A DNA stretch of 64,000 nt from Crocinitomicaceae bacterium (lineage in GTDB: Bacteria > Bacteroidota > Bacteroidia > Flavobacteriales_D > Crocinitomicaceae), in the NCBI GenBank assembly GCA_029238665.1, contig JAQWFQ010000029.1, positions 1 to 64,000 of the forward strand, read 5' to 3'. Positions 1 through 64,000 of this stretch are shown piece after piece. The translations under genes were made by a program, and so were the position numbers. The first letter of the stretch is position 1; each line of letters opens with the position of its first letter. Below the pieces are notes generated by a model that saw only the letters and a program-made list of their open reading frames with translations, made no database searches and was not told the DNA's origin.

Positions 1-1887
1 AGTTAAAGACCCAAACAAACCACCATAGCCAATGTTAGCTGTTGTAGAACCCAACTGTAGTCCACCATTGTTACCAACAGTCATGTTGTTGAACAATACT
101 CCTTGAAATAGGATTGGGAAAGGCAGTGGATCAACAGCAGCAACACCATCATCGGCTAACATTAAGTTCATTCCTGTTGTTGAAATATCAATAAACCCTG
201 GTGAAGGACAATCAGAAGAGTAGTCCATATATATTCCTTGCCCATATGTATTAAACAATATTGGGCCGGTATAGGCAGATGTGTCAGCCACACCACAAAC
301 AGACCTCACATAGATTTCATAGAATGAGTCTGGTGTTAAGCCATTAACGTTTTGAGGTGTTGCAATTGAAGGAACATCTGTTCCAAGGCCTACAGAAAAC
401 CCAGGAGTTCCATATTCTAACTCCCATTCTAATGCAGGACCATTTTCAGTCCAATCAAAATCACCAGAAGTGAAGTCAGCACTTAACATTGTAAAGTTAG
501 TAGGGGCAGGACATGAAACACACGTTTCAACTTGAACTAAGTCAATTGCCATATCAGCAGTGAAGTCAGCACCTGTTCCACCATAGCTGAATTCAATGTA
601 TATCTGTTGTCCTAGGTATGCCGATAAATCAACACCAACAGCTTCCCACGCTTGAGCAGCACTTGTTTGATATTGTCCACTCCAAGTAAACTCAGTTGTG
701 AATGGCCCAGTTGATGTGTTACCCACACCAACATTTAATGTTCCAATTTCAGGTCCAAATGCATGCATAAAAAAGGACAATTCAGCTTCAGAAGAACCCG
801 AAGATAAATCAATCATTGGTGTTACCATTGATGCAATTGCAGACCCAGATCCTGAAGCTTCAAACTCAGCGTATGTAACCCCTGAGGCAGGTCCGGCAGG
901 CCCTGTTCCAATTGAATTTCCGCCTGGGTCAGCCGTTGGGAAATCCCAAGTTCCAGCTGCAGCTCCAATGTTTCCAGTCCATCCTGTATTAGATTCCATA
1001 TCGTCCGAAAACACAAAAGTTGAAGCTCCTGTACCACAGCTTACTCCATTTGGAGCTTGTAGGGCAGTTGTAAAAGAAAAAGGTCCAATCCAATAACTCT
1101 CATCTCCACCACCACAATCAGATTGTACATAAAATTGATATGCAGTAGCCGATGTTAAACCAGTAAGAGATTCTGGATTATTTGTTGTTCCGTTAATTTG
1201 AGTTCCTGTACCTACTACGAATCCAGCAGGACCATATTCGATATTTGCCAAACCACTACCTGAGTTATCTGTCCAGCCTAAATTTGCAGAACTTGAAGTA
1301 AGTGCAGTTACATTTAATGCAGTTGGGAAAGGGCAGGTGATAGGGGTTCCTTGAGCTACTATAACTTGAAAGTCGACAACAGAGCCCCAGTTGAATGATC
1401 CACATGGGTTAAGAGGTAAAGTTCCACCCTCCCATTGCATAACTCTCATCCTAGTTATACCTGCAACTGCAGTAAGAGGAACAGTAAACCCAAAAGAAGA
1501 AGCTGCAACAGGAGGAAGCCCTGACCAAGTTCCGATAGATTCTGAAGGGTCAAATACATCATTTTGATTCCAATCAATCCAAGCTTCTCCTACTCCTGCG
1601 TAGTAAAACCCTGCATCACAATCACCAAATTGTATAGATGCACTATATGGATTACCAGCAGTTACAGCAACGGTTTGAGTTGCTGTTAGGTCTTCTAAAC
1701 CAGCTTGGGCAGGACATCCAATGTAGTTAATAGCAGAGCCTCCATCACCTGAGAGATTAACACTTTCAACATTTGAATCAATAAGACTTGTAGGACCTAC
1801 TGATGTACATACCTGAGAATAAGCGTGTTCGGGAGTGGTTAGCAAGATGCTAATCATCACAAACATATAAACGTACATTTGTTTCAT
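1..1887 (-). CDS. Secreted GEVED / fibronectin type III multidomain protein, partial (C-terminus outside window)
   Basis: The reading frame is open from an ATG at 1887 to the window edge, giving 629 codons without a stop. A signal peptide covers about residues 1-25 and ends near AYSQ. Residues about 95-175 form a GEVED domain (motif GVGEAWIDWNQND). They are followed by a fibronectin type III-like module, a MAM/jelly-roll-like segment (about 280-440) and another Fn3-like module. The gene is cut before its C-terminus. By analogy with the family it would end in a T9SS sorting domain, which cannot be seen here. Likely an exported surface or secreted protein; the ligand is unknown. A possible promoter box TACTTTCG lies 30-40 nt before the start. 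Confidence 0.85.
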   Translation of the reverse strand, partial: MKQMYVYMFVMISILLTTPEHAYSQVCTSVGPTSLIDSNVESVNLSGDGGSAINYIGCPAQAGLEDLTATQTVAVTAGNPYSASIQFGDCDAGFYYAGVGEAWIDWNQNDVFDPSESIGTWSGLPPVAASSFGFTVPLTAVAGITRMRVMQWEGGTLPLNPCGSFNWGSVVDFQVIVAQGTPITCPFPTALNVTALTSSSANLGWTDNSGSGLANIEYGPAGFVVGTGTQINGTTNNPESLTGLTSATAYQFYVQSDCGGGDESYWIGPFSFTTALQAPNGVSCGTGASTFVFSDDMESNTGWTGNIGAAAGTWDFPTADPGGNSIGTGPAGPASGVTYAEFEASGSGSAIASMVTPMIDLSSGSSEAELSFFMHAFGPEIGTLNVGVGNTSTGPFTTEFTWSGQYQTSAAQAWEAVGVDLSAYLGQQIYIEFSYGGTGADFTADMAIDLVQVETCVSCPAPTNFTMLSADFTSGDFDWTENGPALEWELEYGTPGFSVGLGTDVPSIATPQNVNGLTPDSFYEIYVRSVCGVADTSAYTGPILFNTYGQGIYMDYSSDCPSPGFIDISTTGMNLMLADDGVAAVDPLPFPILFQGVLFNNMTVGNNGGLQLGSTTANIGYGGLFGSLT

Positions 1888-2046
1888 AGTAAAAAGTTTA
1901 ATTTTTTTTGTTAAAAATGTGAAAACGAAAGTACAAATTATTGAAGTAGTAAAAAAATTATACTTCGTGATAAATATGATTGGTTAAGTTAAATGAATAT
2001 TTATGGCTACTCTTCAGTTAGAATGCACTTTTTATAGAATATTCGT

Positions 2047-2054
2047 TATTTTTG
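2047..2054 (+). promoter_or_regulatory. -7 promoter box of the SDR gene
   Basis: TATTTTTG fits the Bacteroidota -7 consensus TAnnTTTG. A start of transcription about 5 nt downstream would lie just before the TTG at 2066 and about 26 nt before the ATG at 2087, which favours the ATG as start codon. Confidence 0.5.
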
Positions 2055-2086
2055 AACTTTAATCGTTGAAAACACACAAATTCAAT

Positions 2087-2869
2087 ATGGAATTATTAGG
2101 AAAACATGCACTTGTATGTGGAAGTACTCAAGGAATAGGTTTTGAAACAGCTAAGTTAATGGCTGAACGTGGCGCAAAAATAACGCTCGTAGCAAGAAAT
2201 GAAACAAAGTTACAAAAGGCACTTTTAGGCCTTGAGAAACACAATGGAGTTGAACATGACTATCTTGTTGCAGATTTTTCTAAGCCAGAATTATTAAAGA
2301 TGGTAATCTCAACGTATGTAGAGTCAGGGAACCAACCTCATATTTTAGTTAATAATACTGGGGGGCCAAAGGGAGGCCCAATTATTGATGCTGATATTTC
2401 TGAGTTTACAAATACATTTGACCAACATTTGATTTGTAATCACATCCTTGTTCAAGCGGTGTATAAAAACATGGCTGCTCAAAATTATGGTAGAATAATT
2501 AACATTATTTCAACAAGTGTAAAACAACCATTGAATGGACTTGGGGTTTCGAATACCATTCGAGGTGCTGTTGCAAATTGGAGTAAGACGTTGGCAAACG
2601 AGTTGGGGCATTTAAATATTACGGTAAACAATGTTTTGCCTGGGGCAACAAACACAAGTCGTTTAAACGACATTGCCAATGCTAAATCTCAAAAATTGAA
2701 CAAAGAAGTAGATACAATATTTGCAGAAATGGCAAAACAGTCACCAATGCAGCGAATTGCAGAGCCTTCTGAAGTTGCAGAGGCCATTGCATTTTTAGCT
2801 TCACCAAGAGCGTCTTATATTAATGGAATTAACATTCCTGTGGACGGAGGTAGAACGAAGTCATTGTAG
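2087..2869 (+). CDS. SDR family oxidoreductase lacking the classical YxxxK
   Basis: Rossmann-fold short-chain dehydrogenase/reductase of 260 residues. The nucleotide-binding motif GSTQGIG is near the N-terminus, NNTGG stands in place of NNAG, and a C-terminal DGGRT segment follows. The usual catalytic Tyr-x-x-x-Lys is replaced by Ser-Asn-Thr-Ile-Arg, while the upstream Ser in the IISTS strand is kept. As far as I know this is a recognised bacterial SDR subgroup, so it may be a real enzyme with different chemistry. The substrate is unknown. I chose the ATG at 2087. An in-frame TTG at 2066 would add seven residues but sits nearly on the predicted transcription start. Confidence 0.88.
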   Translation: MELLGKHALVCGSTQGIGFETAKLMAERGAKITLVARNETKLQKALLGLEKHNGVEHDYLVADFSKPELLKMVISTYVESGNQPHILVNNTGGPKGGPIIDADISEFTNTFDQHLICNHILVQAVYKNMAAQNYGRIINIISTSVKQPLNGLGVSNTIRGAVANWSKTLANELGHLNITVNNVLPGATNTSRLNDIANAKSQKLNKEVDTIFAEMAKQSPMQRIAEPSEVAEAIAFLASPRASYINGINIPVDGGRTKSL

Positions 2870-2900
2870 ACTACTCTTTTCTCACAAAACAAAATACTTC

Positions 2901-2937
2901 AAAAGCATTTGCAGGCGTACCTGTGAATGCTTTTTTA
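2901..2937. terminator. Bidirectional intrinsic terminator
   Basis: The stem AAAAGCATT...AATGCTTTT, with an inner GCAGG/CCTG helix, is followed by a T-run. It lies between the convergent SDR gene and the adhesin-like gene at 2947. The reverse complement also ends in TTTT, so it probably serves both. Confidence 0.75.
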
Positions 2938-2946
2938 TTTAAGGTT

Positions 2947-5325
2947 CTATTTTAGAACATTAATATGGCCTAAACGTCTTTGCTCTCTTCCAGAGTTTGT
3001 TGTAAAGTTGATTTTGTAGGTGTATGTTCCATTGTTGACAATACGGCCATTGTATGTTCCGTCCCAAATAAATTTAGGATCAAAGGCTTCAAAAATAAGT
3101 TCTCCCCAGCGGTTGTAGAGTTGAATTTGAATTGCCTTAATCCCGACAGTAGAGATCCTAAAATCATTGTTGAATTGATTCCCATCTGGAGTAAACGTGT
3201 TGGGGATGTAGAGGTACCACGCTTCTTCAATATTAATAGGTTTTACTATGGTGTCAATACACCCTTTTGTGTCGGTGGCTATGAGTGTAATGTGGTACAT
3301 TCCTGGCTTGTTATAGGTGTTGCTTGGATGAACAAGTGTTGAGTTGTTTCCATCACCAAAAGTCCATTCGTACGTTGATGCATTCAGGGAATTGTTTTGG
3401 AATGTTATTGGCAGATCATGAAAGAAAACGTTGCTTGTTGATTCAAAATCGGCCGTAGGTTTTACAACGAGAACCTGAGTACTTCCTTCTACAGTAAATG
3501 TTTGACACTCGTCTGAAACACTAACGGTGTATGTTGTGGTTTTAAAGGGGTTAACCCAAACAGAAGGCGTTGTTTCTCCACTGTGAATCCAATTGTAAAA
3601 ATACTGGCCATAGCCACCCGTGGCTGACACTGATAGTTCAATTGAATCTCCTGGGCAAATTTCAGCAGGCGGACTTAATGTCAAGACAAGAGGTGGGCTT
3701 AATACGGTATATAGAATACTCGCACTTGTGGTGCTTCCGCAGTAGTCAGTTACCTCGATGGTGTAGGTCGTTGTTGTTGATGGTATGGCATTGTATGTTT
3801 CGCTTGTGCCAATATTTGCCTCAACGTTAGAAGACCAGTTGTATGTGTAGGGTGGCGTTCCTCCGCTTACATTTGATTCAAGTAAAACGGGAACGTAAGG
3901 ACAAATATCAGTTACATCAGCCGTTTCATTTATTGTTAAGGGTAAAATTACAGGAACATCTACAAGATAGGTCGTAGATATGGGTTGAGATAAGCAGTCA
4001 TCAGTAATACTTACGGTGTATGGGGTTGACCCGACAGGTGCTACAAAAATACTTTGCGTTGTTTCGCCTGTATTCCATAGGTAAGAGTAAGGTGCAACTC
4101 CTCCAATAACAGTTGCTGTTATTTCAATTTCTTCCCCTGGGCAAGTTACCTCAGGGCCAGCAACTACTACTTCTACAGGGTCAATATCTTGAATAAATAA
4201 GTTCAGTGTATGTGTGGTTACATTTCCGCAATTGTCTGTAAATAAAAAATCTAGATTGAGTGATTCCTGCCCTTCAGGAACACCATCTTGAAAGGCATCA
4301 AATGAAAATTGAGCCGTTGGAGAGCCTGAGTTGAATGTTATGGAAGCAGGAATATTGGCATAATCAACACCCTCTGTAGCACTTCCAGACACCGTTATAG
4401 GAACAACCATGGTGTTAGCCAAGTTGCAGCTTGTTCGCTCAAGTGTCAATGTTGTGGAGACACATCCTTCTGCAATGATATCAGGGTTATTAAATACATT
4501 GTTTGACAATGTATGGCCTACCTCAACAGGAGAAGACCCAACAAAACTATTTGCTTCTAAAAAAATCCCCGAATCCCATACACCGTCTCCAACATCTGCA
4601 ATTGCCAATTTTAAATGATATACGGTATTGCACTCAACAACGGCAAAGGCAGTTAGTTTCTTTGTAAACCCATCGTATTGAATTGTAGGTCCGTTTATAT
4701 TGTCTACGTAGTATTGAGGATTAACCGGAGGATAACTAACTCCAGAAACGTTAGTCCCAGCTGGGTGAATGTTGTCAATGGCAACAATTCCACCACCGTT
4801 TGGTAGTGCGGCAATATTTTGAGTTCCTCCAGGTATTCCGGGCCCTGAAATAAAGAAAGCAAAAACATCATTTACGTTTTCATTTACGTATTCAGGGTAT
4901 TCTTCTGATGCAAAAACGTAGTTAAATTGCACCGTGTCTGAGCAGGTTTCAAAATCAAATTCTAAAACAGCGGCGTTAAATGTTGTAGCGCCAACCAACG
5001 CAGATAGTTGCGCGCTCCCACCTGTTCCATTGTCTATACCTGCCCCAGGGAGGTTGTTTGGTCCATGTGGCCCATCAGGTGTATCTAGAACAGTACCCGT
5101 TGTCATGACTATTCCACTCGTTATGCCAAGGTTTGTTCCGTTTGCAGTAAAACTACCGATAGCTTGCGCTGAACCAGAATAAGTAACGTTTGAAATTGTA
5201 ACTCCTGTGCCGTTTAGAACATTTTGAACCAATAAGTCTGGACTCATAGTGGTATTCGTAACCAACTGACCAATTGTAGTTATTGGGGCTAATAGAATAA
5301 ATAATATGAGTTGTAAATGCTTCAC
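2947..5325 (-). CDS. Choice-of-anchor L / PKD surface protein with T9SS type B (CHU_C) sorting domain
   Basis: Protein of 792 residues with a signal peptide (about 1-19, ending TIGQ). The N-terminal 260 residues match the choice-of-anchor L type: an SGIVMTTGTV segment, then FASEEYPEYVN and FAFFISGPG. Next come a Calx-beta-like region, several Ig-like SprB repeats (GGVAPYSYLWNTGETTQSI type) and a PKD domain (YEWTFGDGN). The last 90 residues are a CHU_C gliding-motility-type domain (IPNTFTPDGNQFNNDF, YNRWGELIF). Such proteins cross the outer membrane by T9SS and remain on the surface or are released. Adhesion is a family-level inference; the ligand is unknown. Confidence 0.9.
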   Translation of the reverse strand: MKHLQLILFILLAPITTIGQLVTNTTMSPDLLVQNVLNGTGVTISNVTYSGSAQAIGSFTANGTNLGITSGIVMTTGTVLDTPDGPHGPNNLPGAGIDNGTGGSAQLSALVGATTFNAAVLEFDFETCSDTVQFNYVFASEEYPEYVNENVNDVFAFFISGPGIPGGTQNIAALPNGGGIVAIDNIHPAGTNVSGVSYPPVNPQYYVDNINGPTIQYDGFTKKLTAFAVVECNTVYHLKLAIADVGDGVWDSGIFLEANSFVGSSPVEVGHTLSNNVFNNPDIIAEGCVSTTLTLERTSCNLANTMVVPITVSGSATEGVDYANIPASITFNSGSPTAQFSFDAFQDGVPEGQESLNLDFLFTDNCGNVTTHTLNLFIQDIDPVEVVVAGPEVTCPGEEIEITATVIGGVAPYSYLWNTGETTQSIFVAPVGSTPYTVSITDDCLSQPISTTYLVDVPVILPLTINETADVTDICPYVPVLLESNVSGGTPPYTYNWSSNVEANIGTSETYNAIPSTTTTYTIEVTDYCGSTTSASILYTVLSPPLVLTLSPPAEICPGDSIELSVSATGGYGQYFYNWIHSGETTPSVWVNPFKTTTYTVSVSDECQTFTVEGSTQVLVVKPTADFESTSNVFFHDLPITFQNNSLNASTYEWTFGDGNNSTLVHPSNTYNKPGMYHITLIATDTKGCIDTIVKPINIEEAWYLYIPNTFTPDGNQFNNDFRISTVGIKAIQIQLYNRWGELIFEAFDPKFIWDGTYNGRIVNNGTYTYKINFTTNSGREQRRLGHINVLK

Positions 5326-5471
5326 TTGTAAGTGTTAGACGTAAAAGTAATTAAAACGTTTGCTCTAAAAGAACAATTTTTGGGCCAATTTTGAAGAATA
5401 AACGCTTGTTCAACGAAGAAAGCGAACAGATATTTTGGACATGCAGGATAAATTCTTGAGATTTGTAGTGT

Positions 5472-6314
5472 ATGCAAAAGCTAAAATCAGTTCTTTCTAG
5501 GTTAAGTAAAAACCTGAAATTTTCGATCACAAACCCCGAAACATTTAAAGAAGTGTTGAGCTTTAATAGTAATTGGGTTCGTGTTTTTAGTTTGACCTTA
5601 ATTTTACTATTGGGTACAGCGCTATTTTCTATATTCTTGGTGGGTGGTTTTGATTCACTTTTTAATAATGAGCAGGCACTTGTTCAGCGAGGTGACCTGG
5701 AGGAACAAAGTACAAAAATTGAAACATTGTATTCTAAAATTGAAGCTCAAGAAAATTACATTAACAACATCAAAAGTATATTGAATGCTGAGATTCAACA
5801 AACATTGACTTCGGATACCTTGATGCCCGATTTAATAGCAGTTGATGTTTCAGGAATGGATTCGAAACAGACAGATGCCGAAAAAAACTTATCACAAAAA
5901 ATTAAAGATGACATGTCTACGGGGCTTTCAAAACAAAAGTCAATCATTTACTTTGGGGAGCCAGTAACGGGGGTTGTTAGTCAGGAGTTTAATGCAGAAA
6001 GCCACCCTGGTATAGATATTATCACAAAAAAAGAACAGATTGTGAAATCGTGTTTAGCTGGAACGGTTGTTTACGTTGGGTTTACTCGAAAAGATGGGAA
6101 TGTTGTTATCGTTGAGCACCAAGATGGATACATATCTATATATAAACACAACAAACGTGTGTTGAAAAAAGTTGGAGCAAAACTACAGCTAGGGGATCCA
6201 ATTTCTATTGTAGGTAACACAGGAGAAAATTCTGATGGCCCTCATCTTCATTTTGAATTATGGCACGATCAAAAGGCTGTAAATCCAAAAGAATACATGT
6301 CTTTTAAGCATTGA
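5472..6314 (+). CDS. M23 family metallopeptidase (LytM domain), membrane-anchored
   Basis: Protein of 280 residues. A cytoplasmic N-terminus of about 35 residues is followed by one transmembrane helix (about 36-58) and a periplasmic coiled-coil-like linker. The C-terminal LytM domain has both zinc motifs intact: HxxxD (HPGID, near residue 182) and HxH (HLHFE, near residue 260). It is predicted to cut or bind peptidoglycan stem peptides, or to activate amidases as EnvC/NlpD-like proteins do. The stop codon lies inside the 3' end of the convergent ABC transporter gene, an 11-bp overlap. Confidence 0.9.
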   Translation: MQKLKSVLSRLSKNLKFSITNPETFKEVLSFNSNWVRVFSLTLILLLGTALFSIFLVGGFDSLFNNEQALVQRGDLEEQSTKIETLYSKIEAQENYINNIKSILNAEIQQTLTSDTLMPDLIAVDVSGMDSKQTDAEKNLSQKIKDDMSTGLSKQKSIIYFGEPVTGVVSQEFNAESHPGIDIITKKEQIVKSCLAGTVVYVGFTRKDGNVVIVEHQDGYISIYKHNKRVLKKVGAKLQLGDPISIVGNTGENSDGPHLHFELWHDQKAVNPKEYMSFKH

Positions 6315-8142
6315 TTCCCTGCAAAGAAGACAGTTTATAGTACATTCCTTTGAGTGCCATTAATTCGTTGTGTGTTCCTTGCTCTTTAATTTCTCCTTTT
6401 GAAAGAACAATAATGTTATCGGCTTTCTTTATGGTGCTTAAGCGATGAGCAATGACTAGACTGGTTCTATTTTTCATTAGGTTTTCTAATGCCTCTTGAA
6501 CGAGTTTTTCAGATTCAGTATCCAATGCCGATGTGGCTTCATCTAAGATGAGTATTGTAGGGTTTTTTAGAATTGCTCTTGCAATGCTTATGCGTTGTTT
6601 TTGCCCGCCCGATAGTTTGTTTCCTCGCTCACCAATGTTTGAGTTGTATCCGTTTTCGAGCTCTAAAATAAAGTTGTGTGCATTGGCAATTTTCGCGGCA
6701 CTTTCAATCTCTTGATCTGTTGCGTTCGGCATTCCAAAAGCAATATTCTCTTTTATTGAGGTATTGAAGAGAATGGACTCTTGAGAAACGATTCCGATGT
6801 GGGTTCTTAAGTCTGTAATTGAAGCCTCTTTAATGTTGATTCCGTCGTAGGTTATTTCACCTTCTTGTAGGTCGTAAAATCGAGGCAATAGATCTGCGAG
6901 GGTCGACTTTCCACTACCTGATTCGCCTACTAGGGCAATTGTTTTTCCTGCTGGAACTTTAAAAGATATATCTTTTAATACAGGCTCATCACCATAAGAA
7001 AAATTAATATTTTGGTAGTTGATTGATTCTGTTAACCCTGAAAGTTTTACTGGATTTTCCGCTTCATAAATTTTCTCGTCAGCATTAACAACCTCATTAA
7101 TTCGATCTTGTGAAGCGCTAGACTTATTCATGTTAGCAATTGATTTTGCTATATTTGAAATGGGTCTGGTTAGTTGAGAGAAAATTAAAATAAAACCTAA
7201 AAACTGAGGTCCAGTCAGGCTGCTTTCTGCTGAAGTGTCTAAGACAAGAATCCCCCCATACCAGACAATCACGAGCATAACGAGTGTCACGATTAATTCG
7301 TTTAAAGGTGAAGAAAGGTCTCTTTTTCTAAATGCTTTTGTAATTAACTTTTGATGTTTTAAGTTTTCATGGCGAAAGGATTTAATGATTGAGGGGGCCG
7401 CGTTGAAGGCCTTGATAATTCGAATTCCATTTAAACCCTCGTCCATTGCTGAATACAGCGTTCCCATTTGCTCTTGTCCTTGTTTCGCTGTCCGCTTTAA
7501 GCTTTTTCCAATGATTACAATAATCAAAGCAACAAAGGGGAGTAGCGCAAGCGAAAACATCGTTAAGCTTGGACTCCAGTAAATCAATACAGCAAGATTG
7601 ATGGCAATGGCAATTGGTTCTCTGAAAAATAATTCGAGCATTGAAACTACTGCAATCTCTATCTCACCAACATCACTTTGCATACGTGCAATTAAATCTC
7701 CTTTTCGTTCATCGGTGTAATATGAAATTGGAAGGCGCATTGCTTTTTCGAAAACAGTGTTTCGAACATCGCGCACAACGGACATCCTTAGCTGGGATTG
7801 AAACCAAATGGCAAAATAGCGAAAAGCTGTTTTGCCGAAAAAGGCAATTCCAATGGATAGGCATGCGAAAAACAAAGCTCCTTTAGGGTCTGCTTGAGTT
7901 AAGGTGTGCATGTGGTAATCAAATGCCTCTCCCTGATATTTAAAAAAGTTGATAAACCCTTCTTGTTGAATTGGCTTGGGTACAACTTTATCTGGCTCAG
8001 TAAATATTATTTGTAAAAAAGGAACAAATAATGCCAATGATACTAGGTTGAAAATGACATATAATAGGTTGCATAGTATAACTAAAAAGGCAATGCCTTT
8101 GTACTTAAAAGTATACCGATATATTTCTAGAATTCCTTTCAT
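6304..8142 (-). CDS. ABC exporter, fused permease and ATPase (MsbA-like)
   Basis: Half-transporter of 612 residues. An ABC type-1 transmembrane domain with about six helices (residues 15-340) precedes a nucleotide-binding domain. The NBD has Walker A GESGSGKST, signature LSGGQKQR, Walker B ILILDEATSALD and the H-loop histidine in AHRLST. All catalytic residues are present. It should work as a homodimer in the inner membrane exporting a lipid or drug. MsbA-type lipid A flipping is the usual guess but cannot be proven from sequence. A TATCTTTG box lies 8 nt upstream of the ATG, so the 5' leader is very short. Confidence 0.9.
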   Translation of the reverse strand: MKGILEIYRYTFKYKGIAFLVILCNLLYVIFNLVSLALFVPFLQIIFTEPDKVVPKPIQQEGFINFFKYQGEAFDYHMHTLTQADPKGALFFACLSIGIAFFGKTAFRYFAIWFQSQLRMSVVRDVRNTVFEKAMRLPISYYTDERKGDLIARMQSDVGEIEIAVVSMLELFFREPIAIAINLAVLIYWSPSLTMFSLALLPFVALIIVIIGKSLKRTAKQGQEQMGTLYSAMDEGLNGIRIIKAFNAAPSIIKSFRHENLKHQKLITKAFRKRDLSSPLNELIVTLVMLVIVWYGGILVLDTSAESSLTGPQFLGFILIFSQLTRPISNIAKSIANMNKSSASQDRINEVVNADEKIYEAENPVKLSGLTESINYQNINFSYGDEPVLKDISFKVPAGKTIALVGESGSGKSTLADLLPRFYDLQEGEITYDGINIKEASITDLRTHIGIVSQESILFNTSIKENIAFGMPNATDQEIESAAKIANAHNFILELENGYNSNIGERGNKLSGGQKQRISIARAILKNPTILILDEATSALDTESEKLVQEALENLMKNRTSLVIAHRLSTIKKADNIIVLSKGEIKEQGTHNELMALKGMYYKLSSLQGINA

Positions 8143-8150
8143 TTGAGGTA

Positions 8151-8158
8151 CAAAGATA
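8151..8158 (-). promoter_or_regulatory. -7 promoter box of the ABC exporter gene
   Basis: On the minus strand this reads TATCTTTG (TAnnTTTG). It ends 8 nt before the ATG, giving a predicted leader of only a few bases. Confidence 0.55.
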
Positions 8159-8201
8159 AGTTTTGTTTTAGTAGGTGTATGAAAACGGCGATAACAATTC
8201 T

Positions 8202-8209
8202 TACTTTTG
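8202..8209 (+). promoter_or_regulatory. -7 box exactly 5 nt before the rbfA ATG (leaderless promoter)
   Basis: TACTTTTG matches TAnnTTTG. The 5-nt gap to the ATG at 8215 puts the expected transcription start on or next to the A of the start codon. The same spacing occurs at murI, coaX and the tetR-type gene. Confidence 0.6.
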
Positions 8210-8214
8210 TACTT

Positions 8215-8553
8215 ATGAGTACAATAAGACAGAGTAAAATAGAAGGGGTTATTCAGGAAGAGTTATCCATGCTTTTCCAACGTAATGCACGTGATTTATG
8301 TTTAGGGGCAATGGTTACTGTTACCATTGTACGTGTTTCTCCCGACCTCTCAAGCGCAAAGTGTTACTTAAGTATTTTTGCAGGGCCTCCAAAAGAGGAC
8401 GTGCTAAAAAATGTTGAGCTGAATGCTGCTCGAATTCGCGGAGATGTTGGTCGAAGGTTAAAAAACATGAAGCATATTCCTTCATTATCTTTTTACATCG
8501 ATGACTCATTAGATTATGCGACAAAGATTAATGATCTACTTAAAAAAGGATAG
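8215..8553 (+). CDS. rbfA: Ribosome-binding factor A
   Basis: Protein of 112 residues, typical of RbfA, a KH-fold factor that binds the 30S subunit and assists 16S rRNA 5'-end maturation. Diagnostic stretches are an N-terminal QSKIEGVIQEEL helix, VTIVRVSPDLSSAKCYLSIF and the C-terminal PSLSFYIDDSLDYATKIN. I used the ATG at 8215; an upstream in-frame TTG would lie before the promoter box. The stop is 2 nt before the proposed start of the LolE-like permease, so the two are probably co-transcribed and may be translationally coupled. Confidence 0.93.
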   Translation: MSTIRQSKIEGVIQEELSMLFQRNARDLCLGAMVTVTIVRVSPDLSSAKCYLSIFAGPPKEDVLKNVELNAARIRGDVGRRLKNMKHIPSLSFYIDDSLDYATKINDLLKKG

Positions 8554-8555
8554 CC

Positions 8556-9773
8556 ATTAATGTTTCATTCTTTATAGCGCGTCGATACCTTTCTGCAAAG
8601 CGGAAGAAAAATGTTATCAACCTAATTACACGAATTTCTGTAATTGGAATTGCTGCAATTACAGCGGCGCTGATCATTTTACTTTCTGCATTTAACGGCA
8701 TAGAAGTAATGATTGAGAAATTGTATTCAGAATATGATTCTGACATTACAATTCGTGCCGAGGTAGGAAAAACATTTAATGAAAACAGGTTAGATTTAAC
8801 TGCAGTAGGACAGGTCGAAGGAGCGGCACAGATTTCAAGAGCACTGGAGGAAGTTGTCATCTTAAAGCATGAGCAGAAATGGTCCAATGCAAACCTGATA
8901 GGTGTGGACACTACTTTTCTGAAAATGTCAGAAATGTCAAGCCACATGATTGATGGTGCTGCCTACCTATACGCAGATGCGAACCATTATGGTATTATAG
9001 GTGCTACCTTATTGGACAAGTTGAATGGGTATATTCCTGAAAACAGTGGCCATGAAGCCTTGGTGTGCTATGTTCCAAAACGAAATGTGAAAATTAGACT
9101 GGGTAAAAACCCTTTTAAAACAGAAGTAATCAAAATAGCTGGACGGTGTAATTTTAACCGAGAGGTTAATGCGCAGTCGTTTGTTGTGTCCTTAGGCTTA
9201 GCACGAGAAATGATGGGGTGCACAAATAACCAAATTTCTGCGTTGTACATCAATTGTTCTGAAGGTGTTAACAGTGAGTTTGTTAAACAACGTTTAATAG
9301 ACGTGATAGGTGAGGGTTTTGTTGTAAAGACGAACTACGAAAAAAACGAACTCATTTATAAGACCAGTAAATCGGAAAAGATCATTGTACTAATTATACT
9401 GCTCTTTATTTTTATCCTTGCGGCTTTTAATCTTGTTGCCTCACTTACAATGTTATTTGTTGAGAAGTTGGCAAATGTTAAAACAATGCTTAGCTATGGA
9501 GCAAGCCGATCACTTATTTTTAGGATCTTCTTTTACGAAGGAATGCTGATTTCAGGAAAGGGGATTTTTATAGGTGCTTTTGTTGGGTATGCAATCTGTT
9601 TTATTCAGATGTACTTTAATGTGGTAACAATGCCAAACTCTGGTGGTGAAGCTTTCCCGATGAATGTTTCGGTGTTGGATGGTGCCATTATTTTATCCCT
9701 GGTTTCTATCTTAAGTATACTCTTCTCATTTATCCCTGTCAAATACTTGATTCACAAAAATATCAACGCTTAA
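8556..9773 (+). CDS. LolE/FtsX-type ABC permease, probable ATT start codon
   Basis: Inner-membrane permease of about 405 residues, of the lipoprotein-release (LolC/E) type. It has an N-terminal transmembrane helix (about 25-45), a periplasmic MacB-like domain and three C-terminal helices. An ATG at 8709 would give only 354 residues and delete the first helix. The same frame is open upstream through NVSFFIARRYL...ISVIGIA...LSAFNG, the conserved start of this family, back to a stop at 8541. No ATG, GTG or TTG exists there, and the ATT at 8556 sits at the expected position, 8 nt after AAGGA. It should pair with an unlinked LolD-like ATPase to release lipoproteins. Confidence 0.82.
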   Translation: MNVSFFIARRYLSAKRKKNVINLITRISVIGIAAITAALIILLSAFNGIEVMIEKLYSEYDSDITIRAEVGKTFNENRLDLTAVGQVEGAAQISRALEEVVILKHEQKWSNANLIGVDTTFLKMSEMSSHMIDGAAYLYADANHYGIIGATLLDKLNGYIPENSGHEALVCYVPKRNVKIRLGKNPFKTEVIKIAGRCNFNREVNAQSFVVSLGLAREMMGCTNNQISALYINCSEGVNSEFVKQRLIDVIGEGFVVKTNYEKNELIYKTSKSEKIIVLIILLFIFILAAFNLVASLTMLFVEKLANVKTMLSYGASRSLIFRIFFYEGMLISGKGIFIGAFVGYAICFIQMYFNVVTMPNSGGEAFPMNVSVLDGAIILSLVSILSILFSFIPVKYLIHKNINA

Positions 9774-9835
9774 TTAAGCGCTGTATGGGTTGTTGTTCCT
9801 GAAAAAAATGAATTCAATTTAATTTTTAATTTTTC

Positions 9836-9869
9836 TTGTTAATAATTGAGGTAAAAGCTGTATATTTGC
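9836..9869 (+). promoter_or_regulatory. Promoter of atpDC
   Basis: TATATTTGC at 9861 is a strong TAnnTTTG box. A TTG at 9836-9838 lies 22 nt upstream as a candidate -33 element. The leader to atpD is about 40 nt. Confidence 0.65.
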
Positions 9870-9889
9870 GCTCAAAATTGACAAGTTAA

Positions 9890-11416
<1,527 letters not shown>

Positions 11417-11441
11417 TTAGAATAAAAGAAAAGGCATCGTT

Positions 11442-11732
11442 ATGCAATTAGAAATAATAACACCTGAAATGAACGTGTTTTCTGGAGAAGCTGAAGCAGT
11501 TCAGTTTCCAGGATTAGATGGTAGTTTTCAGGTTTTAACAAATCACTCTGCAATTATTTCAGCACTTTCTAAAGGGGAGGTTAAGGTTAACTTAACAAAG
11601 GCTTTTGAGGGGACTGATGGAGCTAGTGAGTTAATCCAGCTTGACAAATCTGACAATAAAGTTATTCGTATCGATATTAAAGGAGGAGTTATGGAGATGT
11701 TAAATAACAAAGTCATTGTTCTTGCTGAGTAA
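11442..11732 (+). CDS. atpC: F1F0 ATP synthase subunit epsilon (short form)
   Basis: Protein of 96 residues matching the N-terminal beta-sandwich of the epsilon subunit (LEIITPEMNVFSGEAEAVQFPG, with LDGSFQVLTNHS). The C-terminal helical hairpin that inhibits ATP hydrolysis in E. coli is missing. The short form is usual in this phylum, so I do not read it as truncation. It lies 25 bp after atpD, in the same operon, and is followed by a terminator. Confidence 0.93.
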   Translation: MQLEIITPEMNVFSGEAEAVQFPGLDGSFQVLTNHSAIISALSKGEVKVNLTKAFEGTDGASELIQLDKSDNKVIRIDIKGGVMEMLNNKVIVLAE

Positions 11733-11753
11733 CAATCAGTAATAGAAGATTCT

Positions 11754-11790
11754 GAAAGAGGGAGGTGGGCTACCATTTCCCTCTTTTTTT
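11754..11790 (+). terminator. Intrinsic terminator of atpDC
   Basis: The arms GAAAGAGGGA and TCCCTC, separated by about 14 nt, are followed by a run of seven T. It lies 20 bp after the atpC stop. Confidence 0.8.
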
Positions 11791-11872
11791 GTTAAAGTAC
11801 GTTAAGTCAATGAGTAATATATAGGGGCAAATGCGATAGTTTCGTTATTTTCGTTCTTTATTGAATAAGCGA

Positions 11873-12622
11873 ATGAGTATTCTAGATGAAATAGATATTG
11901 ATAACACACCTAGCCATATTGCCATCATAATGGATGGGAATGGCCGGTGGGCAAAAAAGCAGGGTCATAACAGATTGTTTGGTCATAATTTTGGTGTTGA
12001 ATCTGTTCGTGAAGTACTTCAAGCAGCTCAAAAAACCAACGTTAAGTATTTGACGTTGTATGCCTTTTCAACTGAAAACTGGAACAGACCTAAAGAAGAA
12101 GTTGATGGACTAATGGATTTATTGGTTCGCACTATCGGAAATGAGGTTGCAGAGTTGCATAAAAGCAATGTCAAAATCAGTACCATTGGTGATATTGAAG
12201 GATTACCTGACTCTTGCGGAAAAGAGTTAAGTGAGGCTTACGAAAAAACCAAAAATAACACGGGGGTTAATTTAGTTTTAGCCCTAAACTACAGCTCGAG
12301 GTGGGAGCTTACGAACGCTGCAAAAAACTTAGCGTTAAAAGTTGAGTCGGGTGACATTAAGGTATCTAACATCGATGAGACGTCAATTATTAGTGAGTTA
12401 AACACATCAAATATTCCTGATCCAGAGCTATTAATTCGAACAAGTGGAGAATACCGCGTAAGCAATTTTTTACTTTGGCAAATCGCATATTCTGAATTTC
12501 ATTTTACAGATGTACTTTGGCCAGATTTTAAAGCAAACGACTTATACGAAGCAATTTTAGATTATCAATCTCGAGAGAGAAGGTTTGGAATGGTTTCAGA
12601 ACAAATAGATAAAAATTCATGA
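11873..12622 (+). CDS. uppS: Isoprenyl transferase (undecaprenyl diphosphate synthase)
   Basis: Protein of 249 residues of the cis-prenyltransferase family. Near the N-terminus is HIAIIMDGNGRWA, whose Asp binds Mg-diphosphate, followed by FGHNFGVESV, TLYAFSTENWNR and the C-terminal substrate motif PDPELLIRTSGEYRVSNFL. It makes the C55 carrier lipid precursor for peptidoglycan and other envelope polymers. I chose the ATG at 11873; an in-frame TTG at 11861 would add only four residues. The stop overlaps the bamA start by 4 bp (ATGA), indicating translational coupling. Confidence 0.95.
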   Translation: MSILDEIDIDNTPSHIAIIMDGNGRWAKKQGHNRLFGHNFGVESVREVLQAAQKTNVKYLTLYAFSTENWNRPKEEVDGLMDLLVRTIGNEVAELHKSNVKISTIGDIEGLPDSCGKELSEAYEKTKNNTGVNLVLALNYSSRWELTNAAKNLALKVESGDIKVSNIDETSIISELNTSNIPDPELLIRTSGEYRVSNFLLWQIAYSEFHFTDVLWPDFKANDLYEAILDYQSRERRFGMVSEQIDKNS

Positions 12623-15177
12623 GAATTCAACTGCAGGTACTACTCGCATTCTCACTTTTAATTGGAGGATTTGCTTTTGGGCAAGGTCCAACAACAATTG
12701 GAGGGTTAGACATCGATTATAAAAGCCCTAAAACGTATGAAATTGGTCCAATACGTGTAGAAGGAGCTGACAACTACGATCACAATGCGATTAAATTGTT
12801 GGCAGGTTTACGTCAAGGACAGTCCATTGTTGTTCCAGGAGAAAAAGTCTCAACGGCAATAAAAAACCTGTGGGATGAAGGTATTTTTTCAAACGTTGAA
12901 ATTCTCGCTGACAAAGAAATAGCCGGTGTTATTTACCTTGTCATTAAGGTTGCACCAAGACCAAAGCTTTCCCGATTTAGATTTACAGGAATAAATAGAC
13001 GCGAAGCGGATAAGCTTAGAGAAGAAATTTCATTGTTTTCAGGAAAGACAATAACAGAGAACCTTGTGTTTGCTACAGAAAGTCAAATCAAAGGTTATTT
13101 TAGAGAAAAAGGGCATTATTCGGTTCAGGTTGCTATTAAACGTGAAGTTGATCACCTGATGAATAACTCTGAAATTTTTGTGATTGAGGTTACGAAAAAT
13201 CCAAAAGTTAAAATTGGTCAATTAACATTTTCAGGAAATGAATCTGTTAAAACGTGGAGACTTCGAATGGCAATGAAAGACACAAAGCAAAAAGCGTTTT
13301 GGAGGTTTTTTAAACGATCGAAGTTTTCAGAAACTGCCTATAAAAGAGATAAGCTTGCGATGCTTCAAAAATTTGGGTCAAAAGGACTACGTGATGCAGA
13401 AATATCTTACGATACCGTTTATTTAGCAGATAGAAAGAACCTACACATCAACATCAATATTGATGAAGGTGACAAATATTATTTTGGAGATATTGAATGG
13501 ATAGGGAATTCAAAGTTTCGTTCATCGTTCTTAGACACCGTTCTTGGCCTTAAGCGAGACGATTTGTATAATCAAGAGCTGTTGGACACCCGCCTTAATA
13601 TGAGTCAAGATGGGCGTGATATTTCTTCAATGTACATGGATAGAGGGTATTTATTTTTCCAAGTTATTCCTGTCGAAACAAGTATTGAAGATAATCACAT
13701 CAATTACCAGATGAGAATTATTGAAGGTAAAGAAGCCCGAATTAAACGAATTGTGATTAAAGGAAATACGAAAACAAATGACCATGTTATTCGTCGAGAA
13801 ATCCGAACAAAACCAGGAGATTTATTTAACCGAAATGATATTATTAGAACACAGCGTGAACTTGCGCAATTAGGCTATTTTGATGAGCAAGGGTTTCAAA
13901 TTAACCCAATACCAAATCCACAAGATGGAACCGTAGATATTGAGTATGTTGTTGTTGAAAAATCGTCAGATCAGATTGAGCTTTCTGGAGGTTATGGAGG
14001 GACAGGTGTTGATGGAAGGGGGAGTATTATAGGAACCTTAGGGTTAACCTTTAATAATTTCTCCATGAAAAATATTTTTAAGAAAGGCGCTTGGTCACCA
14101 TTACCAGGCGGAGATGGTCAAAAATTGTCAATTAGAGCCCAAACAAGTGGGAGGTATTACCAAAGCTACAATTTTTCATTTTCTGAACCTTGGCTTGGAG
14201 GAAAGAAACCAAACTCACTATCTGTTTGGATGAATCATACTGCACTGGGTAATGGGTATATTAGAACCAAGGATGAATATGCAGGTCTTTCCATTACAGG
14301 AGCAGGAATAGGCTTAGGTAGAAGAAAAAAATGGCCAGATGATTGGTTTCAAGCATACTATGAGTTGAGTTACCAGTATTATGATGTAACGGATGATACC
14401 CGATTTGGGGTTTTTACAAACGGCTATGCCAATGACATTGCTTTGAAGTATGTGTTACAGCGGAGTTCTGTAAGTGCACCAATTTATCCGCAAAATGGAT
14501 CTAACATTAAGTTTACAGGAAAGTCAACGCTGCCATATTCTTACTTTGATGGGGTTGATAATTACGATGGTTTTTCAAATCAAGAGCGTTATAAGTACTT
14601 AGAATATTATAAGCTTAAATTCACAGGTGAATGGTTCTTCCCTTTAACGGCAGACAAAAAATTAATATTAATGCCGCGCATTGGCTTTGGTTTTTTAGGA
14701 GCCTACAATCAATCGAAAGGGTTAACGCCATTTGAACGCTTCTCTGTTGGTGGGTCGGGTCTTACAGGAACAAATCAAATTGGAGGTAAAGAAATAATTG
14801 CGCTTCGCGGTTATGAAGATGGAGCTTTAAGTGCGAATGAAGGGGATGCCTTAGTTGCTAAGTACACCTTAGAGTTACGCTACCCAATTTCCCTAAACCC
14901 ATCTGCCACATTTTATGTGCTTGGGTTTGCAGAAGCCGGAAATTCATACCCATCGTTTGAGAAATTTAACCCGTTTAATGTGAAGCGATCTGCTGGAATA
15001 GGAATACGTGTATTCTTACCGATGTTTGGTATGCTTGGGCTGGATTATGGATTTGGATTTGACAAGTTAGACCCGTGGTCTTCTGGATTTGGAGGAATTT
15101 CAGATACGAATGTTAACGCAAACGGATTTCACCCAAAATTGAATTTCACAATAGGGATGAATCTGGGAGAACTTTAA
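12619..15177 (+). CDS. bamA: Outer membrane protein assembly factor BamA
   Basis: Protein of 852 residues with a signal peptide (about 1-22, ending FGQG). POTRA domains fill about residues 38-430 (IRVEGADNYDHNAIKLLAGLR, RIVIKGNTKTNDHVIRREI). The C-terminal Omp85 barrel contains RGYEDGALSANEGDALVAKY, which covers the conserved RGY/F region. It inserts beta-barrel proteins into the outer membrane. It sits between uppS and two OmpH/Skp chaperones, the standard order in this phylum. Confidence 0.96.
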   Translation: MRIQLQVLLAFSLLIGGFAFGQGPTTIGGLDIDYKSPKTYEIGPIRVEGADNYDHNAIKLLAGLRQGQSIVVPGEKVSTAIKNLWDEGIFSNVEILADKEIAGVIYLVIKVAPRPKLSRFRFTGINRREADKLREEISLFSGKTITENLVFATESQIKGYFREKGHYSVQVAIKREVDHLMNNSEIFVIEVTKNPKVKIGQLTFSGNESVKTWRLRMAMKDTKQKAFWRFFKRSKFSETAYKRDKLAMLQKFGSKGLRDAEISYDTVYLADRKNLHININIDEGDKYYFGDIEWIGNSKFRSSFLDTVLGLKRDDLYNQELLDTRLNMSQDGRDISSMYMDRGYLFFQVIPVETSIEDNHINYQMRIIEGKEARIKRIVIKGNTKTNDHVIRREIRTKPGDLFNRNDIIRTQRELAQLGYFDEQGFQINPIPNPQDGTVDIEYVVVEKSSDQIELSGGYGGTGVDGRGSIIGTLGLTFNNFSMKNIFKKGAWSPLPGGDGQKLSIRAQTSGRYYQSYNFSFSEPWLGGKKPNSLSVWMNHTALGNGYIRTKDEYAGLSITGAGIGLGRRKKWPDDWFQAYYELSYQYYDVTDDTRFGVFTNGYANDIALKYVLQRSSVSAPIYPQNGSNIKFTGKSTLPYSYFDGVDNYDGFSNQERYKYLEYYKLKFTGEWFFPLTADKKLILMPRIGFGFLGAYNQSKGLTPFERFSVGGSGLTGTNQIGGKEIIALRGYEDGALSANEGDALVAKYTLELRYPISLNPSATFYVLGFAEAGNSYPSFEKFNPFNVKRSAGIGIRVFLPMFGMLGLDYGFGFDKLDPWSSGFGGISDTNVNANGFHPKLNFTIGMNLGEL

Positions 15178-15236
15178 ATTATTCGAATCACAATAAAAAT
15201 ATTATTTTTGGCGTTTCGTAAGCAAAGTTGATAATT

Positions 15237-15752
15237 ATGAAAGTATTTGTTTTAGCACTAATTTTGGTTTTTGGCACATCATTTGCCAATAGTCAGAAGT
15301 ACGCTTATATTGATTCGGACTATATTTTAGCAAATGTACCCGCATATACAGACGCAAAGACAAAGTTGGATAAACTTGCTGATCGTTGGACAAAAGAAAT
15401 TGAAAAGCGTTATGATGTTTTGTCAATGAAGAAAGAAAACTTCGCAAGAGAGGAGGTTCTCCTTCCAAAAGAGGAAAAGAAAAAACGTAAAGAAGAAATT
15501 GAAACATTGGAATTGGAAGCTATGCAAATGCAAAAGGTTCGTTTCGGAGTCAACGGCGATTACTTTCAAAAACGCCAAGAATTGATTAAACCAATTCAAG
15601 ATGAAGTGTACGATGCGATGCAAGAGGTAGCCTCAAAAAGAAATTATGTCTTTGTATTTGACAAAGCAAACCAAAGTAATTTGGTCTATGCTGACAGTAA
15701 ATACGACATAAGTAATAATGTCCTTAAAAAAATGGGATTTTCTGTAAAGTAA
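15237..15752 (+). CDS. OmpH/Skp family periplasmic chaperone (first copy)
   Basis: Protein of 171 residues with a signal peptide (about 1-21, ending ANSQ) and the family start KYAYIDSDYILANVPAY. A long charged coiled-coil centre and a C-terminal strand (YVFVFDKANQSNLVYA) follow. Skp-like trimers hold unfolded outer membrane proteins in the periplasm on their way to BamA, the gene directly upstream. I chose the ATG at 15237; a TTG at 15228 gives three extra residues before the signal peptide. Confidence 0.9.
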   Translation: MKVFVLALILVFGTSFANSQKYAYIDSDYILANVPAYTDAKTKLDKLADRWTKEIEKRYDVLSMKKENFAREEVLLPKEEKKKRKEEIETLELEAMQMQKVRFGVNGDYFQKRQELIKPIQDEVYDAMQEVASKRNYVFVFDKANQSNLVYADSKYDISNNVLKKMGFSVK

Positions 15753-15772
15753 ATTAATAATTAGAAAAAAAG

Positions 15773-16279
15773 ATGAAGAATTTTTTAGTAGCAATTGTAT
15801 TTGTAATTGTAGGAACAGGGTCAGTAATGGCGCAAACAAAAGTGGCTCATGTAAACTCACAAACATTGTTAGACACATTACCATCACGTAAATTAGCAAT
15901 CGTTAAACTTCAAGAGTTTGAATCAAATGGTGTTAAAGAGTTACAAGAAATGGAAGCTGACTTTAATGCTGCAGTTGCTAAGTATCAAGCAGGTGCTGCT
16001 GATATGTCTCCTATACTTGTTAAGATTGAAGAGGAGAAGTTAATGAAAAAACAACAAGCGTTGCAAGAAAGAGAGCAGTCTCTTAATTCTGAAATGCAAG
16101 CATATTCTCAAGAATTAAACACACCTATTTTAGGAATGGTTCAAAAGGCTGTTAAAGTTGTTTCTGAGCGTTTAAAAATTAATTATGTAATTGATGAATC
16201 TGTGACATTATATTTTGCAGGAGGTACAGATATTACAAACCAAGTTATTACAGAATTGCTTAAAATGGATAAGCAATAG
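15773..16279 (+). CDS. OmpH/Skp family periplasmic chaperone (second copy)
   Basis: Protein of 168 residues with a signal peptide (about 1-20, ending MAQT), then KVAHVNSQTLLDTLPSRK, a coiled-coil body and a C-terminal strand with NYVIDES. It is a diverged tandem paralogue of the gene 20 bp upstream, and tandem ompH genes after bamA are usual in Bacteroidota. The two may form separate or mixed trimers; the sequence does not tell. A clear terminator follows. Confidence 0.9.
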   Translation: MKNFLVAIVFVIVGTGSVMAQTKVAHVNSQTLLDTLPSRKLAIVKLQEFESNGVKELQEMEADFNAAVAKYQAGAADMSPILVKIEEEKLMKKQQALQEREQSLNSEMQAYSQELNTPILGMVQKAVKVVSERLKINYVIDESVTLYFAGGTDITNQVITELLKMDKQ

Positions 16280-16296
16280 TCTGAACTAATTTTAAT

Positions 16297-16327
16297 AAAA
16301 AGGCTGCCTATTTAGGCAGCCTTTTTT
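16297..16327 (+). terminator. Intrinsic terminator of the uppS-bamA-ompH operon
   Basis: Perfect 12-bp arms AAAAAGGCTGCC / GGCAGCCTTTTT with a 6-nt loop and a T-run, 17 bp after the second ompH stop. Confidence 0.9.
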
Positions 16328-16352
16328 GTTGTTGATACAGTGGTTTTTTTAT

Positions 16353-16360
16353 TAGCTTTG
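16353..16360 (+). promoter_or_regulatory. -7 box exactly 5 nt before the murI ATG (leaderless promoter)
   Basis: TAGCTTTG matches TAnnTTTG, with a 5-nt gap to the ATG at 16366. This predicts a transcript starting at or beside the start codon. Confidence 0.6.
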
Positions 16361-16365
16361 ATTTT

Positions 16366-17184
16366 ATGGGACCAATTGGTGTTTTCGATTCTGGTTATGG
16401 AGGATTAACAATACTTCAAGACATTAAGAAACAGTTACCAGCGTATGATTTTTTATACTTGGGTGACAATGCACGCGCACCATATGGAACACGATCGTTT
16501 GATCTGGTCTATGAGTTTACATTAGAGGCTGTAACGGAGCTGTTTAACCGAGGTTGCGAGTTGGTTATTCTAGCGTGCAATACATCCTCTGCTAAAGCGC
16601 TTCGATCCATTCAACAAAATGATTTAGAAAAAATAGGATCCAATAAACGTGTGCTTGGGGTTATTCGTCCGAGTACTGAAAGGATTGGTGAATTGACTAA
16701 AAGTAATAGCGTTGGAATTCTCGCTACTGAAGGAACAGTGAGTTCTAATTCGTATGTTCTAGAAGTAAACAAGTATTCACCACAAACAAAAATTCACCAG
16801 CAAGCTTGCCCAATGTGGGTTCCATTAATAGAGAGTAACAAACACAATTCTGCTGCTGGGAGAGCGTTTATTCGAGAGGATGTTGAAACCCTTTTAAAGC
16901 AAGACCCTGTTATGGATGTTATTGTTTTGGGATGTACGCATTACCCGATCGTTAAAAATTATATTCAGTCTATTGTTCCTGCGCATATTAACATTGTTTC
17001 TCAAGGCAGTATCGTTGCTGAAAGTTTACGCGATTACCTGAATAGACACCCAGAAATTGCAGCAAAGTGCACTAAGAATGCAAGTTCTACCTATCTAACT
17101 ACAGAAAATACAGAAGAGTTTGATACAAATGCGAGCTATTACATAGGGGAACAAATTGCATCAAAGCACATAAAACTTGGATAG
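16366..17184 (+). CDS. murI: Glutamate racemase
   Basis: Protein of 272 residues that converts L- to D-glutamate for peptidoglycan. The N-terminal motif IGVFDSGYGGLT and both catalytic cysteines are present: C71 in ACNTSSAK and C190 in LGCTHYP. The Asp of FDSG and the His after C190 are also kept. It lies just behind the uppS-bamA-ompH terminator and has its own promoter box. Confidence 0.96.
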   Translation: MGPIGVFDSGYGGLTILQDIKKQLPAYDFLYLGDNARAPYGTRSFDLVYEFTLEAVTELFNRGCELVILACNTSSAKALRSIQQNDLEKIGSNKRVLGVIRPSTERIGELTKSNSVGILATEGTVSSNSYVLEVNKYSPQTKIHQQACPMWVPLIESNKHNSAAGRAFIREDVETLLKQDPVMDVIVLGCTHYPIVKNYIQSIVPAHINIVSQGSIVAESLRDYLNRHPEIAAKCTKNASSTYLTTENTEEFDTNASYYIGEQIASKHIKLG

Positions 17185-17238
17185 AACCATTCTCAATTAC
17201 ATATTATTTATTGTAATTTTAAAACACAAATAAAAGCA

Positions 17239-19404
17239 ATGAAACTAACACTACTTTTTATCGTTATTTCCTTTTTAGGAATGAGCCAAGTCCAATTTTC
17301 TGCAAACACTGAAGCAGATGTAATTGATATAATTAAATTATCTAAGGAAAATACATCAGATGCAGAGCATGAACTCTTAGAGCGTTATCCTGTTTATAAG
17401 ATGAATGGAATGTATTATGTTTCCGTACTGGCTAAAGTAAATGGCAATTATAATAAAGCTGTTTTAGAGAGTCAAAATGTATTGGTCGGGTCAAAAATTA
17501 ATACAATTTTAAGTGTTAAATGGCCGCTATCACAAATTGAAAATATTTTAAACCACAACCAGTTTTCTTATGTGAAAATTGCAGGGAAAATTAAATCATT
17601 GTTAAATAAAGTTCCTACTGCTACACGTGCAGATAGTGTTTGGATGGGATTCGATTTACCACAGGGCTATACTGGAAAAGATGTAATTATTGGAATTACA
17701 GATTGGGGGTTTGACTATTCTCACCCAATGTTTTATGACACGCTACTTCAAGAAACACGAATTTTAGCTGCATGGGACCAATTTAAAAATGCAGGTCCTG
17801 CTCCAACGGGCTATAGCTATGGAACAGAATACGATAATCCAGCAGACTTGATTGCTGCAGGAACAGACACAATCAATATTTATTCATATGCAACACATGG
17901 TTCGCACGTGGCAGGAATTGCTGGTGGCTCTGGTGCAGGAACACCGTATCGAGGAATAGGTTTCGAAGCAAATTATTTGTTTACAACATTTTTGGTAGAT
18001 GAAGGTGCTGTATTAGATGCTTGGCAATGGATGAATGACAAGGCAATTGTAGAAGGAAAGCGTTTAGTGATTAATATGAGTTGGGGGCTGTACCACATGG
18101 ATGCCATAGATGGAAGCTCTGTGATTAGTCAAGCGCTTGATGCATATTCAGCTCAAAACGTTGTTTTTGTTACTTCTGGAGGGAACAATGGGGATTCACC
18201 TTTTCACATTAAGAAAGCATACACTGGTGACCTTATGAAAACCAATATTAATTTCTATTTTAATCCAAATTTAGCGACGGTATGGGGGCAGAGTATTCAT
18301 ATGTGGGGCGATGTTGGAAATGAAATTTCAAGTGCGATTCAAATTTTAAACATGTCAAATCAAGTGGTTGCAGAATCACCGTGGTACAATACCACAACCA
18401 CAACGAGTTATGTCGATTCATTTATTGTAGCACCAACAACAACCGATACAATTTGGCTTAACCTTTCTGCCGATGAGTTGTATCCAACAAACAATCGTCC
18501 GCAAATGCGCTTAAGGGTAAAGTCTCCACCTTCTGGATACAAAGTTGTGTTGCTTTCTACAGCGCCAACAGGAACGGTTCATTATTGGAATGTTACAGAA
18601 TTAACGAGCGATGTTGGTAATTGGGGAATGCCTTTTTCTTCGCTAGGATCAGGGTATACATCTGGAGACACTGATAATGGAATTGGAACACCAGCTTGTA
18701 CACATTCAGCAATTACTGTTGCGGCATATTCAGCAGAATATTATACGATGACAGGTTTTGAAGTGGGAGGTCAATTGGCCTATTTTTCAAGTGTTGGTCC
18801 GCTAATGACAGACTCACTAAAGCCCGATATTGCAGCGCCAGGTGTTAGTGTACGATCTTCAATTTCTTCGTATACAGACCATGCATATACGGCTGTTACA
18901 ACGGTTGATTTTAATGGGAGAACATACCCTTTTGCTTCAATGAGCGGAACTTCGATGTCGTCACCAGCAACTGCGGGTGTTATAACGTTAATTCTACAGG
19001 CAAATCCTTACTTATCCGCTGAACAAGTGAAACAAATACTAATACTCACCGCACGTAAAGACGATAATACAGGTGTAATTCCTAGCTTTGGATCATCATC
19101 TTGGGGTTGGGGTAAGGTTAACGCTTATGCAGCAGTTAAATTAGCACTAAATACAGTTGGAATTTCTGAATTGCCGCAAGAGGTTACCTGGAATGTTTAC
19201 CCTAATCCTGCAAACGAAACGCTATCAATTTCAGGGTTAAAAAACACCAATGTGAAACCAATGATTATTGACCTTCAAGGAAAGGCTATATCCATTGAGT
19301 TTATTAACAGTTCTATGGATATTACTTCAATTGAGCCGGGTGTGTATTTCTTACGATTAATACGCGACGGAAAAGTAGAGCAGAAAAAATTTGTTAAACT
19401 CTAA
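17239..19404 (+). CDS. S8 (subtilisin-like) serine peptidase with T9SS type A sorting domain
   Basis: Secreted protease of 721 residues with a signal peptide (about 1-17) and a propeptide-like region to about 130. The S8 catalytic triad is intact: D155 (GITDWGFD), H220 (ATHGSHVAG) and S572 (MSGTSMSSP). A beta-rich insert of about 200 residues lies between the His and Ser blocks. The last 75 residues form a T9SS type A sorting domain (WNVYPNPANETLSISG, ending EQKKFVKL). It probably degrades extracellular protein. It is followed 4 bp later by the unrelated MoeB-rhodanese gene. Confidence 0.92.
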   Translation: MKLTLLFIVISFLGMSQVQFSANTEADVIDIIKLSKENTSDAEHELLERYPVYKMNGMYYVSVLAKVNGNYNKAVLESQNVLVGSKINTILSVKWPLSQIENILNHNQFSYVKIAGKIKSLLNKVPTATRADSVWMGFDLPQGYTGKDVIIGITDWGFDYSHPMFYDTLLQETRILAAWDQFKNAGPAPTGYSYGTEYDNPADLIAAGTDTINIYSYATHGSHVAGIAGGSGAGTPYRGIGFEANYLFTTFLVDEGAVLDAWQWMNDKAIVEGKRLVINMSWGLYHMDAIDGSSVISQALDAYSAQNVVFVTSGGNNGDSPFHIKKAYTGDLMKTNINFYFNPNLATVWGQSIHMWGDVGNEISSAIQILNMSNQVVAESPWYNTTTTTSYVDSFIVAPTTTDTIWLNLSADELYPTNNRPQMRLRVKSPPSGYKVVLLSTAPTGTVHYWNVTELTSDVGNWGMPFSSLGSGYTSGDTDNGIGTPACTHSAITVAAYSAEYYTMTGFEVGGQLAYFSSVGPLMTDSLKPDIAAPGVSVRSSISSYTDHAYTAVTTVDFNGRTYPFASMSGTSMSSPATAGVITLILQANPYLSAEQVKQILILTARKDDNTGVIPSFGSSSWGWGKVNAYAAVKLALNTVGISELPQEVTWNVYPNPANETLSISGLKNTNVKPMIIDLQGKAISIEFINSSMDITSIEPGVYFLRLIRDGKVEQKKFVKL

Positions 19405-19407
19405 TTC

Positions 19408-20469
19408 GTGGCATTATCAGCCGAAGAACAAGAACAGTACAATCGCCACCTTATTTTAGATGAGGTTGGTCTTTCAGGACAAGAAAAATTAAAAACGGCA
19501 AGTGTTTTAGTGATTGGTGCGGGGGGGCTAGGTTGTCCAATCTTAAGCTACTTAAGTGCTGCTGGTGTTGGAAGAATAGGTATAGTTGATCATGATGCTG
19601 TTGACCAGTCTAATTTACAGCGACAAGTCTTGTATGCCCAGTCAGATATTAGCACACCAAAGGTCGAAGCAGCAAAGAAAAAACTTTCGAGATTAAATCC
19701 GTTTGTGAAATTTGAAGTATACAATGAAAAATTAACCTGCTTAAATGCGGTTAGTATTTTTTCAAAGTACGACATTGTTGTAGATGGAAGCGATAATTTT
19801 CCTACGCGTTATTTAGTAAATGACGCTGCTATTTTGATAGGTAAGCCAGTTGTATTTGGCTCCGTATTTAAGTTTGAAGGACAAGTTTCTGTGTTTAATT
19901 ACAAAGGCGGTCCAAGCTATCGGTGCTTATATCCAAGTCCTCCCAGTGAACATGAAGCGCCTAATTGTTCTGAAATAGGAGTGCTTGGTGTTTTACCTGG
20001 AATTATAGGTTCCCTTCAAGCAAATGAAGTAATTAAAATTATTTGTGGAATAGGTGAGGTTCTTTCTGGGAAGCTTTTGATTTTTGATGCTTTATCATTA
20101 AATCAATCGGTGTTAAGATTTACAAAAAATAAGGACATGAAAATTGAGAGACTTGAAGATAGTTATGAGCGTTTCTGTGGAGTTCCACAATTAACCGAAA
20201 TAACATTAACAGCACTAAAAGCATCAGGGTCTAACTATCACTTACTGGATGTTCGAACCGACTTAGAACGCGAATCAGAGCATATCGGTGGCATGCATAT
20301 CCCATTGCATGAACTGGCGTCTCGAAGTCATGAAGTCTTATCCGATGAACCCATAGTAGTGTATTGTAAAGCAGGGGTTAGAAGTGCTCAAGCAATACAG
20401 TTTTTAAAAGCGTCGGGATTTAAAAACCAGTTAATTAACCTGAAGGGAGGGCTGTTTTATTCTAAATAA
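19408..20469 (+). CDS. ThiF/MoeB/HesA-type adenylyltransferase fused to a rhodanese domain
   Basis: Protein of 353 residues with a GTG start. Residues 1-240 are an E1-like adenylyltransferase: nucleotide motif VIGAGGLGCP (35-44), DxxDxSNLQRQ, and the candidate catalytic Cys187 in APNCSEIGVLG. Residues about 260-353 are a rhodanese with the active loop VYCKAGVRS. The pair of activities activates a MoaD/ThiS-type carrier and delivers sulfur for molybdopterin or thiazole, as in MoeBR proteins. The zinc CxxC of MoeB is not complete: only C173 of the first pair is present. No moa or thi gene adjoins it, so the pathway is uncertain. Confidence 0.88.
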   Translation: MALSAEEQEQYNRHLILDEVGLSGQEKLKTASVLVIGAGGLGCPILSYLSAAGVGRIGIVDHDAVDQSNLQRQVLYAQSDISTPKVEAAKKKLSRLNPFVKFEVYNEKLTCLNAVSIFSKYDIVVDGSDNFPTRYLVNDAAILIGKPVVFGSVFKFEGQVSVFNYKGGPSYRCLYPSPPSEHEAPNCSEIGVLGVLPGIIGSLQANEVIKIICGIGEVLSGKLLIFDALSLNQSVLRFTKNKDMKIERLEDSYERFCGVPQLTEITLTALKASGSNYHLLDVRTDLERESEHIGGMHIPLHELASRSHEVLSDEPIVVYCKAGVRSAQAIQFLKASGFKNQLINLKGGLFYSK

Positions 20470-20471
20470 AC

Positions 20472-20858
20472 CTACAACGGATCTACATCATTTCGAATTA
20501 AGTAGACTTCAACAATTATGCGTGACACGAGTTCTAAATTAATGTCACTAGGATGAATAAGCAGCTTGTAACGGGCCTTTTTATCTGTCGTTTTAATGCG
20601 TTTAACGATTTCTAAATCAATCAAAACCTTTCTTCCAAGTAATTTGCCTCCGTAGCAATATTTAAAAGAGTTATTTACAATATCACCTTTAATTACAGCT
20701 AAGCGATTGAGTAAGTTAAATGTCTTATTGAAGTATTTTTTTAGCTGCCGAATACGCACCTTAGTGAGCTCTTCCCCGTGTAGAATAGTTCCTGTATAAA
20801 GGGCTATTGTATTTAACTCCGCAAGAAAGTGTTTTCGCTCTTCAGGTGTTTGCTCCAT
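20472..20858 (-). CDS. Hypothetical protein, 128 residues
   Basis: I do not recognise the family. The protein is soluble, rich in Lys/Arg/Leu, mostly predicted helical, and without signal peptide or membrane helix. It starts MEQTPEERKHFLAELNTI. Its stop is 2 bp from the stop of the convergent MoeB-rhodanese gene. The reading frame is compact, with codon use like its neighbours, so I think it is real. Confidence 0.65.
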   Translation of the reverse strand: MEQTPEERKHFLAELNTIALYTGTILHGEELTKVRIRQLKKYFNKTFNLLNRLAVIKGDIVNNSFKYCYGGKLLGRKVLIDLEIVKRIKTTDKKARYKLLIHPSDINLELVSRIIVEVYLIRNDVDPL

Positions 20859-20910
20859 TGCGTATAGCTATCGTCATTACTCCGTTCAGTCTTCAAAAGC
20901 CTGTTTTAAA

Positions 20911-21024
20911 CTAAATATTGTTGGCTTTATTGGCCTTTTTTAGTTTTTTTTCAGCTCTTTTTTCTTTAGCCGTTTTAGTAGCTTCTTTTTTTACGTTTTT
21001 CTTTGCGTCTTGACTTTTACCCAT
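20911..21024 (-). CDS. Small Lys/Ala-rich basic protein, 37 residues
   Basis: Starts at the ATG at 21024 with MGKSQDAKKNVKKEATKTAK and ends at the TAG at 20911. Of its 37 residues, 14 are lysine, with regular Ala and Glu, giving a basic helix. Similar short MGKS-xxxKK proteins are common in Bacteroidota genomes as hypothetical proteins. The role is unknown; nucleic-acid or ribosome association is only a guess from charge. It lies 15 bp downstream of the PorP-type gene and may share its transcript. Confidence 0.6.
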   Translation of the reverse strand: MGKSQDAKKNVKKEATKTAKEKRAEKKLKKANKANNI

Positions 21025-21039
21025 GATTAGATGTTTAAT

Positions 21040-22647
21040 TTATTTTTGTTCGTATACCCAAATATCAGGTGCCACTTGTTTTAAGTTTTTTAATTCAGCT
21101 TGTGCTTCAGCTCTTGTTGAAAAAGACATTAGGCTTACAAGTATTCGATTTTTTACTCGAATATACGTAATGGTATGCCCTTTGGCTTTTAACTTATTCG
21201 CAAAAGTATTCGCATTTTTTTCAGCTAAAAATGAGCCTGCAATGGCATGAAAGGGAAGTGCATCGTTAGAGGTCTGTGTTTGTTCTGTTTGCTCTTCAAT
21301 TTCTCCTGCCTTTAAAATAATTGTGACCCTTCTGTTTTCACTGTCGTTGTTTTTTACATCACTCCCATGGTGCTCTGAGACTTCACCTTGAACAATCGAA
21401 ATCATTTGGGATCGGCTTACACCTTGTGAAAGGAGGTATCTATAGACATTTTTAGCTCTATTTCCTGAGAGTTTAAAGTTTAAGTAATCAGATCCTTCTT
21501 CAGAGGCGTATCCTTTAATATAGATTGATTTGGTAGGGTTTTCTTTTAAATAATCAACAACCTTAGACAAGGCTTCCTTTTCCTTCTTTTCATCAAATGA
21601 ACTTTGAGATTGGGCATAGTAAATCGTATGTTCCAGTTCTACCATTTCTTCTTTGACCAGCTTTTCAATGACTAAGGTGTCAGTTAAAGTTTCAATAACA
21701 GGCTCTGCATTCACATACACAGTATCTATAGTTGGGACAATATCGATAGGTGTCTTCGGTACTTTATTACACATGCGTAATGCAATAAGAATTTCATGAG
21801 ATCCTGAAGATACTTTTGCTAAATCTGTCATTGCAAATTCGTATGCATATGCCACTTGAATTTGATCGTTAACATTAAATCCAAACCGGCCTAAAATTCC
21901 TGCTTCATGACGATACCCAACACCTAGTTGCAACCTATTTTTAACATTCAATAATAAATTTCCTTCAAACTGATGTTGTCCAGCACTACCATTTTTATAG
22001 AGAACAGATGGTGTTATTGAAACCTTATTTAGCTTACCAAAACGATAACCCATATAACCAATCATATGCCTTCTGTTTGTTAACCCTCCTGAAGTGGTAG
22101 GGGATAAGCTTGAGCTTGTTTCCATGATGTTTGGTATAGAGAAGCTAAGCTGGAAGTTTTTAAGTGTGTATACAAAACCAAATTCAGAATAGAAGGAGAC
22201 GCCTTTAATTCGTTCAGTATTCAGTGAAGGATCTACCTCAACTTGAATTGTTGATCCAGATAAGTCAAAGGCATGTTGATTAATTCCAGCCCCAATACCC
22301 AGTCTTAAATTGTGTGCGTTTCCAAAGTTCAATTTGTATGCGTAGATACCTTGTGCATTTACCTGTGTTAAAGTTCCTAACCTGTCAAGCATAACCTTTC
22401 CTCCAAGAGACATGTTTTTACCAATCTCCATGCTGCCGTTCACATAGCTAACTTGAGGTGCACCATGATAGCCAGACCACTGTCCTAAGTGGCCAATATT
22501 GATTTTAGCACAGCCACTTTCTCCAGCGTACGCTGGGTTTATCTTAAATTTATTGAATTCATAAAGATTAGTTTCCGCAAGTTGTTGCGTAGCTCCCCAA
22601 TTTGAAATTAGTACAGCACCTAAAATTAGAAGTATATTATTTTTCAT
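21040..22647 (-). CDS. PorP/SprF-type outer membrane protein fused to OmpA and SPOR domains
   Basis: Protein of 535 residues with a signal peptide (about 1-20). Residues 25-295 form a PorP/SprF beta-barrel (FKINPAYAGESGC, GYMGYRFGKL, GVGYRHEAGILGRFGF). A short linker leads to an OmpA-like peptidoglycan-binding domain (about 340-455; IYIKGYASEEGSDYLN, LSGNRAKNVYRYL). A SPOR domain (about 465-535; FHAIAGSFLAEKNAN) ends the protein. PorP/SprF proteins help secrete and anchor CHU_C-type adhesins by T9SS. The gene directly upstream encodes such a protein, so the two probably work as a pair. The extra SPOR domain should bind denuded glycan. Confidence 0.9.
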   Translation of the reverse strand: MKNNILLILGAVLISNWGATQQLAETNLYEFNKFKINPAYAGESGCAKINIGHLGQWSGYHGAPQVSYVNGSMEIGKNMSLGGKVMLDRLGTLTQVNAQGIYAYKLNFGNAHNLRLGIGAGINQHAFDLSGSTIQVEVDPSLNTERIKGVSFYSEFGFVYTLKNFQLSFSIPNIMETSSSLSPTTSGGLTNRRHMIGYMGYRFGKLNKVSITPSVLYKNGSAGQHQFEGNLLLNVKNRLQLGVGYRHEAGILGRFGFNVNDQIQVAYAYEFAMTDLAKVSSGSHEILIALRMCNKVPKTPIDIVPTIDTVYVNAEPVIETLTDTLVIEKLVKEEMVELEHTIYYAQSQSSFDEKKEKEALSKVVDYLKENPTKSIYIKGYASEEGSDYLNFKLSGNRAKNVYRYLLSQGVSRSQMISIVQGEVSEHHGSDVKNNDSENRRVTIILKAGEIEEQTEQTQTSNDALPFHAIAGSFLAEKNANTFANKLKAKGHTITYIRVKNRILVSLMSFSTRAEAQAELKNLKQVAPDIWVYEQK

Positions 22648-22668
22648 GATTTTTGCTTTAAACTAATT

Positions 22669-25600
22669 CTATCTTATTATTGTTATGTACCCCTTAAAAC
22701 TAACGTTATCATAACATTGAATGATATAATAATAAACACCTTCTGGCAGTAATTCACCGCTTATAGATGTTCCATTCCATGTATTGTCATAATTTTCTGT
22801 TTCAAATATTTGAGCTCCCCATCGGTTAAAAATTTTAACATTACAACCTTCAGTATAGCTCAGGTTTTCTAGCACCCAATAGTCATTGACGTCATCACCG
22901 TTGGGAGTAATTACATCGTTAACTGTTACAAGCCCTAAACAAGCTTCAATAAGGTTAATGGTTACACCCTGTGTTTCTGTCGTTGTATTTCCCTGATCGT
23001 CTGTAAATGTCCAGGTTATGGTGTAAGATCCCGGAATAATCATCGGGAGTTGTGCATCACTTGTTATTGTTACATCACCTCCACAGTTGTCTGTTGCTGT
23101 TGGTGTGGTCAAGTTTAAAAGCTCACAGTCAACTACGATTGGTGCAACTGTTGATAAATCGACAACCGGAGCAGTAACATCTTGAATGATTACATTTTGT
23201 AGCTGTGCTGAACTATTTCCAACACCGTCTGTATAAACCCATGTTACAACGTGAGTACCAATCGTTGTAAAAGGTAGGTTGGCATCATTTGTTACGGTAA
23301 CAGCTCCTCCACAATTGTCTGTAGCTGTTGGCTCTGTTAGTGTATTTAATGAACATTCTGCTACGATATCAGTCAAGACTATGTCATCAGGAACAGGAGC
23401 ACTTATGTCGTTGATGATGACTTCTTGTACCTGTGTTTCTAGATTTCCATTACCATCATCATATGTCCAAGTAACAACTGTTGTTCCTTGAAATGAAATA
23501 GGTAAAATAGCATCGTGAAAACCTGTTATTGATCCTGCGCAGTTATCTGTTGCTGTTGGTGCAGTCAATGATGTTACTGAACATTCAGCAGTAATGTCAG
23601 GCAAGTCAATAAGGTCAACTACTGGTGTAATAGGATCATCAATAATGATGTTTTGTGTTTGTGTACTTGTGTTACCATTCCCATCATCATATGTCCAAGT
23701 AATAGTTGTTGTCCCTTGTGCAGTAATTGGTAAGGTAGCTGTTGTTGTTCCTAAAATTGTTCCATTACAATTATCTGATGCTGAAGGCGGACTTAGAGAG
23801 ACTACCTGACAAGTGGATGTTATATCACTCAAGGTTGAAATATCTGCCACGGGAGCAGTAACATCTGTAATAATAACATTTTGAGTTTGGGTACTTGTAT
23901 TTCCATTTCCATCATCATATGTCCAAGTTACAATTGTTGTTCCTTGTGTTGTAATTGGAAACGTGGTTGTCGTTGTTCCCAAGACAAGACCTATACAGTT
24001 GTCTGTTGCATTTGGAACAGTAATAGCTGTTACTTCACACGCTGAGCTTACATCATTTAGCGTTGTGGTGTTTGCAATCGGAGCAGTAACATCATCAATA
24101 ATTACATTTTGAGCATGTGTGGCTACATTTCCATTTCCATCATCAAATGCCCAGTTAATTACAAAGGCTCCTTGGCTTGTATATGTTAATGGATCTGTTG
24201 TTATTCCTATAGCAAGCCCAGTACAGTTGTCCATTGCTACTGGTACAGGCACAGTAATACCACATTCAACCGTAATATCATTAATGATTGGAAGAACAGG
24301 TGGAGTCATGTCATCTACGGTCACTGTTTGTGTACACAAACTAACATTTCCATTAATGTCTGTTACAGTCCACGTTACGATTGTTACCCCTACAGGATAT
24401 GTTGTTAAACTATTGTTTGTTATGGAGTAAACAGTGCAATTGTCTCCAGTTACCGGCGCGCCTAAAACTACACCTGAAGCTGAACATAGCCCTGGGTCAT
24501 TGCTAACAAGAACATCGATAGGGCAAGTAATAATAGGCGCTACTGTATCGATTACAGTCACTGTAGCAATACAAGTTGCTGAATTCCCATTCAAATCATC
24601 TACAGTAAGCGTAATGTTATTTGTACCAATATCAGCACATGTGAAATCTGTCGTTGAAGCAGAGAAATTAACTGTCCCACAGTTATCCGTTGATCCATTA
24701 TTTAAATCGATTCCCGTAATGGAAACGGTTCCTACACCGTTTAAATAGGCATTAATGTTTTGACAGAGAGCAACCGGAGCAGTAATATCTGTAATAACAA
24801 CATTTTGCGTTTGTGTTGATGTATTTCCATTTCCATCATCGTAAGTCCAAGTTACAATTGTTGTTCCTTGTATTGAAATAGGGAGAGTTGCATCGTTGGT
24901 TACTGTAACAATTCCACCACAGTTGTCTGTAGCAGTAGGGGCAATTAATGCAGTTATCTCACACTCAGTAGTTATATCCGCGAGTGTTGCTATGTCTGCA
25001 ACCGGAGCAGTTACATCATCAATAACAATATTTTGCGTTTGTGTTGAAGCATTCCCGTTTTCATCTGTATAAGTCCAAGTTACAACTGTTGTTCCTTGTG
25101 TTGAAAAAGGAAGAGTTACATCGTTACTTACTGTAACAATTCCGCCACAGTTGTCTGTAGCAGTAGGGTCGGTTAATGCAGTCACCTCACATTCAGCAGT
25201 TACATCGACCAGTGTTGCTATGTCTGCAACCGGAGCAGTTACATCATCAATAACAATGTTTTGCGTTTGTGTTGATGTATTTCCATTTCCATCATCGTAA
25301 GTCCAAGTTACAATTGTTGTTCCTTGTATTGAAATAGGAAGGGTAGCATCGTTTGTAACAGCAACTACTCCGTTACAGTTATCAGTAGCAGTAGGGTCGG
25401 TTAACGCAGTCACCTCACATTCAGCAGTTACATCAGCCAGTGTTGCTATATCTGCAACTGGAGCAGTAATGTCATCAATGATTACATTTTGAGTCTGTGT
25501 TGATGTATTTCCATTTCCATCATCGTAAGTCCAAGTTAGAATTGTTGTTCCTTGTATTGAAATAGGAAGGGTAGCATCGCTACTTACTGCAACAATTCCA

Positions 25601-26964
25601 CCACAGTTGTCTGTAGCAGTAGGGTCGGTTAATGCAGTCACCTCACATTCAGCAGTTACATCAGCCAGTGTTGCTATGTCTGCAACCGGAGCAGTTACAT
25701 CATCAATAACAATGTTTTGCGTTTGTGTTGAAGCGTTTCCACTTGCATCTGTATAAGTCCAAGTTACAATAGTTGTTCCTTGTGTTGAAATAGGAAGAGT
25801 TACATCGTTACTTACCGTAACAATTCCTCCACAGTTGTCTGTAGCGGTAGGGGCAATTAACGCAGTCGCCTCACATTCAGCAGTTACATCAGCCAGTGTT
25901 GCTATGTCTGCAACTGGAGCAGTAATGTCTGTAATAACAATATTTTGCGTTTGTGTTGAAGCGTTTCCACTTTCATCTGTATAAGTCCAGGTTACAACTG
26001 TTGTCCCCAAGCTTGTTATTGGTAGGATAGCATCATGTGTTGTAATAACTGCCCCACATAAGTCTGTAGCCGTAGGGTCAGTCAATGCAGTTACCTCACA
26101 CTCAGCAGTGACATCGGCTAGTGTAGCTAAGTCTGGAACAGGTGCCTCAGTATCGATAACCGTAACTGTCTGTACGCATTGACTACTGTTTCCGCCAATA
26201 TCTGTGACGGTCCAAATCACATTTGTGACCCCTGACGGGTAGTTAATCATACTGGTATTCATAACCGTTAACGGAGAGCAGTTATCGCCGGTTGTTACAT
26301 TTCCTAAAGCCACACTTGCTGCTGAACAGACTCCAGGGTCATTGTTTACAACAACATTAACAGGGCAACTTACGGTAGGTGAAATAGTATCGAGTACAGT
26401 TACTGTAGCAGTACAGTCTGTTGAATTACCATTTTCATCAGCTACAGTAAGTGTAACGTTGTTTTGTCCTAGATTTGTACAAGTAAATGTTGTAGGGGGG
26501 ATAGAGAGGGTAACGTTTCCACAGTTATCAAACGATCCATTGTCGATGTCTGTAGCAGCAAGTGTTACATCTCCGGTCCCTGATAAATAAACATCGATGT
26601 CTTGGCAAACAGCTGTTGGAGGAGCGATATCATCAACGGTAATTGAGATTGCTCCACAAAGACCTGAGGTTTCATCTACACACCCTGCGCCGTCTTCACC
26701 CCTAATATAATATGTTGTTGTAACTCCTGGAGAAACGACCAAAGTGTTTGATGATGTTGTTGCAAGTTGAGTCCCTGCACATGAAGTGGTATAGATGTGC
26801 CATGCTGTTGCATCGTTTAAATTACCTGTCCATGTTAAGGTTGAATTAGACCCCGGGCATATTACTGAAGATGAAGTTGTTATTACTGGTACATTTGGGT
26901 CTACACATTGTGAAAACGTAAACAGCGTGTTTAAAACGAGTAAAGAGAGTAATAAATTTTTCAT
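22669..26964 (-). CDS. Giant repeat surface protein with HYR-type repeats and CHU_C T9SS sorting domain
   Basis: Protein of 1431 residues with a signal peptide (about 1-18, ending TFSQ). After an Ig-like N-terminus come HYR-like modules (CPVNVVVNNDPGVCSA) and about twelve modules of 75-76 residues. Each module has an ATDNC core and ends GNGNTSTQTQNVIIDDIT or similar. The C-terminal 90 residues form a CHU_C domain (TPNGDDVNDYW, IFNRWGAQIFE, WNGTSISGELLPEG). It is a predicted surface adhesin exported by T9SS. It is encoded 21 bp upstream of the PorP-OmpA-SPOR gene, very probably in one operon. Confidence 0.92.
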   Translation of the reverse strand: MKNLLLSLLVLNTLFTFSQCVDPNVPVITTSSSVICPGSNSTLTWTGNLNDATAWHIYTTSCAGTQLATTSSNTLVVSPGVTTTYYIRGEDGAGCVDETSGLCGAISITVDDIAPPTAVCQDIDVYLSGTGDVTLAATDIDNGSFDNCGNVTLSIPPTTFTCTNLGQNNVTLTVADENGNSTDCTATVTVLDTISPTVSCPVNVVVNNDPGVCSAASVALGNVTTGDNCSPLTVMNTSMINYPSGVTNVIWTVTDIGGNSSQCVQTVTVIDTEAPVPDLATLADVTAECEVTALTDPTATDLCGAVITTHDAILPITSLGTTVVTWTYTDESGNASTQTQNIVITDITAPVADIATLADVTAECEATALIAPTATDNCGGIVTVSNDVTLPISTQGTTIVTWTYTDASGNASTQTQNIVIDDVTAPVADIATLADVTAECEVTALTDPTATDNCGGIVAVSSDATLPISIQGTTILTWTYDDGNGNTSTQTQNVIIDDITAPVADIATLADVTAECEVTALTDPTATDNCNGVVAVTNDATLPISIQGTTIVTWTYDDGNGNTSTQTQNIVIDDVTAPVADIATLVDVTAECEVTALTDPTATDNCGGIVTVSNDVTLPFSTQGTTVVTWTYTDENGNASTQTQNIVIDDVTAPVADIATLADITTECEITALIAPTATDNCGGIVTVTNDATLPISIQGTTIVTWTYDDGNGNTSTQTQNVVITDITAPVALCQNINAYLNGVGTVSITGIDLNNGSTDNCGTVNFSASTTDFTCADIGTNNITLTVDDLNGNSATCIATVTVIDTVAPIITCPIDVLVSNDPGLCSASGVVLGAPVTGDNCTVYSITNNSLTTYPVGVTIVTWTVTDINGNVSLCTQTVTVDDMTPPVLPIINDITVECGITVPVPVAMDNCTGLAIGITTDPLTYTSQGAFVINWAFDDGNGNVATHAQNVIIDDVTAPIANTTTLNDVSSACEVTAITVPNATDNCIGLVLGTTTTTFPITTQGTTIVTWTYDDGNGNTSTQTQNVIITDVTAPVADISTLSDITSTCQVVSLSPPSASDNCNGTILGTTTATLPITAQGTTTITWTYDDGNGNTSTQTQNIIIDDPITPVVDLIDLPDITAECSVTSLTAPTATDNCAGSITGFHDAILPISFQGTTVVTWTYDDGNGNLETQVQEVIINDISAPVPDDIVLTDIVAECSLNTLTEPTATDNCGGAVTVTNDANLPFTTIGTHVVTWVYTDGVGNSSAQLQNVIIQDVTAPVVDLSTVAPIVVDCELLNLTTPTATDNCGGDVTITSDAQLPMIIPGSYTITWTFTDDQGNTTTETQGVTINLIEACLGLVTVNDVITPNGDDVNDYWVLENLSYTEGCNVKIFNRWGAQIFETENYDNTWNGTSISGELLPEGVYYYIIQCYDNVSFKGYITIIR
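24781..25920 (-). repeat. Five in-frame tandem repeats of exactly 228 bp inside the adhesin gene
   Basis: The module start APVADIA recurs at 25920, 25692, 25464, 25236 and 25008, and the next module begins at 24780, so the period is exactly 228 bp (76 residues). A more diverged copy starts at 26145, and further diverged copies continue to about 22930. The five central copies are much closer to each other at the DNA level than to the outer ones, pointing to recent duplication or gene conversion. Confidence 0.9.
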
Positions 26965-27162
26965 AAAATATAGCTAATAGAGATCCGTTAGGAAACTCTT
27001 TTGTGTATCGTTAGTTATGCTGAAATTTCAGCATCTTATCCTAAAGATACGTCATTTCAGTCTAAAAGTACGTGTTTTAGAGGCTTAAATAGGAGGGAAG
27101 ATGTAATGTTTTGAACAGTAGTTTCTTAACTCTATTCGTTTTGCTTGGGAATGTAAGAAGAG

Positions 27163-27678
27163 TTATTTCTCAAACCAACTGGCATACATGCGGTAATTGG
27201 TCGCAATTCGCTGCACTTCGCCTTCAAATAACTCAGGGCTTAAGTCTTTTACTTTTTTTGCTGGAACTCCAGCATAAACACTTCCACGCTTAACATGAGT
27301 ACCCTCTAGTAATACGGCTCCTGCGGCAATAATACAGTTACTCTCAATAATGCAATTGTCCATTACAGTGGCATTCATACCAATCAATACATTGTCGCCT
27401 GTTGTGCAACCATGTACACATGCATTGTGTCCTACTGAAACGTTGTTTCCAAGATTGACTTTTGTTTTTTCATAGGTGCAATGCAAGACTGCTCCATCTT
27501 GAATGTTTACGTTATCTCCCATTTTAATGGAGTTGACATCGCCCCGGACAACAGCATTGAACCATACGGAACAGTTATTACCCATTTCAACATTTCCAAC
27601 AATTGTTGCGTTTTCTGCTAACCAACAAGAGTCGGGTATAATAGGTGTGTTGCCTCTACATTCTTTAATTAATGCCAT
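27163..27678 (-). CDS. Gamma-carbonic anhydrase-like / hexapeptide-repeat protein
   Basis: Protein of 171 residues with a left-handed beta-helix of hexapeptide repeats (VGNVEMGNNCSVWFNAVVRGDV, then NIQDGAVLHC). Histidines suited to zinc binding (VLHC, GHNACVHG) are present, as in the YrdA/PaaY/CaiE-type gamma-carbonic anhydrase group. I used the ATG at 27678 (MALIKECRG). It lies downstream of a beta-carbonic anhydrase and a SulP transporter on the same strand, which supports a link with CO2/bicarbonate. Activity varies in this family and is not assured. Confidence 0.85.
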   Translation of the reverse strand: MALIKECRGNTPIIPDSCWLAENATIVGNVEMGNNCSVWFNAVVRGDVNSIKMGDNVNIQDGAVLHCTYEKTKVNLGNNVSVGHNACVHGCTTGDNVLIGMNATVMDNCIIESNCIIAAGAVLLEGTHVKRGSVYAGVPAKKVKDLSPELFEGEVQRIATNYRMYASWFEK

Positions 27679-27763
27679 GATGATAAAATAAATAAGTTTT
27701 AACAAAAAAAGGTGTACTTCAAGTTGAAGTACACCTTAAAGATAGATGTTGTAGATTGATTTC

Positions 27764-28333
27764 TTAGTCTAAGAAATCAACTTTTCCTGATTCTAAATTG
27801 TAATACGCTGCAACAATTTTCAAACCGCCTGTTTCTACAGCGTTTTTAATGATTGGGGATTGATCAACTAAGGCTTTCCCATTTAATTTTGCATTCGTTT
27901 TTACAATGTCATTTACAGGCATTCCTTTTTCTGAAGCAGAAATTGCGGGTTCAATGTGGGCCAGTAGGTGGTTTAGATTAGACCCATTATCACCTCCGTT
28001 AACTGCTGCTGTAACAGCACCACAGCTTTGATGGCCAAGAACGATAATTACTTTTGAGCCCAAGTGAGCAACAGCATATTCGATGCTTGCAATTGAAGAG
28101 GTGTTTGCAACATTACCTGCAACACGAACAACAAACAATTCACCTAATCCTGCGTCAAATGTAAATTCTGGGACTACGCGGCTGTCAGCACAGCTCAGTA
28201 TGATTGTATGAGGTTCTTGCCCTCCTACTAGTTCATTTTTACGTTGACTGTCTTGTAGTTTTCCGTCTAGTTTATCTGCAACAAAGTTTGAATTTCCATG
28301 CTTTAGACGTTCAATAATTTGAGTTGTATTCAT
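27764..28333 (-). CDS. Beta-carbonic anhydrase
   Basis: Protein of 189 residues catalysing reversible CO2 hydration. Zinc ligands are complete: C48 and the Asp/Arg dyad of CADSR (D50, R52), then H101 and C104 in GHQSCGAV. There is no signal peptide, so it is cytoplasmic. It starts 23 bp after the SulP transporter stop, in the same orientation. The pair suggests that transported anion, most likely bicarbonate, is interconverted with CO2 inside the cell. Confidence 0.94.
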   Translation of the reverse strand: MNTTQIIERLKHGNSNFVADKLDGKLQDSQRKNELVGGQEPHTIILSCADSRVVPEFTFDAGLGELFVVRVAGNVANTSSIASIEYAVAHLGSKVIIVLGHQSCGAVTAAVNGGDNGSNLNHLLAHIEPAISASEKGMPVNDIVKTNAKLNGKALVDQSPIIKNAVETGGLKIVAAYYNLESGKVDFLD

Positions 28334-28355
28334 CTTAATTTAAGTGTTATGAGGT

Positions 28356-29918
28356 TTAACTTATTTCGCAATCAGGAATATTGATTACTGAAAGTTTAAT
28401 CTTTTTTTCTGGAGCTCCAAATTTTTTAAATTCTGCAATTGATTCTAAAACATCGTGATTAATAGACTTACATTTACTTCCATCTATAGTCATAGTAACT
28501 CCCTCTGGGGCATCGTAGAAGTATTGAACAATACTTGCCTTGTTTAAAAACGTTACATCTTCAGCTAACTCGAGGTTAATTTCTCCTTTGTCTGTATCTG
28601 TTATGGTGTAGCTGTGGCGAAAGTTTCTGCGTAATATGTAGAAAACGGCAACGCCGATACCAATAAAAATACCTTTCAGTAAATCGGTTAAAAGTACACC
28701 AACAATTGTTGCTACAAAAGGAACAAACTGTTCGTATCCAGATCTAAACATGTATTTGAATAGCTGTACTTGTGCAAGTTTGTACCCAACCATGATTAAA
28801 ATAGCAGCCAATGACGCTAAAGGAATTAGGTTGATTAATGTAGGGATAAAGAAAACAGAGAGTAACAAGAGTAAGCCGTGAATAATTGTTGCAAGTTTTG
28901 ATTTTCCTCCAGCGCTTACATTAGCCGAACTTCGAACAATAACTTGTGTCACGGGTAGCCCTCCAATTAATCCTGAAACAATATTTCCTACACCTTGAGC
29001 TTTAAGCTCTCTGTTTGTAGGGGTGTGGTGTTTGTTTGGATCTAGATTGTCTGTAGCTTCAACGCTTAACAGGGTTTCTAAACTTCCCACCAATGCTATT
29101 GTTGCAGCAATAATATAAACATTAGGATTACTTAAGTAGCTAAAATTTGGAAATTGAAAAAACGTTGTAAACTCACTTAATGATGTGGCTACAGGGAGTC
29201 CAACTAAGTGTTTTTTACTCAGTGCCAATTCTGGAAAATAAGCTTGAAATAAGAGGTTTAAGCCAATTCCCAACAATACTACGATTAAGGCTCCTGGAAT
29301 TAGTTTGAATAATGCTATTTTTTTGAACCGTTCCTGATTAAATAAAATTAAAACTAGGATTGAAAGCAAGCTAATGATTATGGCTCCTGGCTCTAGTGCG
29401 TTGAATGCGTAGAGTAATTCAGAGAAGGTGTTATGACCATCTGTTTGCAAAAAAGATTCATCTCCAAAAAAGTCTGTGTCATAGCCAAATGCATGGGGGA
29501 TTTCTTTTAAAATTAAGGTGATTCCAATTGCAGCAAGCATTCCTTTAATAACCGATGATGGAAAATAATTACCAAGTATGCCAAGTCTTGCGTATCCTGC
29601 AATAATTTGAATTACTCCAGATAGAACTACAGCTACCAAAAAAGCATCAAAGCTTCCCAGTGTAGCAATTGCTGCGGTAATAATAGTGATGAGCCCTGCG
29701 GCTGGACCTGAAACGCCAATTCGACTGCCACTTAAGACCCCAACAATAATACCACCTACAATGCCGGCGATAAGCCCTGCAAAAATATTTGGTGTGCTGC
29801 CTATTCCTTCAACGTTTGTTGATGCAAACCCAATGCCTAAACAAAGGGGTAGCGCAACTAAAAATACGACTAAACTAGCCGGTAAATCTGCACCTAAGTG
29901 CTTAATGTGTTTTTTCAT
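28356..29918 (-). CDS. SulP family inorganic anion transporter (probable bicarbonate or sulfate)
   Basis: Membrane protein of 520 residues with about 11-12 helices. It begins with the SulP motif GADLPASLVVFLVALPLCLGIG and contains VSGPAAGLI. A short STAS-like C-terminal domain starts near residue 450. I chose the ATG at 29918; a TTG at 29960 directly after the upstream stop would add 14 residues. Adjacency to beta-carbonic anhydrase suggests BicA-like bicarbonate uptake, but sulfate or other anions are possible. Confidence 0.9.
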   Translation of the reverse strand: MKKHIKHLGADLPASLVVFLVALPLCLGIGFASTNVEGIGSTPNIFAGLIAGIVGGIIVGVLSGSRIGVSGPAAGLITIITAAIATLGSFDAFLVAVVLSGVIQIIAGYARLGILGNYFPSSVIKGMLAAIGITLILKEIPHAFGYDTDFFGDESFLQTDGHNTFSELLYAFNALEPGAIIISLLSILVLILFNQERFKKIALFKLIPGALIVVLLGIGLNLLFQAYFPELALSKKHLVGLPVATSLSEFTTFFQFPNFSYLSNPNVYIIAATIALVGSLETLLSVEATDNLDPNKHHTPTNRELKAQGVGNIVSGLIGGLPVTQVIVRSSANVSAGGKSKLATIIHGLLLLLSVFFIPTLINLIPLASLAAILIMVGYKLAQVQLFKYMFRSGYEQFVPFVATIVGVLLTDLLKGIFIGIGVAVFYILRRNFRHSYTITDTDKGEINLELAEDVTFLNKASIVQYFYDAPEGVTMTIDGSKCKSINHDVLESIAEFKKFGAPEKKIKLSVINIPDCEIS

Positions 29919-29960
29919 GTTTTTTTTGATATAAATGTATGCGATTGATTGTTCTTTCAA

Positions 29961-30269
29961 TTAGCAATTTATATCTGGTGGAGGGTAGGGGGTGTTGAGG
30001 TAAACACTAGCGAAAGCTGGTTGTTTAAAATGAGATTCGAGTAGTTTACTTTGATTGTCAACTTTGGGGATTAGTGCAAAATTGATGTATTTATAGTCTT
30101 TATCCTTTTCGGTGTCTTCATTTTTTGATTCTTTTTCAGAGTCATCTTCTTCTCCTTCATGAATTTCACTTACTATCTTTTCATCTGAATTAGAATTCAA
30201 AATCTGTATGTTACTAACAACCATTTGGCTAACAAAGAGCGCTAAAAAGAGTGAGATTAAAAATTTCAT
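29961..30269 (-). CDS. Small exported acidic protein of unknown function
   Basis: Protein of 102 residues with an N-terminal signal sequence (about 1-19). A strongly acidic low-complexity middle (EGEEDDSEKESKNEDTEKDK) is followed by a hydrophobic/proline-rich end, YLNTPYPPPDINC. I do not recognise a domain. It is the first gene of the SulP-carbonic anhydrase cluster. A TATCTTTA box exactly 5 nt before the ATG resembles the leaderless promoters seen elsewhere in the window. Confidence 0.7.
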   Translation of the reverse strand: MKFLISLFLALFVSQMVVSNIQILNSNSDEKIVSEIHEGEEDDSEKESKNEDTEKDKDYKYINFALIPKVDNQSKLLESHFKQPAFASVYLNTPYPPPDINC

Positions 30270-30304
30270 ACGTGTAAAGATAGCAATAATTTTATGTGCT
30301 AGTT

Positions 30305-30826
30305 CTATGTTTTCTTTATATTTTCAGTTAACATTTCATAACAAATATAGGGATGATCTTTTTTATATTTTAGGTGAACGGATCCTAATTCTACATAACC
30401 GCGATTCGCGTAAAATTTTTGATTTCGTAGGTTTTGACTAAATGTATCTAGTCGGATTGAACAGTAATTATTATTCAGGGCAAACTCTTCTGCAAACTCC
30501 ATTATTTTTCTTGCAATACCTCTCCCTTGATAAGGAGGGGAAACGGCTAATCTATGGATAACAATGTTTTTTGAATCAAAAGGAGTAAGCCAATTAATTT
30601 CAGCGTACTCCTCGTCTTGCATTTCATTCAGGACAACGACTCCAACAATTTCGGATTCTATTTTGTAAGTGAAGAGCGTTTCTGTTTGAATGTCATTGGT
30701 AATGTTTTCGATGCTTGGATAGCTCTCGTCCCATTGGTCAATGCCATTGTCGCGTAAGTTTTTGCCACACGCTTTAATTAGACTAATGATTGAATTTATT
30801 TCGGAATACGTTCCTTTCCCAATCAT
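30305..30826 (-). CDS. GNAT family N-acetyltransferase
   Basis: Protein of 173 residues. The acetyl-CoA-binding motif A appears as RLAVSPPYQGRGIARKIMEFA, with the Q/R-x-x-G-x-G core intact, and is followed by NNYCSIRLDTFSQNLRNQKFY. The acceptor substrate is unknown. It starts 3 bp after the kbl stop, so the genes are probably co-transcribed, though no functional link is evident. Confidence 0.88.
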   Translation of the reverse strand: MIGKGTYSEINSIISLIKACGKNLRDNGIDQWDESYPSIENITNDIQTETLFTYKIESEIVGVVVLNEMQDEEYAEINWLTPFDSKNIVIHRLAVSPPYQGRGIARKIMEFAEEFALNNNYCSIRLDTFSQNLRNQKFYANRGYVELGSVHLKYKKDHPYICYEMLTENIKKT

Positions 30827-30829
30827 TTT

Positions 30830-32020
30830 TTAGTCAATCACACTTAAGGCTTTCCCCACTTTAATAAATGCCGCTGCCGCCTTGTCTAAATCAGCTTTAG
30901 AGTGCGCAGCAGAAATTTGAGTTCTAATTCGTGCTTGACCTTTAGCAACAACTGGATAAAAGAACCCAATGGCATAGACCCCCTCTTGCAGTAACATATC
31001 AGCAAATTTCTGAGAAAGTGCTGCGTCATAAAGCATAATGGGTACAATTGGTGAATTACCAGGCTTGATATCAAATCCGGCAGCAACAATTTGATCTTTA
31101 AAATATGTCGTGTTTTCTTCTAAGGTATCTCTTAATTCTGTTGTTGAGCTAAGGATATCAAACACCTTGTTCGAAGCACCAACAATAGAAGGTGCTAAAG
31201 AATTGGAAAATAAATATGGTCGAGATTTTTGACGTAACATGTCAATAATTTCTTTTTTCCCCGTTGTGTATCCACCCATAGCTCCACCCAAGGCTTTGCC
31301 AAGCGTTCCTGTAATGATATCAACCTTTCCATTTACACCACAGTGTTCAGGGACACCGCGTCCTGTTTTCCCAATAAATCCTGCAGAGTGACACTCATCA
31401 CTCATTACCAGCGCATCATATTTATCTGCTAAAGCACAAATTTCATCCATCTTAGCGATATCTCCATCCATAGAGAAAACACCATCTGTAACGATAATTC
31501 TAAAGCGTTGGTCTTGTGCTTTTTTTAATTGTTCCTCCAAATCACTCATGTCAGAATGCTTGTACCTGTACCGTTGAGCTTTACAAAGACGGACACCATC
31601 AATAATTGATGCGTGGTTTAATTCATCTGAAATAATTGCATCTTCAGCCCCGAAAAGAGGTTCGAAAACACCACCGTTTGCATCAAAAGCTGCAGCGTAT
31701 AAAATAGTATCTTCTGTACCGTAGAATTTAGCAATTTTAGCCTCTAATTCTTTGTGAATGTCTTGAGTTCCACAAATAAACCGAACAGATGACATTCCGA
31801 AACCGTGCGAATCTAAGGTGTCCTTAGCGGCTTGAATAACGTCTTCATTAGAAGATAGTCCCAGGTAGTTGTTTGCGCACATAATCACGACATCTTCTCC
31901 AGTATTTACACTGACACTTGCTCCTTGAGGCGTTGTGATAACACGTTCTCTTTTATATATTCCCGCCTCATCAATGGCCTTTAATTCTGATTGAAGATGA
32001 TCTTTGATTTTTCCGTACAT
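30830..32020 (-). CDS. kbl: Glycine C-acetyltransferase (2-amino-3-ketobutyrate CoA ligase)
   Basis: PLP enzyme of 396 residues of the alpha-oxoamine synthase family. It converts 2-amino-3-oxobutyrate and CoA to glycine and acetyl-CoA in threonine breakdown. The PLP lysine is K242 in [18 protein letters not shown] and NHASIIDG are also conserved. The length equals E. coli Kbl. Threonine dehydrogenase (tdh) is not nearby. The family also includes serine palmitoyltransferase, but the sequence looks like Kbl. Confidence 0.93.
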
Positions 32021-32040
32021 ATGCCAATATATTTGTATTA

Positions 32041-32048
32041 CAAATGTA
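32041..32048 (-). promoter_or_regulatory. -7 box of the kbl operon inside a short palindrome
   Basis: The minus strand reads TACATTTG 20 nt before the ATG. It is embedded in the palindrome ATTACA-AA-TGTAAT (32037-32050), which may be chance or an operator half-site pair. Confidence 0.45.
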
Positions 32049-32103
32049 ATGAGAAAAGCTGATTTTTAGAAGTAGGAAAGGAATTATTGAGTAGGTAAAT
32101 GGA

Positions 32104-34599
32104 TTAAAAATTCCATTTTAAGCTCCGATTATCAAGAATTGCGAAGGATACTTTCCAACTTGGGGTGGGGGCTATCTGATTTCCGTCAGATAAGACACCG
32201 TAGACACCAACCCTTAGACGTCTTTTTGAAAACTTAAAATTTCGTTCCAGGCCAGCGAGCACTTCGTAGTGCTCCCAGTTAAATTCAGGAACGTACAAGG
32301 CACCTGCACCTAAAACTAAACCAATACGTGTTTTTTTCATCCACGGAATTTTATTTAGAATTGCTCCGTTATCGTGGTGTACAAAATGTGCTTCTAAATA
32401 AATTTTTTCACTTGGCAGTGTTGAGTCAAGCCCTTGAAATGAATGCAGGGGGTTAGAAAACCAAATAGGATCACTCCTTCTATGAAATTTTTGATCTGCA
32501 TCTTTGAGTGAGGTTGTATTTAAAAATTGTCCCGATTTAATATGATAGCTAGACGTGCCTAATGTTCCAATTTTAAAGGTTTGCATAACTCCCCCCAGAA
32601 TGTAGTCGTGGTTTACATCACTTCCGAATAGGTTTGGAATTCCTTTTTCATAATAGAGGTAGAATGTTGGCCATCGAGAACCCAATAACACCTTTCTGTT
32701 AGGCTCCTTCATGTACTTTTGGTTGGGAGTAAACCGCAATGTCACGTTAACGATAAAAGCTTGGTATGTATCAAAGCTAGTTGGGTCGTTGTTTGGGAAG
32801 GCATCATCAAGGTCAAGGAATTTGTACCCTTCTAAACTCCTTCGTTCGCTCATACTTGCGTCAGTGTCTAAATATAAACCATTTAGAAGTTCATAGCTGT
32901 TCCCTATGGTAAGGTCTGTCGTTTCGATGAAGTTATCTCTCCTGTAAATTTGTGTAATAGCATCATAGCCACGAATGACATCGAAACTGTGTGAAAAATT
33001 GGTACGCAATGTTCCAAAATGAAACGGGTCATATCGGTAACTCCAGTTGGTTGATCCTTTTAAATCACCATTTAATAGCCCAACTGAAAACTCCGAATAA
33101 GAATCGATGAATCGCTCATCTTTCCATTTTTTAAAATAAGAAAATCCTGGCGCAATCCTCGGTCCTGCAATCATAATAGGACGAATAAAGGCCGCAAGGG
33201 AATTGATTGTCCACTGTGTTTTTTTTGCGCGATTTCTATGATCGAACCCCCACCAAAGTATTTTTAATGCTGTTACTTTGTTAAACACAGCATCAATAGA
33301 GTCAAGGTATTCTTTTCTATTTCGGTAATCTTTAATACTGTCGTTGACTGCGATGTATTCACGTTCTTCAGGTGTTAGGCTTCCGACACGTTTGTCTTTC
33401 CAAAAAACGGAATCTTTTTCGTAGGCTTCTTTTTCTGTAATTGAAAGTTCATTGTTAAAATATCGATGGGGAAAATTAGGATTAAAATTATACTTGGTGT
33501 ACTCAGCGAAAGTCGTACACGTTGATGTTTGGTCTTTATATTTCACTCCGTAGTCAAGGGTTTGGCTTCTTAGTACACATAAGGTGTCCCCAAAATGGTC
33601 AAACTCTTGATCAATTGAGAAGTAATCATAGATTAACAGATTTCCTTTTTCCATGGTAAGTTCAAGCTTCTGAACGAGCCATAGTGTGTCTATTACGTAG
33701 ATGTATCCTTTTAATGTTGTTGTCGCACTATTTCTAGGGATAATTTTAACCTTGCTTATTTGTTTTCCATCCTCTTCATATTGTTCAACAAGGCGGTATT
33801 TGTAAGATAGGATTCCCGGCCCAGAAATAGGTGAGCTTACGGGAGTTTGATGTAGGTCGTTGAGGTGTAATAAGTTTTGAAAGAAATTAAAGTTTGATTT
33901 AATTGTAGTTGTATAGTAAAGGTTGTTGTGTTTAGCTCCACGAGCATCATAGGCATTTCTGATTTCTTTCACTTGATTCTTTCCGCCATAGTGACGTGTA
34001 AAATCAACTTCAATCAGGTTCATATTATTTGCCAAGGCTTCGTCTTCTTTTCGTTTTTCAGCGAAAGGGTCAACAATACCATTGGGGTCCAGGTTTTCAC
34101 CCTCTTCTTGACGGTTTTTTTTCTTTTTTTTCTCTTTTCGATTAATTTTTTCAGAGGCTTTAATATACCCTGTTACGGTGTGTGGGTAATTCCAAGGATT
34201 TGTTTGGTCTCGTCTCTTAATCACCTCAAGCATGATATCTCTGCCTGGATTCGTTTTTTTAACAGAGACATCAACATGTTCAATTTCTTGAATGTTGGTA
34301 GGGTAGAGCTTATGGTTTTTTGTTACGGTATGCTCTCCAATTGTTACATAGGCTTCAGTGTTGTCATACCCCATTGATGTTATAACTAAGAAATATTCTC
34401 CTTGATTGATACGCATTTCATAATGCCCATGTAGGTCGGCCATGGTTCTCAACTCAACCGCATTCTTTACATAGATTTTTGCATACGGAATTGGAATGTC
34501 ATTTTCATCTGAAATTATACCTGTAAGCAATTGTTGTGCAAACGATAAATTCGACACAAAACTGACAGTTATAAAGATTAAAAGCAATAAAGATTTCAT
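32104..34599 (-). CDS. DUF5686 outer membrane protein with carboxypeptidase-like regulatory domain
   Basis: Protein of 831 residues with a signal peptide (about 1-22, ending SFAQ). An N-terminal CarboxypepD_reg-like beta-sandwich (LTGIISDENDIPIPYAKIYV) is followed by a DUF5686 region and a C-terminal 16-18 strand barrel-like half. It contains a very basic run near residue 160 (KINRKEKKKKKNRQEEG). These proteins are outer-membrane located in Bacteroidota, but their function is not established. I used the ATG at 34599, directly before the signal peptide; a longer start would place 12 residues ahead of it. Confidence 0.88.
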   Translation of the reverse strand: MKSLLLLIFITVSFVSNLSFAQQLLTGIISDENDIPIPYAKIYVKNAVELRTMADLHGHYEMRINQGEYFLVITSMGYDNTEAYVTIGEHTVTKNHKLYPTNIQEIEHVDVSVKKTNPGRDIMLEVIKRRDQTNPWNYPHTVTGYIKASEKINRKEKKKKKNRQEEGENLDPNGIVDPFAEKRKEDEALANNMNLIEVDFTRHYGGKNQVKEIRNAYDARGAKHNNLYYTTTIKSNFNFFQNLLHLNDLHQTPVSSPISGPGILSYKYRLVEQYEEDGKQISKVKIIPRNSATTTLKGYIYVIDTLWLVQKLELTMEKGNLLIYDYFSIDQEFDHFGDTLCVLRSQTLDYGVKYKDQTSTCTTFAEYTKYNFNPNFPHRYFNNELSITEKEAYEKDSVFWKDKRVGSLTPEEREYIAVNDSIKDYRNRKEYLDSIDAVFNKVTALKILWWGFDHRNRAKKTQWTINSLAAFIRPIMIAGPRIAPGFSYFKKWKDERFIDSYSEFSVGLLNGDLKGSTNWSYRYDPFHFGTLRTNFSHSFDVIRGYDAITQIYRRDNFIETTDLTIGNSYELLNGLYLDTDASMSERRSLEGYKFLDLDDAFPNNDPTSFDTYQAFIVNVTLRFTPNQKYMKEPNRKVLLGSRWPTFYLYYEKGIPNLFGSDVNHDYILGGVMQTFKIGTLGTSSYHIKSGQFLNTTSLKDADQKFHRRSDPIWFSNPLHSFQGLDSTLPSEKIYLEAHFVHHDNGAILNKIPWMKKTRIGLVLGAGALYVPEFNWEHYEVLAGLERNFKFSKRRLRVGVYGVLSDGNQIAPTPSWKVSFAILDNRSLKWNF

Positions 34600-34622
34600 T
34601 CCAATTAACGGATAAAATGAGC

Positions 34623-34648
34623 AGTCAACACTCAAAAGTATGTTGACT
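34623..34648 (-). promoter_or_regulatory. Inverted repeat flanking the -7 box of the DUF5686 gene (putative operator)
   Basis: The 8-bp arms AGTCAACA (34623-34630) and TGTTGACT (34641-34648) are perfect and 10 bp apart. The space between them contains the minus-strand box TACTTTTG (34633-34640), 33 nt before the ATG. The symmetric placement suggests a repressor site over the promoter. Confidence 0.4.
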
Positions 34649-34762
34649 CTTGATTTAAGTTATATAACTAAAAGTAAGAAAATACCTTGTGGAACACCTA
34701 ACAAACCGGATTGACGAGCAATAAACCAGCTTAATGTTAACAATATTTAGGATGAGTGGTAA

Positions 34763-34987
34763 TTACTTTTTTAACGCTTCTTGTTCTTCGAGAAACTTTA
34801 CGTGCTTTTCCATGCGTTTAATCATCCACCGTTTAACAACAAACATAAACAGTGCAATTCCTGCAAATACATAGTAAAAACTCCACTTACGAAAACCTTC
34901 AACAAGTCCCATATAAGTTACAACGACAAGTACAAAAACAGCCATTAATAACCAGAAGTAAAGCATTAATTTGTTGTAAGTTTTCAT
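34763..34987 (-). CDS. Small membrane protein, two predicted helices
   Basis: Protein of 74 residues with helices at about 7-29 and 37-55, then a basic, charged C-terminus (KRWMIKRMEKHVKFLEEQEALKK). I do not recognise a named family. Small two-helix proteins are often found at this position after lptC in related genomes. It is the last gene of the coaX-lptC run, 24 bp after lptC. Confidence 0.7.
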   Translation of the reverse strand: MKTYNKLMLYFWLLMAVFVLVVVTYMGLVEGFRKWSFYYVFAGIALFMFVVKRWMIKRMEKHVKFLEEQEALKK

Positions 34988-35011
34988 AGGCTTAAATAGT
35001 TAAAATAGTAA

Positions 35012-35581
35012 TTATTTGGATAGATTAAATTTCCCGTAAGGCTCTAATATTTTGTAATGAACAAACTCTTGCGTTGTCTGAAGTCCACGGCCCCATCCTT
35101 GAACGGAATTGTCCGGTGATTTAACAATTACATTTTTGTTCGTATATATTGTGCTGTCATTTTGATTCCAAAATAGCTCTTCGGTTTCTAAACGTTGTTC
35201 TTTTTCTAGATTCAATAAACCAACAGAGTCACGAACAACAACCTCTCCTGTTTCGTAGTTTATTTCACCGTAAAGTGCGGTTAGTTTTGATATGACTTTA
35301 CCATCTTCAGAATAAAAATCAACCTTTACACCATCTTTTAGTTTGGTTATGTGGGTTGGGACTAAATATGTTTCTGCAAGTGTAGCATAGATTTCTACAC
35401 GTGCATAGCCAGAGTCATTATAGAACATGTTGAACTCACTCATGACATCATTGGGAGCATCTTCATTGAAGGTTACTTTTTGAATGGTGTTCAAATCATT
35501 AACACATGAAAAAAGAAAACCTGTCATAAAAATTATGACAGGTATCTTGGTTAATAAGCTAATTGATGAACGACTGCTCAT
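35012..35581 (-). CDS. lptC: LPS export periplasmic lipoprotein LptC
   Basis: Protein of 189 residues with a lipoprotein signal (lipobox FLFSC, Cys near residue 25). The LptC/OstA-like beta-jellyroll region follows (VDFYSEDGKVISKLTALYGEINYETGEVVVRDSVGL). It would bridge the LptBFG transporter and periplasmic LptA. I used the ATG at 35581, which starts the signal peptide and lies 1 bp from the preceding stop. A perfect 11-bp inverted repeat falls inside the signal-peptide codons. Confidence 0.88.
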   Translation of the reverse strand: MSSRSSISLLTKIPVIIFMTGFLFSCVNDLNTIQKVTFNEDAPNDVMSEFNMFYNDSGYARVEIYATLAETYLVPTHITKLKDGVKVDFYSEDGKVISKLTALYGEINYETGEVVVRDSVGLLNLEKEQRLETEELFWNQNDSTIYTNKNVIVKSPDNSVQGWGRGLQTTQEFVHYKILEPYGKFNLSK

Positions 35582-35582
35582 A

Positions 35583-36854
35583 CTATTGTTTTGGATTAAC
35601 AGAAATTCCGTAGCAAGAAAGGTTAACAGAATCTGGAGAGCCATTTTCGAAAACCATACCGTCAGTTGGGTATTTTTTTCTAAAGCTTGCTATTGTTCCT
35701 CCTGTAGATTCACCTAACGATCTTGCTTGCTCTAATAATTGAACCGCATAGATATAATTACACTGTCTTTCGAATGTTGAAGAACCACAATTGTTTGCAT
35801 TTTTCCCTACCGAAGAACCTGCAATGGTTAATGCTTTACCTCTTAGTTGACCTTTTACAGACATTGCTGTGTTATAAGCAGCCGTATAAGAACCCGATTG
35901 GTACTTTGCCCGTGCAATTTCATACGTAATCTCTTCTGACTTCTCTTCATTTGGAGCAAGTGTCTTAGCTGTACTTAAAACTGAAATGGCTGAAGAGAAT
36001 TTCTTTTGAGCTAACAGGGCTTTCGCCTTGATCATTTGCGCATCAAAAGATGTTGGGTCAATTGCAACATAGATGTCAATTAATTCAAAATACTCGCTAC
36101 TTTCAGTGCATTCTTTTTTCTCTAACAATGTGATGAAGTTGAGTACAGATGCTTTTTTTACTTCAGGATCTACAGGTAAGTTTTCCATATACCCTTTCAA
36201 ATCTGGAAGTATGTCATCACAGCTTCTCACAACGTAGTTAAAGTAACTCGTTATTGTCTCTTGTGTTTTAACGGACATTCCAGCTTGACTAATAAGTGTA
36301 GACAATTCAAAGTACTCTGAAATCATACGCTGTTTTAATACTAACTTATCTGAATCAGATGCCTCAGAGAACATCGCATATGTGTTGTAGTAAAAGTAAG
36401 ACACGTAGGCTTCATTTGTTGCAATTCCCTTTGTATCAATCCCTCTTCTAAATAAGCTGTCTGCTTTTTTACGGTTAGGTTTTGTTGTTTGTAGAATTGC
36501 AGAAGCTCTCGAAAAGTCATCTTTTATGTTGTAAAATCCTGCAGTTTCAACCCTGTCCCAAGCGGCAATTAAGGTGTCGTTGTATGCTGCTTTATCGGCT
36601 TTGTCTTTTGCTGTATTTACGGCATTTCTCAACGTCCCAATCATACGTGCATAGTTTGGAGCATCGTATCCACCACAAATTTCTTCTCCTTTTAGGTAGT
36701 ATGTTGCTGCACCAGGATAGTTTTTAATTTTAAGCTCCTCTCCAGCCAAAAAACGCATACGTTTGCATTCTCTAGCTTTATCCTCATCTTGAGCGTATGA
36801 GTTAAATCCTACTGCAATTAAAGCGCCTAGTAATAATAATCTTCCCAATTTCAT
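35583..36854 (-). CDS. Exported tetratricopeptide repeat protein
   Basis: Protein of 423 residues with a signal peptide (about 1-21, ending SYAQ). Helical repeats of the TPR type follow (GEELKIKNYPGAATYYLKGE, KALLAQKKFSSAISVLSTAK). Two cysteine pairs near the C-terminus (NNCGSSTFERQCNYI) could form disulfides. The position between an outer membrane barrel protein and lptC is conserved in many Bacteroidota, but a specific function is not known to me. Confidence 0.85.
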   Translation of the reverse strand: MKLGRLLLLGALIAVGFNSYAQDEDKARECKRMRFLAGEELKIKNYPGAATYYLKGEEICGGYDAPNYARMIGTLRNAVNTAKDKADKAAYNDTLIAAWDRVETAGFYNIKDDFSRASAILQTTKPNRKKADSLFRRGIDTKGIATNEAYVSYFYYNTYAMFSEASDSDKLVLKQRMISEYFELSTLISQAGMSVKTQETITSYFNYVVRSCDDILPDLKGYMENLPVDPEVKKASVLNFITLLEKKECTESSEYFELIDIYVAIDPTSFDAQMIKAKALLAQKKFSSAISVLSTAKTLAPNEEKSEEITYEIARAKYQSGSYTAAYNTAMSVKGQLRGKALTIAGSSVGKNANNCGSSTFERQCNYIYAVQLLEQARSLGESTGGTIASFRKKYPTDGMVFENGSPDSVNLSCYGISVNPKQ

Positions 36855-36866
36855 TTTTATATTTTA

Positions 36867-38219
36867 TTAATTCAATTTACGTTTAACAAACCACTTGTCC
36901 GCACCTGGAGCAATGGATACCCCGATATTGATTCCGTAGTATTGTTCCTTAAATGCATGACTATCTGCAATACCTCTTTGTCCAATTGTGAAACCTAAGT
37001 TTATCGAAGAAAGCGAGTTTTGAACGACAACCGGAATACCAAATCCAAATGTTGTGCCAAAGTCTGAAACTTGTTGACCATTTGTTTGGTATGGAAGTGT
37101 AAGTTGGTAAATACCAGCACGATATTTTATTCTGTGATAAAGCTTTGTTGTTACTTTGTTGGTGATGAAATCTGTTTCAGGAATGTATTCAATACCAAAG
37201 GTCATTTTCGATGTGTTCTTAAATGAGTTGGTAAATGTATTGTCAAATGTGTTTTCGTATTGGCTCCAGTCTGACTGTCTGTATGAAGCATGAAAAGAAA
37301 TTGCTGAATTAAGTTCGTTGGTTGTTTCTTTTCTGCTAATGGTCCTTAATGTGTAGTTTAAACCAACAGTGTAAGCAGGGATGTTGCTAACATTTCCATC
37401 TGTTGTTTGCGAGAAAGAGGTTGTGTCGAAGTCGTTAGGATTATCTACATTACCACCGTAGTAGATCCCTTCTTCATAGGTTCCGTTTATTTTTTGAAAG
37501 GGCTCAATTACGCTAAAAAGGCTAAAGGTATGTCGGTCATTTATTTTTTGAACATAGCTCAGCCCAAGATCATAATGAAAGGCACGGATTTGCATTGATT
37601 TAATACTGATGCCACCAGCATAAGTATCGATACCAGATTGAATTAAACCACTTTTACGTGTATTTGATGTGTTTCCAAACAGGTAACCAAAATTTGCCCC
37701 AACCGAAAGAGTAGTCCCTTTGTATTTTATGAGGTTAGAGGAAAGTCCTAAAAAGACTTCGTTAATCCCTCCTTCTCCAGAATACGTGTAGATCAAAGAG
37801 TCTTGTTCAACTAAAATTCGAGAGCTAAATTCATAGCCTCTTCGTGCGTAGGGTTTTAAACCAAAAGCTAACCCAAAATAATTACTAAAAGACAGACCTA
37901 GTGCAAAGTTTTGAATGCCTGTTATGCTTGCAAAGTTTGAATTGCCTCCTTCTGTAAAGTTTGAAAGTGTAGAAGAAACCCCTAAAGAAAATAAAGGCTG
38001 ACCTTTACCAAGAGCACTGTAGCTCGCAGGGTTGTAGAAGTTTAGCGCAGTAGAATCTTGAATGGTTATTGTTGTGTTTCCCAGTGCTGAGAATAACGCA
38101 TGATTTAACCCGCTAATTTCACCTAAGCCAAATGAGCTGTACGGGCTGTTAATGTTGCTTTGAGCCATGGTGAAATTCCCACAGAGTAGGACTAAAAATG
38201 ATACAGCTAGATTACGCAT
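36867..38219 (-). CDS. Outer membrane beta-barrel protein
   Basis: Protein of 450 residues with a signal peptide (about 1-19, ending TMAQ). Alternating aromatic beta-strands start with NINSPYSSFGLGEISG, which resembles FadL-like/PorV-type barrels of Bacteroidota. I used the ATG at 38219, which overlaps the coaX 3' end by 8 bp; an ATG at 38237 would add six residues ahead of the signal peptide. The cargo or channel function is unknown. Confidence 0.85.
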   Translation of the reverse strand: MRNLAVSFLVLLCGNFTMAQSNINSPYSSFGLGEISGLNHALFSALGNTTITIQDSTALNFYNPASYSALGKGQPLFSLGVSSTLSNFTEGGNSNFASITGIQNFALGLSFSNYFGLAFGLKPYARRGYEFSSRILVEQDSLIYTYSGEGGINEVFLGLSSNLIKYKGTTLSVGANFGYLFGNTSNTRKSGLIQSGIDTYAGGISIKSMQIRAFHYDLGLSYVQKINDRHTFSLFSVIEPFQKINGTYEEGIYYGGNVDNPNDFDTTSFSQTTDGNVSNIPAYTVGLNYTLRTISRKETTNELNSAISFHASYRQSDWSQYENTFDNTFTNSFKNTSKMTFGIEYIPETDFITNKVTTKLYHRIKYRAGIYQLTLPYQTNGQQVSDFGTTFGFGIPVVVQNSLSSINLGFTIGQRGIADSHAFKEQYYGINIGVSIAPGADKWFVKRKLN

Positions 38220-38943
38220 TGTGTTTGTATATTTCATATAGCCCTTTTAATGTCAGATTTTCGTCTGCAAAGATGTCATTTTTTGAGACTAAATCAAAGT
38301 GAGAAGCATCCCCTCCTGTCATAAAAAAAGTTAAGCTTGGGAATTGAACTCGATATTCTGCCATCATCATTGTTATTTCAGCTTTTAAACCATTCATTAC
38401 ACCTGAGTGAATACAAGAGTTTGTGTCATTACCAACGAGTTTTGTTTTTGCTTTCGTTGTTATTAGAGGGAGCTTTCCTGTGTAATCGTTAAGGGATTTA
38501 TACCTCAATTGAATTCCAGGAGAAATTGACCCACCAATGTAGTGTTGATTTGGTCCTGTCAAATCAAACTTCACACAAGTGCCAATGTCGATGGTTACAC
38601 AGTAGTCTGTTTTAGAATAGGTGCCTGAATAAACAGCATTACAAATTCGGTCAACACCTAAGGTGTGCTTGGTTTTGTAGTCGAGTTTAATGGGTAACTT
38701 TGTTTCAGCAGTTACTAGCGTGTAGCTTTCAAGTAAACAGGTTAATCGTTTTGTGTCTTCATTTGACAACACAGAAGAGACAATTGCGTTGTATTTCGCA
38801 TGAGTACAAAGCCATTTTTCAAATAAATCTAAATTTTTTAGATTGAAAATTTCAACCGTTTTCAAGTGCCCATTTATGAACGAACCTACTTTAATTGAGG
38901 TGTTTCCGGCATCTATTACAAGGACCTTATTATCTACTTTCAT
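38212..38943 (-). CDS. coaX: Type III pantothenate kinase
   Basis: Protein of 243 residues of the ASKHA fold. It phosphorylates pantothenate in the first step of CoA synthesis. Motifs are VIDAGNTSIKVG (N-terminal phosphate loop), TKHTLGVDRIC, the catalytic Asp in DYCVTIDIGTCVKFD, and GGSISPGIQLR. Start at the ATG at 38943. It begins a five-gene run on this strand with the OMP, TPR, LptC and small membrane protein genes. Confidence 0.95.
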   Translation of the reverse strand: MKVDNKVLVIDAGNTSIKVGSFINGHLKTVEIFNLKNLDLFEKWLCTHAKYNAIVSSVLSNEDTKRLTCLLESYTLVTAETKLPIKLDYKTKHTLGVDRICNAVYSGTYSKTDYCVTIDIGTCVKFDLTGPNQHYIGGSISPGIQLRYKSLNDYTGKLPLITTKAKTKLVGNDTNSCIHSGVMNGLKAEITMMMAEYRVQFPSLTFFMTGGDASHFDLVSKNDIFADENLTLKGLYEIYKHNA

Positions 38944-38948
38944 TAGTA

Positions 38949-38956
38949 CAAAGATA
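38949..38956 (-). promoter_or_regulatory. -7 box exactly 5 nt before the coaX ATG (leaderless promoter)
   Basis: The minus strand reads TATCTTTG, then five bases, then ATG. Predicts transcription starting at or beside the start codon. Confidence 0.6.
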
Positions 38957-38981
38957 ATATAAGTGAAAAAAAATTGAAATT

Positions 38982-39015
38982 TTTGTTTCAGTTTGGAAAA
39001 AAGTTGATAGATTTG
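38982..39015 (+). promoter_or_regulatory. Promoter of tRNA-Phe
   Basis: TTTG (38982-38985), 22 nt, then TAGATTTG (39008-39015), ending 17 nt before the tRNA. Matches the Bacteroidota TTTG / TAnnTTTG pattern. Confidence 0.65.
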
Positions 39016-39032
39016 CGCCACCAAATTAGGTT

Positions 39033-39105
39033 GGTGATATAGCTCAGTTGGTAGAGCAATGGACTGAAAATCCATGTGTCCTTGGTTCGAACCCGAGTAT
39101 CACCA
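39033..39105 (+). tRNA. tRNA-Phe (anticodon GAA)
   Basis: Full cloverleaf: 7-bp acceptor stem GGTGATA/TATCACC, D arm GCTC...GAGC, anticodon stem ATGGA/TCCAT with loop CTGAAAA (GAA at 39066-39068), and T arm CTTGG-TTCGAAC-CCGAG. The discriminator is A and CCA is not encoded. Confidence 0.97.
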
Positions 39106-39114
39106 CAGGTATTT

Positions 39115-39146
39115 AAAAGCTCTCAAGAAATTGGGGGCTTTTTTTT
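39115..39146 (+). terminator. Intrinsic terminator of tRNA-Phe
   Basis: The arms AAAAGCTCTC and GGGGGCTTTT (with G-T pairs) are followed by T8, starting 10 nt after the tRNA. Confidence 0.8.
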
Positions 39147-39202
39147 ATGTCTTACCGTTTGTGGATTGTATTCTTTTTTAAGATTAGGAATGGTGTAAAA
39201 AA

Positions 39203-39232
39203 GATAAAGCAACTCTCTTGAGTTGCTTTATC
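39203..39232 (-). terminator. Perfect 13-bp inverted repeat, terminator-like on the minus strand
   Basis: The arms GATAAAGCAACTC / GAGTTGCTTTATC are perfect, with a 4-nt loop. On the minus strand a T-run follows directly. It could be a second terminator behind the efflux operon, or end an unseen small RNA. Confidence 0.6.
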
Positions 39233-39605
39233 ATACCTAACCTAACCACTATTCACTGAAAAAGATTTATTGACCGAAGTCAATTTTAAACCTTTTATGG
39301 TGTAAAGATAAAGCAGAAGGGAATGACCTAAAAATTTAAAAAACACTGATTGTGTGAATTGTGAAGTGTTGTGCTAGCATAGTAAACCTTAAAATGGTAG
39401 TTTATCTATTGATTTTCAATGTTTGTAGGTTTTTTTGTCTTATTAATCGATTTTAAGTATTGAATTCCTACCGTTGCAACTTTTAACATATGTTCGCTGT
39501 AAATTGGGTTTTATTCGATGAGAAACATTTTTGTTAATGTAAAATCCCCCTTCACACAGGGGGGTGTTTTCGACTTTCACGAGTCATTTTCGACCTGTTT
39601 TTCAC

Positions 39606-39640
39606 AAAAAAAAAGACGGGCAATTAAACCCATCTTTTTT
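39606..39640 (-). terminator. Intrinsic terminator of the RND efflux operon
   Basis: On the minus strand the arms AAAAAAGATGGG / CCCGTCTTTTTT, with one G-T pair, are followed by more T. It begins 13 bp after the RND pump stop. Confidence 0.8.
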
Positions 39641-39652
39641 GTTCGTTGTTGA

Positions 39653-42600
39653 TTACAAATTACTGCGCATTTTCCATTTGAAAATGGTGTAGATCCATAA
39701 CTTAAAACGATACATTAATAAGTAGAGAGCAGGGATAATAACCAGTGTTAAAAATGTGGCAAAGGTTAATCCATAAATAATTGCCCATGACATTGGTGCA
39801 AAGAAAACATTATTATCTCCACCAATATAAATTTTAGGATCATAGGTTGTAAACAAGCTAAAGAAATCAATATTAAAGCCAACAGCTAAGGGTACGAGTC
39901 CTAAAATTGTTGTGATTGCAGTAAGCAGTACAGGGCGAAGCCTTGTTCTTCCTCCATGAATCGCAGCGTTTAGAATGTCGTCATAGGGTAATAAATCATA
40001 CTCCCCTAGATTTAATGACTCGCGTTTTTCGAGGCGTAATTTATTGATATAGTCAATTAATACAATTGCGTTATTTACAACTACACCGGCTAACGATATA
40101 ATTCCAATCATTGTCATCATAATAACGAAGTTTTGCCTAGATATTAGGAGACCTAATAATACACCAATTAAAGAAAGCACAACTGTTAACATAATTACGG
40201 TCGGCATTGAATAGGAGTTAAATTGAGCAACAATGATTAGTAAAATCAAAAACACTGCAATTAATAAGGCTCCACTTAAGAATGCCATCTCTTTTTCTTG
40301 TTCTTCTTGCTGGCCTGTAAATTTAAAGTCAAGCCCTTCTTTTAGTTTTCCTTCGGCTACATATTCGGCCATTTTTACTTTAAGTTGATCAACAACCTCC
40401 GTTGGATTGAATCCTTCATTTACATTTGAAAGTATAGAAACCAAGGGAACCTGATCTTTACGAATGACAGCTGTATAAGAACTTGTTTCAGCTGGTTTTT
40501 CAATTATAGAACGAATAGGAATATTCATTAATTGCCCTTTGTTGTTTCTGAAAATCAAACGCTGGTCTAACAATGAATTAAAGTCGTCACGATTTTCTTT
40601 GTTGAACTTTACGACAATATCATAAGGTTCATCACCCTGAATATATGTTGAGATACTCTCTCCTAATAAGGCTTTCCGGATGGCTGAGCCAACTTGCCCT
40701 GTAGACGCATTTAACTTCCTTATTTGATCTCGGTCTACGCGAATTGGAATTTCAGGTCTATTTAACTCTACATTCAATTTGAACCCTTCAACCCCCTCAA
40801 CTTTTTGTCGTGTTAAGAATGTTTTAACCTTATTCGCCTCCTCAATTAAGGTTGTGTATTCACCACGCCCTGTTAAGTCGATGTTAATTGGGGCTCCTTG
40901 TGGTGGGCCTTGCTCATCTTTTGCGGTTGTTATTTCGATGTCTGCTGTGAATGAACCTTGTAATCCCGATTGAATTTCTTTCAAGATTTCACTTGTTTTG
41001 TAGTCTCTACGGTATTGAGACTCTACAAAATTGACTGTAATTCGCCCTTTGTGAGGGGTGTTACCCATAGAGATTCCTTGACTAGGGTCGCTTGTACCTT
41101 CACCTACTTGAGCGATAATGGATTGAATTAATTGCTCATCTTTTGGAATGCCAACAGTATCTTCTAAGTATTTCGCTAAAATGGTGTTTAATTTCCCTTC
41201 AACATTTAATGTTGTTTCATTGGTAGCTGAAATATCAGTGCCAATAGGATGGGCAATAAAAACATTTGCATAATTAGGCTGGTTTACGGGGAAAAAATCC
41301 ACTTTTGGTGGAAATGTAGCCATTAGTACAAATGATAATATCAATAATCCGAAAGTTCCTAAAAGAAATTTTCCTGGACGTTTACCGGACAATGCAAAGT
41401 TTAAGAATCGTTCATAAATGGATTCTAGTTTAGGTAAGAAACGTGTTTGAAAGCGCTTAGTTCCCGGTAGAAAAATGTAAAAATTGATCAAGATCATGAA
41501 CGCAAAGAAGACGAGTAAGTTTCCAAGGCCAAGTCCGCCAAAGAAAATGATTAGGAACCCTATCACGAATAATATTAAAGCGTTTCGCAATATTCTTTTT
41601 CTATTCGGTTTATCCTCGGTTACTTTCATGTATACGACTGCAAGAACAGGGTTGATTACGAGGGCGACAAACAACGAGGACCCTAATACAATCATTAATG
41701 TGATTGGAAGGTATTTCATGAATTCTCCCATCATACCAGGCCAGAGCGCTAAGGGTAAAAATGCTGCCAGTGTGGTAGCGGTAGACGCAATAATTGGCAT
41801 TGCTACCTCTCCAACCCCTGTAATAACAGCTTTTGTTGAAGATAAACCTTCATCCATATGGCGATAGATATTTTCAACAATAACAATACCATTGTCTACT
41901 AACATACCCAATGCAAGTACAAGAGAAAAGAGCACCATTACATTAAGTGTTACGCCCATTGCTTCAAGAATAAGAAATGACATGAGCATTGATAATGGAA
42001 TGGCTATACCAACAAATAATGCATTTCGAAGCCCTAAAAAGAACAAGAGTACAAGGACAACCAGGATAATACCAAGAATAATTGAGTTTTCAAGGTTGGA
42101 AACCATGTCTCGCGTATTGTTTGATTGATCATTTGTAATTGAGACGCTTACATTTCTAGGAATTGTTCCATCGGTTTTGGCATTTTTCAGAATAGATTCA
42201 ATTTTATCTGATGCATCTAACAGGTTTTTACCTCCCTGTTTTTTAACGTCTAACATAACTACTGGATCGCCAAATTCTCTGGCATAAGAAGTTGTGTCTC
42301 CATTGCCAAAATAGACTTTGGCGATATCATCTAGGTGTACGGGTAAAAACTCATCTTGCTTAACAATGAGTTGCCCTAATTCTTCAGCAGATTGAAATTC
42401 TCCTTCGATTCGGATGGTTTTTCTAATTCCATCAGTTAGTATTTCTCCACCTGGAATTGTTTGGTGTTCTGAATGAACAGCGTTTTGGATGTCGTCAATG
42501 GTTACGTTAACGGCTTGAGCTTTAATTGGATCAACATCAATGCTCATTTGTTGCTTTTGAATACCGCGTATATCAACCTCACTAATCTCTGTTAAGTCTT

Positions 42601-43114
42601 CTATTACCTCTTCTAATTCTTCTGCAATTTCTTTTAATAAACTAGGGTTATTTCCACGTAAGTTTATATTCATAATTGGCATGGAGGAGGGGTCTAGCTC
42701 AAAGATGTTGGGCTCAACAGGGAGAGTAGGGAAGTCAGATTTAGTCCGTGCATTATCTACAGCATCTTTTACTTTTTGAAGGCCTTTATCGACATTCATT
42801 TTAAAGTCAAACTTTACTCTAATTGTTACATATCCATTAATGGCATTTGTGTTAATTTCATCTACCAGATTAATGCCTCCGAGTTCTTTTTCAATGTTTT
42901 TTGCTATTTTTTCTGCCATATATTTTGGCGAGGATCCTGGTTTAGCAATACCAATGTAAATTTCAGGTATCTGTAATTCGGGGAAGTTTTCTTTTGGCAT
43001 TGATTGGTACGACATAAAACCACCAAATAAGATGATTACAGCAATGAGAAAAACAGTTTTTCTGTTGTTTACTGCGAGTGTCGAAAGACCAAATCCTTTT
43101 GTTTCTTTTTTCAT
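39653..43114 (-). CDS. RND family efflux transporter, inner membrane pump (AcrB/HAE1-like)
   Basis: Protein of 1153 residues with the RND layout: one N-terminal helix, a large periplasmic loop, helices 2-6, a second periplasmic loop and helices 7-12. It contains LGMLVDNGIVIVENIYRHM in helix 4, with a single Asp, and TTLAAFLPLALWPGMMGEF. An extra hydrophobic pair near residues 510-550 makes it longer than AcrB. It exports drugs, bile-like compounds or lipids with the MFP and TolC proteins encoded upstream. The start is 17 bp after the MFP gene. Confidence 0.93.
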   Translation of the reverse strand: MKKETKGFGLSTLAVNNRKTVFLIAVIILFGGFMSYQSMPKENFPELQIPEIYIGIAKPGSSPKYMAEKIAKNIEKELGGINLVDEINTNAINGYVTIRVKFDFKMNVDKGLQKVKDAVDNARTKSDFPTLPVEPNIFELDPSSMPIMNINLRGNNPSLLKEIAEELEEVIEDLTEISEVDIRGIQKQQMSIDVDPIKAQAVNVTIDDIQNAVHSEHQTIPGGEILTDGIRKTIRIEGEFQSAEELGQLIVKQDEFLPVHLDDIAKVYFGNGDTTSYAREFGDPVVMLDVKKQGGKNLLDASDKIESILKNAKTDGTIPRNVSVSITNDQSNNTRDMVSNLENSIILGIILVVLVLLFFLGLRNALFVGIAIPLSMLMSFLILEAMGVTLNVMVLFSLVLALGMLVDNGIVIVENIYRHMDEGLSSTKAVITGVGEVAMPIIASTATTLAAFLPLALWPGMMGEFMKYLPITLMIVLGSSLFVALVINPVLAVVYMKVTEDKPNRKRILRNALILFVIGFLIIFFGGLGLGNLLVFFAFMILINFYIFLPGTKRFQTRFLPKLESIYERFLNFALSGKRPGKFLLGTFGLLILSFVLMATFPPKVDFFPVNQPNYANVFIAHPIGTDISATNETTLNVEGKLNTILAKYLEDTVGIPKDEQLIQSIIAQVGEGTSDPSQGISMGNTPHKGRITVNFVESQYRRDYKTSEILKEIQSGLQGSFTADIEITTAKDEQGPPQGAPINIDLTGRGEYTTLIEEANKVKTFLTRQKVEGVEGFKLNVELNRPEIPIRVDRDQIRKLNASTGQVGSAIRKALLGESISTYIQGDEPYDIVVKFNKENRDDFNSLLDQRLIFRNNKGQLMNIPIRSIIEKPAETSSYTAVIRKDQVPLVSILSNVNEGFNPTEVVDQLKVKMAEYVAEGKLKEGLDFKFTGQQEEQEKEMAFLSGALLIAVFLILLIIVAQFNSYSMPTVIMLTVVLSLIGVLLGLLISRQNFVIMMTMIGIISLAGVVVNNAIVLIDYINKLRLEKRESLNLGEYDLLPYDDILNAAIHGGRTRLRPVLLTAITTILGLVPLAVGFNIDFFSLFTTYDPKIYIGGDNNVFFAPMSWAIIYGLTFATFLTLVIIPALYLLMYRFKLWIYTIFKWKMRSNL

Positions 43115-43130
43115 TTTGTTGGTATTTGAT

Positions 43131-44186
43131 CTAGTTTATTCTTACAATATCTCCTTCAGCAATTCCTTTAGCACCTTCTGTAACGACCATGACTCCAGGT
43201 TTAATACTGCCGGGTTTAAGCAATGCTTTTCCGTTAAACTTTTCAATCACCTCTACGTTAACCGGTGAAACTGTAAATCCATCCCCTTTCTTTATTGCAG
43301 TGTAAATAAAGTTAATGTTGTTTTGATTCTTTAGAAGGCTTTTACTTGAAACAACCAACCCTTCTTTTACATTCAAATCTGTAATTGCTACTTCAGCTAA
43401 CATATTTGGCAATAAAAGGCTATTGTTATTTATGGAAGCCATGATTCTAAACGTTCTGTTAGTCGGTTCGATATAGTTGCCTACGTTTGTAATAGTTAAC
43501 TGAAGTGAAGTGTCACTGTAGTTTGGGAAAGAAACTCGAATAGGGGTTCCAACTTTAACATTTGGAATGTGTTTTTCTGATATTGTAGCAACAATGTCAA
43601 CTTGTTTATTGTTTACTAAACGAACAACTGGAGAACTAGGTCCTGCCATTTGTCCGGTTCGTGCAAACACGTTGTCAATAACGCCTGTAAACGGCGCTTT
43701 TATAATGGCTTTTTCTTGCTGAATAGCCAATGAGCTTATGCGTGTTTTCAAAGCGTTAACCTGATTTTTAGCTGTCTCGTAATCGAACTCAGATCCTACA
43801 CCACGGGTCTGAAGTTCTTCTTGCTTACTCAATATATATTCGGCGTATTCTAGCTGTGTCTTTAATTCTTCAGCGTTTGAGTTAAGAATGGAAGCATCAA
43901 TTGTAGCGATGGTTTGGCCTGCTCTTACGACCTGCCCTTCTTTCACTTTTATAGCTGTAATTAACCCGCCCATCTCAGCATGAATAAGAATGTCTTTATC
44001 TGTTTCAACATTTCCTTGCACTCGAATTTCGTGTGTAAAGGTTGTTAATTCAGCTTTTTCTAGTTTTACAAGGGGGCTTAAGGTTGTTTCTACTATTTCC
44101 AGCACCTCCTCTTTGGTGTTAGAGCAAGCGTTAAGTGTTATTAAGCCTAATGTAAGTGGTAGTAATCCAATTAATTTACGTTTCAT
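43131..44186 (-). CDS. RND efflux periplasmic adaptor (membrane fusion protein), lipoprotein
   Basis: Protein of 351 residues with a lipoprotein signal (LITLNAC, Cys near residue 21). The biotinyl-lipoyl-like domain (GLITAIKVKEGQVVRAGQ), an alpha-hairpin, and the second lipoyl half (KAPFTGVIDNVFARTGQ) are followed by a beta-barrel. It links the RND pump to the TolC channel. Gene order TolC - adaptor - pump on one transcript is usual. Confidence 0.93.
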   Translation of the reverse strand: MKRKLIGLLPLTLGLITLNACSNTKEEVLEIVETTLSPLVKLEKAELTTFTHEIRVQGNVETDKDILIHAEMGGLITAIKVKEGQVVRAGQTIATIDASILNSNAEELKTQLEYAEYILSKQEELQTRGVGSEFDYETAKNQVNALKTRISSLAIQQEKAIIKAPFTGVIDNVFARTGQMAGPSSPVVRLVNNKQVDIVATISEKHIPNVKVGTPIRVSFPNYSDTSLQLTITNVGNYIEPTNRTFRIMASINNNSLLLPNMLAEVAITDLNVKEGLVVSSKSLLKNQNNINFIYTAIKKGDGFTVSPVNVEVIEKFNGKALLKPGSIKPGVMVVTEGAKGIAEGDIVRIN

Positions 44187-44219
44187 TTTATCGTGTATTA
44201 TAGGGTTCTTTTAACTTAA

Positions 44220-45554
44220 TTATTGATTCGGTAATATGTTGTTGTATAGTTTGTCTAATGCCAGTTTCGCTTGAAAAACTTCCACAAGTGACCCAATGTA
44301 TTGAGCTTGTGCTGTCATGTATTGTGTGTGCTTTTGGCTTACATTGATACTGTTTCCTTTACCAATGTTTTGGCGAAGAAGCTCTTTGTTGTAAATGGAT
44401 TTAGCAAGGTCTATGTTTTGTTTTTGTAATGCCGTTTTACTTAGAGCGACCTTGTAGTTGTTTTGAGATTGGATTTCTTGAAACTGTAGGTTTTGTGCCA
44501 TTAAGTCCAAATTGTTTTGATCGTTTAATAACTTGATTTTTGATTGAGATGTTCTTGCGTGTCTAGATAAACCAGAAAAAACAGGTATGTTAATCCTTAG
44601 CCCCCAAACTGTTTGAGGGTACCACTTATCATTCTCGAAAAAGTTGAATTCGTTTCGGTATGCGTTGTAACTTTGAGAGAAAAACGTATTCAATGAAGGT
44701 GCGTTCATGAGCTGATTGTTTTTCACATTCAACACGGATAATTGAACTTTACGTTCAAGAACCATATAGGTAATGTTGTTTTTTAAATCACCTGTTTTTA
44801 AGGCATCTTTTGACATCAAATCAGTTGTAGTGTTTGTTATTTTTACCTGTTTTTGAATAGGGTACCCCATTGCAAGCTTTAGCATGTTTAAGGCATTTTC
44901 AGAATGTAGATTGGCACTTAATTGTGCGTTTTTAGCAACAAGAAGGGAGTAGGATAATTGATCCATGTCTTCTTGTAGTATTAAACCTAATTCAAGAAAG
45001 TGTTGTTGCTTTTTAATAAGTTCAGCTGTGGACTCAACCAATGAATCCATGAACACTTTATTTTCTTTAGCTATAGCTGCTAACTCATAGGTTTGAATTA
45101 CATTAAAAACAACATCTTCTTTAGATTGCTTAGAAACCATTTCTTGAAATTTTGCGAAGAATGATGCTGCTTGTAACCCTACAATATAAGATCCATTAAA
45201 TAAGAGTTGTTCAACCTCTAAGGCTCCAGTTGAATTGTATTTTGTTCCAGCTTCAAATGAAACGGTTTCTCCATCTGCTGCCATTGGGTTTAAAAACTTA
45301 GCGTCTAAGACGGTGATAGGTAAGTTTATAAAGTGATTAAAACTTCCGTTTACAGAAACTTGAGGAAGCCCCATTCCGCGTGTTTCAATAAATTTTTCTC
45401 GCGCAATATCAATGTCATTGCTCGCATTTTTTACGGTGAGGTGGTTTTCTAAAGCATATGCTTTAGCTTCTTCGATTGTGAAACTTGGAGCTTCTTGTGC
45501 AATTGACATTTCTGCAAGGAGCAGCGTGGCTATTATTAATATAAATCTATGCAT
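44220..45554 (-). CDS. TolC family outer membrane efflux protein
   Basis: Protein of 444 residues with a signal peptide (about 1-19, ending SIAQ). Two outer-membrane-efflux repeats carry long coiled-coil helices (FTIEEAKAYALENHLTVKNAS at the start of the first). It forms the trimeric exit duct for the RND system. It starts 2 bp after the TetR-type regulator stop, so regulator and pump share a transcript. Confidence 0.92.
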   Translation of the reverse strand: MHRFILIIATLLLAEMSIAQEAPSFTIEEAKAYALENHLTVKNASNDIDIAREKFIETRGMGLPQVSVNGSFNHFINLPITVLDAKFLNPMAADGETVSFEAGTKYNSTGALEVEQLLFNGSYIVGLQAASFFAKFQEMVSKQSKEDVVFNVIQTYELAAIAKENKVFMDSLVESTAELIKKQQHFLELGLILQEDMDQLSYSLLVAKNAQLSANLHSENALNMLKLAMGYPIQKQVKITNTTTDLMSKDALKTGDLKNNITYMVLERKVQLSVLNVKNNQLMNAPSLNTFFSQSYNAYRNEFNFFENDKWYPQTVWGLRINIPVFSGLSRHARTSQSKIKLLNDQNNLDLMAQNLQFQEIQSQNNYKVALSKTALQKQNIDLAKSIYNKELLRQNIGKGNSINVSQKHTQYMTAQAQYIGSLVEVFQAKLALDKLYNNILPNQ

Positions 45555-45556
45555 CG

Positions 45557-46159
45557 TTATTTAAATTTAGTTTTTAGGTAAAGTCGTCCTTTGTCGTTGG
45601 CCATGCCGTTTAGTTGTAAACACATCATTTCAAGAAAAACATCGTGAAATTTAAATTCAGGCCATGCAAATATTTCAAGGTCCATAACAGCTTCTTTTGA
45701 AGCTAAATATAATTTGGCTGTGATGGGAATGTTTAAGTTATTGCGATATACTTTTTCACGAACTCCACGCTCAATGTTTTGAGTAATCATTTGCAATACA
45801 AAAGTATTCTTATGATTTTCAAGAATTTGCCAAGCGTTTTGGTGAAATTTTTTTAAGTCTAAAAATACAATTGGGTTAAAGTTGTTGAATTGTTGCGTAA
45901 CGATTTCGCTTATTTGAATCAATTCATCAATTGCATTATCAGCCTGTATAGCGCTGTTTCCACATATAGCAGAATCCATCTGAACTTTCATTTCAATAAT
46001 GGATGTGACCAGGTCATCCTTATCGTTAAAGTATTTATAGATTGTTTTTTTAGAAATAGAGAGCTCTCTGGCTAGGTCGTCCATTGTGACACTTTTGATG
46101 CCAAACTTCATATATACTGCAGAAGCACGCTCGAGAATTTCTATTTTTTTCTCATTCAT
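45557..46159 (-). CDS. TetR/AcrR family transcriptional regulator
   Basis: Protein of 200 residues. The N-terminal helix-turn-helix (KFGIKSVTMDDLARELSISKKTIYKYF) is typical, with a divergent ligand-binding C-terminus. It is the first gene of the efflux operon and probably represses it. Its TATATTTG promoter box lies exactly 5 nt before the ATG, so the mRNA is predicted to be leaderless. Confidence 0.92.
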   Translation of the reverse strand: MNEKKIEILERASAVYMKFGIKSVTMDDLARELSISKKTIYKYFNDKDDLVTSIIEMKVQMDSAICGNSAIQADNAIDELIQISEIVTQQFNNFNPIVFLDLKKFHQNAWQILENHKNTFVLQMITQNIERGVREKVYRNNLNIPITAKLYLASKEAVMDLEIFAWPEFKFHDVFLEMMCLQLNGMANDKGRLYLKTKFK

Positions 46160-46164
46160 AACGA

Positions 46165-46172
46165 CAAATATA
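46165..46172 (-). promoter_or_regulatory. -7 box exactly 5 nt before the tetR-type gene (leaderless promoter)
   Basis: The minus strand reads TATATTTG, five bases, then ATG. It drives the efflux operon. Confidence 0.6.
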
Positions 46173-46260
46173 ACACAATAGAAACAAAAAACATTAAAAA
46201 TGTTTCCAAAGTATCTTTTTTAGCTGTGGTTAAAATCCTATCTTCGTAAAAAGTGCTTTT

Positions 46261-46713
46261 ATGGTTCAGATTTATACAGATGGTTCAGCTAAAGGTAATC
46301 CTGGTAACGGAGGATACGGAATCGTTATGCGCTTTAATGGATTGGTCAAAGAATTTTCGCAAGGATATAGAATGACAACAAACAATAGAATGGAGTTACT
46401 AGCCATTATTGTTGCGTTAGAAAAAATGAAAACCACACAGTATCCAATTCATATTTACTCCGACTCAAAGTATGTCATCGATTCGATTACTAAGGAGTGG
46501 GTGTTTGGCTGGGAGAAAAAGAACTTTAAAGGGAAAAAGAATAGTGACTTATGGAAAAGATACCTCACATTACATCCAAAATTTGATTTACATTTTTATT
46601 GGGTAAAGGGGCATGCTGGACATTTAGAAAATGAGCGCTGCGATGCACTTGCCGTGGCGGCAGCAGATGGAAACGATCATTTAATTGATGCTGTTTTTGA
46701 GGCTACAAAGTAA
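46261..46713 (+). CDS. rnhA: Ribonuclease HI
   Basis: Protein of 150 residues that cuts the RNA strand of RNA-DNA hybrids. All four carboxylates are present: D7 (YTDGSAKGNPG), E45 (NNRMELLA), D68 (YSDSKYV) and D128 (NERCDALA). The His loop KGHAGH is also kept. It lies head to head with the efflux operon, and a TATCTTCG box 14 nt before the ATG is a likely promoter. Confidence 0.95.
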   Translation: MVQIYTDGSAKGNPGNGGYGIVMRFNGLVKEFSQGYRMTTNNRMELLAIIVALEKMKTTQYPIHIYSDSKYVIDSITKEWVFGWEKKNFKGKKNSDLWKRYLTLHPKFDLHFYWVKGHAGHLENERCDALAVAAADGNDHLIDAVFEATK

Positions 46714-46730
46714 CCCGGTGAAAAATGGTA

Positions 46731-47420
46731 TTAACTACGGGTTTTGTCATCTGAAATTTGACAGGCCTTTATAAAGGTATAAATGATAGGGTGTGGCCTT
46801 TCTCGTGTAGAAGAGATTTGAGGGCAAAAGCCACAGGCTAAAAAGAAATCGTTGTTTTTTAAGCTAACTATTTCAGGTTCTTCAAATTGATTGTATGCTT
46901 CAATGTCAGCAATGTCATTGCTTAAGTATTGGATTAGTAGAGGGTATAGGCTATATCTGCTACTTGTCAATTCAACATTGGAGTAGTTCTCATATAATTG
47001 ACGAAACTCTTTTGAGTTTGGAGAAATGAACATCTTTTCAAACTGCTGGCCTTCAACCAGGTTGTCGGAGATTAATTTTTCATTCTTATGGTTTAATTGG
47101 TACGAGGTAATAAGAACTTCAATCAAGGTCTTGTAGCCATCTCCAGTAACTAATACGGGGATTTGCTTCCCGACAATTTCTTTGATGATACCATGAAGAA
47201 AAAAGGAACTCTTGATTGGTCCTGGGGCTATCCAAATACCATCGTATTGATGAAATTGTTGCGGTTTAAACTTTATTGCTTCTTTGGGTTTTATCCAATA
47301 ATAATTAACATCAATATCTAAAAAATGGGCCGAGTGATCAATGGCCATGTTTGTAGCATGATGAGAGTTATAGGTGAAGTTATAATCCCCTATAATCGCT
47401 ATTTTTAAGCTGTGACTCAT
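46731..47420 (-). CDS. CTP-synthase-type glutamine amidotransferase-like protein without the catalytic cysteine
   Basis: Protein of 229 residues resembling the stand-alone CTP synthase C-terminal-region-related family. It has KIAIIGDYN at the start, DGIWIAPGPI in the oxyanion region, and FFLACGFCPQ followed by HPIIYTFIKA at the end. In active class I amidotransferases the loop GTCGGFQ holds the nucleophile; here the matching segment is VTGDGYKTL, so Cys is replaced by Asp. It is probably not a glutaminase. The ligand is unknown. Confidence 0.7.
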   Translation of the reverse strand: MSHSLKIAIIGDYNFTYNSHHATNMAIDHSAHFLDIDVNYYWIKPKEAIKFKPQQFHQYDGIWIAPGPIKSSFFLHGIIKEIVGKQIPVLVTGDGYKTLIEVLITSYQLNHKNEKLISDNLVEGQQFEKMFISPNSKEFRQLYENYSNVELTSSRYSLYPLLIQYLSNDIADIEAYNQFEEPEIVSLKNNDFFLACGFCPQISSTRERPHPIIYTFIKACQISDDKTRS

Positions 47421-47447
47421 TGGGGGTTAATTTCGTTTTTAAGTCGC

Positions 47448-48131
47448 CTATCGTTTAAAATAACCTTTGTATTGAGCATCTGTAATAAATAGAGATGCGG
47501 TTGAATCCGTCATTGTTGGCGGAGTTGTTTGAGGTGACACCGTAATATCAACAACAGAATAGGTGTGAAATACTTCCGTTGAAAAATTACATGTAAATGT
47601 AGAATAGTCACCAGAGTCATCAGATTCTTGCGAGATACTCTCATAAACAAAATCAACATCTTGTACGCTAGAATTAACTTCGTCTGACTTCCATTCGTCA
47701 CCATAATCATCACGATAAACTACTTGAAAACCTGCAAGTGCATTGTTTGAATAACTTGGAGCGCTTGTTGCTGGGGCATCTTGATGAAAAAACTGATTGA
47801 ATGAAGTTAATGCAGGAATACTTGTACCTGTTGGATCACTCCAAGATAGACTTCCTATACCAACCTGCATATAAGAAGATTCGCTTTGGGAAATCATTGT
47901 AGATAAATACTGTGCATCTGTAACTCCTACTGATGTTTGTTTGGCAATACTTGGAGCGCTATAGTAACCATTTACATTCTCTGTTAATTGAATGTAAGCA
48001 CCTCCTATAATTCCTTGAAAACCACTTTTAAGGGTAACTGTTGGTTCTGGAGCAGGTATAATTTCATGTTCGATGCATGAAGTTAATGTGCTTCCTATCA
48101 GTAGTATTAAAACTGCGCTTTTTTTAATCAT
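47448..48131 (-). CDS. Putative lipoprotein, unknown function
   Basis: Protein of 227 residues starting at the ATG at 48131 (MIKKSAVLILLIGSTLTSC). This is a clear lipoprotein signal, with the lipobox LTSC near residue 19. The rest is Ser/Thr-rich and probably beta, with an acidic stretch RDDYGDEWKSDEVN. I do not recognise a domain. A longer start at 48191 would put 20 residues before the signal and is unlikely. Confidence 0.75.
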   Translation of the reverse strand: MIKKSAVLILLIGSTLTSCIEHEIIPAPEPTVTLKSGFQGIIGGAYIQLTENVNGYYSAPSIAKQTSVGVTDAQYLSTMISQSESSYMQVGIGSLSWSDPTGTSIPALTSFNQFFHQDAPATSAPSYSNNALAGFQVVYRDDYGDEWKSDEVNSSVQDVDFVYESISQESDDSGDYSTFTCNFSTEVFHTYSVVDITVSPQTTPPTMTDSTASLFITDAQYKGYFKR

Positions 48132-48248
48132 TTTAAGTAGTTTAAAACTGTCAATCTCTTTTGTTAGAAATTTAAGAGTGAAATTAATCACTTCAACTAA
48201 ATTACGTAAAAAAGATTAAAAAGGTTGCGTTAAGGGCTAATGCTTTGT

Positions 48249-48569
48249 TTAAGCCCTTAGTTGTCTAATAGCATCTTGGTTTGTTAACTCGTTCAAGTTT
48301 ACAGAGCTGTTATGGGATTGACTCATGTTGATTGTAAATAATGTTTCGTCATTATACATAGGTTCAGAAGTCATTATATCTTCTAATTCAAATCGCTCAT
48401 TTTGGCGTTTTAACTGGTTTAATAGTTGGTTTAGTTGAGACATAGAAACAGTGATGTCGCTTAAATAATTCAAGTGACCTTGATTTATTGTTCCTTTAAC
48501 TAATACTGATGTGTCGTTCGATTCGAATAAAATAGTCGAAATTTCAAATGTTTTACCTTCTGTACTCAT
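48249..48569 (-). CDS. Hypothetical protein, 106 residues
   Basis: No family recognised. Soluble and Asn/Ser/Gln-rich, with alternating strand-like segments (TSVLVKGTINQGHLNYLSDITVSM) and a helical QLNQLLNQLKRQNERFELED. No signal peptide. Composition and codon use look natural, so I keep it as a gene. Confidence 0.62.
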   Translation of the reverse strand: MSTEGKTFEISTILFESNDTSVLVKGTINQGHLNYLSDITVSMSQLNQLLNQLKRQNERFELEDIMTSEPMYNDETLFTINMSQSHNSSVNLNELTNQDAIRQLRA

Positions 48570-48711
48570 AGCTCTTATTATTTATACTACAAATTTGGAG
48601 TGCGTGAACGTAAACTATTTACGATGTTGTTTTTTCAATCGTAAAAATAGATGTGAAACGTGCTTGTTTTGGTGTAAAAAATGTACTTTCATAGTCATAA
48701 ATTAGAATACT

Positions 48712-50004
48712 ATGAAATACGATAGGATAGATAAAGAATTGTTCGTTTTGAACAGGAAGAATTTTGTTGAACAAATGGATGAGTCATCACTGGCTGTTTT
48801 CAATTCGAATGATATCTTTCCAATAAGTGCAGATAGTACAATGCCTTTTCAACAACATAGAGACATCCTTTTCCTTTCTGGGGTCGATCAAGAAGAGAGC
48901 ATTCTGGTACTTTCTCCAAACTCAAAAAATAAAGCACATCGAGAAGTTCTTTTTTTGAAAGAAACCAATGAGCATATTGCAGTTTGGGAAGGTGCAAAAT
49001 TGAATAAAGAACAAGCGTTTGAAACATCAGGAATTAAAACGGTTTATTGGCTCGACCAATTTGATCGAATTCTTAAGCAAATGATGTACGAAGTTGAACA
49101 TGTATATTTAAATACGAATGAGCATTTACGAGCAGATACAACTGTCCAAACACGCGAAGACCGGTTTATAAATCGTGTCCGCTCTGAATATCCAGCACAT
49201 ACGGTAAAACGAAGTGCTCCAATTATGCATCGAACTAGGTCGCGTAAGCACCGCATTGAAATTGACTTGATGCAGAATGCATGTAATATTACAAAATCGG
49301 GCATTGAGCGTATTCTTGGTTTTGTGAAGCCAGGGGTTTGGGAATATGAAATTGAAGCAGAATTGATTCATGAGTTTATCCGTAATAGATCTCGCGGGTT
49401 TGCATATACACCAATTATTGCCTCTGGAGCAAATGCATGTGTTTTACACTACATTGAAAACAATGCACGTTGTAAGGCAGGAGAAGTTATTCTGTTAGAT
49501 GTTGGAGCGGAGTATGCTAATTACGCATCTGATTTAACACGGTCAATTCCTGTAAGTGGTCGTTTTACAGACAGACAAAGGGCGGTATATGATGCTGTTT
49601 TACATGTGAAAACGGAGGCAGAAAAATTACTTGTTCCAGGTACAGTGATGGATGATTATCACAAGGAGGTAGGAAAGTTAATGGAGTCTGAATTGTTGAA
49701 GTTAAAATTGATTGATAAAACAGACATTAAAAATCAACGTGCAGATTGGCCTGCCTATAAGAAGTACTTTATGCATGGAACGTCTCATTTTATAGGTTTA
49801 GACACCCATGATGTTGGGTTGTGGAATGAACCTATAGAAGCTGGAATGGCTTTTACATGCGAACCAGGAATTTACATTCCAGAAGAGAGTCTTGGTATTC
49901 GTTTAGAGGATGATTTGATTGTTCAAAAAACGGGCGGCCCATTGAATTTAATGGGGTCTATTCCCATTGAAGCAGATGAAATTGAGACCTTGATGAATGA
50001 ATAG
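48712..50004 (+). CDS. pepP: Xaa-Pro aminopeptidase (aminopeptidase P, M24B)
   Basis: Protein of 430 residues. An N-terminal creatinase-like domain precedes a pita-bread M24 domain. Metal ligands are visible: the Asp pair in LLDVGAEYANYASDLTRS, His in HGTSHFIGLDTHDVG, Glu in FTCEPGIY and Glu in IRLEDDLI. It removes N-terminal residues before proline. Its last 8 bp overlap the alpha/beta hydrolase start, so the two are coupled. Confidence 0.94.
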   Translation: MKYDRIDKELFVLNRKNFVEQMDESSLAVFNSNDIFPISADSTMPFQQHRDILFLSGVDQEESILVLSPNSKNKAHREVLFLKETNEHIAVWEGAKLNKEQAFETSGIKTVYWLDQFDRILKQMMYEVEHVYLNTNEHLRADTTVQTREDRFINRVRSEYPAHTVKRSAPIMHRTRSRKHRIEIDLMQNACNITKSGIERILGFVKPGVWEYEIEAELIHEFIRNRSRGFAYTPIIASGANACVLHYIENNARCKAGEVILLDVGAEYANYASDLTRSIPVSGRFTDRQRAVYDAVLHVKTEAEKLLVPGTVMDDYHKEVGKLMESELLKLKLIDKTDIKNQRADWPAYKKYFMHGTSHFIGLDTHDVGLWNEPIEAGMAFTCEPGIYIPEESLGIRLEDDLIVQKTGGPLNLMGSIPIEADEIETLMNE

Positions 50005-50758
50005 TAAAAATCAAGATATATTATTTCACAGGGTGTCCGGAACTGGTCACCCTGTTGTTTTTTTACATGGTTTTTTAGAATCATCCACAATGTGGGACTT
50101 CTTAGATTTACCAGAGTCAATTCAGAAAATTGTAATTGATTTACCTGGTCATGGAGCCAGCGTAGATGCAACAGAAGAGTCTACCATGAAAAGTATGGCG
50201 AAACTCGTTCTTGAGCTATTGAAAAACATTGAGGTTACTGAATATACCATTGTTGGACATTCTATGGGAGGTTACGTTGGGTTAGAACTGATGAAACTCG
50301 ATGAGGGGTGCGCAAAGCTTGTTTTATTGAATTCTAATTTCTGGAAGGATTCACCGGATAAAGTTGAAAATCGAAAACGTGTAGCTAATGTTGTACGAAC
50401 GAATAAGTCCTATTTTCTGTACGAAACCATCCCTAATTTATTTCTGAACCCGGACAACTTTGACGTCGAAGTTAAAGGGTTAATTGACGCGTCAAAAAAA
50501 ATGAAATCGGAGAATATTAGTCGTGTTTCTATAGCAATGAGTAAACGGGACGATAACCAGCAATTTGTAGCCGATCATTTAGAGAAAATACTCATTATTC
50601 AAGGTGCAGAAGACTTGGCTGTACCAAAAAATGAGATGGATAAAAAACTGAGGGGATTGACACCTAACTATGTTGTTTTGAAAAACACGGGACACATGAC
50701 TCACATAGAACTTCCTGTTAAAACAACAGCGTTAATTGCGTCATTTATTAGTCGTTGA
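49997..50758 (+). CDS. Alpha/beta hydrolase
   Basis: Protein of 253 residues with the oxyanion HGF motif, nucleophile S89 in GHSMGGYVG, Asp in GAEDLAVP and His in NTGHMTHIE, a complete triad. It is closest in layout to small MenH/BioH-like esterases; the substrate is unknown. It overlaps pepP by 8 bp and ends 11 bp inside the 3' end of convergent thiL. Confidence 0.9.
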   Translation: MNSKNQDILFHRVSGTGHPVVFLHGFLESSTMWDFLDLPESIQKIVIDLPGHGASVDATEESTMKSMAKLVLELLKNIEVTEYTIVGHSMGGYVGLELMKLDEGCAKLVLLNSNFWKDSPDKVENRKRVANVVRTNKSYFLYETIPNLFLNPDNFDVEVKGLIDASKKMKSENISRVSIAMSKRDDNQQFVADHLEKILIIQGAEDLAVPKNEMDKKLRGLTPNYVVLKNTGHMTHIELPVKTTALIASFISR

Positions 50759-51785
50759 GATGACTCCATCCTTGTGCTTGAAGCTCAAGAGAAGAACCAG
50801 ACTTGTCTATAAAATAGATTCCATCGGCTTCATTGGTCATGTGGCCAATAATTGACATGTGTGGATTCCCTTTTACTTTTTCGAAGTCAGACTGTGGTAC
50901 TGTAAATAGTAATTCATAGTCTTCACCCCCATTTAATGCACATGTACTTGGGTCTAAATTAAACTCAATAGCAGTCATTGATGTTTTTGCATCAATTGGA
51001 ATTTTCTCATCGTACACATGACATCCAACTTTACTGGATTTACAGATATGCATTATTTCAGAAGCTAACCCATCTGAAATATCAATCATTGAGGTTGGCT
51101 TAATACCAAGTTCTTTTAAAAACAGAATAATATCATGTCTTGCTTCTGGTTTCAATTGGCGTTCAATGATATAATCATGCCCATCCAAATCAGGTTGAAT
51201 TTCAGGATTGGCATTGTAAACCACTTTTTCCCGCTCCAAGATTTGAAGCCCCATATACGCTGCACCTAAATCGCCAGTTGCAACAAGTAAATCATTTTCT
51301 TTAGCTCCAGAACGGTAAGCGATGTCTTTCTTTTTAGCAGAGCCAATAACAGTGATGCTGATAGATAAACCAGACAGAGAAGATGTTGTGTCTCCACCAA
51401 TTAAATCTACATTATAAATAGAGCAAGCTGTACGAATCCCATCATAGAGTTCTTCTAATGCTTCTACCGGAAAACGATTTGAAACAGCAATAGAAACCGT
51501 AATTTGTTCAGCTGTTCCATTCATGGCGCAGATATCAGAAACATTAACGGCTACCGCCTTGTATCCAAGGTGTTTTAAGGGCATGTACATTAAATTGAAG
51601 TGTACACCTTCAATAAGCATATCTGTAGAAATCAATTTTGCGTCTTCATCAGAAATAGAAATTACTGCAGCATCATCACCAATACCACAACTTGTGCTAG
51701 GATTTTGATTCACAAAGTCTTTTGTTAAATGCTCAATTAAACCAAATTCTCCCAGTTTCTCTAATTCCGTTCTTTGATCGCTCAT
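50748..51785 (-). CDS. thiL: Thiamine-monophosphate kinase
   Basis: Protein of 345 residues of the PurM/ThiL fold. It converts thiamine phosphate to the active diphosphate. Motifs: GIGDDAAVI with ATP/Mg-binding Asp residues, STDMLIEGVHF, DICAMNG, DLIGGDTTSS and MIDISDGLASE. A TAACTTTG box 16 nt before the ATG is a likely promoter. No other thi genes are nearby, as is common for thiL. Confidence 0.95.
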   Translation of the reverse strand: MSDQRTELEKLGEFGLIEHLTKDFVNQNPSTSCGIGDDAAVISISDEDAKLISTDMLIEGVHFNLMYMPLKHLGYKAVAVNVSDICAMNGTAEQITVSIAVSNRFPVEALEELYDGIRTACSIYNVDLIGGDTTSSLSGLSISITVIGSAKKKDIAYRSGAKENDLLVATGDLGAAYMGLQILEREKVVYNANPEIQPDLDGHDYIIERQLKPEARHDIILFLKELGIKPTSMIDISDGLASEIMHICKSSKVGCHVYDEKIPIDAKTSMTAIEFNLDPSTCALNGGEDYELLFTVPQSDFEKVKGNPHMSIIGHMTNEADGIYFIDKSGSSLELQAQGWSHLND

Positions 51786-52030
51786 GCTCTAAAATTTTGT
51801 GCAAAGTTAACTCAAATTTCATGAACTGTGTATAGTTCGATTAGATATTAGGCTAAGTAATAGGCAAGTTCTTTCGTTTGATGGTAGTTTCATACTGCTT
51901 TATTTTGAGTGTTTTTTTTGAAAAAACCATTAATTAACACTAATTTAACCCCTCTTAGGGCTTTGAAAAGTTCTTTAACGCGCAGTTTAGGTAATTACCT
52001 TAAATGTAAATATATAAAAGAAGAATTATT

Positions 52031-52591
52031 TTGAATTCTAAGCCCCAAGAAAGCCCACTGTCAACACAAAGTGACGAACCCCTGACCAGTATTTCACAAT
52101 TAGTTGAGGAATTAAAAGGGTCCCCCACTAACGAATTTGTCTCAATTTCAAAAAAGGTACGTTTAGCTGTATCAGATGTTTCTGATTATGCAACTTGGTC
52201 AACTAAAAAGTACACACGAAATTGTCTTGAAATAAATGATCGGTTTGAACTGATTTTATTGTGTTGGGAACCAGGACAGAAAACACCTATTCACGATCAT
52301 GGTGGAGAGGAGTGTTGGGTTTATTTTGTCAATAGTAAATTTGAAGAAATCGTCTATAAAAAAGATGCTTTAGCATTAAAAGAGAAAAGAAGGTTAGCAA
52401 TTTTGCCCGGATCTGTAACCTACATGACTGATTTTATGGGAGTTCATAGCTTACAGAATATTGGAGATCAACGCGGGTTTTCAATTCATCTCTACGCAAA
52501 ACCTATTAAATCGTGTAATGTTTTCAATCAAGATTCGGAAAAATTTGAATTGGTTGAAATGAATTACGACACACACATTGAACTAACTTAA
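52031..52591 (+). CDS. Cysteine dioxygenase
   Basis: Cupin enzyme of 186 residues that oxidises cysteine to cysteine sulfinate. Iron ligands H88 and H90 (TPIHDHGGEECW), H139 (MGVHSLQN), C95 and Y155 (HLYAKP) correspond well to H86/H88/H140/C93/Y157 of mammalian CDO, so the Cys-Tyr crosslink could form. The start is TTG at 52031; no ATG or GTG is available before the conserved region. The stop lies 4 bp before a PLP decarboxylase that may use the product. Confidence 0.9.
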   Translation: MNSKPQESPLSTQSDEPLTSISQLVEELKGSPTNEFVSISKKVRLAVSDVSDYATWSTKKYTRNCLEINDRFELILLCWEPGQKTPIHDHGGEECWVYFVNSKFEEIVYKKDALALKEKRRLAILPGSVTYMTDFMGVHSLQNIGDQRGFSIHLYAKPIKSCNVFNQDSEKFELVEMNYDTHIELT

Positions 52592-52595
52592 GAAT

Positions 52596-53978
52596 ATGAC
52601 ATCAACATTAAAGGCCGATTTAGAATTGTTTAACCAATTGGTTGAAGTTTTACTAAATGAAGAAGCTACTAAACCAGTAGCGGAGAGAATAAAGGCTGAG
52701 GAATTATATAACACGCTTGACTTATCTCTTAATGAGTCTCCTATGCTTGACCAAGCGTATAAAGAGGTGCTTAGAGACGTATTGATTGCTACTCCAAAAA
52801 CGGCTACAAACTTATTTTTCAACCAATTATTTGGTGGAAGACAAGGTAAGGCAATATTGGGAGATCTACTTGCCGTGCTACTTAATAATAGTATGTACAC
52901 CTATAAAGTTGCTGGCCCTCAAGTTGGTATTGAGCAAGAGATTATCCGAAAATCGTGTGATTTAGTTGGTTATGGAGCGGGAAGTAATGGTACGTTTCCA
53001 ACAGGTGGTTCTATGAGTAACTACATGGCATTGATGATGGCTCGTGACAAATACGATTTATCTATTCGTACGAATGGGGTTATGAAACGTTTAACGGTTT
53101 ATACGTCTAAAGAGTCGCATTATTCAAATGCTAAAAATGCTAGTTTTTCAGGAATAGGGAGGGCGAATGTACGATACATTGACTCAGATCATTATGGTCG
53201 TATGATTCCTTCAAAATTAGAAGCTCAAATAAAAACAGATATTGCAGATGGTTGTACACCAATTTATGTCAACTCAACTGCTGGAACTACTGTTTTGGGT
53301 GCTTTTGATCCGATTGAGGACCTTGCTGATATTTGTGAAAAGTACAAGCTTTGGCTTCATGTTGATGGAGCATACTGTGGGGCAGTTATTTTTAGTGAAA
53401 AAAATCGTCACCTCCTAAAAGGCATGGAACGATCAAATTCGTTTAGTTTCAATGCGCACAAAATGTTAGGTACACCACTAACGTGTTCAATTATCCTTGT
53501 TAAGGACAAAACAGATTTGAGTAATTCATTCAGTAACGATGCAGAGTATTTGTATCAGACAGATGGAGATGACTTTAACCTTGGGAAAACTTCGTTCCAA
53601 TGTGGTAGAAGGAATGATGCTTTAAAATTCTGGACCTTATGGAAAGCAGTTGGTTCAACAGGGTTGAAGAATATTGTTGATCATCAATTTGACTTAGCAG
53701 ATGTAGCTAGAGCGTACATTAGAAACAATTCAGATTATAAATTGTATAGTTTTGATGATTCGATTTCAGTTTGCTTTAACTATAAAGGAATCGATGCCAA
53801 TAAGCTATGTACTGCACTTTATGAAGAGCAAGTAACTGTTGTTGGATTTGGAGCTTTTGGAGACGATGAATTTGTTCGTTTTGTTACAATTAACGCCAAT
53901 AATTCTCCAGAAGACATTTTGAATTTCTTTAAAGTTATGGAAGACTTTGTAGATAAGCATCCAGAGTTACTGGCTTAA
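52596..53978 (+). CDS. Group II PLP-dependent decarboxylase (likely cysteine sulfinate or acidic amino acid)
   Basis: Protein of 460 residues of the GAD/CSAD family. The PLP lysine is K289 in SFNAHKMLG. The cofactor Asp lies in HVDGAY, and PTGGSMSNYMAL holds the phosphate loop. Members decarboxylate glutamate, aspartate, cysteine sulfinate or aromatic amino acids. Coupling to cysteine dioxygenase 4 bp upstream suggests cysteine sulfinate to hypotaurine, which is inference. It overlaps the 3' end of the convergent sulfotransferase-like gene by 12 bp. Confidence 0.88.
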   Translation: MTSTLKADLELFNQLVEVLLNEEATKPVAERIKAEELYNTLDLSLNESPMLDQAYKEVLRDVLIATPKTATNLFFNQLFGGRQGKAILGDLLAVLLNNSMYTYKVAGPQVGIEQEIIRKSCDLVGYGAGSNGTFPTGGSMSNYMALMMARDKYDLSIRTNGVMKRLTVYTSKESHYSNAKNASFSGIGRANVRYIDSDHYGRMIPSKLEAQIKTDIADGCTPIYVNSTAGTTVLGAFDPIEDLADICEKYKLWLHVDGAYCGAVIFSEKNRHLLKGMERSNSFSFNAHKMLGTPLTCSIILVKDKTDLSNSFSNDAEYLYQTDGDDFNLGKTSFQCGRRNDALKFWTLWKAVGSTGLKNIVDHQFDLADVARAYIRNNSDYKLYSFDDSISVCFNYKGIDANKLCTALYEEQVTVVGFGAFGDDEFVRFVTINANNSPEDILNFFKVMEDFVDKHPELLA

Positions 53979-54689
53979 TGCAATGAGTTGTTGGTAACAG
54001 ATTTTACAATCTTCAAGTAATGGTTTTAGGTGCTCCGGAAATGTATTTGTTTTGGGTCTGTACTCCATAAACCCTTTTGATTTGTGAACACTGTCATACC
54101 AATATTCTGCCCATATTCCATCTTCTTTTCGTGCCCCAGGGCTCCAAGACAACATTGACTCTTGAAAGGGAATGTCTGCTTGAACGCATAACTTTTTCAA
54201 CGCCATTTCAGGGTTTAGTAACACTTGTTTAGCATCCAGTACAATAGGGGTAATTCCATTTTCCTTGAAATACGATACTAAATCAATATGCAAGGAATAA
54301 CCAACATCATCCATGGATGGGTTTTCAATAACCTTATCAAAAGAGGGTAGCATTTCAACGGGGTCTCTTGTGAGAATAACATTGATGGCATCTTTCATAA
54401 AGGTTCTGTCCAAATTGAGTAGGTGATGGGTCATATTTTTGAAAAACACTACAGGTGATTCGTGTTTACCCATCATCATTTCAAGTACTTTTCCCCCATT
54501 ATTTTCTTGGTCTTTTAGAATATCTTCTGCCCCTGGGTGGTATTCATTAGCGTTAGAAGAACTCAGGTAATGTGCGTAGAGTGGCTCATCAAAAACAGTG
54601 GTGTCAGTTCGTTGAGCAAAAGAATACATTAAAGCCGTAGATATATTTCTCGGCCCAGACCACAAACAAATTCGTTTAGTAGAACTCAT
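53967..54689 (-). CDS. Sulfotransferase-like P-loop protein
   Basis: Protein of 240 residues. The N-terminal CLWSGPRNISTALMYSFAQR is a PAPS-type phosphate-binding loop, followed by a VILTRDPVEMLPSF segment like the 3'-phosphate site of sulfotransferases. The acceptor is unknown and sulfotransfer is not proven. It starts 1 bp after the stop of the class IV aminotransferase, so the two are coupled. As I recall, the two domains are fused in plant 'branched-chain aminotransferase-like' proteins. Confidence 0.78.
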   Translation of the reverse strand: MSSTKRICLWSGPRNISTALMYSFAQRTDTTVFDEPLYAHYLSSSNANEYHPGAEDILKDQENNGGKVLEMMMGKHESPVVFFKNMTHHLLNLDRTFMKDAINVILTRDPVEMLPSFDKVIENPSMDDVGYSLHIDLVSYFKENGITPIVLDAKQVLLNPEMALKKLCVQADIPFQESMLSWSPGARKEDGIWAEYWYDSVHKSKGFMEYRPKTNTFPEHLKPLLEDCKICYQQLIALSQ

Positions 54690-54690
54690 A

Positions 54691-55602
54691 TTAATTGATT
54701 TGATTGAAGATTAATTGTTCGTATAAACCACTTACTTTTCTAGATATTTCACCAAATTTACCATTGCCAATTTGTTTACCGTCAATCGTTGTTACGGGGG
54801 TAATTCCGCCAAAAGTTCCGGTAACAAATGCTTCATCTGCGCCGTACACATCAAATAGCGAAAAGTTCTTTTGTTCGCATACGATTTCATTCTCTTTACA
54901 AACTCGAATTACATTGCCTCGGGTTATTCCGTTCATACAATACTGTCCGGTAGAGGTCCATACTTCTCCATCTTTAACGATGAAAAAATTGGTGGCATTG
55001 CATGTTGCAACAAATCCATTTACATCGAGCATTAGTGCTTCATCTGCACCAGCTTCAATTGCCTGCATCAGTGCTTGAACTTCGTGTAATTTACTGTGGC
55101 AGTTTAATCGGGGGTCAAGCGCATCTGGAGAGCCCCTTCTTATGGTGCTTGTAAATAAGGTTACACCCTGCTCTTTGCTCTCTTTAGATGCTTTTTTATG
55201 TTCAGCGATAATGACCAAGTTTGGTCCAGATATCGTGAATCTCGGATCTTGTGTAGGTGTCTTTTTAATGCCTCTAGTTACCATTACACGTAAGTGAACA
55301 TCATTGTGCATTTGATTTGCATTTAATGTCTGCCAAATTTTTCCGATGAGTTCCGTTTTTGTGAATTTTAATTCCATTCCAATTGCCTTAGCAGAGTGCC
55401 ATAGTCTGTTTAGGTGAAGGTCTAAAAAAACAATAACACCTTCGTGTAGTCGCATCCCTTCCCAAACACCATCGCCTACAAGATATCCGCTATCAAAGAC
55501 AGATATTTTAGCCTTATCGCGTGCAAATAGTTCGCCATTAACAAAAATCTTGATCTGCTCATTTCGAACATCAACTTCTGAATTATGTGTACCGTGAATC
55601 AT
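54691..55602 (-). CDS. Class IV PLP aminotransferase (branched-chain / D-amino acid aminotransferase-like)
   Basis: Protein of 303 residues of the BCAT/DAAT/ADC-lyase fold. It has FDSGYLVGDGVWEGMRLHEG, the likely PLP lysine in NCHSKLHEVQ, EAGADEALMLDVNGFVATCNATNFFIV and the C-terminal phosphate loop GTFGGITPV. The substrate cannot be fixed by eye. I chose the ATG at 55602 rather than a TTG at 55611. It is coupled to the sulfotransferase-like gene and shares no obvious operon with the facing cysteine dioxygenase pair. Confidence 0.88.
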   Translation of the reverse strand: MIHGTHNSEVDVRNEQIKIFVNGELFARDKAKISVFDSGYLVGDGVWEGMRLHEGVIVFLDLHLNRLWHSAKAIGMELKFTKTELIGKIWQTLNANQMHNDVHLRVMVTRGIKKTPTQDPRFTISGPNLVIIAEHKKASKESKEQGVTLFTSTIRRGSPDALDPRLNCHSKLHEVQALMQAIEAGADEALMLDVNGFVATCNATNFFIVKDGEVWTSTGQYCMNGITRGNVIRVCKENEIVCEQKNFSLFDVYGADEAFVTGTFGGITPVTTIDGKQIGNGKFGEISRKVSGLYEQLIFNQIN

Positions 55603-55705
55603 AGTTAACAAGTTTTTAATCTCGTTAAATATAAGAATGATTGTTTATCAAAATGATTTTGTGAAACATAAGCTACTTAGACTGAATGCTGATTCGTAGC
55701 TAGAA

Positions 55706-55740
55706 CCAAAAAAGAGGGACACAAAGCCCCTCTTTTTTGG
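55706..55740 (-). terminator. Intrinsic terminator behind the lipoprotein gene
   Basis: Perfect 13-bp arms CCAAAAAAGAGGG / CCCTCTTTTTTGG with a 9-nt loop. It lies 15 nt past a second in-frame stop at 55755-55757. Confidence 0.85.
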
Positions 55741-55796
55741 TTTAATATCAGGTGTTACAATGCAGCCATTGCAATCTTCATTTGAATTTTTTGCAT

Positions 55797-56201
55797 TTAC
55801 ATTAATTGAGAAAACTCAAGATTTGGAGAAATTTCAGTCATTTTAGTTGACCATTTAGTCCCTTCTTGTATCATTGCTTGATATTCAGTCATAATAGACA
55901 TGTCTGAAGGGTCTGCTTTTTGTTTTTTTATGATTGCTACGTAGCTGTCTACATAACGCTCATAACTAGCTAAAAACTCATTCCACTCATCCGTAGAAAT
56001 GGTAGATTCTTCCGAAACTTCTACCCCTTCTTCTGCAGCTTCTTCTTTTGGTTCCTCAATTTCTTCTTTTTGATATTGTTGACTCATCTCAATCAGGTCC
56101 GTTAACCCTTCGATCGGTGTCTTTTTTTCTTCAGCACCTCCACAAGAGGCCAGCGTCATTGTTGCAATGCATGTAGCAAGTATAATTTTTTTCTTTTTCA
56201 T
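55797..56201 (-). CDS. Putative lipoprotein with acidic linker; possibly shortened by a recent stop
   Basis: Protein of 134 residues from the ATG at 56201, with a lipoprotein signal (MTLASC, Cys near 19). A Glu-rich linker (EEIEEPKEEAAEEGVEVSEE) and a helical C-terminal part (WNEFLASYERYVDSYVAII) follow. Directly after the TAA at 55797 the same frame continues for 13 codons, beginning with ATG, as MQKIQMKIAMAAL. It then stops at 55755, just before the terminator. That tail looks like the natural amphipathic C-terminus, so the gene may be slightly truncated. Function unknown. Confidence 0.75.
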   Translation of the reverse strand: MKKKKIILATCIATMTLASCGGAEEKKTPIEGLTDLIEMSQQYQKEEIEEPKEEAAEEGVEVSEESTISTDEWNEFLASYERYVDSYVAIIKKQKADPSDMSIMTEYQAMIQEGTKWSTKMTEISPNLEFSQLM

Positions 56202-56270
56202 GGTATTGATTTTAAGTGAATATTTGGGTTGTGTTTTAAAGTGTTTCATTAGTTGTTCTTTTATAGAAGG

Positions 56271-56852
56271 CTATTTTGTATTCCTAAATGTCTGAATTTT
56301 ATTGTATGTAAATTTCGAGTCATTCCTATTGATTTGATATAGAGACAACCCAGAAACACAGCCTGACAATATTGACTTACCTAGGATTGCTAATAATTTT
56401 TCACCATTAAAAAAATGAGGAACCTGATCTATACGCGGGTAAATCCCAAATTGAGTACCTACGAAAATAGGAATTCTTTGATCCTCGATTTTAATAAACT
56501 CCTCAAGTTCAACAATGTCAATTAATGACTTGTCAATATTGAAATCTGAATAGCCAGTTTTTAGTCTTTTAAACCATTTCTGTCCATGTTGTGGGTCGTT
56601 CTTAAAATTATTCACCCAGTACGTTGTCCAGGGCTGATTTTCTTTTGTTACATCCACCGGACCTATTTTACGCTGTATTATTTCTACTCTAAAATTTCGT
56701 CGTTTCTCAGGGATTTCTGTGTTTTTTAGTTTCGACAAAGCATATACCTGCTCAAAACAGATATGATCAATAAGATGACCGCTATATTCTCCTGCAGGTA
56801 CAATTACTCCGTCAAAGTTTATTTTCATGATATACTCACCGCTTACTATCAT
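56271..56852 (-). CDS. Hypothetical protein, 193 residues
   Basis: I do not recognise the family. No signal peptide or membrane helix; mixed alpha/beta composition. A glycine-rich hydrophobic stretch (FFNGEKLLAILGKSILSGCVSG) is near residues 148-170. It starts at the ATG at 56852, or at the ATG eight codons later. It lies 11 bp downstream of the two-domain secreted protein and is probably co-transcribed with it. Confidence 0.65.
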   Translation of the reverse strand: MIVSGEYIMKINFDGVIVPAGEYSGHLIDHICFEQVYALSKLKNTEIPEKRRNFRVEIIQRKIGPVDVTKENQPWTTYWVNNFKNDPQHGQKWFKRLKTGYSDFNIDKSLIDIVELEEFIKIEDQRIPIFVGTQFGIYPRIDQVPHFFNGEKLLAILGKSILSGCVSGLSLYQINRNDSKFTYNKIQTFRNTK

Positions 56853-56863
56853 TGTTTTCGATT

Positions 56864-57769
56864 TTATTTAGAAGTTTTGTCTACTGAAAAAGCAACGGCT
56901 CCATCAGACAGCTGAAATGTTACAAAGTACTTCGTGTTACCATTTTCCTTTATACTCCATGCCATTCGTAAATCTTCGTCACAGTCAAATGTTAGGCCTT
57001 CACATTCACCCATTAAAATGGATAGTAGTTCACAACCATATGGGTAGATATCGCTTTCTATGGATGTTGGGTTTGACAGGCTAAGTCCATGTTTTTCTAA
57101 AAATTTACGGCATTCCCTTGAAACCTCTTTTACCTGAGCCGGGTTATAACTTTCGGAGGAATAGTATTGAAAAACATATCCCGTTGGTGTTTTTGTTTTA
57201 ACTCCAGTTTCTGCGCCCCAATCGCTATCTGTATAAGCTCTGTAATCTGCCATATAGCTAAGGCGTTCGTGGTCTTCCATGTTGCTGAATACTTCTGTCT
57301 GCTCCTCCTCCTCATCATCTTCGTGCTTTTTTACAGAGAAGGTTATTGTATGTTCTGATATTTTTAATCTAGCAAAGGACCATGTTAAACTCTCTCCATC
57401 AATAAACCATCCCATGGATAGACTTTCTCCATCGGTAAGTGTTACTTCTTCACATTCACCTATTAAAAATGATGTTAAGCCACAGTTATATAGGAATAAA
57501 CCACCATTTAAAAATGTTGGGTTTGACAGGCTAAGTCCATTTTTTTCTAAAAACGTACGACACTCTCCTGAAACTTCTTTTAGCTGATCTAAATTCCAGC
57601 CTTTTGCAGAGCTGTATTGAAGAATATAGCCGGTTGGTGTTTTTGATTTAACGCCGTTAATAGGGTTCATATCCCAATCTACAAAAGCGGTATAATCTTT
57701 CAAGGTTTTAAACTGAGCGCTTACCGACCCTGCGGTAATCATCGCTAATACTAATATTAAATTTTTCAT
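56864..57769 (-). CDS. Secreted two-domain protein of an unrecognised family (tandem duplicate)
   Basis: Protein of 301 residues with a signal peptide (about 1-18, ending VSAQ). Two homologous domains lie at about 20-150 and 163-301. Shared segments are GVKSKTPTGY / GVKTKTPTGY, FLEKNGLSLSNPT / FLEKHGLSLSNPT, LMGECEG-type Cys positions, and an end ...FSVKK / FSVDK. They are separated by an acidic linker (HEDDEEEEQTE). The 158-residue protein at 60363 is a single-domain relative. No known family comes to mind. Cysteines recur in pairs per domain and could form disulfides in the periplasm or outside. Confidence 0.78.
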   Translation of the reverse strand: MKNLILVLAMITAGSVSAQFKTLKDYTAFVDWDMNPINGVKSKTPTGYILQYSSAKGWNLDQLKEVSGECRTFLEKNGLSLSNPTFLNGGLFLYNCGLTSFLIGECEEVTLTDGESLSMGWFIDGESLTWSFARLKISEHTITFSVKKHEDDEEEEQTEVFSNMEDHERLSYMADYRAYTDSDWGAETGVKTKTPTGYVFQYYSSESYNPAQVKEVSRECRKFLEKHGLSLSNPTSIESDIYPYGCELLSILMGECEGLTFDCDEDLRMAWSIKENGNTKYFVTFQLSDGAVAFSVDKTSK

Positions 57770-57811
57770 GATGTAATATTTAAAGGTTTACAAATAAGTA
57801 ATGAATAACAC

Positions 57812-58630
57812 TCAAAAAGTAACAGGATTTATACTTTTTTCATGTTCCATTTTAATGAGCGCTAAGTATTCCGATATTACTTTTTTAATGGTCGAATAAT
57901 TAGCTGACAAACTGTTTCCAGGTTCATTGAGGTAAAGATCTCTGTTTACCTCAAGCATGATGGACTCAACATTTTTGGTCTTTTTGTAATGACTTAGAGG
58001 AACCAAAGATCCGTTGTATGGCCAATCGACCCCAAGGGAGTATCCCTTCTTTTGAAAGAAGGTTTTTGATAATTGAATCAAGTAGTCTGGGGTATGGTAT
58101 GAATCCGTCCCGATATTGAAATCTGGCCTGTCACTTTTAGGATCAAGACTACAATTAAGAGGTTTACTTGGAAAAGAATGACAGTCAATAATTATTGCCT
58201 TTCCGTGTAATTTTAATTGCTTTTCAACTGCTTGATTCAACTTTTCATGATGTGGCCAGTAAAAATGATTAAGTATGTTTTCTCGTAGTGTTTTAGGCAC
58301 AACCCTTAAGGCTGAACCATCGTCCATTTTTTCATAGAGTACTCCCATACCAAATTTCGACATAGGCTCTTGCGCGTCGTCAGAAAATCGTTCAACATCA
58401 CAAAAAACTCTTGAAAAATCAGCCCTAATAGGAATACCGTTTTCAAAGGAGAAAAGATCGTCTGTGTACCAATCGGTCAGCTTTAATATTTCGTTGTCTA
58501 AACGTTTCTTGTTAATCACATAAGCTTTTCGATCTGGCACTTTGTCAGACGAATGCGGGATGTGTAAAATCAATTTGATTTTTTCAGTGTCCGTTGCTGT
58601 CATAGCTAACGGGTTCATTAAATTTTGCAT
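57812..58630 (-). CDS. N-formylglutamate amidohydrolase-like protein
   Basis: Protein of 272 residues of the FGase (HutG-like) family. It shows LILHIPHSSDKVP, DWYTDDLF, RADFSRVFCDVERF, IIDCHSFPS and MLEVNRDLY, with the His/Asp/Glu residues that usually bind zinc. It may release formate or cut similar amide bonds. No other histidine-degradation genes are nearby, so the substrate is open. A promoter box at 58787 and a structured leader (58697-58773) precede it, suggesting RNA-level control. Confidence 0.85.
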   Translation of the reverse strand: MQNLMNPLAMTATDTEKIKLILHIPHSSDKVPDRKAYVINKKRLDNEILKLTDWYTDDLFSFENGIPIRADFSRVFCDVERFSDDAQEPMSKFGMGVLYEKMDDGSALRVVPKTLRENILNHFYWPHHEKLNQAVEKQLKLHGKAIIIDCHSFPSKPLNCSLDPKSDRPDFNIGTDSYHTPDYLIQLSKTFFQKKGYSLGVDWPYNGSLVPLSHYKKTKNVESIMLEVNRDLYLNEPGNSLSANYSTIKKVISEYLALIKMEHEKSINPVTF

Positions 58631-58696
58631 AATGTATTTTTTAAAAAATTAAACAATACATCATCGAGAAAAAGTAAGTGATACGCATATTATTTT

Positions 58697-58773
58697 AGGT
58701 GCGAACCTCTCATCTTAGTTCCACCGCGCCCTACGTTGGGTCGGTTGGCATTCCCGAAGGAAACTCTTGATGA
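58697..58773 (-). ncRNA. Structured 5' leader RNA, candidate cis-regulatory element
   Basis: On the minus strand, between a TATCTTTG box and the gene at 58630, the sequence folds compactly. A closing helix TCATC/GATGA (58769-58773 with 58710-58714) encloses a UUCG-capped hairpin (TTTCC-TTCG-GGAA) and a long helix CCAACCGACCC / GGGCGCGGTGG with small internal loops. A GNRA-like hairpin AGGT-TCGC-ACCT follows. It is more GC-rich than its surroundings. The AUCAAGAG start and CCAACC/GGUGG helix faintly recall the SAM-I clan, but P2 and P4 do not match, so I assign no class. Confidence 0.5.
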
Positions 58774-58786
58774 TAATTTATAAACG

Positions 58787-58794
58787 CAAAGATA
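58787..58794 (-). promoter_or_regulatory. -7 box before the structured leader
   Basis: The minus strand reads TATCTTTG, ending 14 nt before the structured element. It gives a predicted leader of about 150 nt for the amidohydrolase-like gene. Confidence 0.5.
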
Positions 58795-58819
58795 AGCGAT
58801 TTATTGTTCAGTTGCTTCA

Positions 58820-59932
58820 TCATCTTTGATAAAATCGCTCTTTTGAGAGTAATATCTGTATGCCACCAATTGTAAATTTGGTTTGATCCCTCATCGTAGC
58901 AAGGTTTGTGATGTCATCTTCCATGGTGTGTATTGTGCCGCCGGTAGCTCGTGCAATTTCGAGGTATTTTAGATTAATTCTGGTACCTACACCACAAATG
59001 ATAATTCGAACAGGAATCTTTTTTTTCTGTAGATACTTCAATAAGTACATGTCACAAGGGTCTTCCCAGTTGTCGGCAATCATAAGTACTTTGCCTTTGT
59101 GTTCTGGAAAATCATCAATTGCTTTACAGACAGCCTCTAAGTTATTTTCATAATGCTGGCCTTTTTTCATAGCTTCAAGAGCAACCTCCATTACCTTTTT
59201 GTAGTCGCCTGAACTTACACCCCACATGCCTGTTGTATCTTTAATTTTTTGCTGTGAAGTACTCTTATCGTCATCGTCATTAAAAAACACAATGTGTTTC
59301 ATAGAACGAAGTTTTTGATTTTCCTTAATCCAAAGTAGGAGCTGAGCAGTATATGGAGACATACTACCTGTAACATCACACACCACTAACATGTCTTTCC
59401 ACTCTTTATTTCTCTTGAAAACGTTTAATAGTGTAGAGTCTTTGGAAGTCGTATTGCCTGAAACAATATCTTCAATAAGTCCATTTTCTGTAGGGTTACT
59501 TGGCATGGGTCTGTAGTAGATTACAAAGCCGTGAAAGTAATTGTTGATACCTCCAGTTTTTCCAACGCCCGTTTGTTTTATTATTCGCCATGATATTACT
59601 TGACGGTTAAATGCTGAAGGCAATGCGCCAAAGAGCTCAATTAGTCTGCGCCTGTTTAATTCTGTGAAATTTTCGCCTTTTGGGTAGTCTGAATAAACAA
59701 GATCAACAGCCACTATTGTTTGATTTTTTAGTAACTCAGCTGCTGCTTCATTCTTGATGCGCCAACTACCTGGAGACATGTATAGTTTCTGTGTTTGAAA
59801 ACCATTGTCAAGCGGTTTGTACCTGTCAATTTTTACGGTGTCTGTTATACGGCCCCGAATTCTTGCGCTTACTTGTGAGAATGTCGAAAAACTGAATAAG
59901 CTAATAGCAATTAATAAAAGTAGATTTTTCAT
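58820..59932 (-). CDS. Exported von Willebrand factor A domain protein
   Basis: Protein of 370 residues with a signal peptide (about 1-19, ending TFSQ). An N-terminal region of unknown fold (about 25-175) is followed by a vWA domain. The MIDAS motif DVTGS is at residues 186-190, and GKVLMIADNWEDPCD and IIICGVGTRINLKYLEIARATGG lie further on. Metal-dependent binding to another protein is typical of vWA domains; the partner is unknown. Its neighbours are equally uncharacterised secreted proteins. Confidence 0.82.
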   Translation of the reverse strand: MKNLLLLIAISLFSFSTFSQVSARIRGRITDTVKIDRYKPLDNGFQTQKLYMSPGSWRIKNEAAAELLKNQTIVAVDLVYSDYPKGENFTELNRRRLIELFGALPSAFNRQVISWRIIKQTGVGKTGGINNYFHGFVIYYRPMPSNPTENGLIEDIVSGNTTSKDSTLLNVFKRNKEWKDMLVVCDVTGSMSPYTAQLLLWIKENQKLRSMKHIVFFNDDDDKSTSQQKIKDTTGMWGVSSGDYKKVMEVALEAMKKGQHYENNLEAVCKAIDDFPEHKGKVLMIADNWEDPCDMYLLKYLQKKKIPVRIIICGVGTRINLKYLEIARATGGTIHTMEDDITNLATMRDQTKFTIGGIQILLSKERFYQR

Positions 59933-59994
59933 GGTGTAAGATTTAAAGAGTTATAAACCTGTAATTCATGAAAGGTTAAAAGTAACGGAGGGGG

Positions 59995-60044
59995 CAACAA
60001 CAATAATAAGTTTCATCGAAAGATGAGACTTATTATTGTTGTTG
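59995..60044. repeat. Long perfect hairpin, 23-bp stem with GAAA loop
   Basis: The arms 59995-60017 and 60022-60044 pair over 23 bp with one G-T pair and a GAAA loop. It lies in the divergent region between the vWA gene and the gene at 60363, so it does not end either. The core TTCATC-GAAA-GATG also occurs in the terminator at 61056-61084. Confidence 0.8.
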
Positions 60045-60167
60045 TGAATAGCTTACAAAAATGTATCTTTAAGATAATTCGCAATATGATACAGGAGGTA
60101 TTCACAATAAGGATTATTCCGCTGTGAAAACATTAAAAGCGGCCTTTACGGGTCGCTTTCTTTTTTT
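60042..60167 (+). ncRNA. Candidate small RNA or very short gene with own promoter and terminator
   Basis: TTG (60042-60044), 19 nt, then TATCTTTA (60064-60071) resembles a promoter. A clear plus-strand terminator follows (AAAGCGGCC / GGTCGCTTT, 60136-60159, then T7). The predicted transcript is about 90 nt. It holds a 13-codon frame from the ATG at 60086 (MIQEVFTIRIIPL), which may or may not be translated. A second small hairpin AGCGTT-GAG-AACGCT follows near 60224. Confidence 0.4.
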
Positions 60168-60362
60168 GTCTCGTTTTGAACTAGTGTTACACAAAAAATG
60201 GAAAGAATCCAAAAAAGAAAAATAGCGTTGAGAACGCTGTTTTAATTCACTAAAGCCTGTAATTCTGATTGGTGATATAAACAATTATTACGATTCAAAT
60301 CTTCTTTTGTTACTTTTTGATGTAGGTGAATTCTAAGAATAGAACCCTTTGAAAATTAGCTT

Positions 60363-60839
60363 ATGAGAAATTTAGCAGTAGTATTAGCAATGGTTACCAC
60401 AGGGATGGTAAACGCACAATTTACAACAATGAAAGACAGCGAACGATTTGAGTTCATGTCAGAATACACCGCATCTGCAAAGGATGACAACAGTTCATTG
60501 AGTGGGGTAAAGTCAAAAACACCAACGGGATATGTCCTAGAGTGTAACGGTACTAAAACAGGTGTGCTAGAACACGATCAAATTGTATTAGTGATAAATG
60601 AGATGATTGACTTCTTAGAAGAGTTTGGAAAGGATGCGAACACGCCAGACTTTGACGAGTCAACGGTGGTCTTGGATGAGGAATGTTCCGCTAGCATGGA
60701 ATGTACATTTAATCAGCTACTAGACGGAAAGGAGGTTTTGTCTGCATGGGGGATTAACACTAGTGATGGATCGTTATACATGGCAACATTTCAATTTACG
60801 AGCCATGTGATACACTTCTCGGTAGACAAGGTAATGTAG
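60363..60839 (+). CDS. Secreted single-domain relative of the two-domain protein at 56864
   Basis: Protein of 158 residues with a signal peptide (about 1-19, ending VNAQ). It aligns by eye with each half of the 301-residue protein on the other strand: MKDSERFEFMSEYTA like MEDHERLSYMADYRA, GVKSKTPTGYV, SAWGI like MAWSI, and TFQFTSHVIHFSVDK like TFQLSDGAVAFSVDK. The shared Cys near DEECSASMEC is acidic here. Function unknown; the family may be local to this lineage. Confidence 0.78.
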   Translation: MRNLAVVLAMVTTGMVNAQFTTMKDSERFEFMSEYTASAKDDNSSLSGVKSKTPTGYVLECNGTKTGVLEHDQIVLVINEMIDFLEEFGKDANTPDFDESTVVLDEECSASMECTFNQLLDGKEVLSAWGINTSDGSLYMATFQFTSHVIHFSVDKVM

Positions 60840-60934
60840 TAGGGGGGGGTGAAATAATGATTCCATCATATAGTTATGTCGTTACTATAAATGGTTTGAC
60901 AAATAAACAAATCTTGAATTAATCTGAGGATAGT

Positions 60935-61052
60935 AAAGACGATTGTCCGATCGGAAGGTCGTAAGACATGAGGAGAAGAAGTATCACTTCTGAAGACAAG
61001 CAGAAGAGCCGGTAGGCTCGTTCGAGGCCATTCTGACTTAAAAACTTAATTG
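60935..61052 (-). ncRNA. Array unit 1 (distal, diverged) - candidate structured RNA
   Basis: Keeps the GGCTCG-TT-CGAGCC palindrome and a hairpin with arms AGAAGT / ACTTCT in place of the GAAAC/GTTTC arms of unit 3. It has lost the central AGACT/AGTCT helix and ends in a degenerate tRNA-like tail near 60940. Confidence 0.4.
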
Positions 61053-61203
61053 CATAAAAAAAGCTCCATCTTTCGATGAAGCTTTAAGTGTTGTCCCACC
61101 AGAGGGAACGACAGTTCCTGAAGACAAAGACTCCGTCGGGAAGACGGTTAAGTCTGCGGTAGGCTCGTTCGAGCCCTGTTAAAAATTGCGTGTTAAATTT
61201 TAG
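61053..61203 (-). ncRNA. Array unit 2 - candidate structured RNA with terminator
   Basis: Minus strand: AAATT/AATTT hairpin, CTCG-AA-CGAG hairpin, nested helix AGACT/AGTCT around CCGTC/GACGG, hairpin CAGGAAC/GTTCC, tRNA 3' fragment CTGGTGGGACA, then the terminator AAGCTTCATC-GAAA-GATGGAGCTT with T7 (61056-61084). Stem changes relative to unit 3 keep pairing. Confidence 0.5.
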
Positions 61204-61357
61204 GCACAAAAAAAGGAGCTACTTTCGTAACTCCTTATGTTGTTGTCCCACCAGAAGAAACGGAAGTTTCTGAAGACGAAGACTCCGTCGGGAAGACGGT
61301 TAAGTCTGAGGTAGGCTCGTTCGAGACCTGTTAAAGATTGTGAGGTAAAATCTTAAG
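61204..61357 (-). ncRNA. Array unit 3 (proximal) - candidate structured RNA with terminator
   Basis: Minus strand: AGATT/AATCT hairpin, CTCG-AA-CGAG hairpin, AGACT/AGTCT around CCGTC/GACGG, hairpin CAGAAAC/GTTTC, tRNA 3' fragment CTGGTGGGACA, then the terminator AGGAGTTAC-GAAA-GTAGCTCCT with a T-run (61208-61235). Confidence 0.5.
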
Positions 61358-61360
61358 CAC

Positions 61361-61388
61361 AAAAAAAGGAGCTACTTACGTAACTCCT
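61361..61388 (-). terminator. Intrinsic terminator of tRNA-Gln
   Basis: On the minus strand AGGAGTTAC-GTAA-GTAGCTCCT, followed by T7, 8 nt after the tRNA. Near-identical to the terminator of array unit 3. Confidence 0.85.
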
Positions 61389-61395
61389 TATGGTG

Positions 61396-61468
61396 TTGTC
61401 CCACCAGGGCTCGAACCTGGACTCTTCTGTACCAAAAACAGACGTGTTGCCAATTACACCATGGGACA
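61396..61468 (-). tRNA. tRNA-Gln (anticodon TTG)
   Basis: Perfect 7-bp acceptor stem TGTCCCA/TGGGACA, anticodon stem TCTGT/ACAGA with loop TTTTGGT (anticodon TTG), T arm CCAGG-TTCGAGC-CCTGG and discriminator A. CCA is not encoded. Its 3' end is repeated twice in the array downstream. Confidence 0.97.
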
Positions 61469-61510
61469 GTTTCACAACGTTCTAAATCTAAATGGTGCGT
61501 TATGCGGCCA

Positions 61511-61541
61511 CAAATGTAGCAACAAAATTCAATTTCACAAA
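61511..61541 (-). promoter_or_regulatory. Promoter of tRNA-Gln and its array
   Basis: On the minus strand TTTG, 19 nt, TACATTTG: an exact match to the Bacteroidota consensus. It ends 42 nt before the tRNA. No comparable box stands out before the individual array units. Confidence 0.75.
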
Positions 61542-61708
61542 ACCAAGATTAAAAAAATACAAGAATATTTTATTCTTCAATGTTCTTAAAAATTGGCATT
61601 TTTTCACGCCTTTGATTATTAGGGGTCAGGATATATTTTTAAATTCGCAAAAGCCTTTTTCGCCGATTCAGCTTAACTACCGGCCAGGCCTTATTAGAAC
61701 AACTACAT

Positions 61709-64000
61709 ATGAATTACAGAAAACTCAATGTTTACATAGGTTGGTTAGCATTTTTAGTCGCTACCATTGTTTATTTCATGACCATCGAAGATACGGTGAG
61801 TCTATGGGATTGTGGAGAGTATATCACTGCTGCCTACAAGCTTGAAGTTGGTCACCCACCGGGAGCGCCATTGTTTATGGTTCTTGGACGGATGATGTCT
61901 TTCTTCTCTGATCCTGAGAATGTCGCAGTCGCCATCAACAGGTTATCAGCGCTTTCTAGTTCATTGACGATTCTATTCATGTTCTGGTCGTTAACGATAC
62001 TGATCAAGAAAATGATCTTGAAAACGCGCCAGGTTCTAAGTGCAGGGGATAAGATCGCCATTTTTGGTTCTGCTTTCATAGGTTCACTTTCGTATGCATT
62101 CACTGAGTCATTTTGGTTCTCTGCTGTAGAGGGAGAGGTTTATGCAATGGCTTCGTTGTTTACCGCGCTCATATTCTGGGCGATCATGCGTTGGGATGAA
62201 GAGATGGCAATGATCAAATACGGACAGCTTCGCGTGAAAGGTTATTCACCAGACCGTTGGATTTTGCTCATCATGTTCTTATTAGGATTAGCAGTCGGAG
62301 TTCACCTTCTTGGTATCTTGATGGTACCAGCAATTGGGTATGTAATCTACTTCAGATACGGGAAAGTGAGTAAAAACTTCTTCCATATTTACCTTGGAAT
62401 GTGGGGGCTTATGACATTGATTAACCTATTGTCAGGGATCCAATCTGGGAATGCTCCATTCTTAAAGACAATGGCTTTGTTCGTTATTGCAGGAGGTATT
62501 CTTTATGGAATCTTCATCATGGCGAAGAAACACAAATGGGTTGAATTCGTGCTCGTTGGTTTAATGTCTGTACACGTTCTTGCATTTATTCAGAATTCGG
62601 TAATTCCTGGTTCTGTAGCAACGGCTTCAGTTTTTGAGGTTGGTTTTGTGAACACCTTGGGAATGCCATTCTTCAGCGGAACGATATTCTTCTTTGCGCT
62701 AATGATTATTTCATTAGTTCTTGGAATGCGTTATGCACGTAAGAAAGGTAAACGAATTCTTTATACATCTATCGTTGGTTTAGCGCTGATCCTAATTGGT
62801 TATGGCTCATTTGCGGTAATCGTTATTCGATCGAATGCAAATACACCACTTGATGAAAATGATCCTGAGAACCTTGTAACACTTCACTCATACTTACAAC
62901 GTGAGCAGTATGGATCTGCCCCAATTGGTTCAGGTCAATATTGGAACTCGAAGCCAAATACGGATCCAGCTGATTTTGATGATTTATCACCAGTTCACTT
63001 ACGTCGTTTTGTTGTGACGAGAGGGGATAAGGATGTAAAAGCATTTAAAGACGAGAAACGTGCGAACGAATACGCGTCCAAACTCGGAGGAGCGGTTGTA
63101 GTAGATAAGTACTATGTCTCTAATGAATCTATCCGTAAAAGTGCGGTAAGGACTTACGAGCAAACGACAGTATTCCCTCGAATGTATTGGAGTCAGGATG
63201 CCCATAAGGTAGCTGGTTACAAACGTTGGTCTGGATATGATGCTTCTGAAGACAAAGGAACAGAGCTCGGTGCGGATAAACAACGACTTCCTACGATGGG
63301 AGAGAACTTGACTTACTTCTACAATTACCAGGTTGACTGGATGTATTGGAGATACTTTATGTGGAACTTCGCGGGTCGACAAAATGATATTCAAGGACAC
63401 GGTAACGCAATGCGCGGTAACTGGTTGTCTGGTATAGCGGCAGTGGATGAGGCAAGACTTGGGTCTCAAGAATATGCCCCATATTATACGAAGGAGAATC
63501 CTTCTAACAATATGTTCTACTTCCTTCCAATTATTCTCGGGTTAATTGGTTTGGTTTTCCACTTCTATCGCTCACCTAAAGATGCTTTCGTTGTGTTCTT
63601 AGGCTTCTTGTTTACAGGTCTTGCGATTGTTGTTTACCTTAATCAAAAGACATTTGAGCCTAGAGAAAGAGATTATGCATATGCAGGCTCCTTCTACTTC
63701 TTTGCTATGTGGATAGGTATTGGTGCTTATGCACTATACGAAGCGTTTAGATCCTTTGGTAAGAAAGAGCTCATTCGAATGGGCCTTGTTGCCGGAGCTG
63801 GAATCGTATTGTTTATGATTCTTGATGCGCCAACGGATAATGGTATGGCTGGTGCAATGTCATGGATAATCGTGGCTGGTATTGCGGCAGCGTTTGTCGG
63901 GATCATGATGTTACTTCGAAAAGTATTGAAGAAAGATAGTCAAGGTGCAGTAGCGTCCTTAGCGATCGCAGCTTCGGTACCATTAATTCTGGGTTTCCAA
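61709..64000 (+). CDS. DUF2723 / GT117-type polytopic membrane protein, partial (C-terminus outside window)
   Basis: The frame is open for 764 codons from the ATG at 61709 to the window edge. It starts MNYRKLNVYIGWLAFLVATI and contains the family signature DCGEYITAAYKLEVGHPPGAPLF, followed by many helices and a soluble segment near residues 375-560. The family (DUF2723, glycosyltransferase family 117, TMEM260-like) includes protein O-mannosyltransferase-like enzymes; Bacteroidota members are often encoded singly and may glycosylate exported proteins. Codons here end in G or C more often than in neighbouring genes, which may reflect expression level. Confidence 0.9.
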   Translation, partial: MNYRKLNVYIGWLAFLVATIVYFMTIEDTVSLWDCGEYITAAYKLEVGHPPGAPLFMVLGRMMSFFSDPENVAVAINRLSALSSSLTILFMFWSLTILIKKMILKTRQVLSAGDKIAIFGSAFIGSLSYAFTESFWFSAVEGEVYAMASLFTALIFWAIMRWDEEMAMIKYGQLRVKGYSPDRWILLIMFLLGLAVGVHLLGILMVPAIGYVIYFRYGKVSKNFFHIYLGMWGLMTLINLLSGIQSGNAPFLKTMALFVIAGGILYGIFIMAKKHKWVEFVLVGLMSVHVLAFIQNSVIPGSVATASVFEVGFVNTLGMPFFSGTIFFFALMIISLVLGMRYARKKGKRILYTSIVGLALILIGYGSFAVIVIRSNANTPLDENDPENLVTLHSYLQREQYGSAPIGSGQYWNSKPNTDPADFDDLSPVHLRRFVVTRGDKDVKAFKDEKRANEYASKLGGAVVVDKYYVSNESIRKSAVRTYEQTTVFPRMYWSQDAHKVAGYKRWSGYDASEDKGTELGADKQRLPTMGENLTYFYNYQVDWMYWRYFMWNFAGRQNDIQGHGNAMRGNWLSGIAAVDEARLGSQEYAPYYTKENPSNNMFYFLPIILGLIGLVFHFYRSPKDAFVVFLGFLFTGLAIVVYLNQKTFEPRERDYAYAGSFYFFAMWIGIGAYALYEAFRSFGKKELIRMGLVAGAGIVLFMILDAPTDNGMAGAMSWIIVAGIAAAFVGIMMLLRKVLKKDSQGAVASLAIAASVPLILGFQ

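Follow-up and report, generated by a model that had tools for sequence, protein, structure and literature searches.

A tRNA-Gln array built like E. coli rtT in a Crocinitomicaceae bacterium may stem from partial tRNA copies split by a dispersed palindromic element

To our knowledge, rtT has so far been regarded as something peculiar to a single operon of E. coli. Its 178-bp units are found in the tyrV-rttR locus of E. coli MG1655. At the start of each unit is a 22-nt segment with 86% complementarity to the T-arm of the tRNA; after it come a piece of the T-arm itself (AAGGTTCGA or a sequence close to it), a palindromic insert rich in GC and then the tRNA 3' end AATCCTTCCCCCACCACC. A passage of PMC2965389 assigns rtT-like elements elsewhere in Enterobacteria to the BIMEs, i.e., to palindromic repeats, and it is only this passage that speaks for a dispersal of the E. 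coli insert, since our count of its places (median 2 and at most 9 per genome, in 4680 of 5426 genomes) counts tandem units as separate places and does not settle the question. A section of PMC3733652 describes the REPs of the GTAG and CGTC superfamilies as small dispersed palindromes, mostly intergenic and also found as dimers or clusters, the CGTC REPs being present in Bacteroidetes, having no dedicated transposase, and consisting of a CGTC tag, an 8-9 bp stem that starts with A-T, a loop of 4-5 and a CCA tail. The REPs of RAYT subclass 2.6 in Bacteroidetes, according to an excerpt of PMC6006769, have atypical structures, flank tnpA and have copies elsewhere in the genome, and a passage of PMC2229807 describes palindromic elements of Rickettsia, of 105-146 bp, that are inserted in the tmRNA and RNase P RNA genes themselves.

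The window analysed here is a stretch of 64,000 nucleotides (contig JAQWFQ010000029.1 of assembly GCA_029238665.1) from a Crocinitomicaceae bacterium of the Flavobacteriales. It carries on its minus strand a tRNA-Gln, then two units of 152/153 bp, and then decayed remnants, each complete unit being made up of terminator, body and one copied tRNA 3' end. The features are given below, where E stands for an element of about 61 nt and two hairpins, and R1 and R2 for covariance models built from five MAFFT-aligned bodies and from 73 E copies, respectively.

61395..61468, minus strand: tRNA-Gln (anticodon ttg), the intact head of the array (ARAGORN, Rfam RF00005).
61361..61389, minus strand: terminator 1 behind the tRNA, with a GTAA loop (sequence reading; repeat family D1).
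61314..61328, minus strand: P1 hairpin of unit 1, a T-arm-complementary stretch and then the T-arm segment CGAGCC (alignment, flank comparison).
61253..61313, minus strand: copy 1 of element E, 61 nt (TACCTC...TCT), within the T-arm of a partial tRNA copy (R1/R2 match 61328-61247; limits from the alignment).
61241..61254, minus strand: copy 1 of the tRNA-Gln 3' end, CTGGTGGGACAACA (sequence, repeat search, flank comparison).
61208..61236, minus strand: terminator 2, with a GAAA loop, near-identical to terminator 1 (sequence, repeat search).
61162..61176, minus strand: P1 hairpin of unit 2, with CAGGGCTCGAAC starting just before it (inverted repeat, flank comparison).
61101..61161, minus strand: copy 2 of element E, 61 nt (R1/R2 match 61176-61095).
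61089..61102, minus strand: copy 2 of the tRNA-Gln 3' end (sequence, repeat search, flank comparison).
61056..61085, minus strand: terminator 3, with a GAAA loop (sequence).
60972..61029, minus strand: decayed unit 3, with P1 (GGCCTCGAACGAGCC) and a shortened E and without a tRNA 3' end (repeat family D3; limits by reading).
60920..60969, minus strand: probable fourth, degenerate E (R2 match 60990-60909, 38.9 bits; limits by reading).

An earlier note on this DNA had reported that the tRNA-Gln 3' end recurs at 153 and 152 bp, with a GNRA-capped terminator after each end and with near-identical bodies in two of the units, and the observation is confirmed. The 14-nt end CTGGTGGGACAACA is exact at 61254-61241 and at 61102-61089 of the minus strand, which by our estimate, for exact 14-mers spaced 152 bp, is far too improbable to be expected by chance, and the repeat search of the window places the terminator together with the preceding tRNA 3' end at three positions with start-to-start spacings of 152 and 153. 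The three terminator loops read GTAA, GAAA and GAAA, all GNRA, and the 109-nt body has 89% identity between the two complete units. Terminators are kept behind every complete unit, the sequence of terminator 3 matching many further places in relatives, and at P1 of unit 2 CAGGGCTCGAAC is an exact 12-nt complement of the tRNA T-arm. The spacer hairpin of the units also compensates (AGATT/AATCT to AAATT/AATTT, as read from the sequence). Further on, two decayed body copies follow, at about 61029-60972 (as a repeat family) and about 60969-60920 (by reading), both without a tRNA end behind them. Single-sequence folding of the window bodies is weak (z -1.73 and -0.90), and the case for a structure is a comparative one. 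R1 gives about 101 bits for each of the two bodies, its five training bodies including these two. At the gathering score of Rfam the tRNA is the sole match in the array region, and at an E-value of up to 10 there are two further weak, unrelated matches. Elsewhere in the window, at 58681-58778 of the minus strand, there is a SAM-I/IV riboswitch aptamer (49.1 bits, above the gathering score). The second tRNA-Gln of the source genome (L016, G000:C21) has no array in the 260 bases shown downstream of it.

The compensating stem changes pointed out in the earlier note are real, the MAFFT alignment of five bodies having two-sided changes in 12 of 25 pairs, a value as high being reached in 0 of 500 shuffles. 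These covarying stems belong to E, and the idea that they are solely part of a tRNA-derived RNA found no support, given that they form a dispersed palindromic element that is found also away from tRNAs. As read in 40 loci, its constant core is TACCTC or CCTTC, hairpin P2, CGTCTTC or CAGTCTTC, hairpin P3 and TCT, and in stable-RNA units the TCT end commonly precedes GG. At an E-value of up to 0.01, R1 has matches in 21 of the 34 genus genomes searched, and R2 finds E in 26 of the 34 at up to 0.1, with up to 42 copies per genome and 11 in the source genome. At an E-value of up to 0.001, R2 finds it in 57 of 150 genomes of the family and in 15 of 24 genera; with stricter filters it is found in 37 of 299 genomes of the order, every one in the source genome's family. 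E is, in short, dispersed in one family of Flavobacteriales. A fitted alignment (A3) has two-sided changes in 24 of 25 pairs, although it leans to the model. E is not a known Rfam family as far as these scans go, since the array region gave nothing beyond the tRNA at gathering and no sensible match at an E-value of up to 10, and a permissive scan of eight loci returned tRNA, rRNA and weak unrelated matches; among open-licence papers, nothing was recognised as E or as these tRNA-linked elements.

With R2 at an E-value of up to 0.01, 153 E copies in 97 sources are among the matches listed (10 of the 11 copies of the source genome included), and 57 of them, in 36 of the 97 sources, lie at most 600 bp downstream of a stable-RNA gene on the same strand. 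These 57 include three window copies, and the linked share is inflated because most of the training copies of R1 and R2 came from stable-RNA loci. By our estimate, the 600-bp zones behind stable-RNA genes make up less than 1% of genome strand positions. When the copies are split by R2 score, 42 of 92 are linked among those with at least 40 bits, and 15 of 61 among those with lower scores, again among the matches listed. The linked copies span ten tRNA identities besides tmRNA and 5S: tRNA-His 11, 5S 10, Gln 8, Pro 7, Lys 6, Arg 5 and Ser 5, and one each for Asn, Met, Val, Leu and tmRNA. The other 96 of the 153 listed copies have no link to a detected stable-RNA gene; they stand between protein genes, also antisense, e.g., at prfA-pyrF of the source genome (L247, gene names by eye), in one case within an ORF (L315), and in a few cases on contig ends with a stable-RNA 3' fragment.

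Several single loci are worth recording at this point. 5S 3' fragments that hold E stand behind 5S genes in L106, L117, L261 and L071, and E is behind 5S at both 5S loci seen in the source genome (C27, C29); in L106 it occupies two GGT sites of one 5S fragment, the first E being shortened (by eye). Behind tmRNA in L242 (G028:C9), E lies in a partial copy of the tmRNA T-arm, and a degenerate second E is seen by eye in the loop of the duplicated terminator of the tmRNA unit. L295 (G027:C3:526000-538500), and also L296 and L297, present an array of ORFs, nearly all on one strand, with attC-like repeats between the ORFs; by eye these repeats read AACGTTTTGCG...CTGTTAGY, and E is inside many of them.

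What E sits in can be read from its flanks. In 29 of the 57 linked copies, the 45-nt right flank and the cognate RNA have at least 10 nt in common; among 1425 comparisons made with other RNAs this is so in 3.7%, and the other 28 copies have no such match. On the left, the flank is complementary to the cognate RNA over at least 8 nt in 23 of 57 (6.5% for other RNAs) and matches it directly over at least 9 nt in 10 of 57 (1.0% for other RNAs). Most of the long right-flank matches begin at one of three kinds of place, namely GG/TTCGA on the 5' strand of the T-stem, the 3' strand of the T-stem or the acceptor (e.g., GG/TGGGAC), and the GGT sites of 5S. At a tRNA-Leu locus (L136), tRNA sequence stands on both flanks (GGACGTG-E-TTCGATTCC), and in one tRNA-Lys unit (L122) E is present twice, forward within the T-arm and reversed within the acceptor strand. 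Two relatives, G139 and G169, have a near-complete tRNA copy, called Pro by ARAGORN, that holds E between GGTCG and GGTTCGAA. In G139 an intact tRNA copy begins 161 bp beyond the E-filled one, i.e., there is a filled and an empty site, the left sides of the pair being identical in 50 of 50 nt with a net 58-nt insertion between GGTCG and GGTTCGAAT; the G169 pair is alike with a few differences. Filled and empty sites, a feature of MITE type, are present in these two tRNA pairs. At the E junctions there is no clear short target duplication (by eye), and longer flanking duplications are found instead (L124, tRNA units). A tRNA intron was set aside for G139 and G169, where divergence is seen in the 3' half of the E-filled tRNA; it may be considered for G129 (L320), whose E-split tRNA copy has a 3' half that is still tRNA-like, so that decay is not universal. 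In L320 and L317 there are also tRNA-Pro 3' ends that recur at a distance of about 100 bp; these have a GCAGGA...TCCTGC foldback and no E.

The search of relatives for such arrays at tRNA-Gln, proposed in the earlier note, did lead to homologous units. A 551-bp query was searched in 99 genomes, and while most of the 85 positives match through the tRNA or a terminator, reading of the loci showed that homologous bodies follow tRNA-Gln as two units each in G010 and G030 and as one unit in G008, and that G032 has a homologous unit on a contig without the tRNA. Wherever the tRNA is present, the copied end has the allele of its adjacent tRNA (CTAG or CTGG), and the units are near-identical within the G010 array and within the G030 array. 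In the GTDB species genomes, 69 stretches were returned by an exact-pattern scan for a pair of tRNA-Gln ends spaced about 135-165 bp, and among the 16 of these that were read, arrays are L183, L186, L187 and L219 (the G010, G030, G008 and G032 genomes) plus L234 and L237, L213 is a true tRNA tandem, and the others are protein repeats, CRISPR or other repeats. The tRNA-Gln unit of Crocinitomix in L234 has other small palindromes, of TCGAAG type, at the T-stem/acceptor junction and in the terminator loop (by eye). Within the order, recurrence of the tRNA end is absent behind 23 of 27 tRNA-Gln loci, these being best matches and not a random draw, with duplicates and tRNAs with less than 250 bp downstream left out and four array loci entered under other ids.

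In the arrays read, the units are mostly near-identical, terminator and spacer included; between an E copy and its nearest match at a different locus, identity is mostly 55-80% and in a few cases 98-100%. When same-locus neighbours are left out, the nearest E shares the RNA type in 20 of 71 cases, where 3.9 would be expected, and therefore the association is partly inherited; it stands in the same genome in 12 of 71 (3.7 expected). This pattern together with the near-identical units indicates that arrays expand locally, that some insertions are old and inherited, and that there has been some spread within genomes.

We consider it probable that the window array consists of partial copies of the tRNA-Gln 3' end and its terminator, with T-arms split by E, that were multiplied in tandem, with no cellular function required, and, as a joint part of the same explanation, that E is a palindromic element of REP/MITE type. 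In a first step, a duplicate stable-RNA gene would be struck by E, often at GG(T) in the T-arm or in the matching part of 5S or tmRNA; the filled and empty state of this step is shown by the pairs in G139 and G169. In a second step, the struck copy would lose its 5' half by decay while the intact upstream gene keeps its function; we infer this step, and also whether duplication or insertion came first. Thirdly, the segment made of tRNA 3' end, terminator, spacer and E would be multiplied locally by unequal recombination or replication slippage, a step suggested by the near-identity of units within arrays and by the tRNA allele that they have in common with the adjacent gene. Finally, distal units would decay, as seen in the window, and transcripts, if any, would be by-products. 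The Y1_Tnp searches, made in 34 genus genomes and 11 further genomes and yielding 45 loci, some of them overlapping, gave no candidate for an enzyme mobilising E, with no Y1_Tnp match in the source genome nor in G021, which has 24 E copies. A RAYT was rejected as the mobiliser, given that E is near just 2 of the 45 loci and that the G128 gene has its own different flanking repeats (by eye). Among the loci compared, no recent E insertion was caught.

As a rule, the 5' halves are missing in the units read, and this is poorly predicted by duplication followed by decay. It would be predicted by a coupled insertion-duplication. We offer, tentatively and as somewhat doubtful, the broader proposal that, when short palindromic elements insert into T-arm-like hairpins, the stable-RNA 3' end is duplicated in a mechanistically coupled event, sparing the host gene. 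According to this proposal, rtT and the Flavobacteriales units would be independent products of one general and hitherto undescribed process, by which an element lives safely beside essential RNA genes and seeds new tRNA-tailed RNAs.

A functional RNA like rtT, as put forward in the earlier note, is an unlikely reading; read-through transcripts would in this case be cut at the tRNA-like ends and terminators into stable small RNAs that act as a sponge, an RNase P/Z decoy or a regulator. The order of parts as in E. coli rtT, the terminators kept after each complete window unit and the covarying stems all agree with it, and a further point in its favour is a different body, type B (GGCGAGAAGTTTAT-hairpin-GTAAGCC; L341-L350), which was first seen in G060 and G030 and is absent from the window. 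Its exact pattern, which demands no tRNA, matches at 10 places in 8 genomes, belonging to three families, out of the 299 of the order, none being listed for the reversed control, and its core is invariant by construction because the loci came from that pattern. All 8 of the 8 loci lie behind a tRNA (Gln, Met, Asn, Lys), with the tRNA end recurring behind the body in 6 of 8 (by eye), and single-strand folding at four loci gives z of -5.28, -3.15, -2.50 and 0.35. Against a functional RNA, E occurs also where there are no tRNA ends, at unrelated sites and in either orientation, cognate RNA of at least 10 nt stands behind just 29 of the 153 copies listed, and most of the best-match tRNA-Gln loci of the order, as counted above, have no tRNA end recurrence.

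The mismatches in the stems bear on the same reading. In an RNA selected to fold on the tRNA strand, G-U is expected to be tolerated more than A-C. Counted in an alignment of 150 of the 153 E copies, which are not independent of each other, the P2/P3 cells hold 39 G-T vs. 68 A-C mismatches (14 vs. 33 in stable-RNA-linked copies and 25 vs. 35 elsewhere; 23 vs. 38 with one copy per locus), while shuffled columns give 49% G-T. Since G-T is not above A-C, selection on a sense RNA is unsupported for P2/P3, and the pattern would fit a hairpin whose importance lies in the DNA or in the opposite strand. P1, with 35 G-T vs. 13 A-C, and P0, with 49 vs. 21 (raw counts in the same 150 copies), have the mismatch bias that would be expected of a sense RNA. 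We give this bias less weight because P0 has target-fixed positions (GGT) and P1 is largely copied RNA sequence; the excess is not explained away by such positions. The selection on RNA folding proposed in the earlier note accordingly may hold for P1 and P0 and is not supported for P2/P3.

Very improbable, in our judgement, is a cassette-like system in which each small unit could circularise, would contain a folded single-strand recombination site (P1+E) and would be added at the tRNA in the manner of integron cassettes. Ordered arrays behind one head gene with a near-constant period, the GG(T) junction and the presence of E in the attC-like repeats of the cassette-like array of G027 would all suit it, but the units hold local tRNA sequence and terminators, and therefore arose in place, and G027 has no integron integrase above the family cut-off. 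Least probable of all are footprints of integrative elements, with the tRNA 3' end as attachment site and the copies as old att sites, because, despite the TATCAA repeats and GGCTAC behind the source genome's second tRNA-Gln (L016), which resemble an integrase attachment region, and a restriction-type ORF behind the unit in L045 (both by eye), the copies are 152-153 bp apart with a common non-coding body, a shared terminator and no cargo between them in the window, they begin inside the T-arm at the E boundary, and the same kind of split copy is found at 5S and tmRNA.

Returning to insertion of E followed by tandem duplication, if stable-RNA genes of many kinds are followed by parts in this same order, in another phylum and with an unrelated insert, then rtT itself would be explained as insertion plus tandem duplication, and the process, if true, would become testable in many genomes. 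E is specific to one family and has a filled and an empty site, and its mobility is therefore testable; it would be an example of palindromic elements that exploit essential genes for tRNA and 5S and yet leave them intact.

Compared with the Rickettsia elements, which lie in the RNA genes themselves, E lies in partial copies beside an intact gene, a comparison made by description and not by sequence with the passage of PMC2229807. Integron attC sites are likewise folded palindromic sites in ordered arrays; in contrast, the tRNA units have no cargo genes, and attC-like repeats (by eye) enter only as a site of E in G027. Like the REPs, E is a small dispersed palindrome; unlike them, it consists of two unlike hairpins head-to-tail, of about 61 nt, with a marked linkage to stable-RNA 3' ends. 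It was rejected as a CGTC REP because, by reading, P3 is preceded by CGTC/AGTC/TGTC-TTC, its stem opens with a pair other than A-T, and TCTGG takes the place of the CCA tail; from the RAYT 2.6 REPs, as described in the excerpt of PMC6006769, it is set apart by that description, not by sequence, and by its rarity near Y1_Tnp (2 of 45 loci). As for rtT (RF00391), the rtT-like layout claimed in the earlier note is borne out, both having tandem units behind a tRNA, each with a tRNA 3' end and with an equal order of parts. They differ in that the E. coli period is 178 bp vs. 152/153 bp in the window, that the E. coli units have a CCA end, and that rttR is an annotated ncRNA in E. coli whereas the window units are known from sequence alone. 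RF00391 has no match in window 60900-61480 at an E-value of up to 10, the E. coli control locus giving three, and R2 has none in the tyrV-rttR locus; with no model-level homology in either direction, we do not call the window array an rtT. Common ancestry of E with type B or with E. coli rtT was likewise rejected, R2 having no match in either; type B and rtT have a similar GAGAAG...GTAA internal loop (by eye). The window units and rtT would thus be alike in layout and not in sequence, and it seems fair to say that the array is built like rtT.
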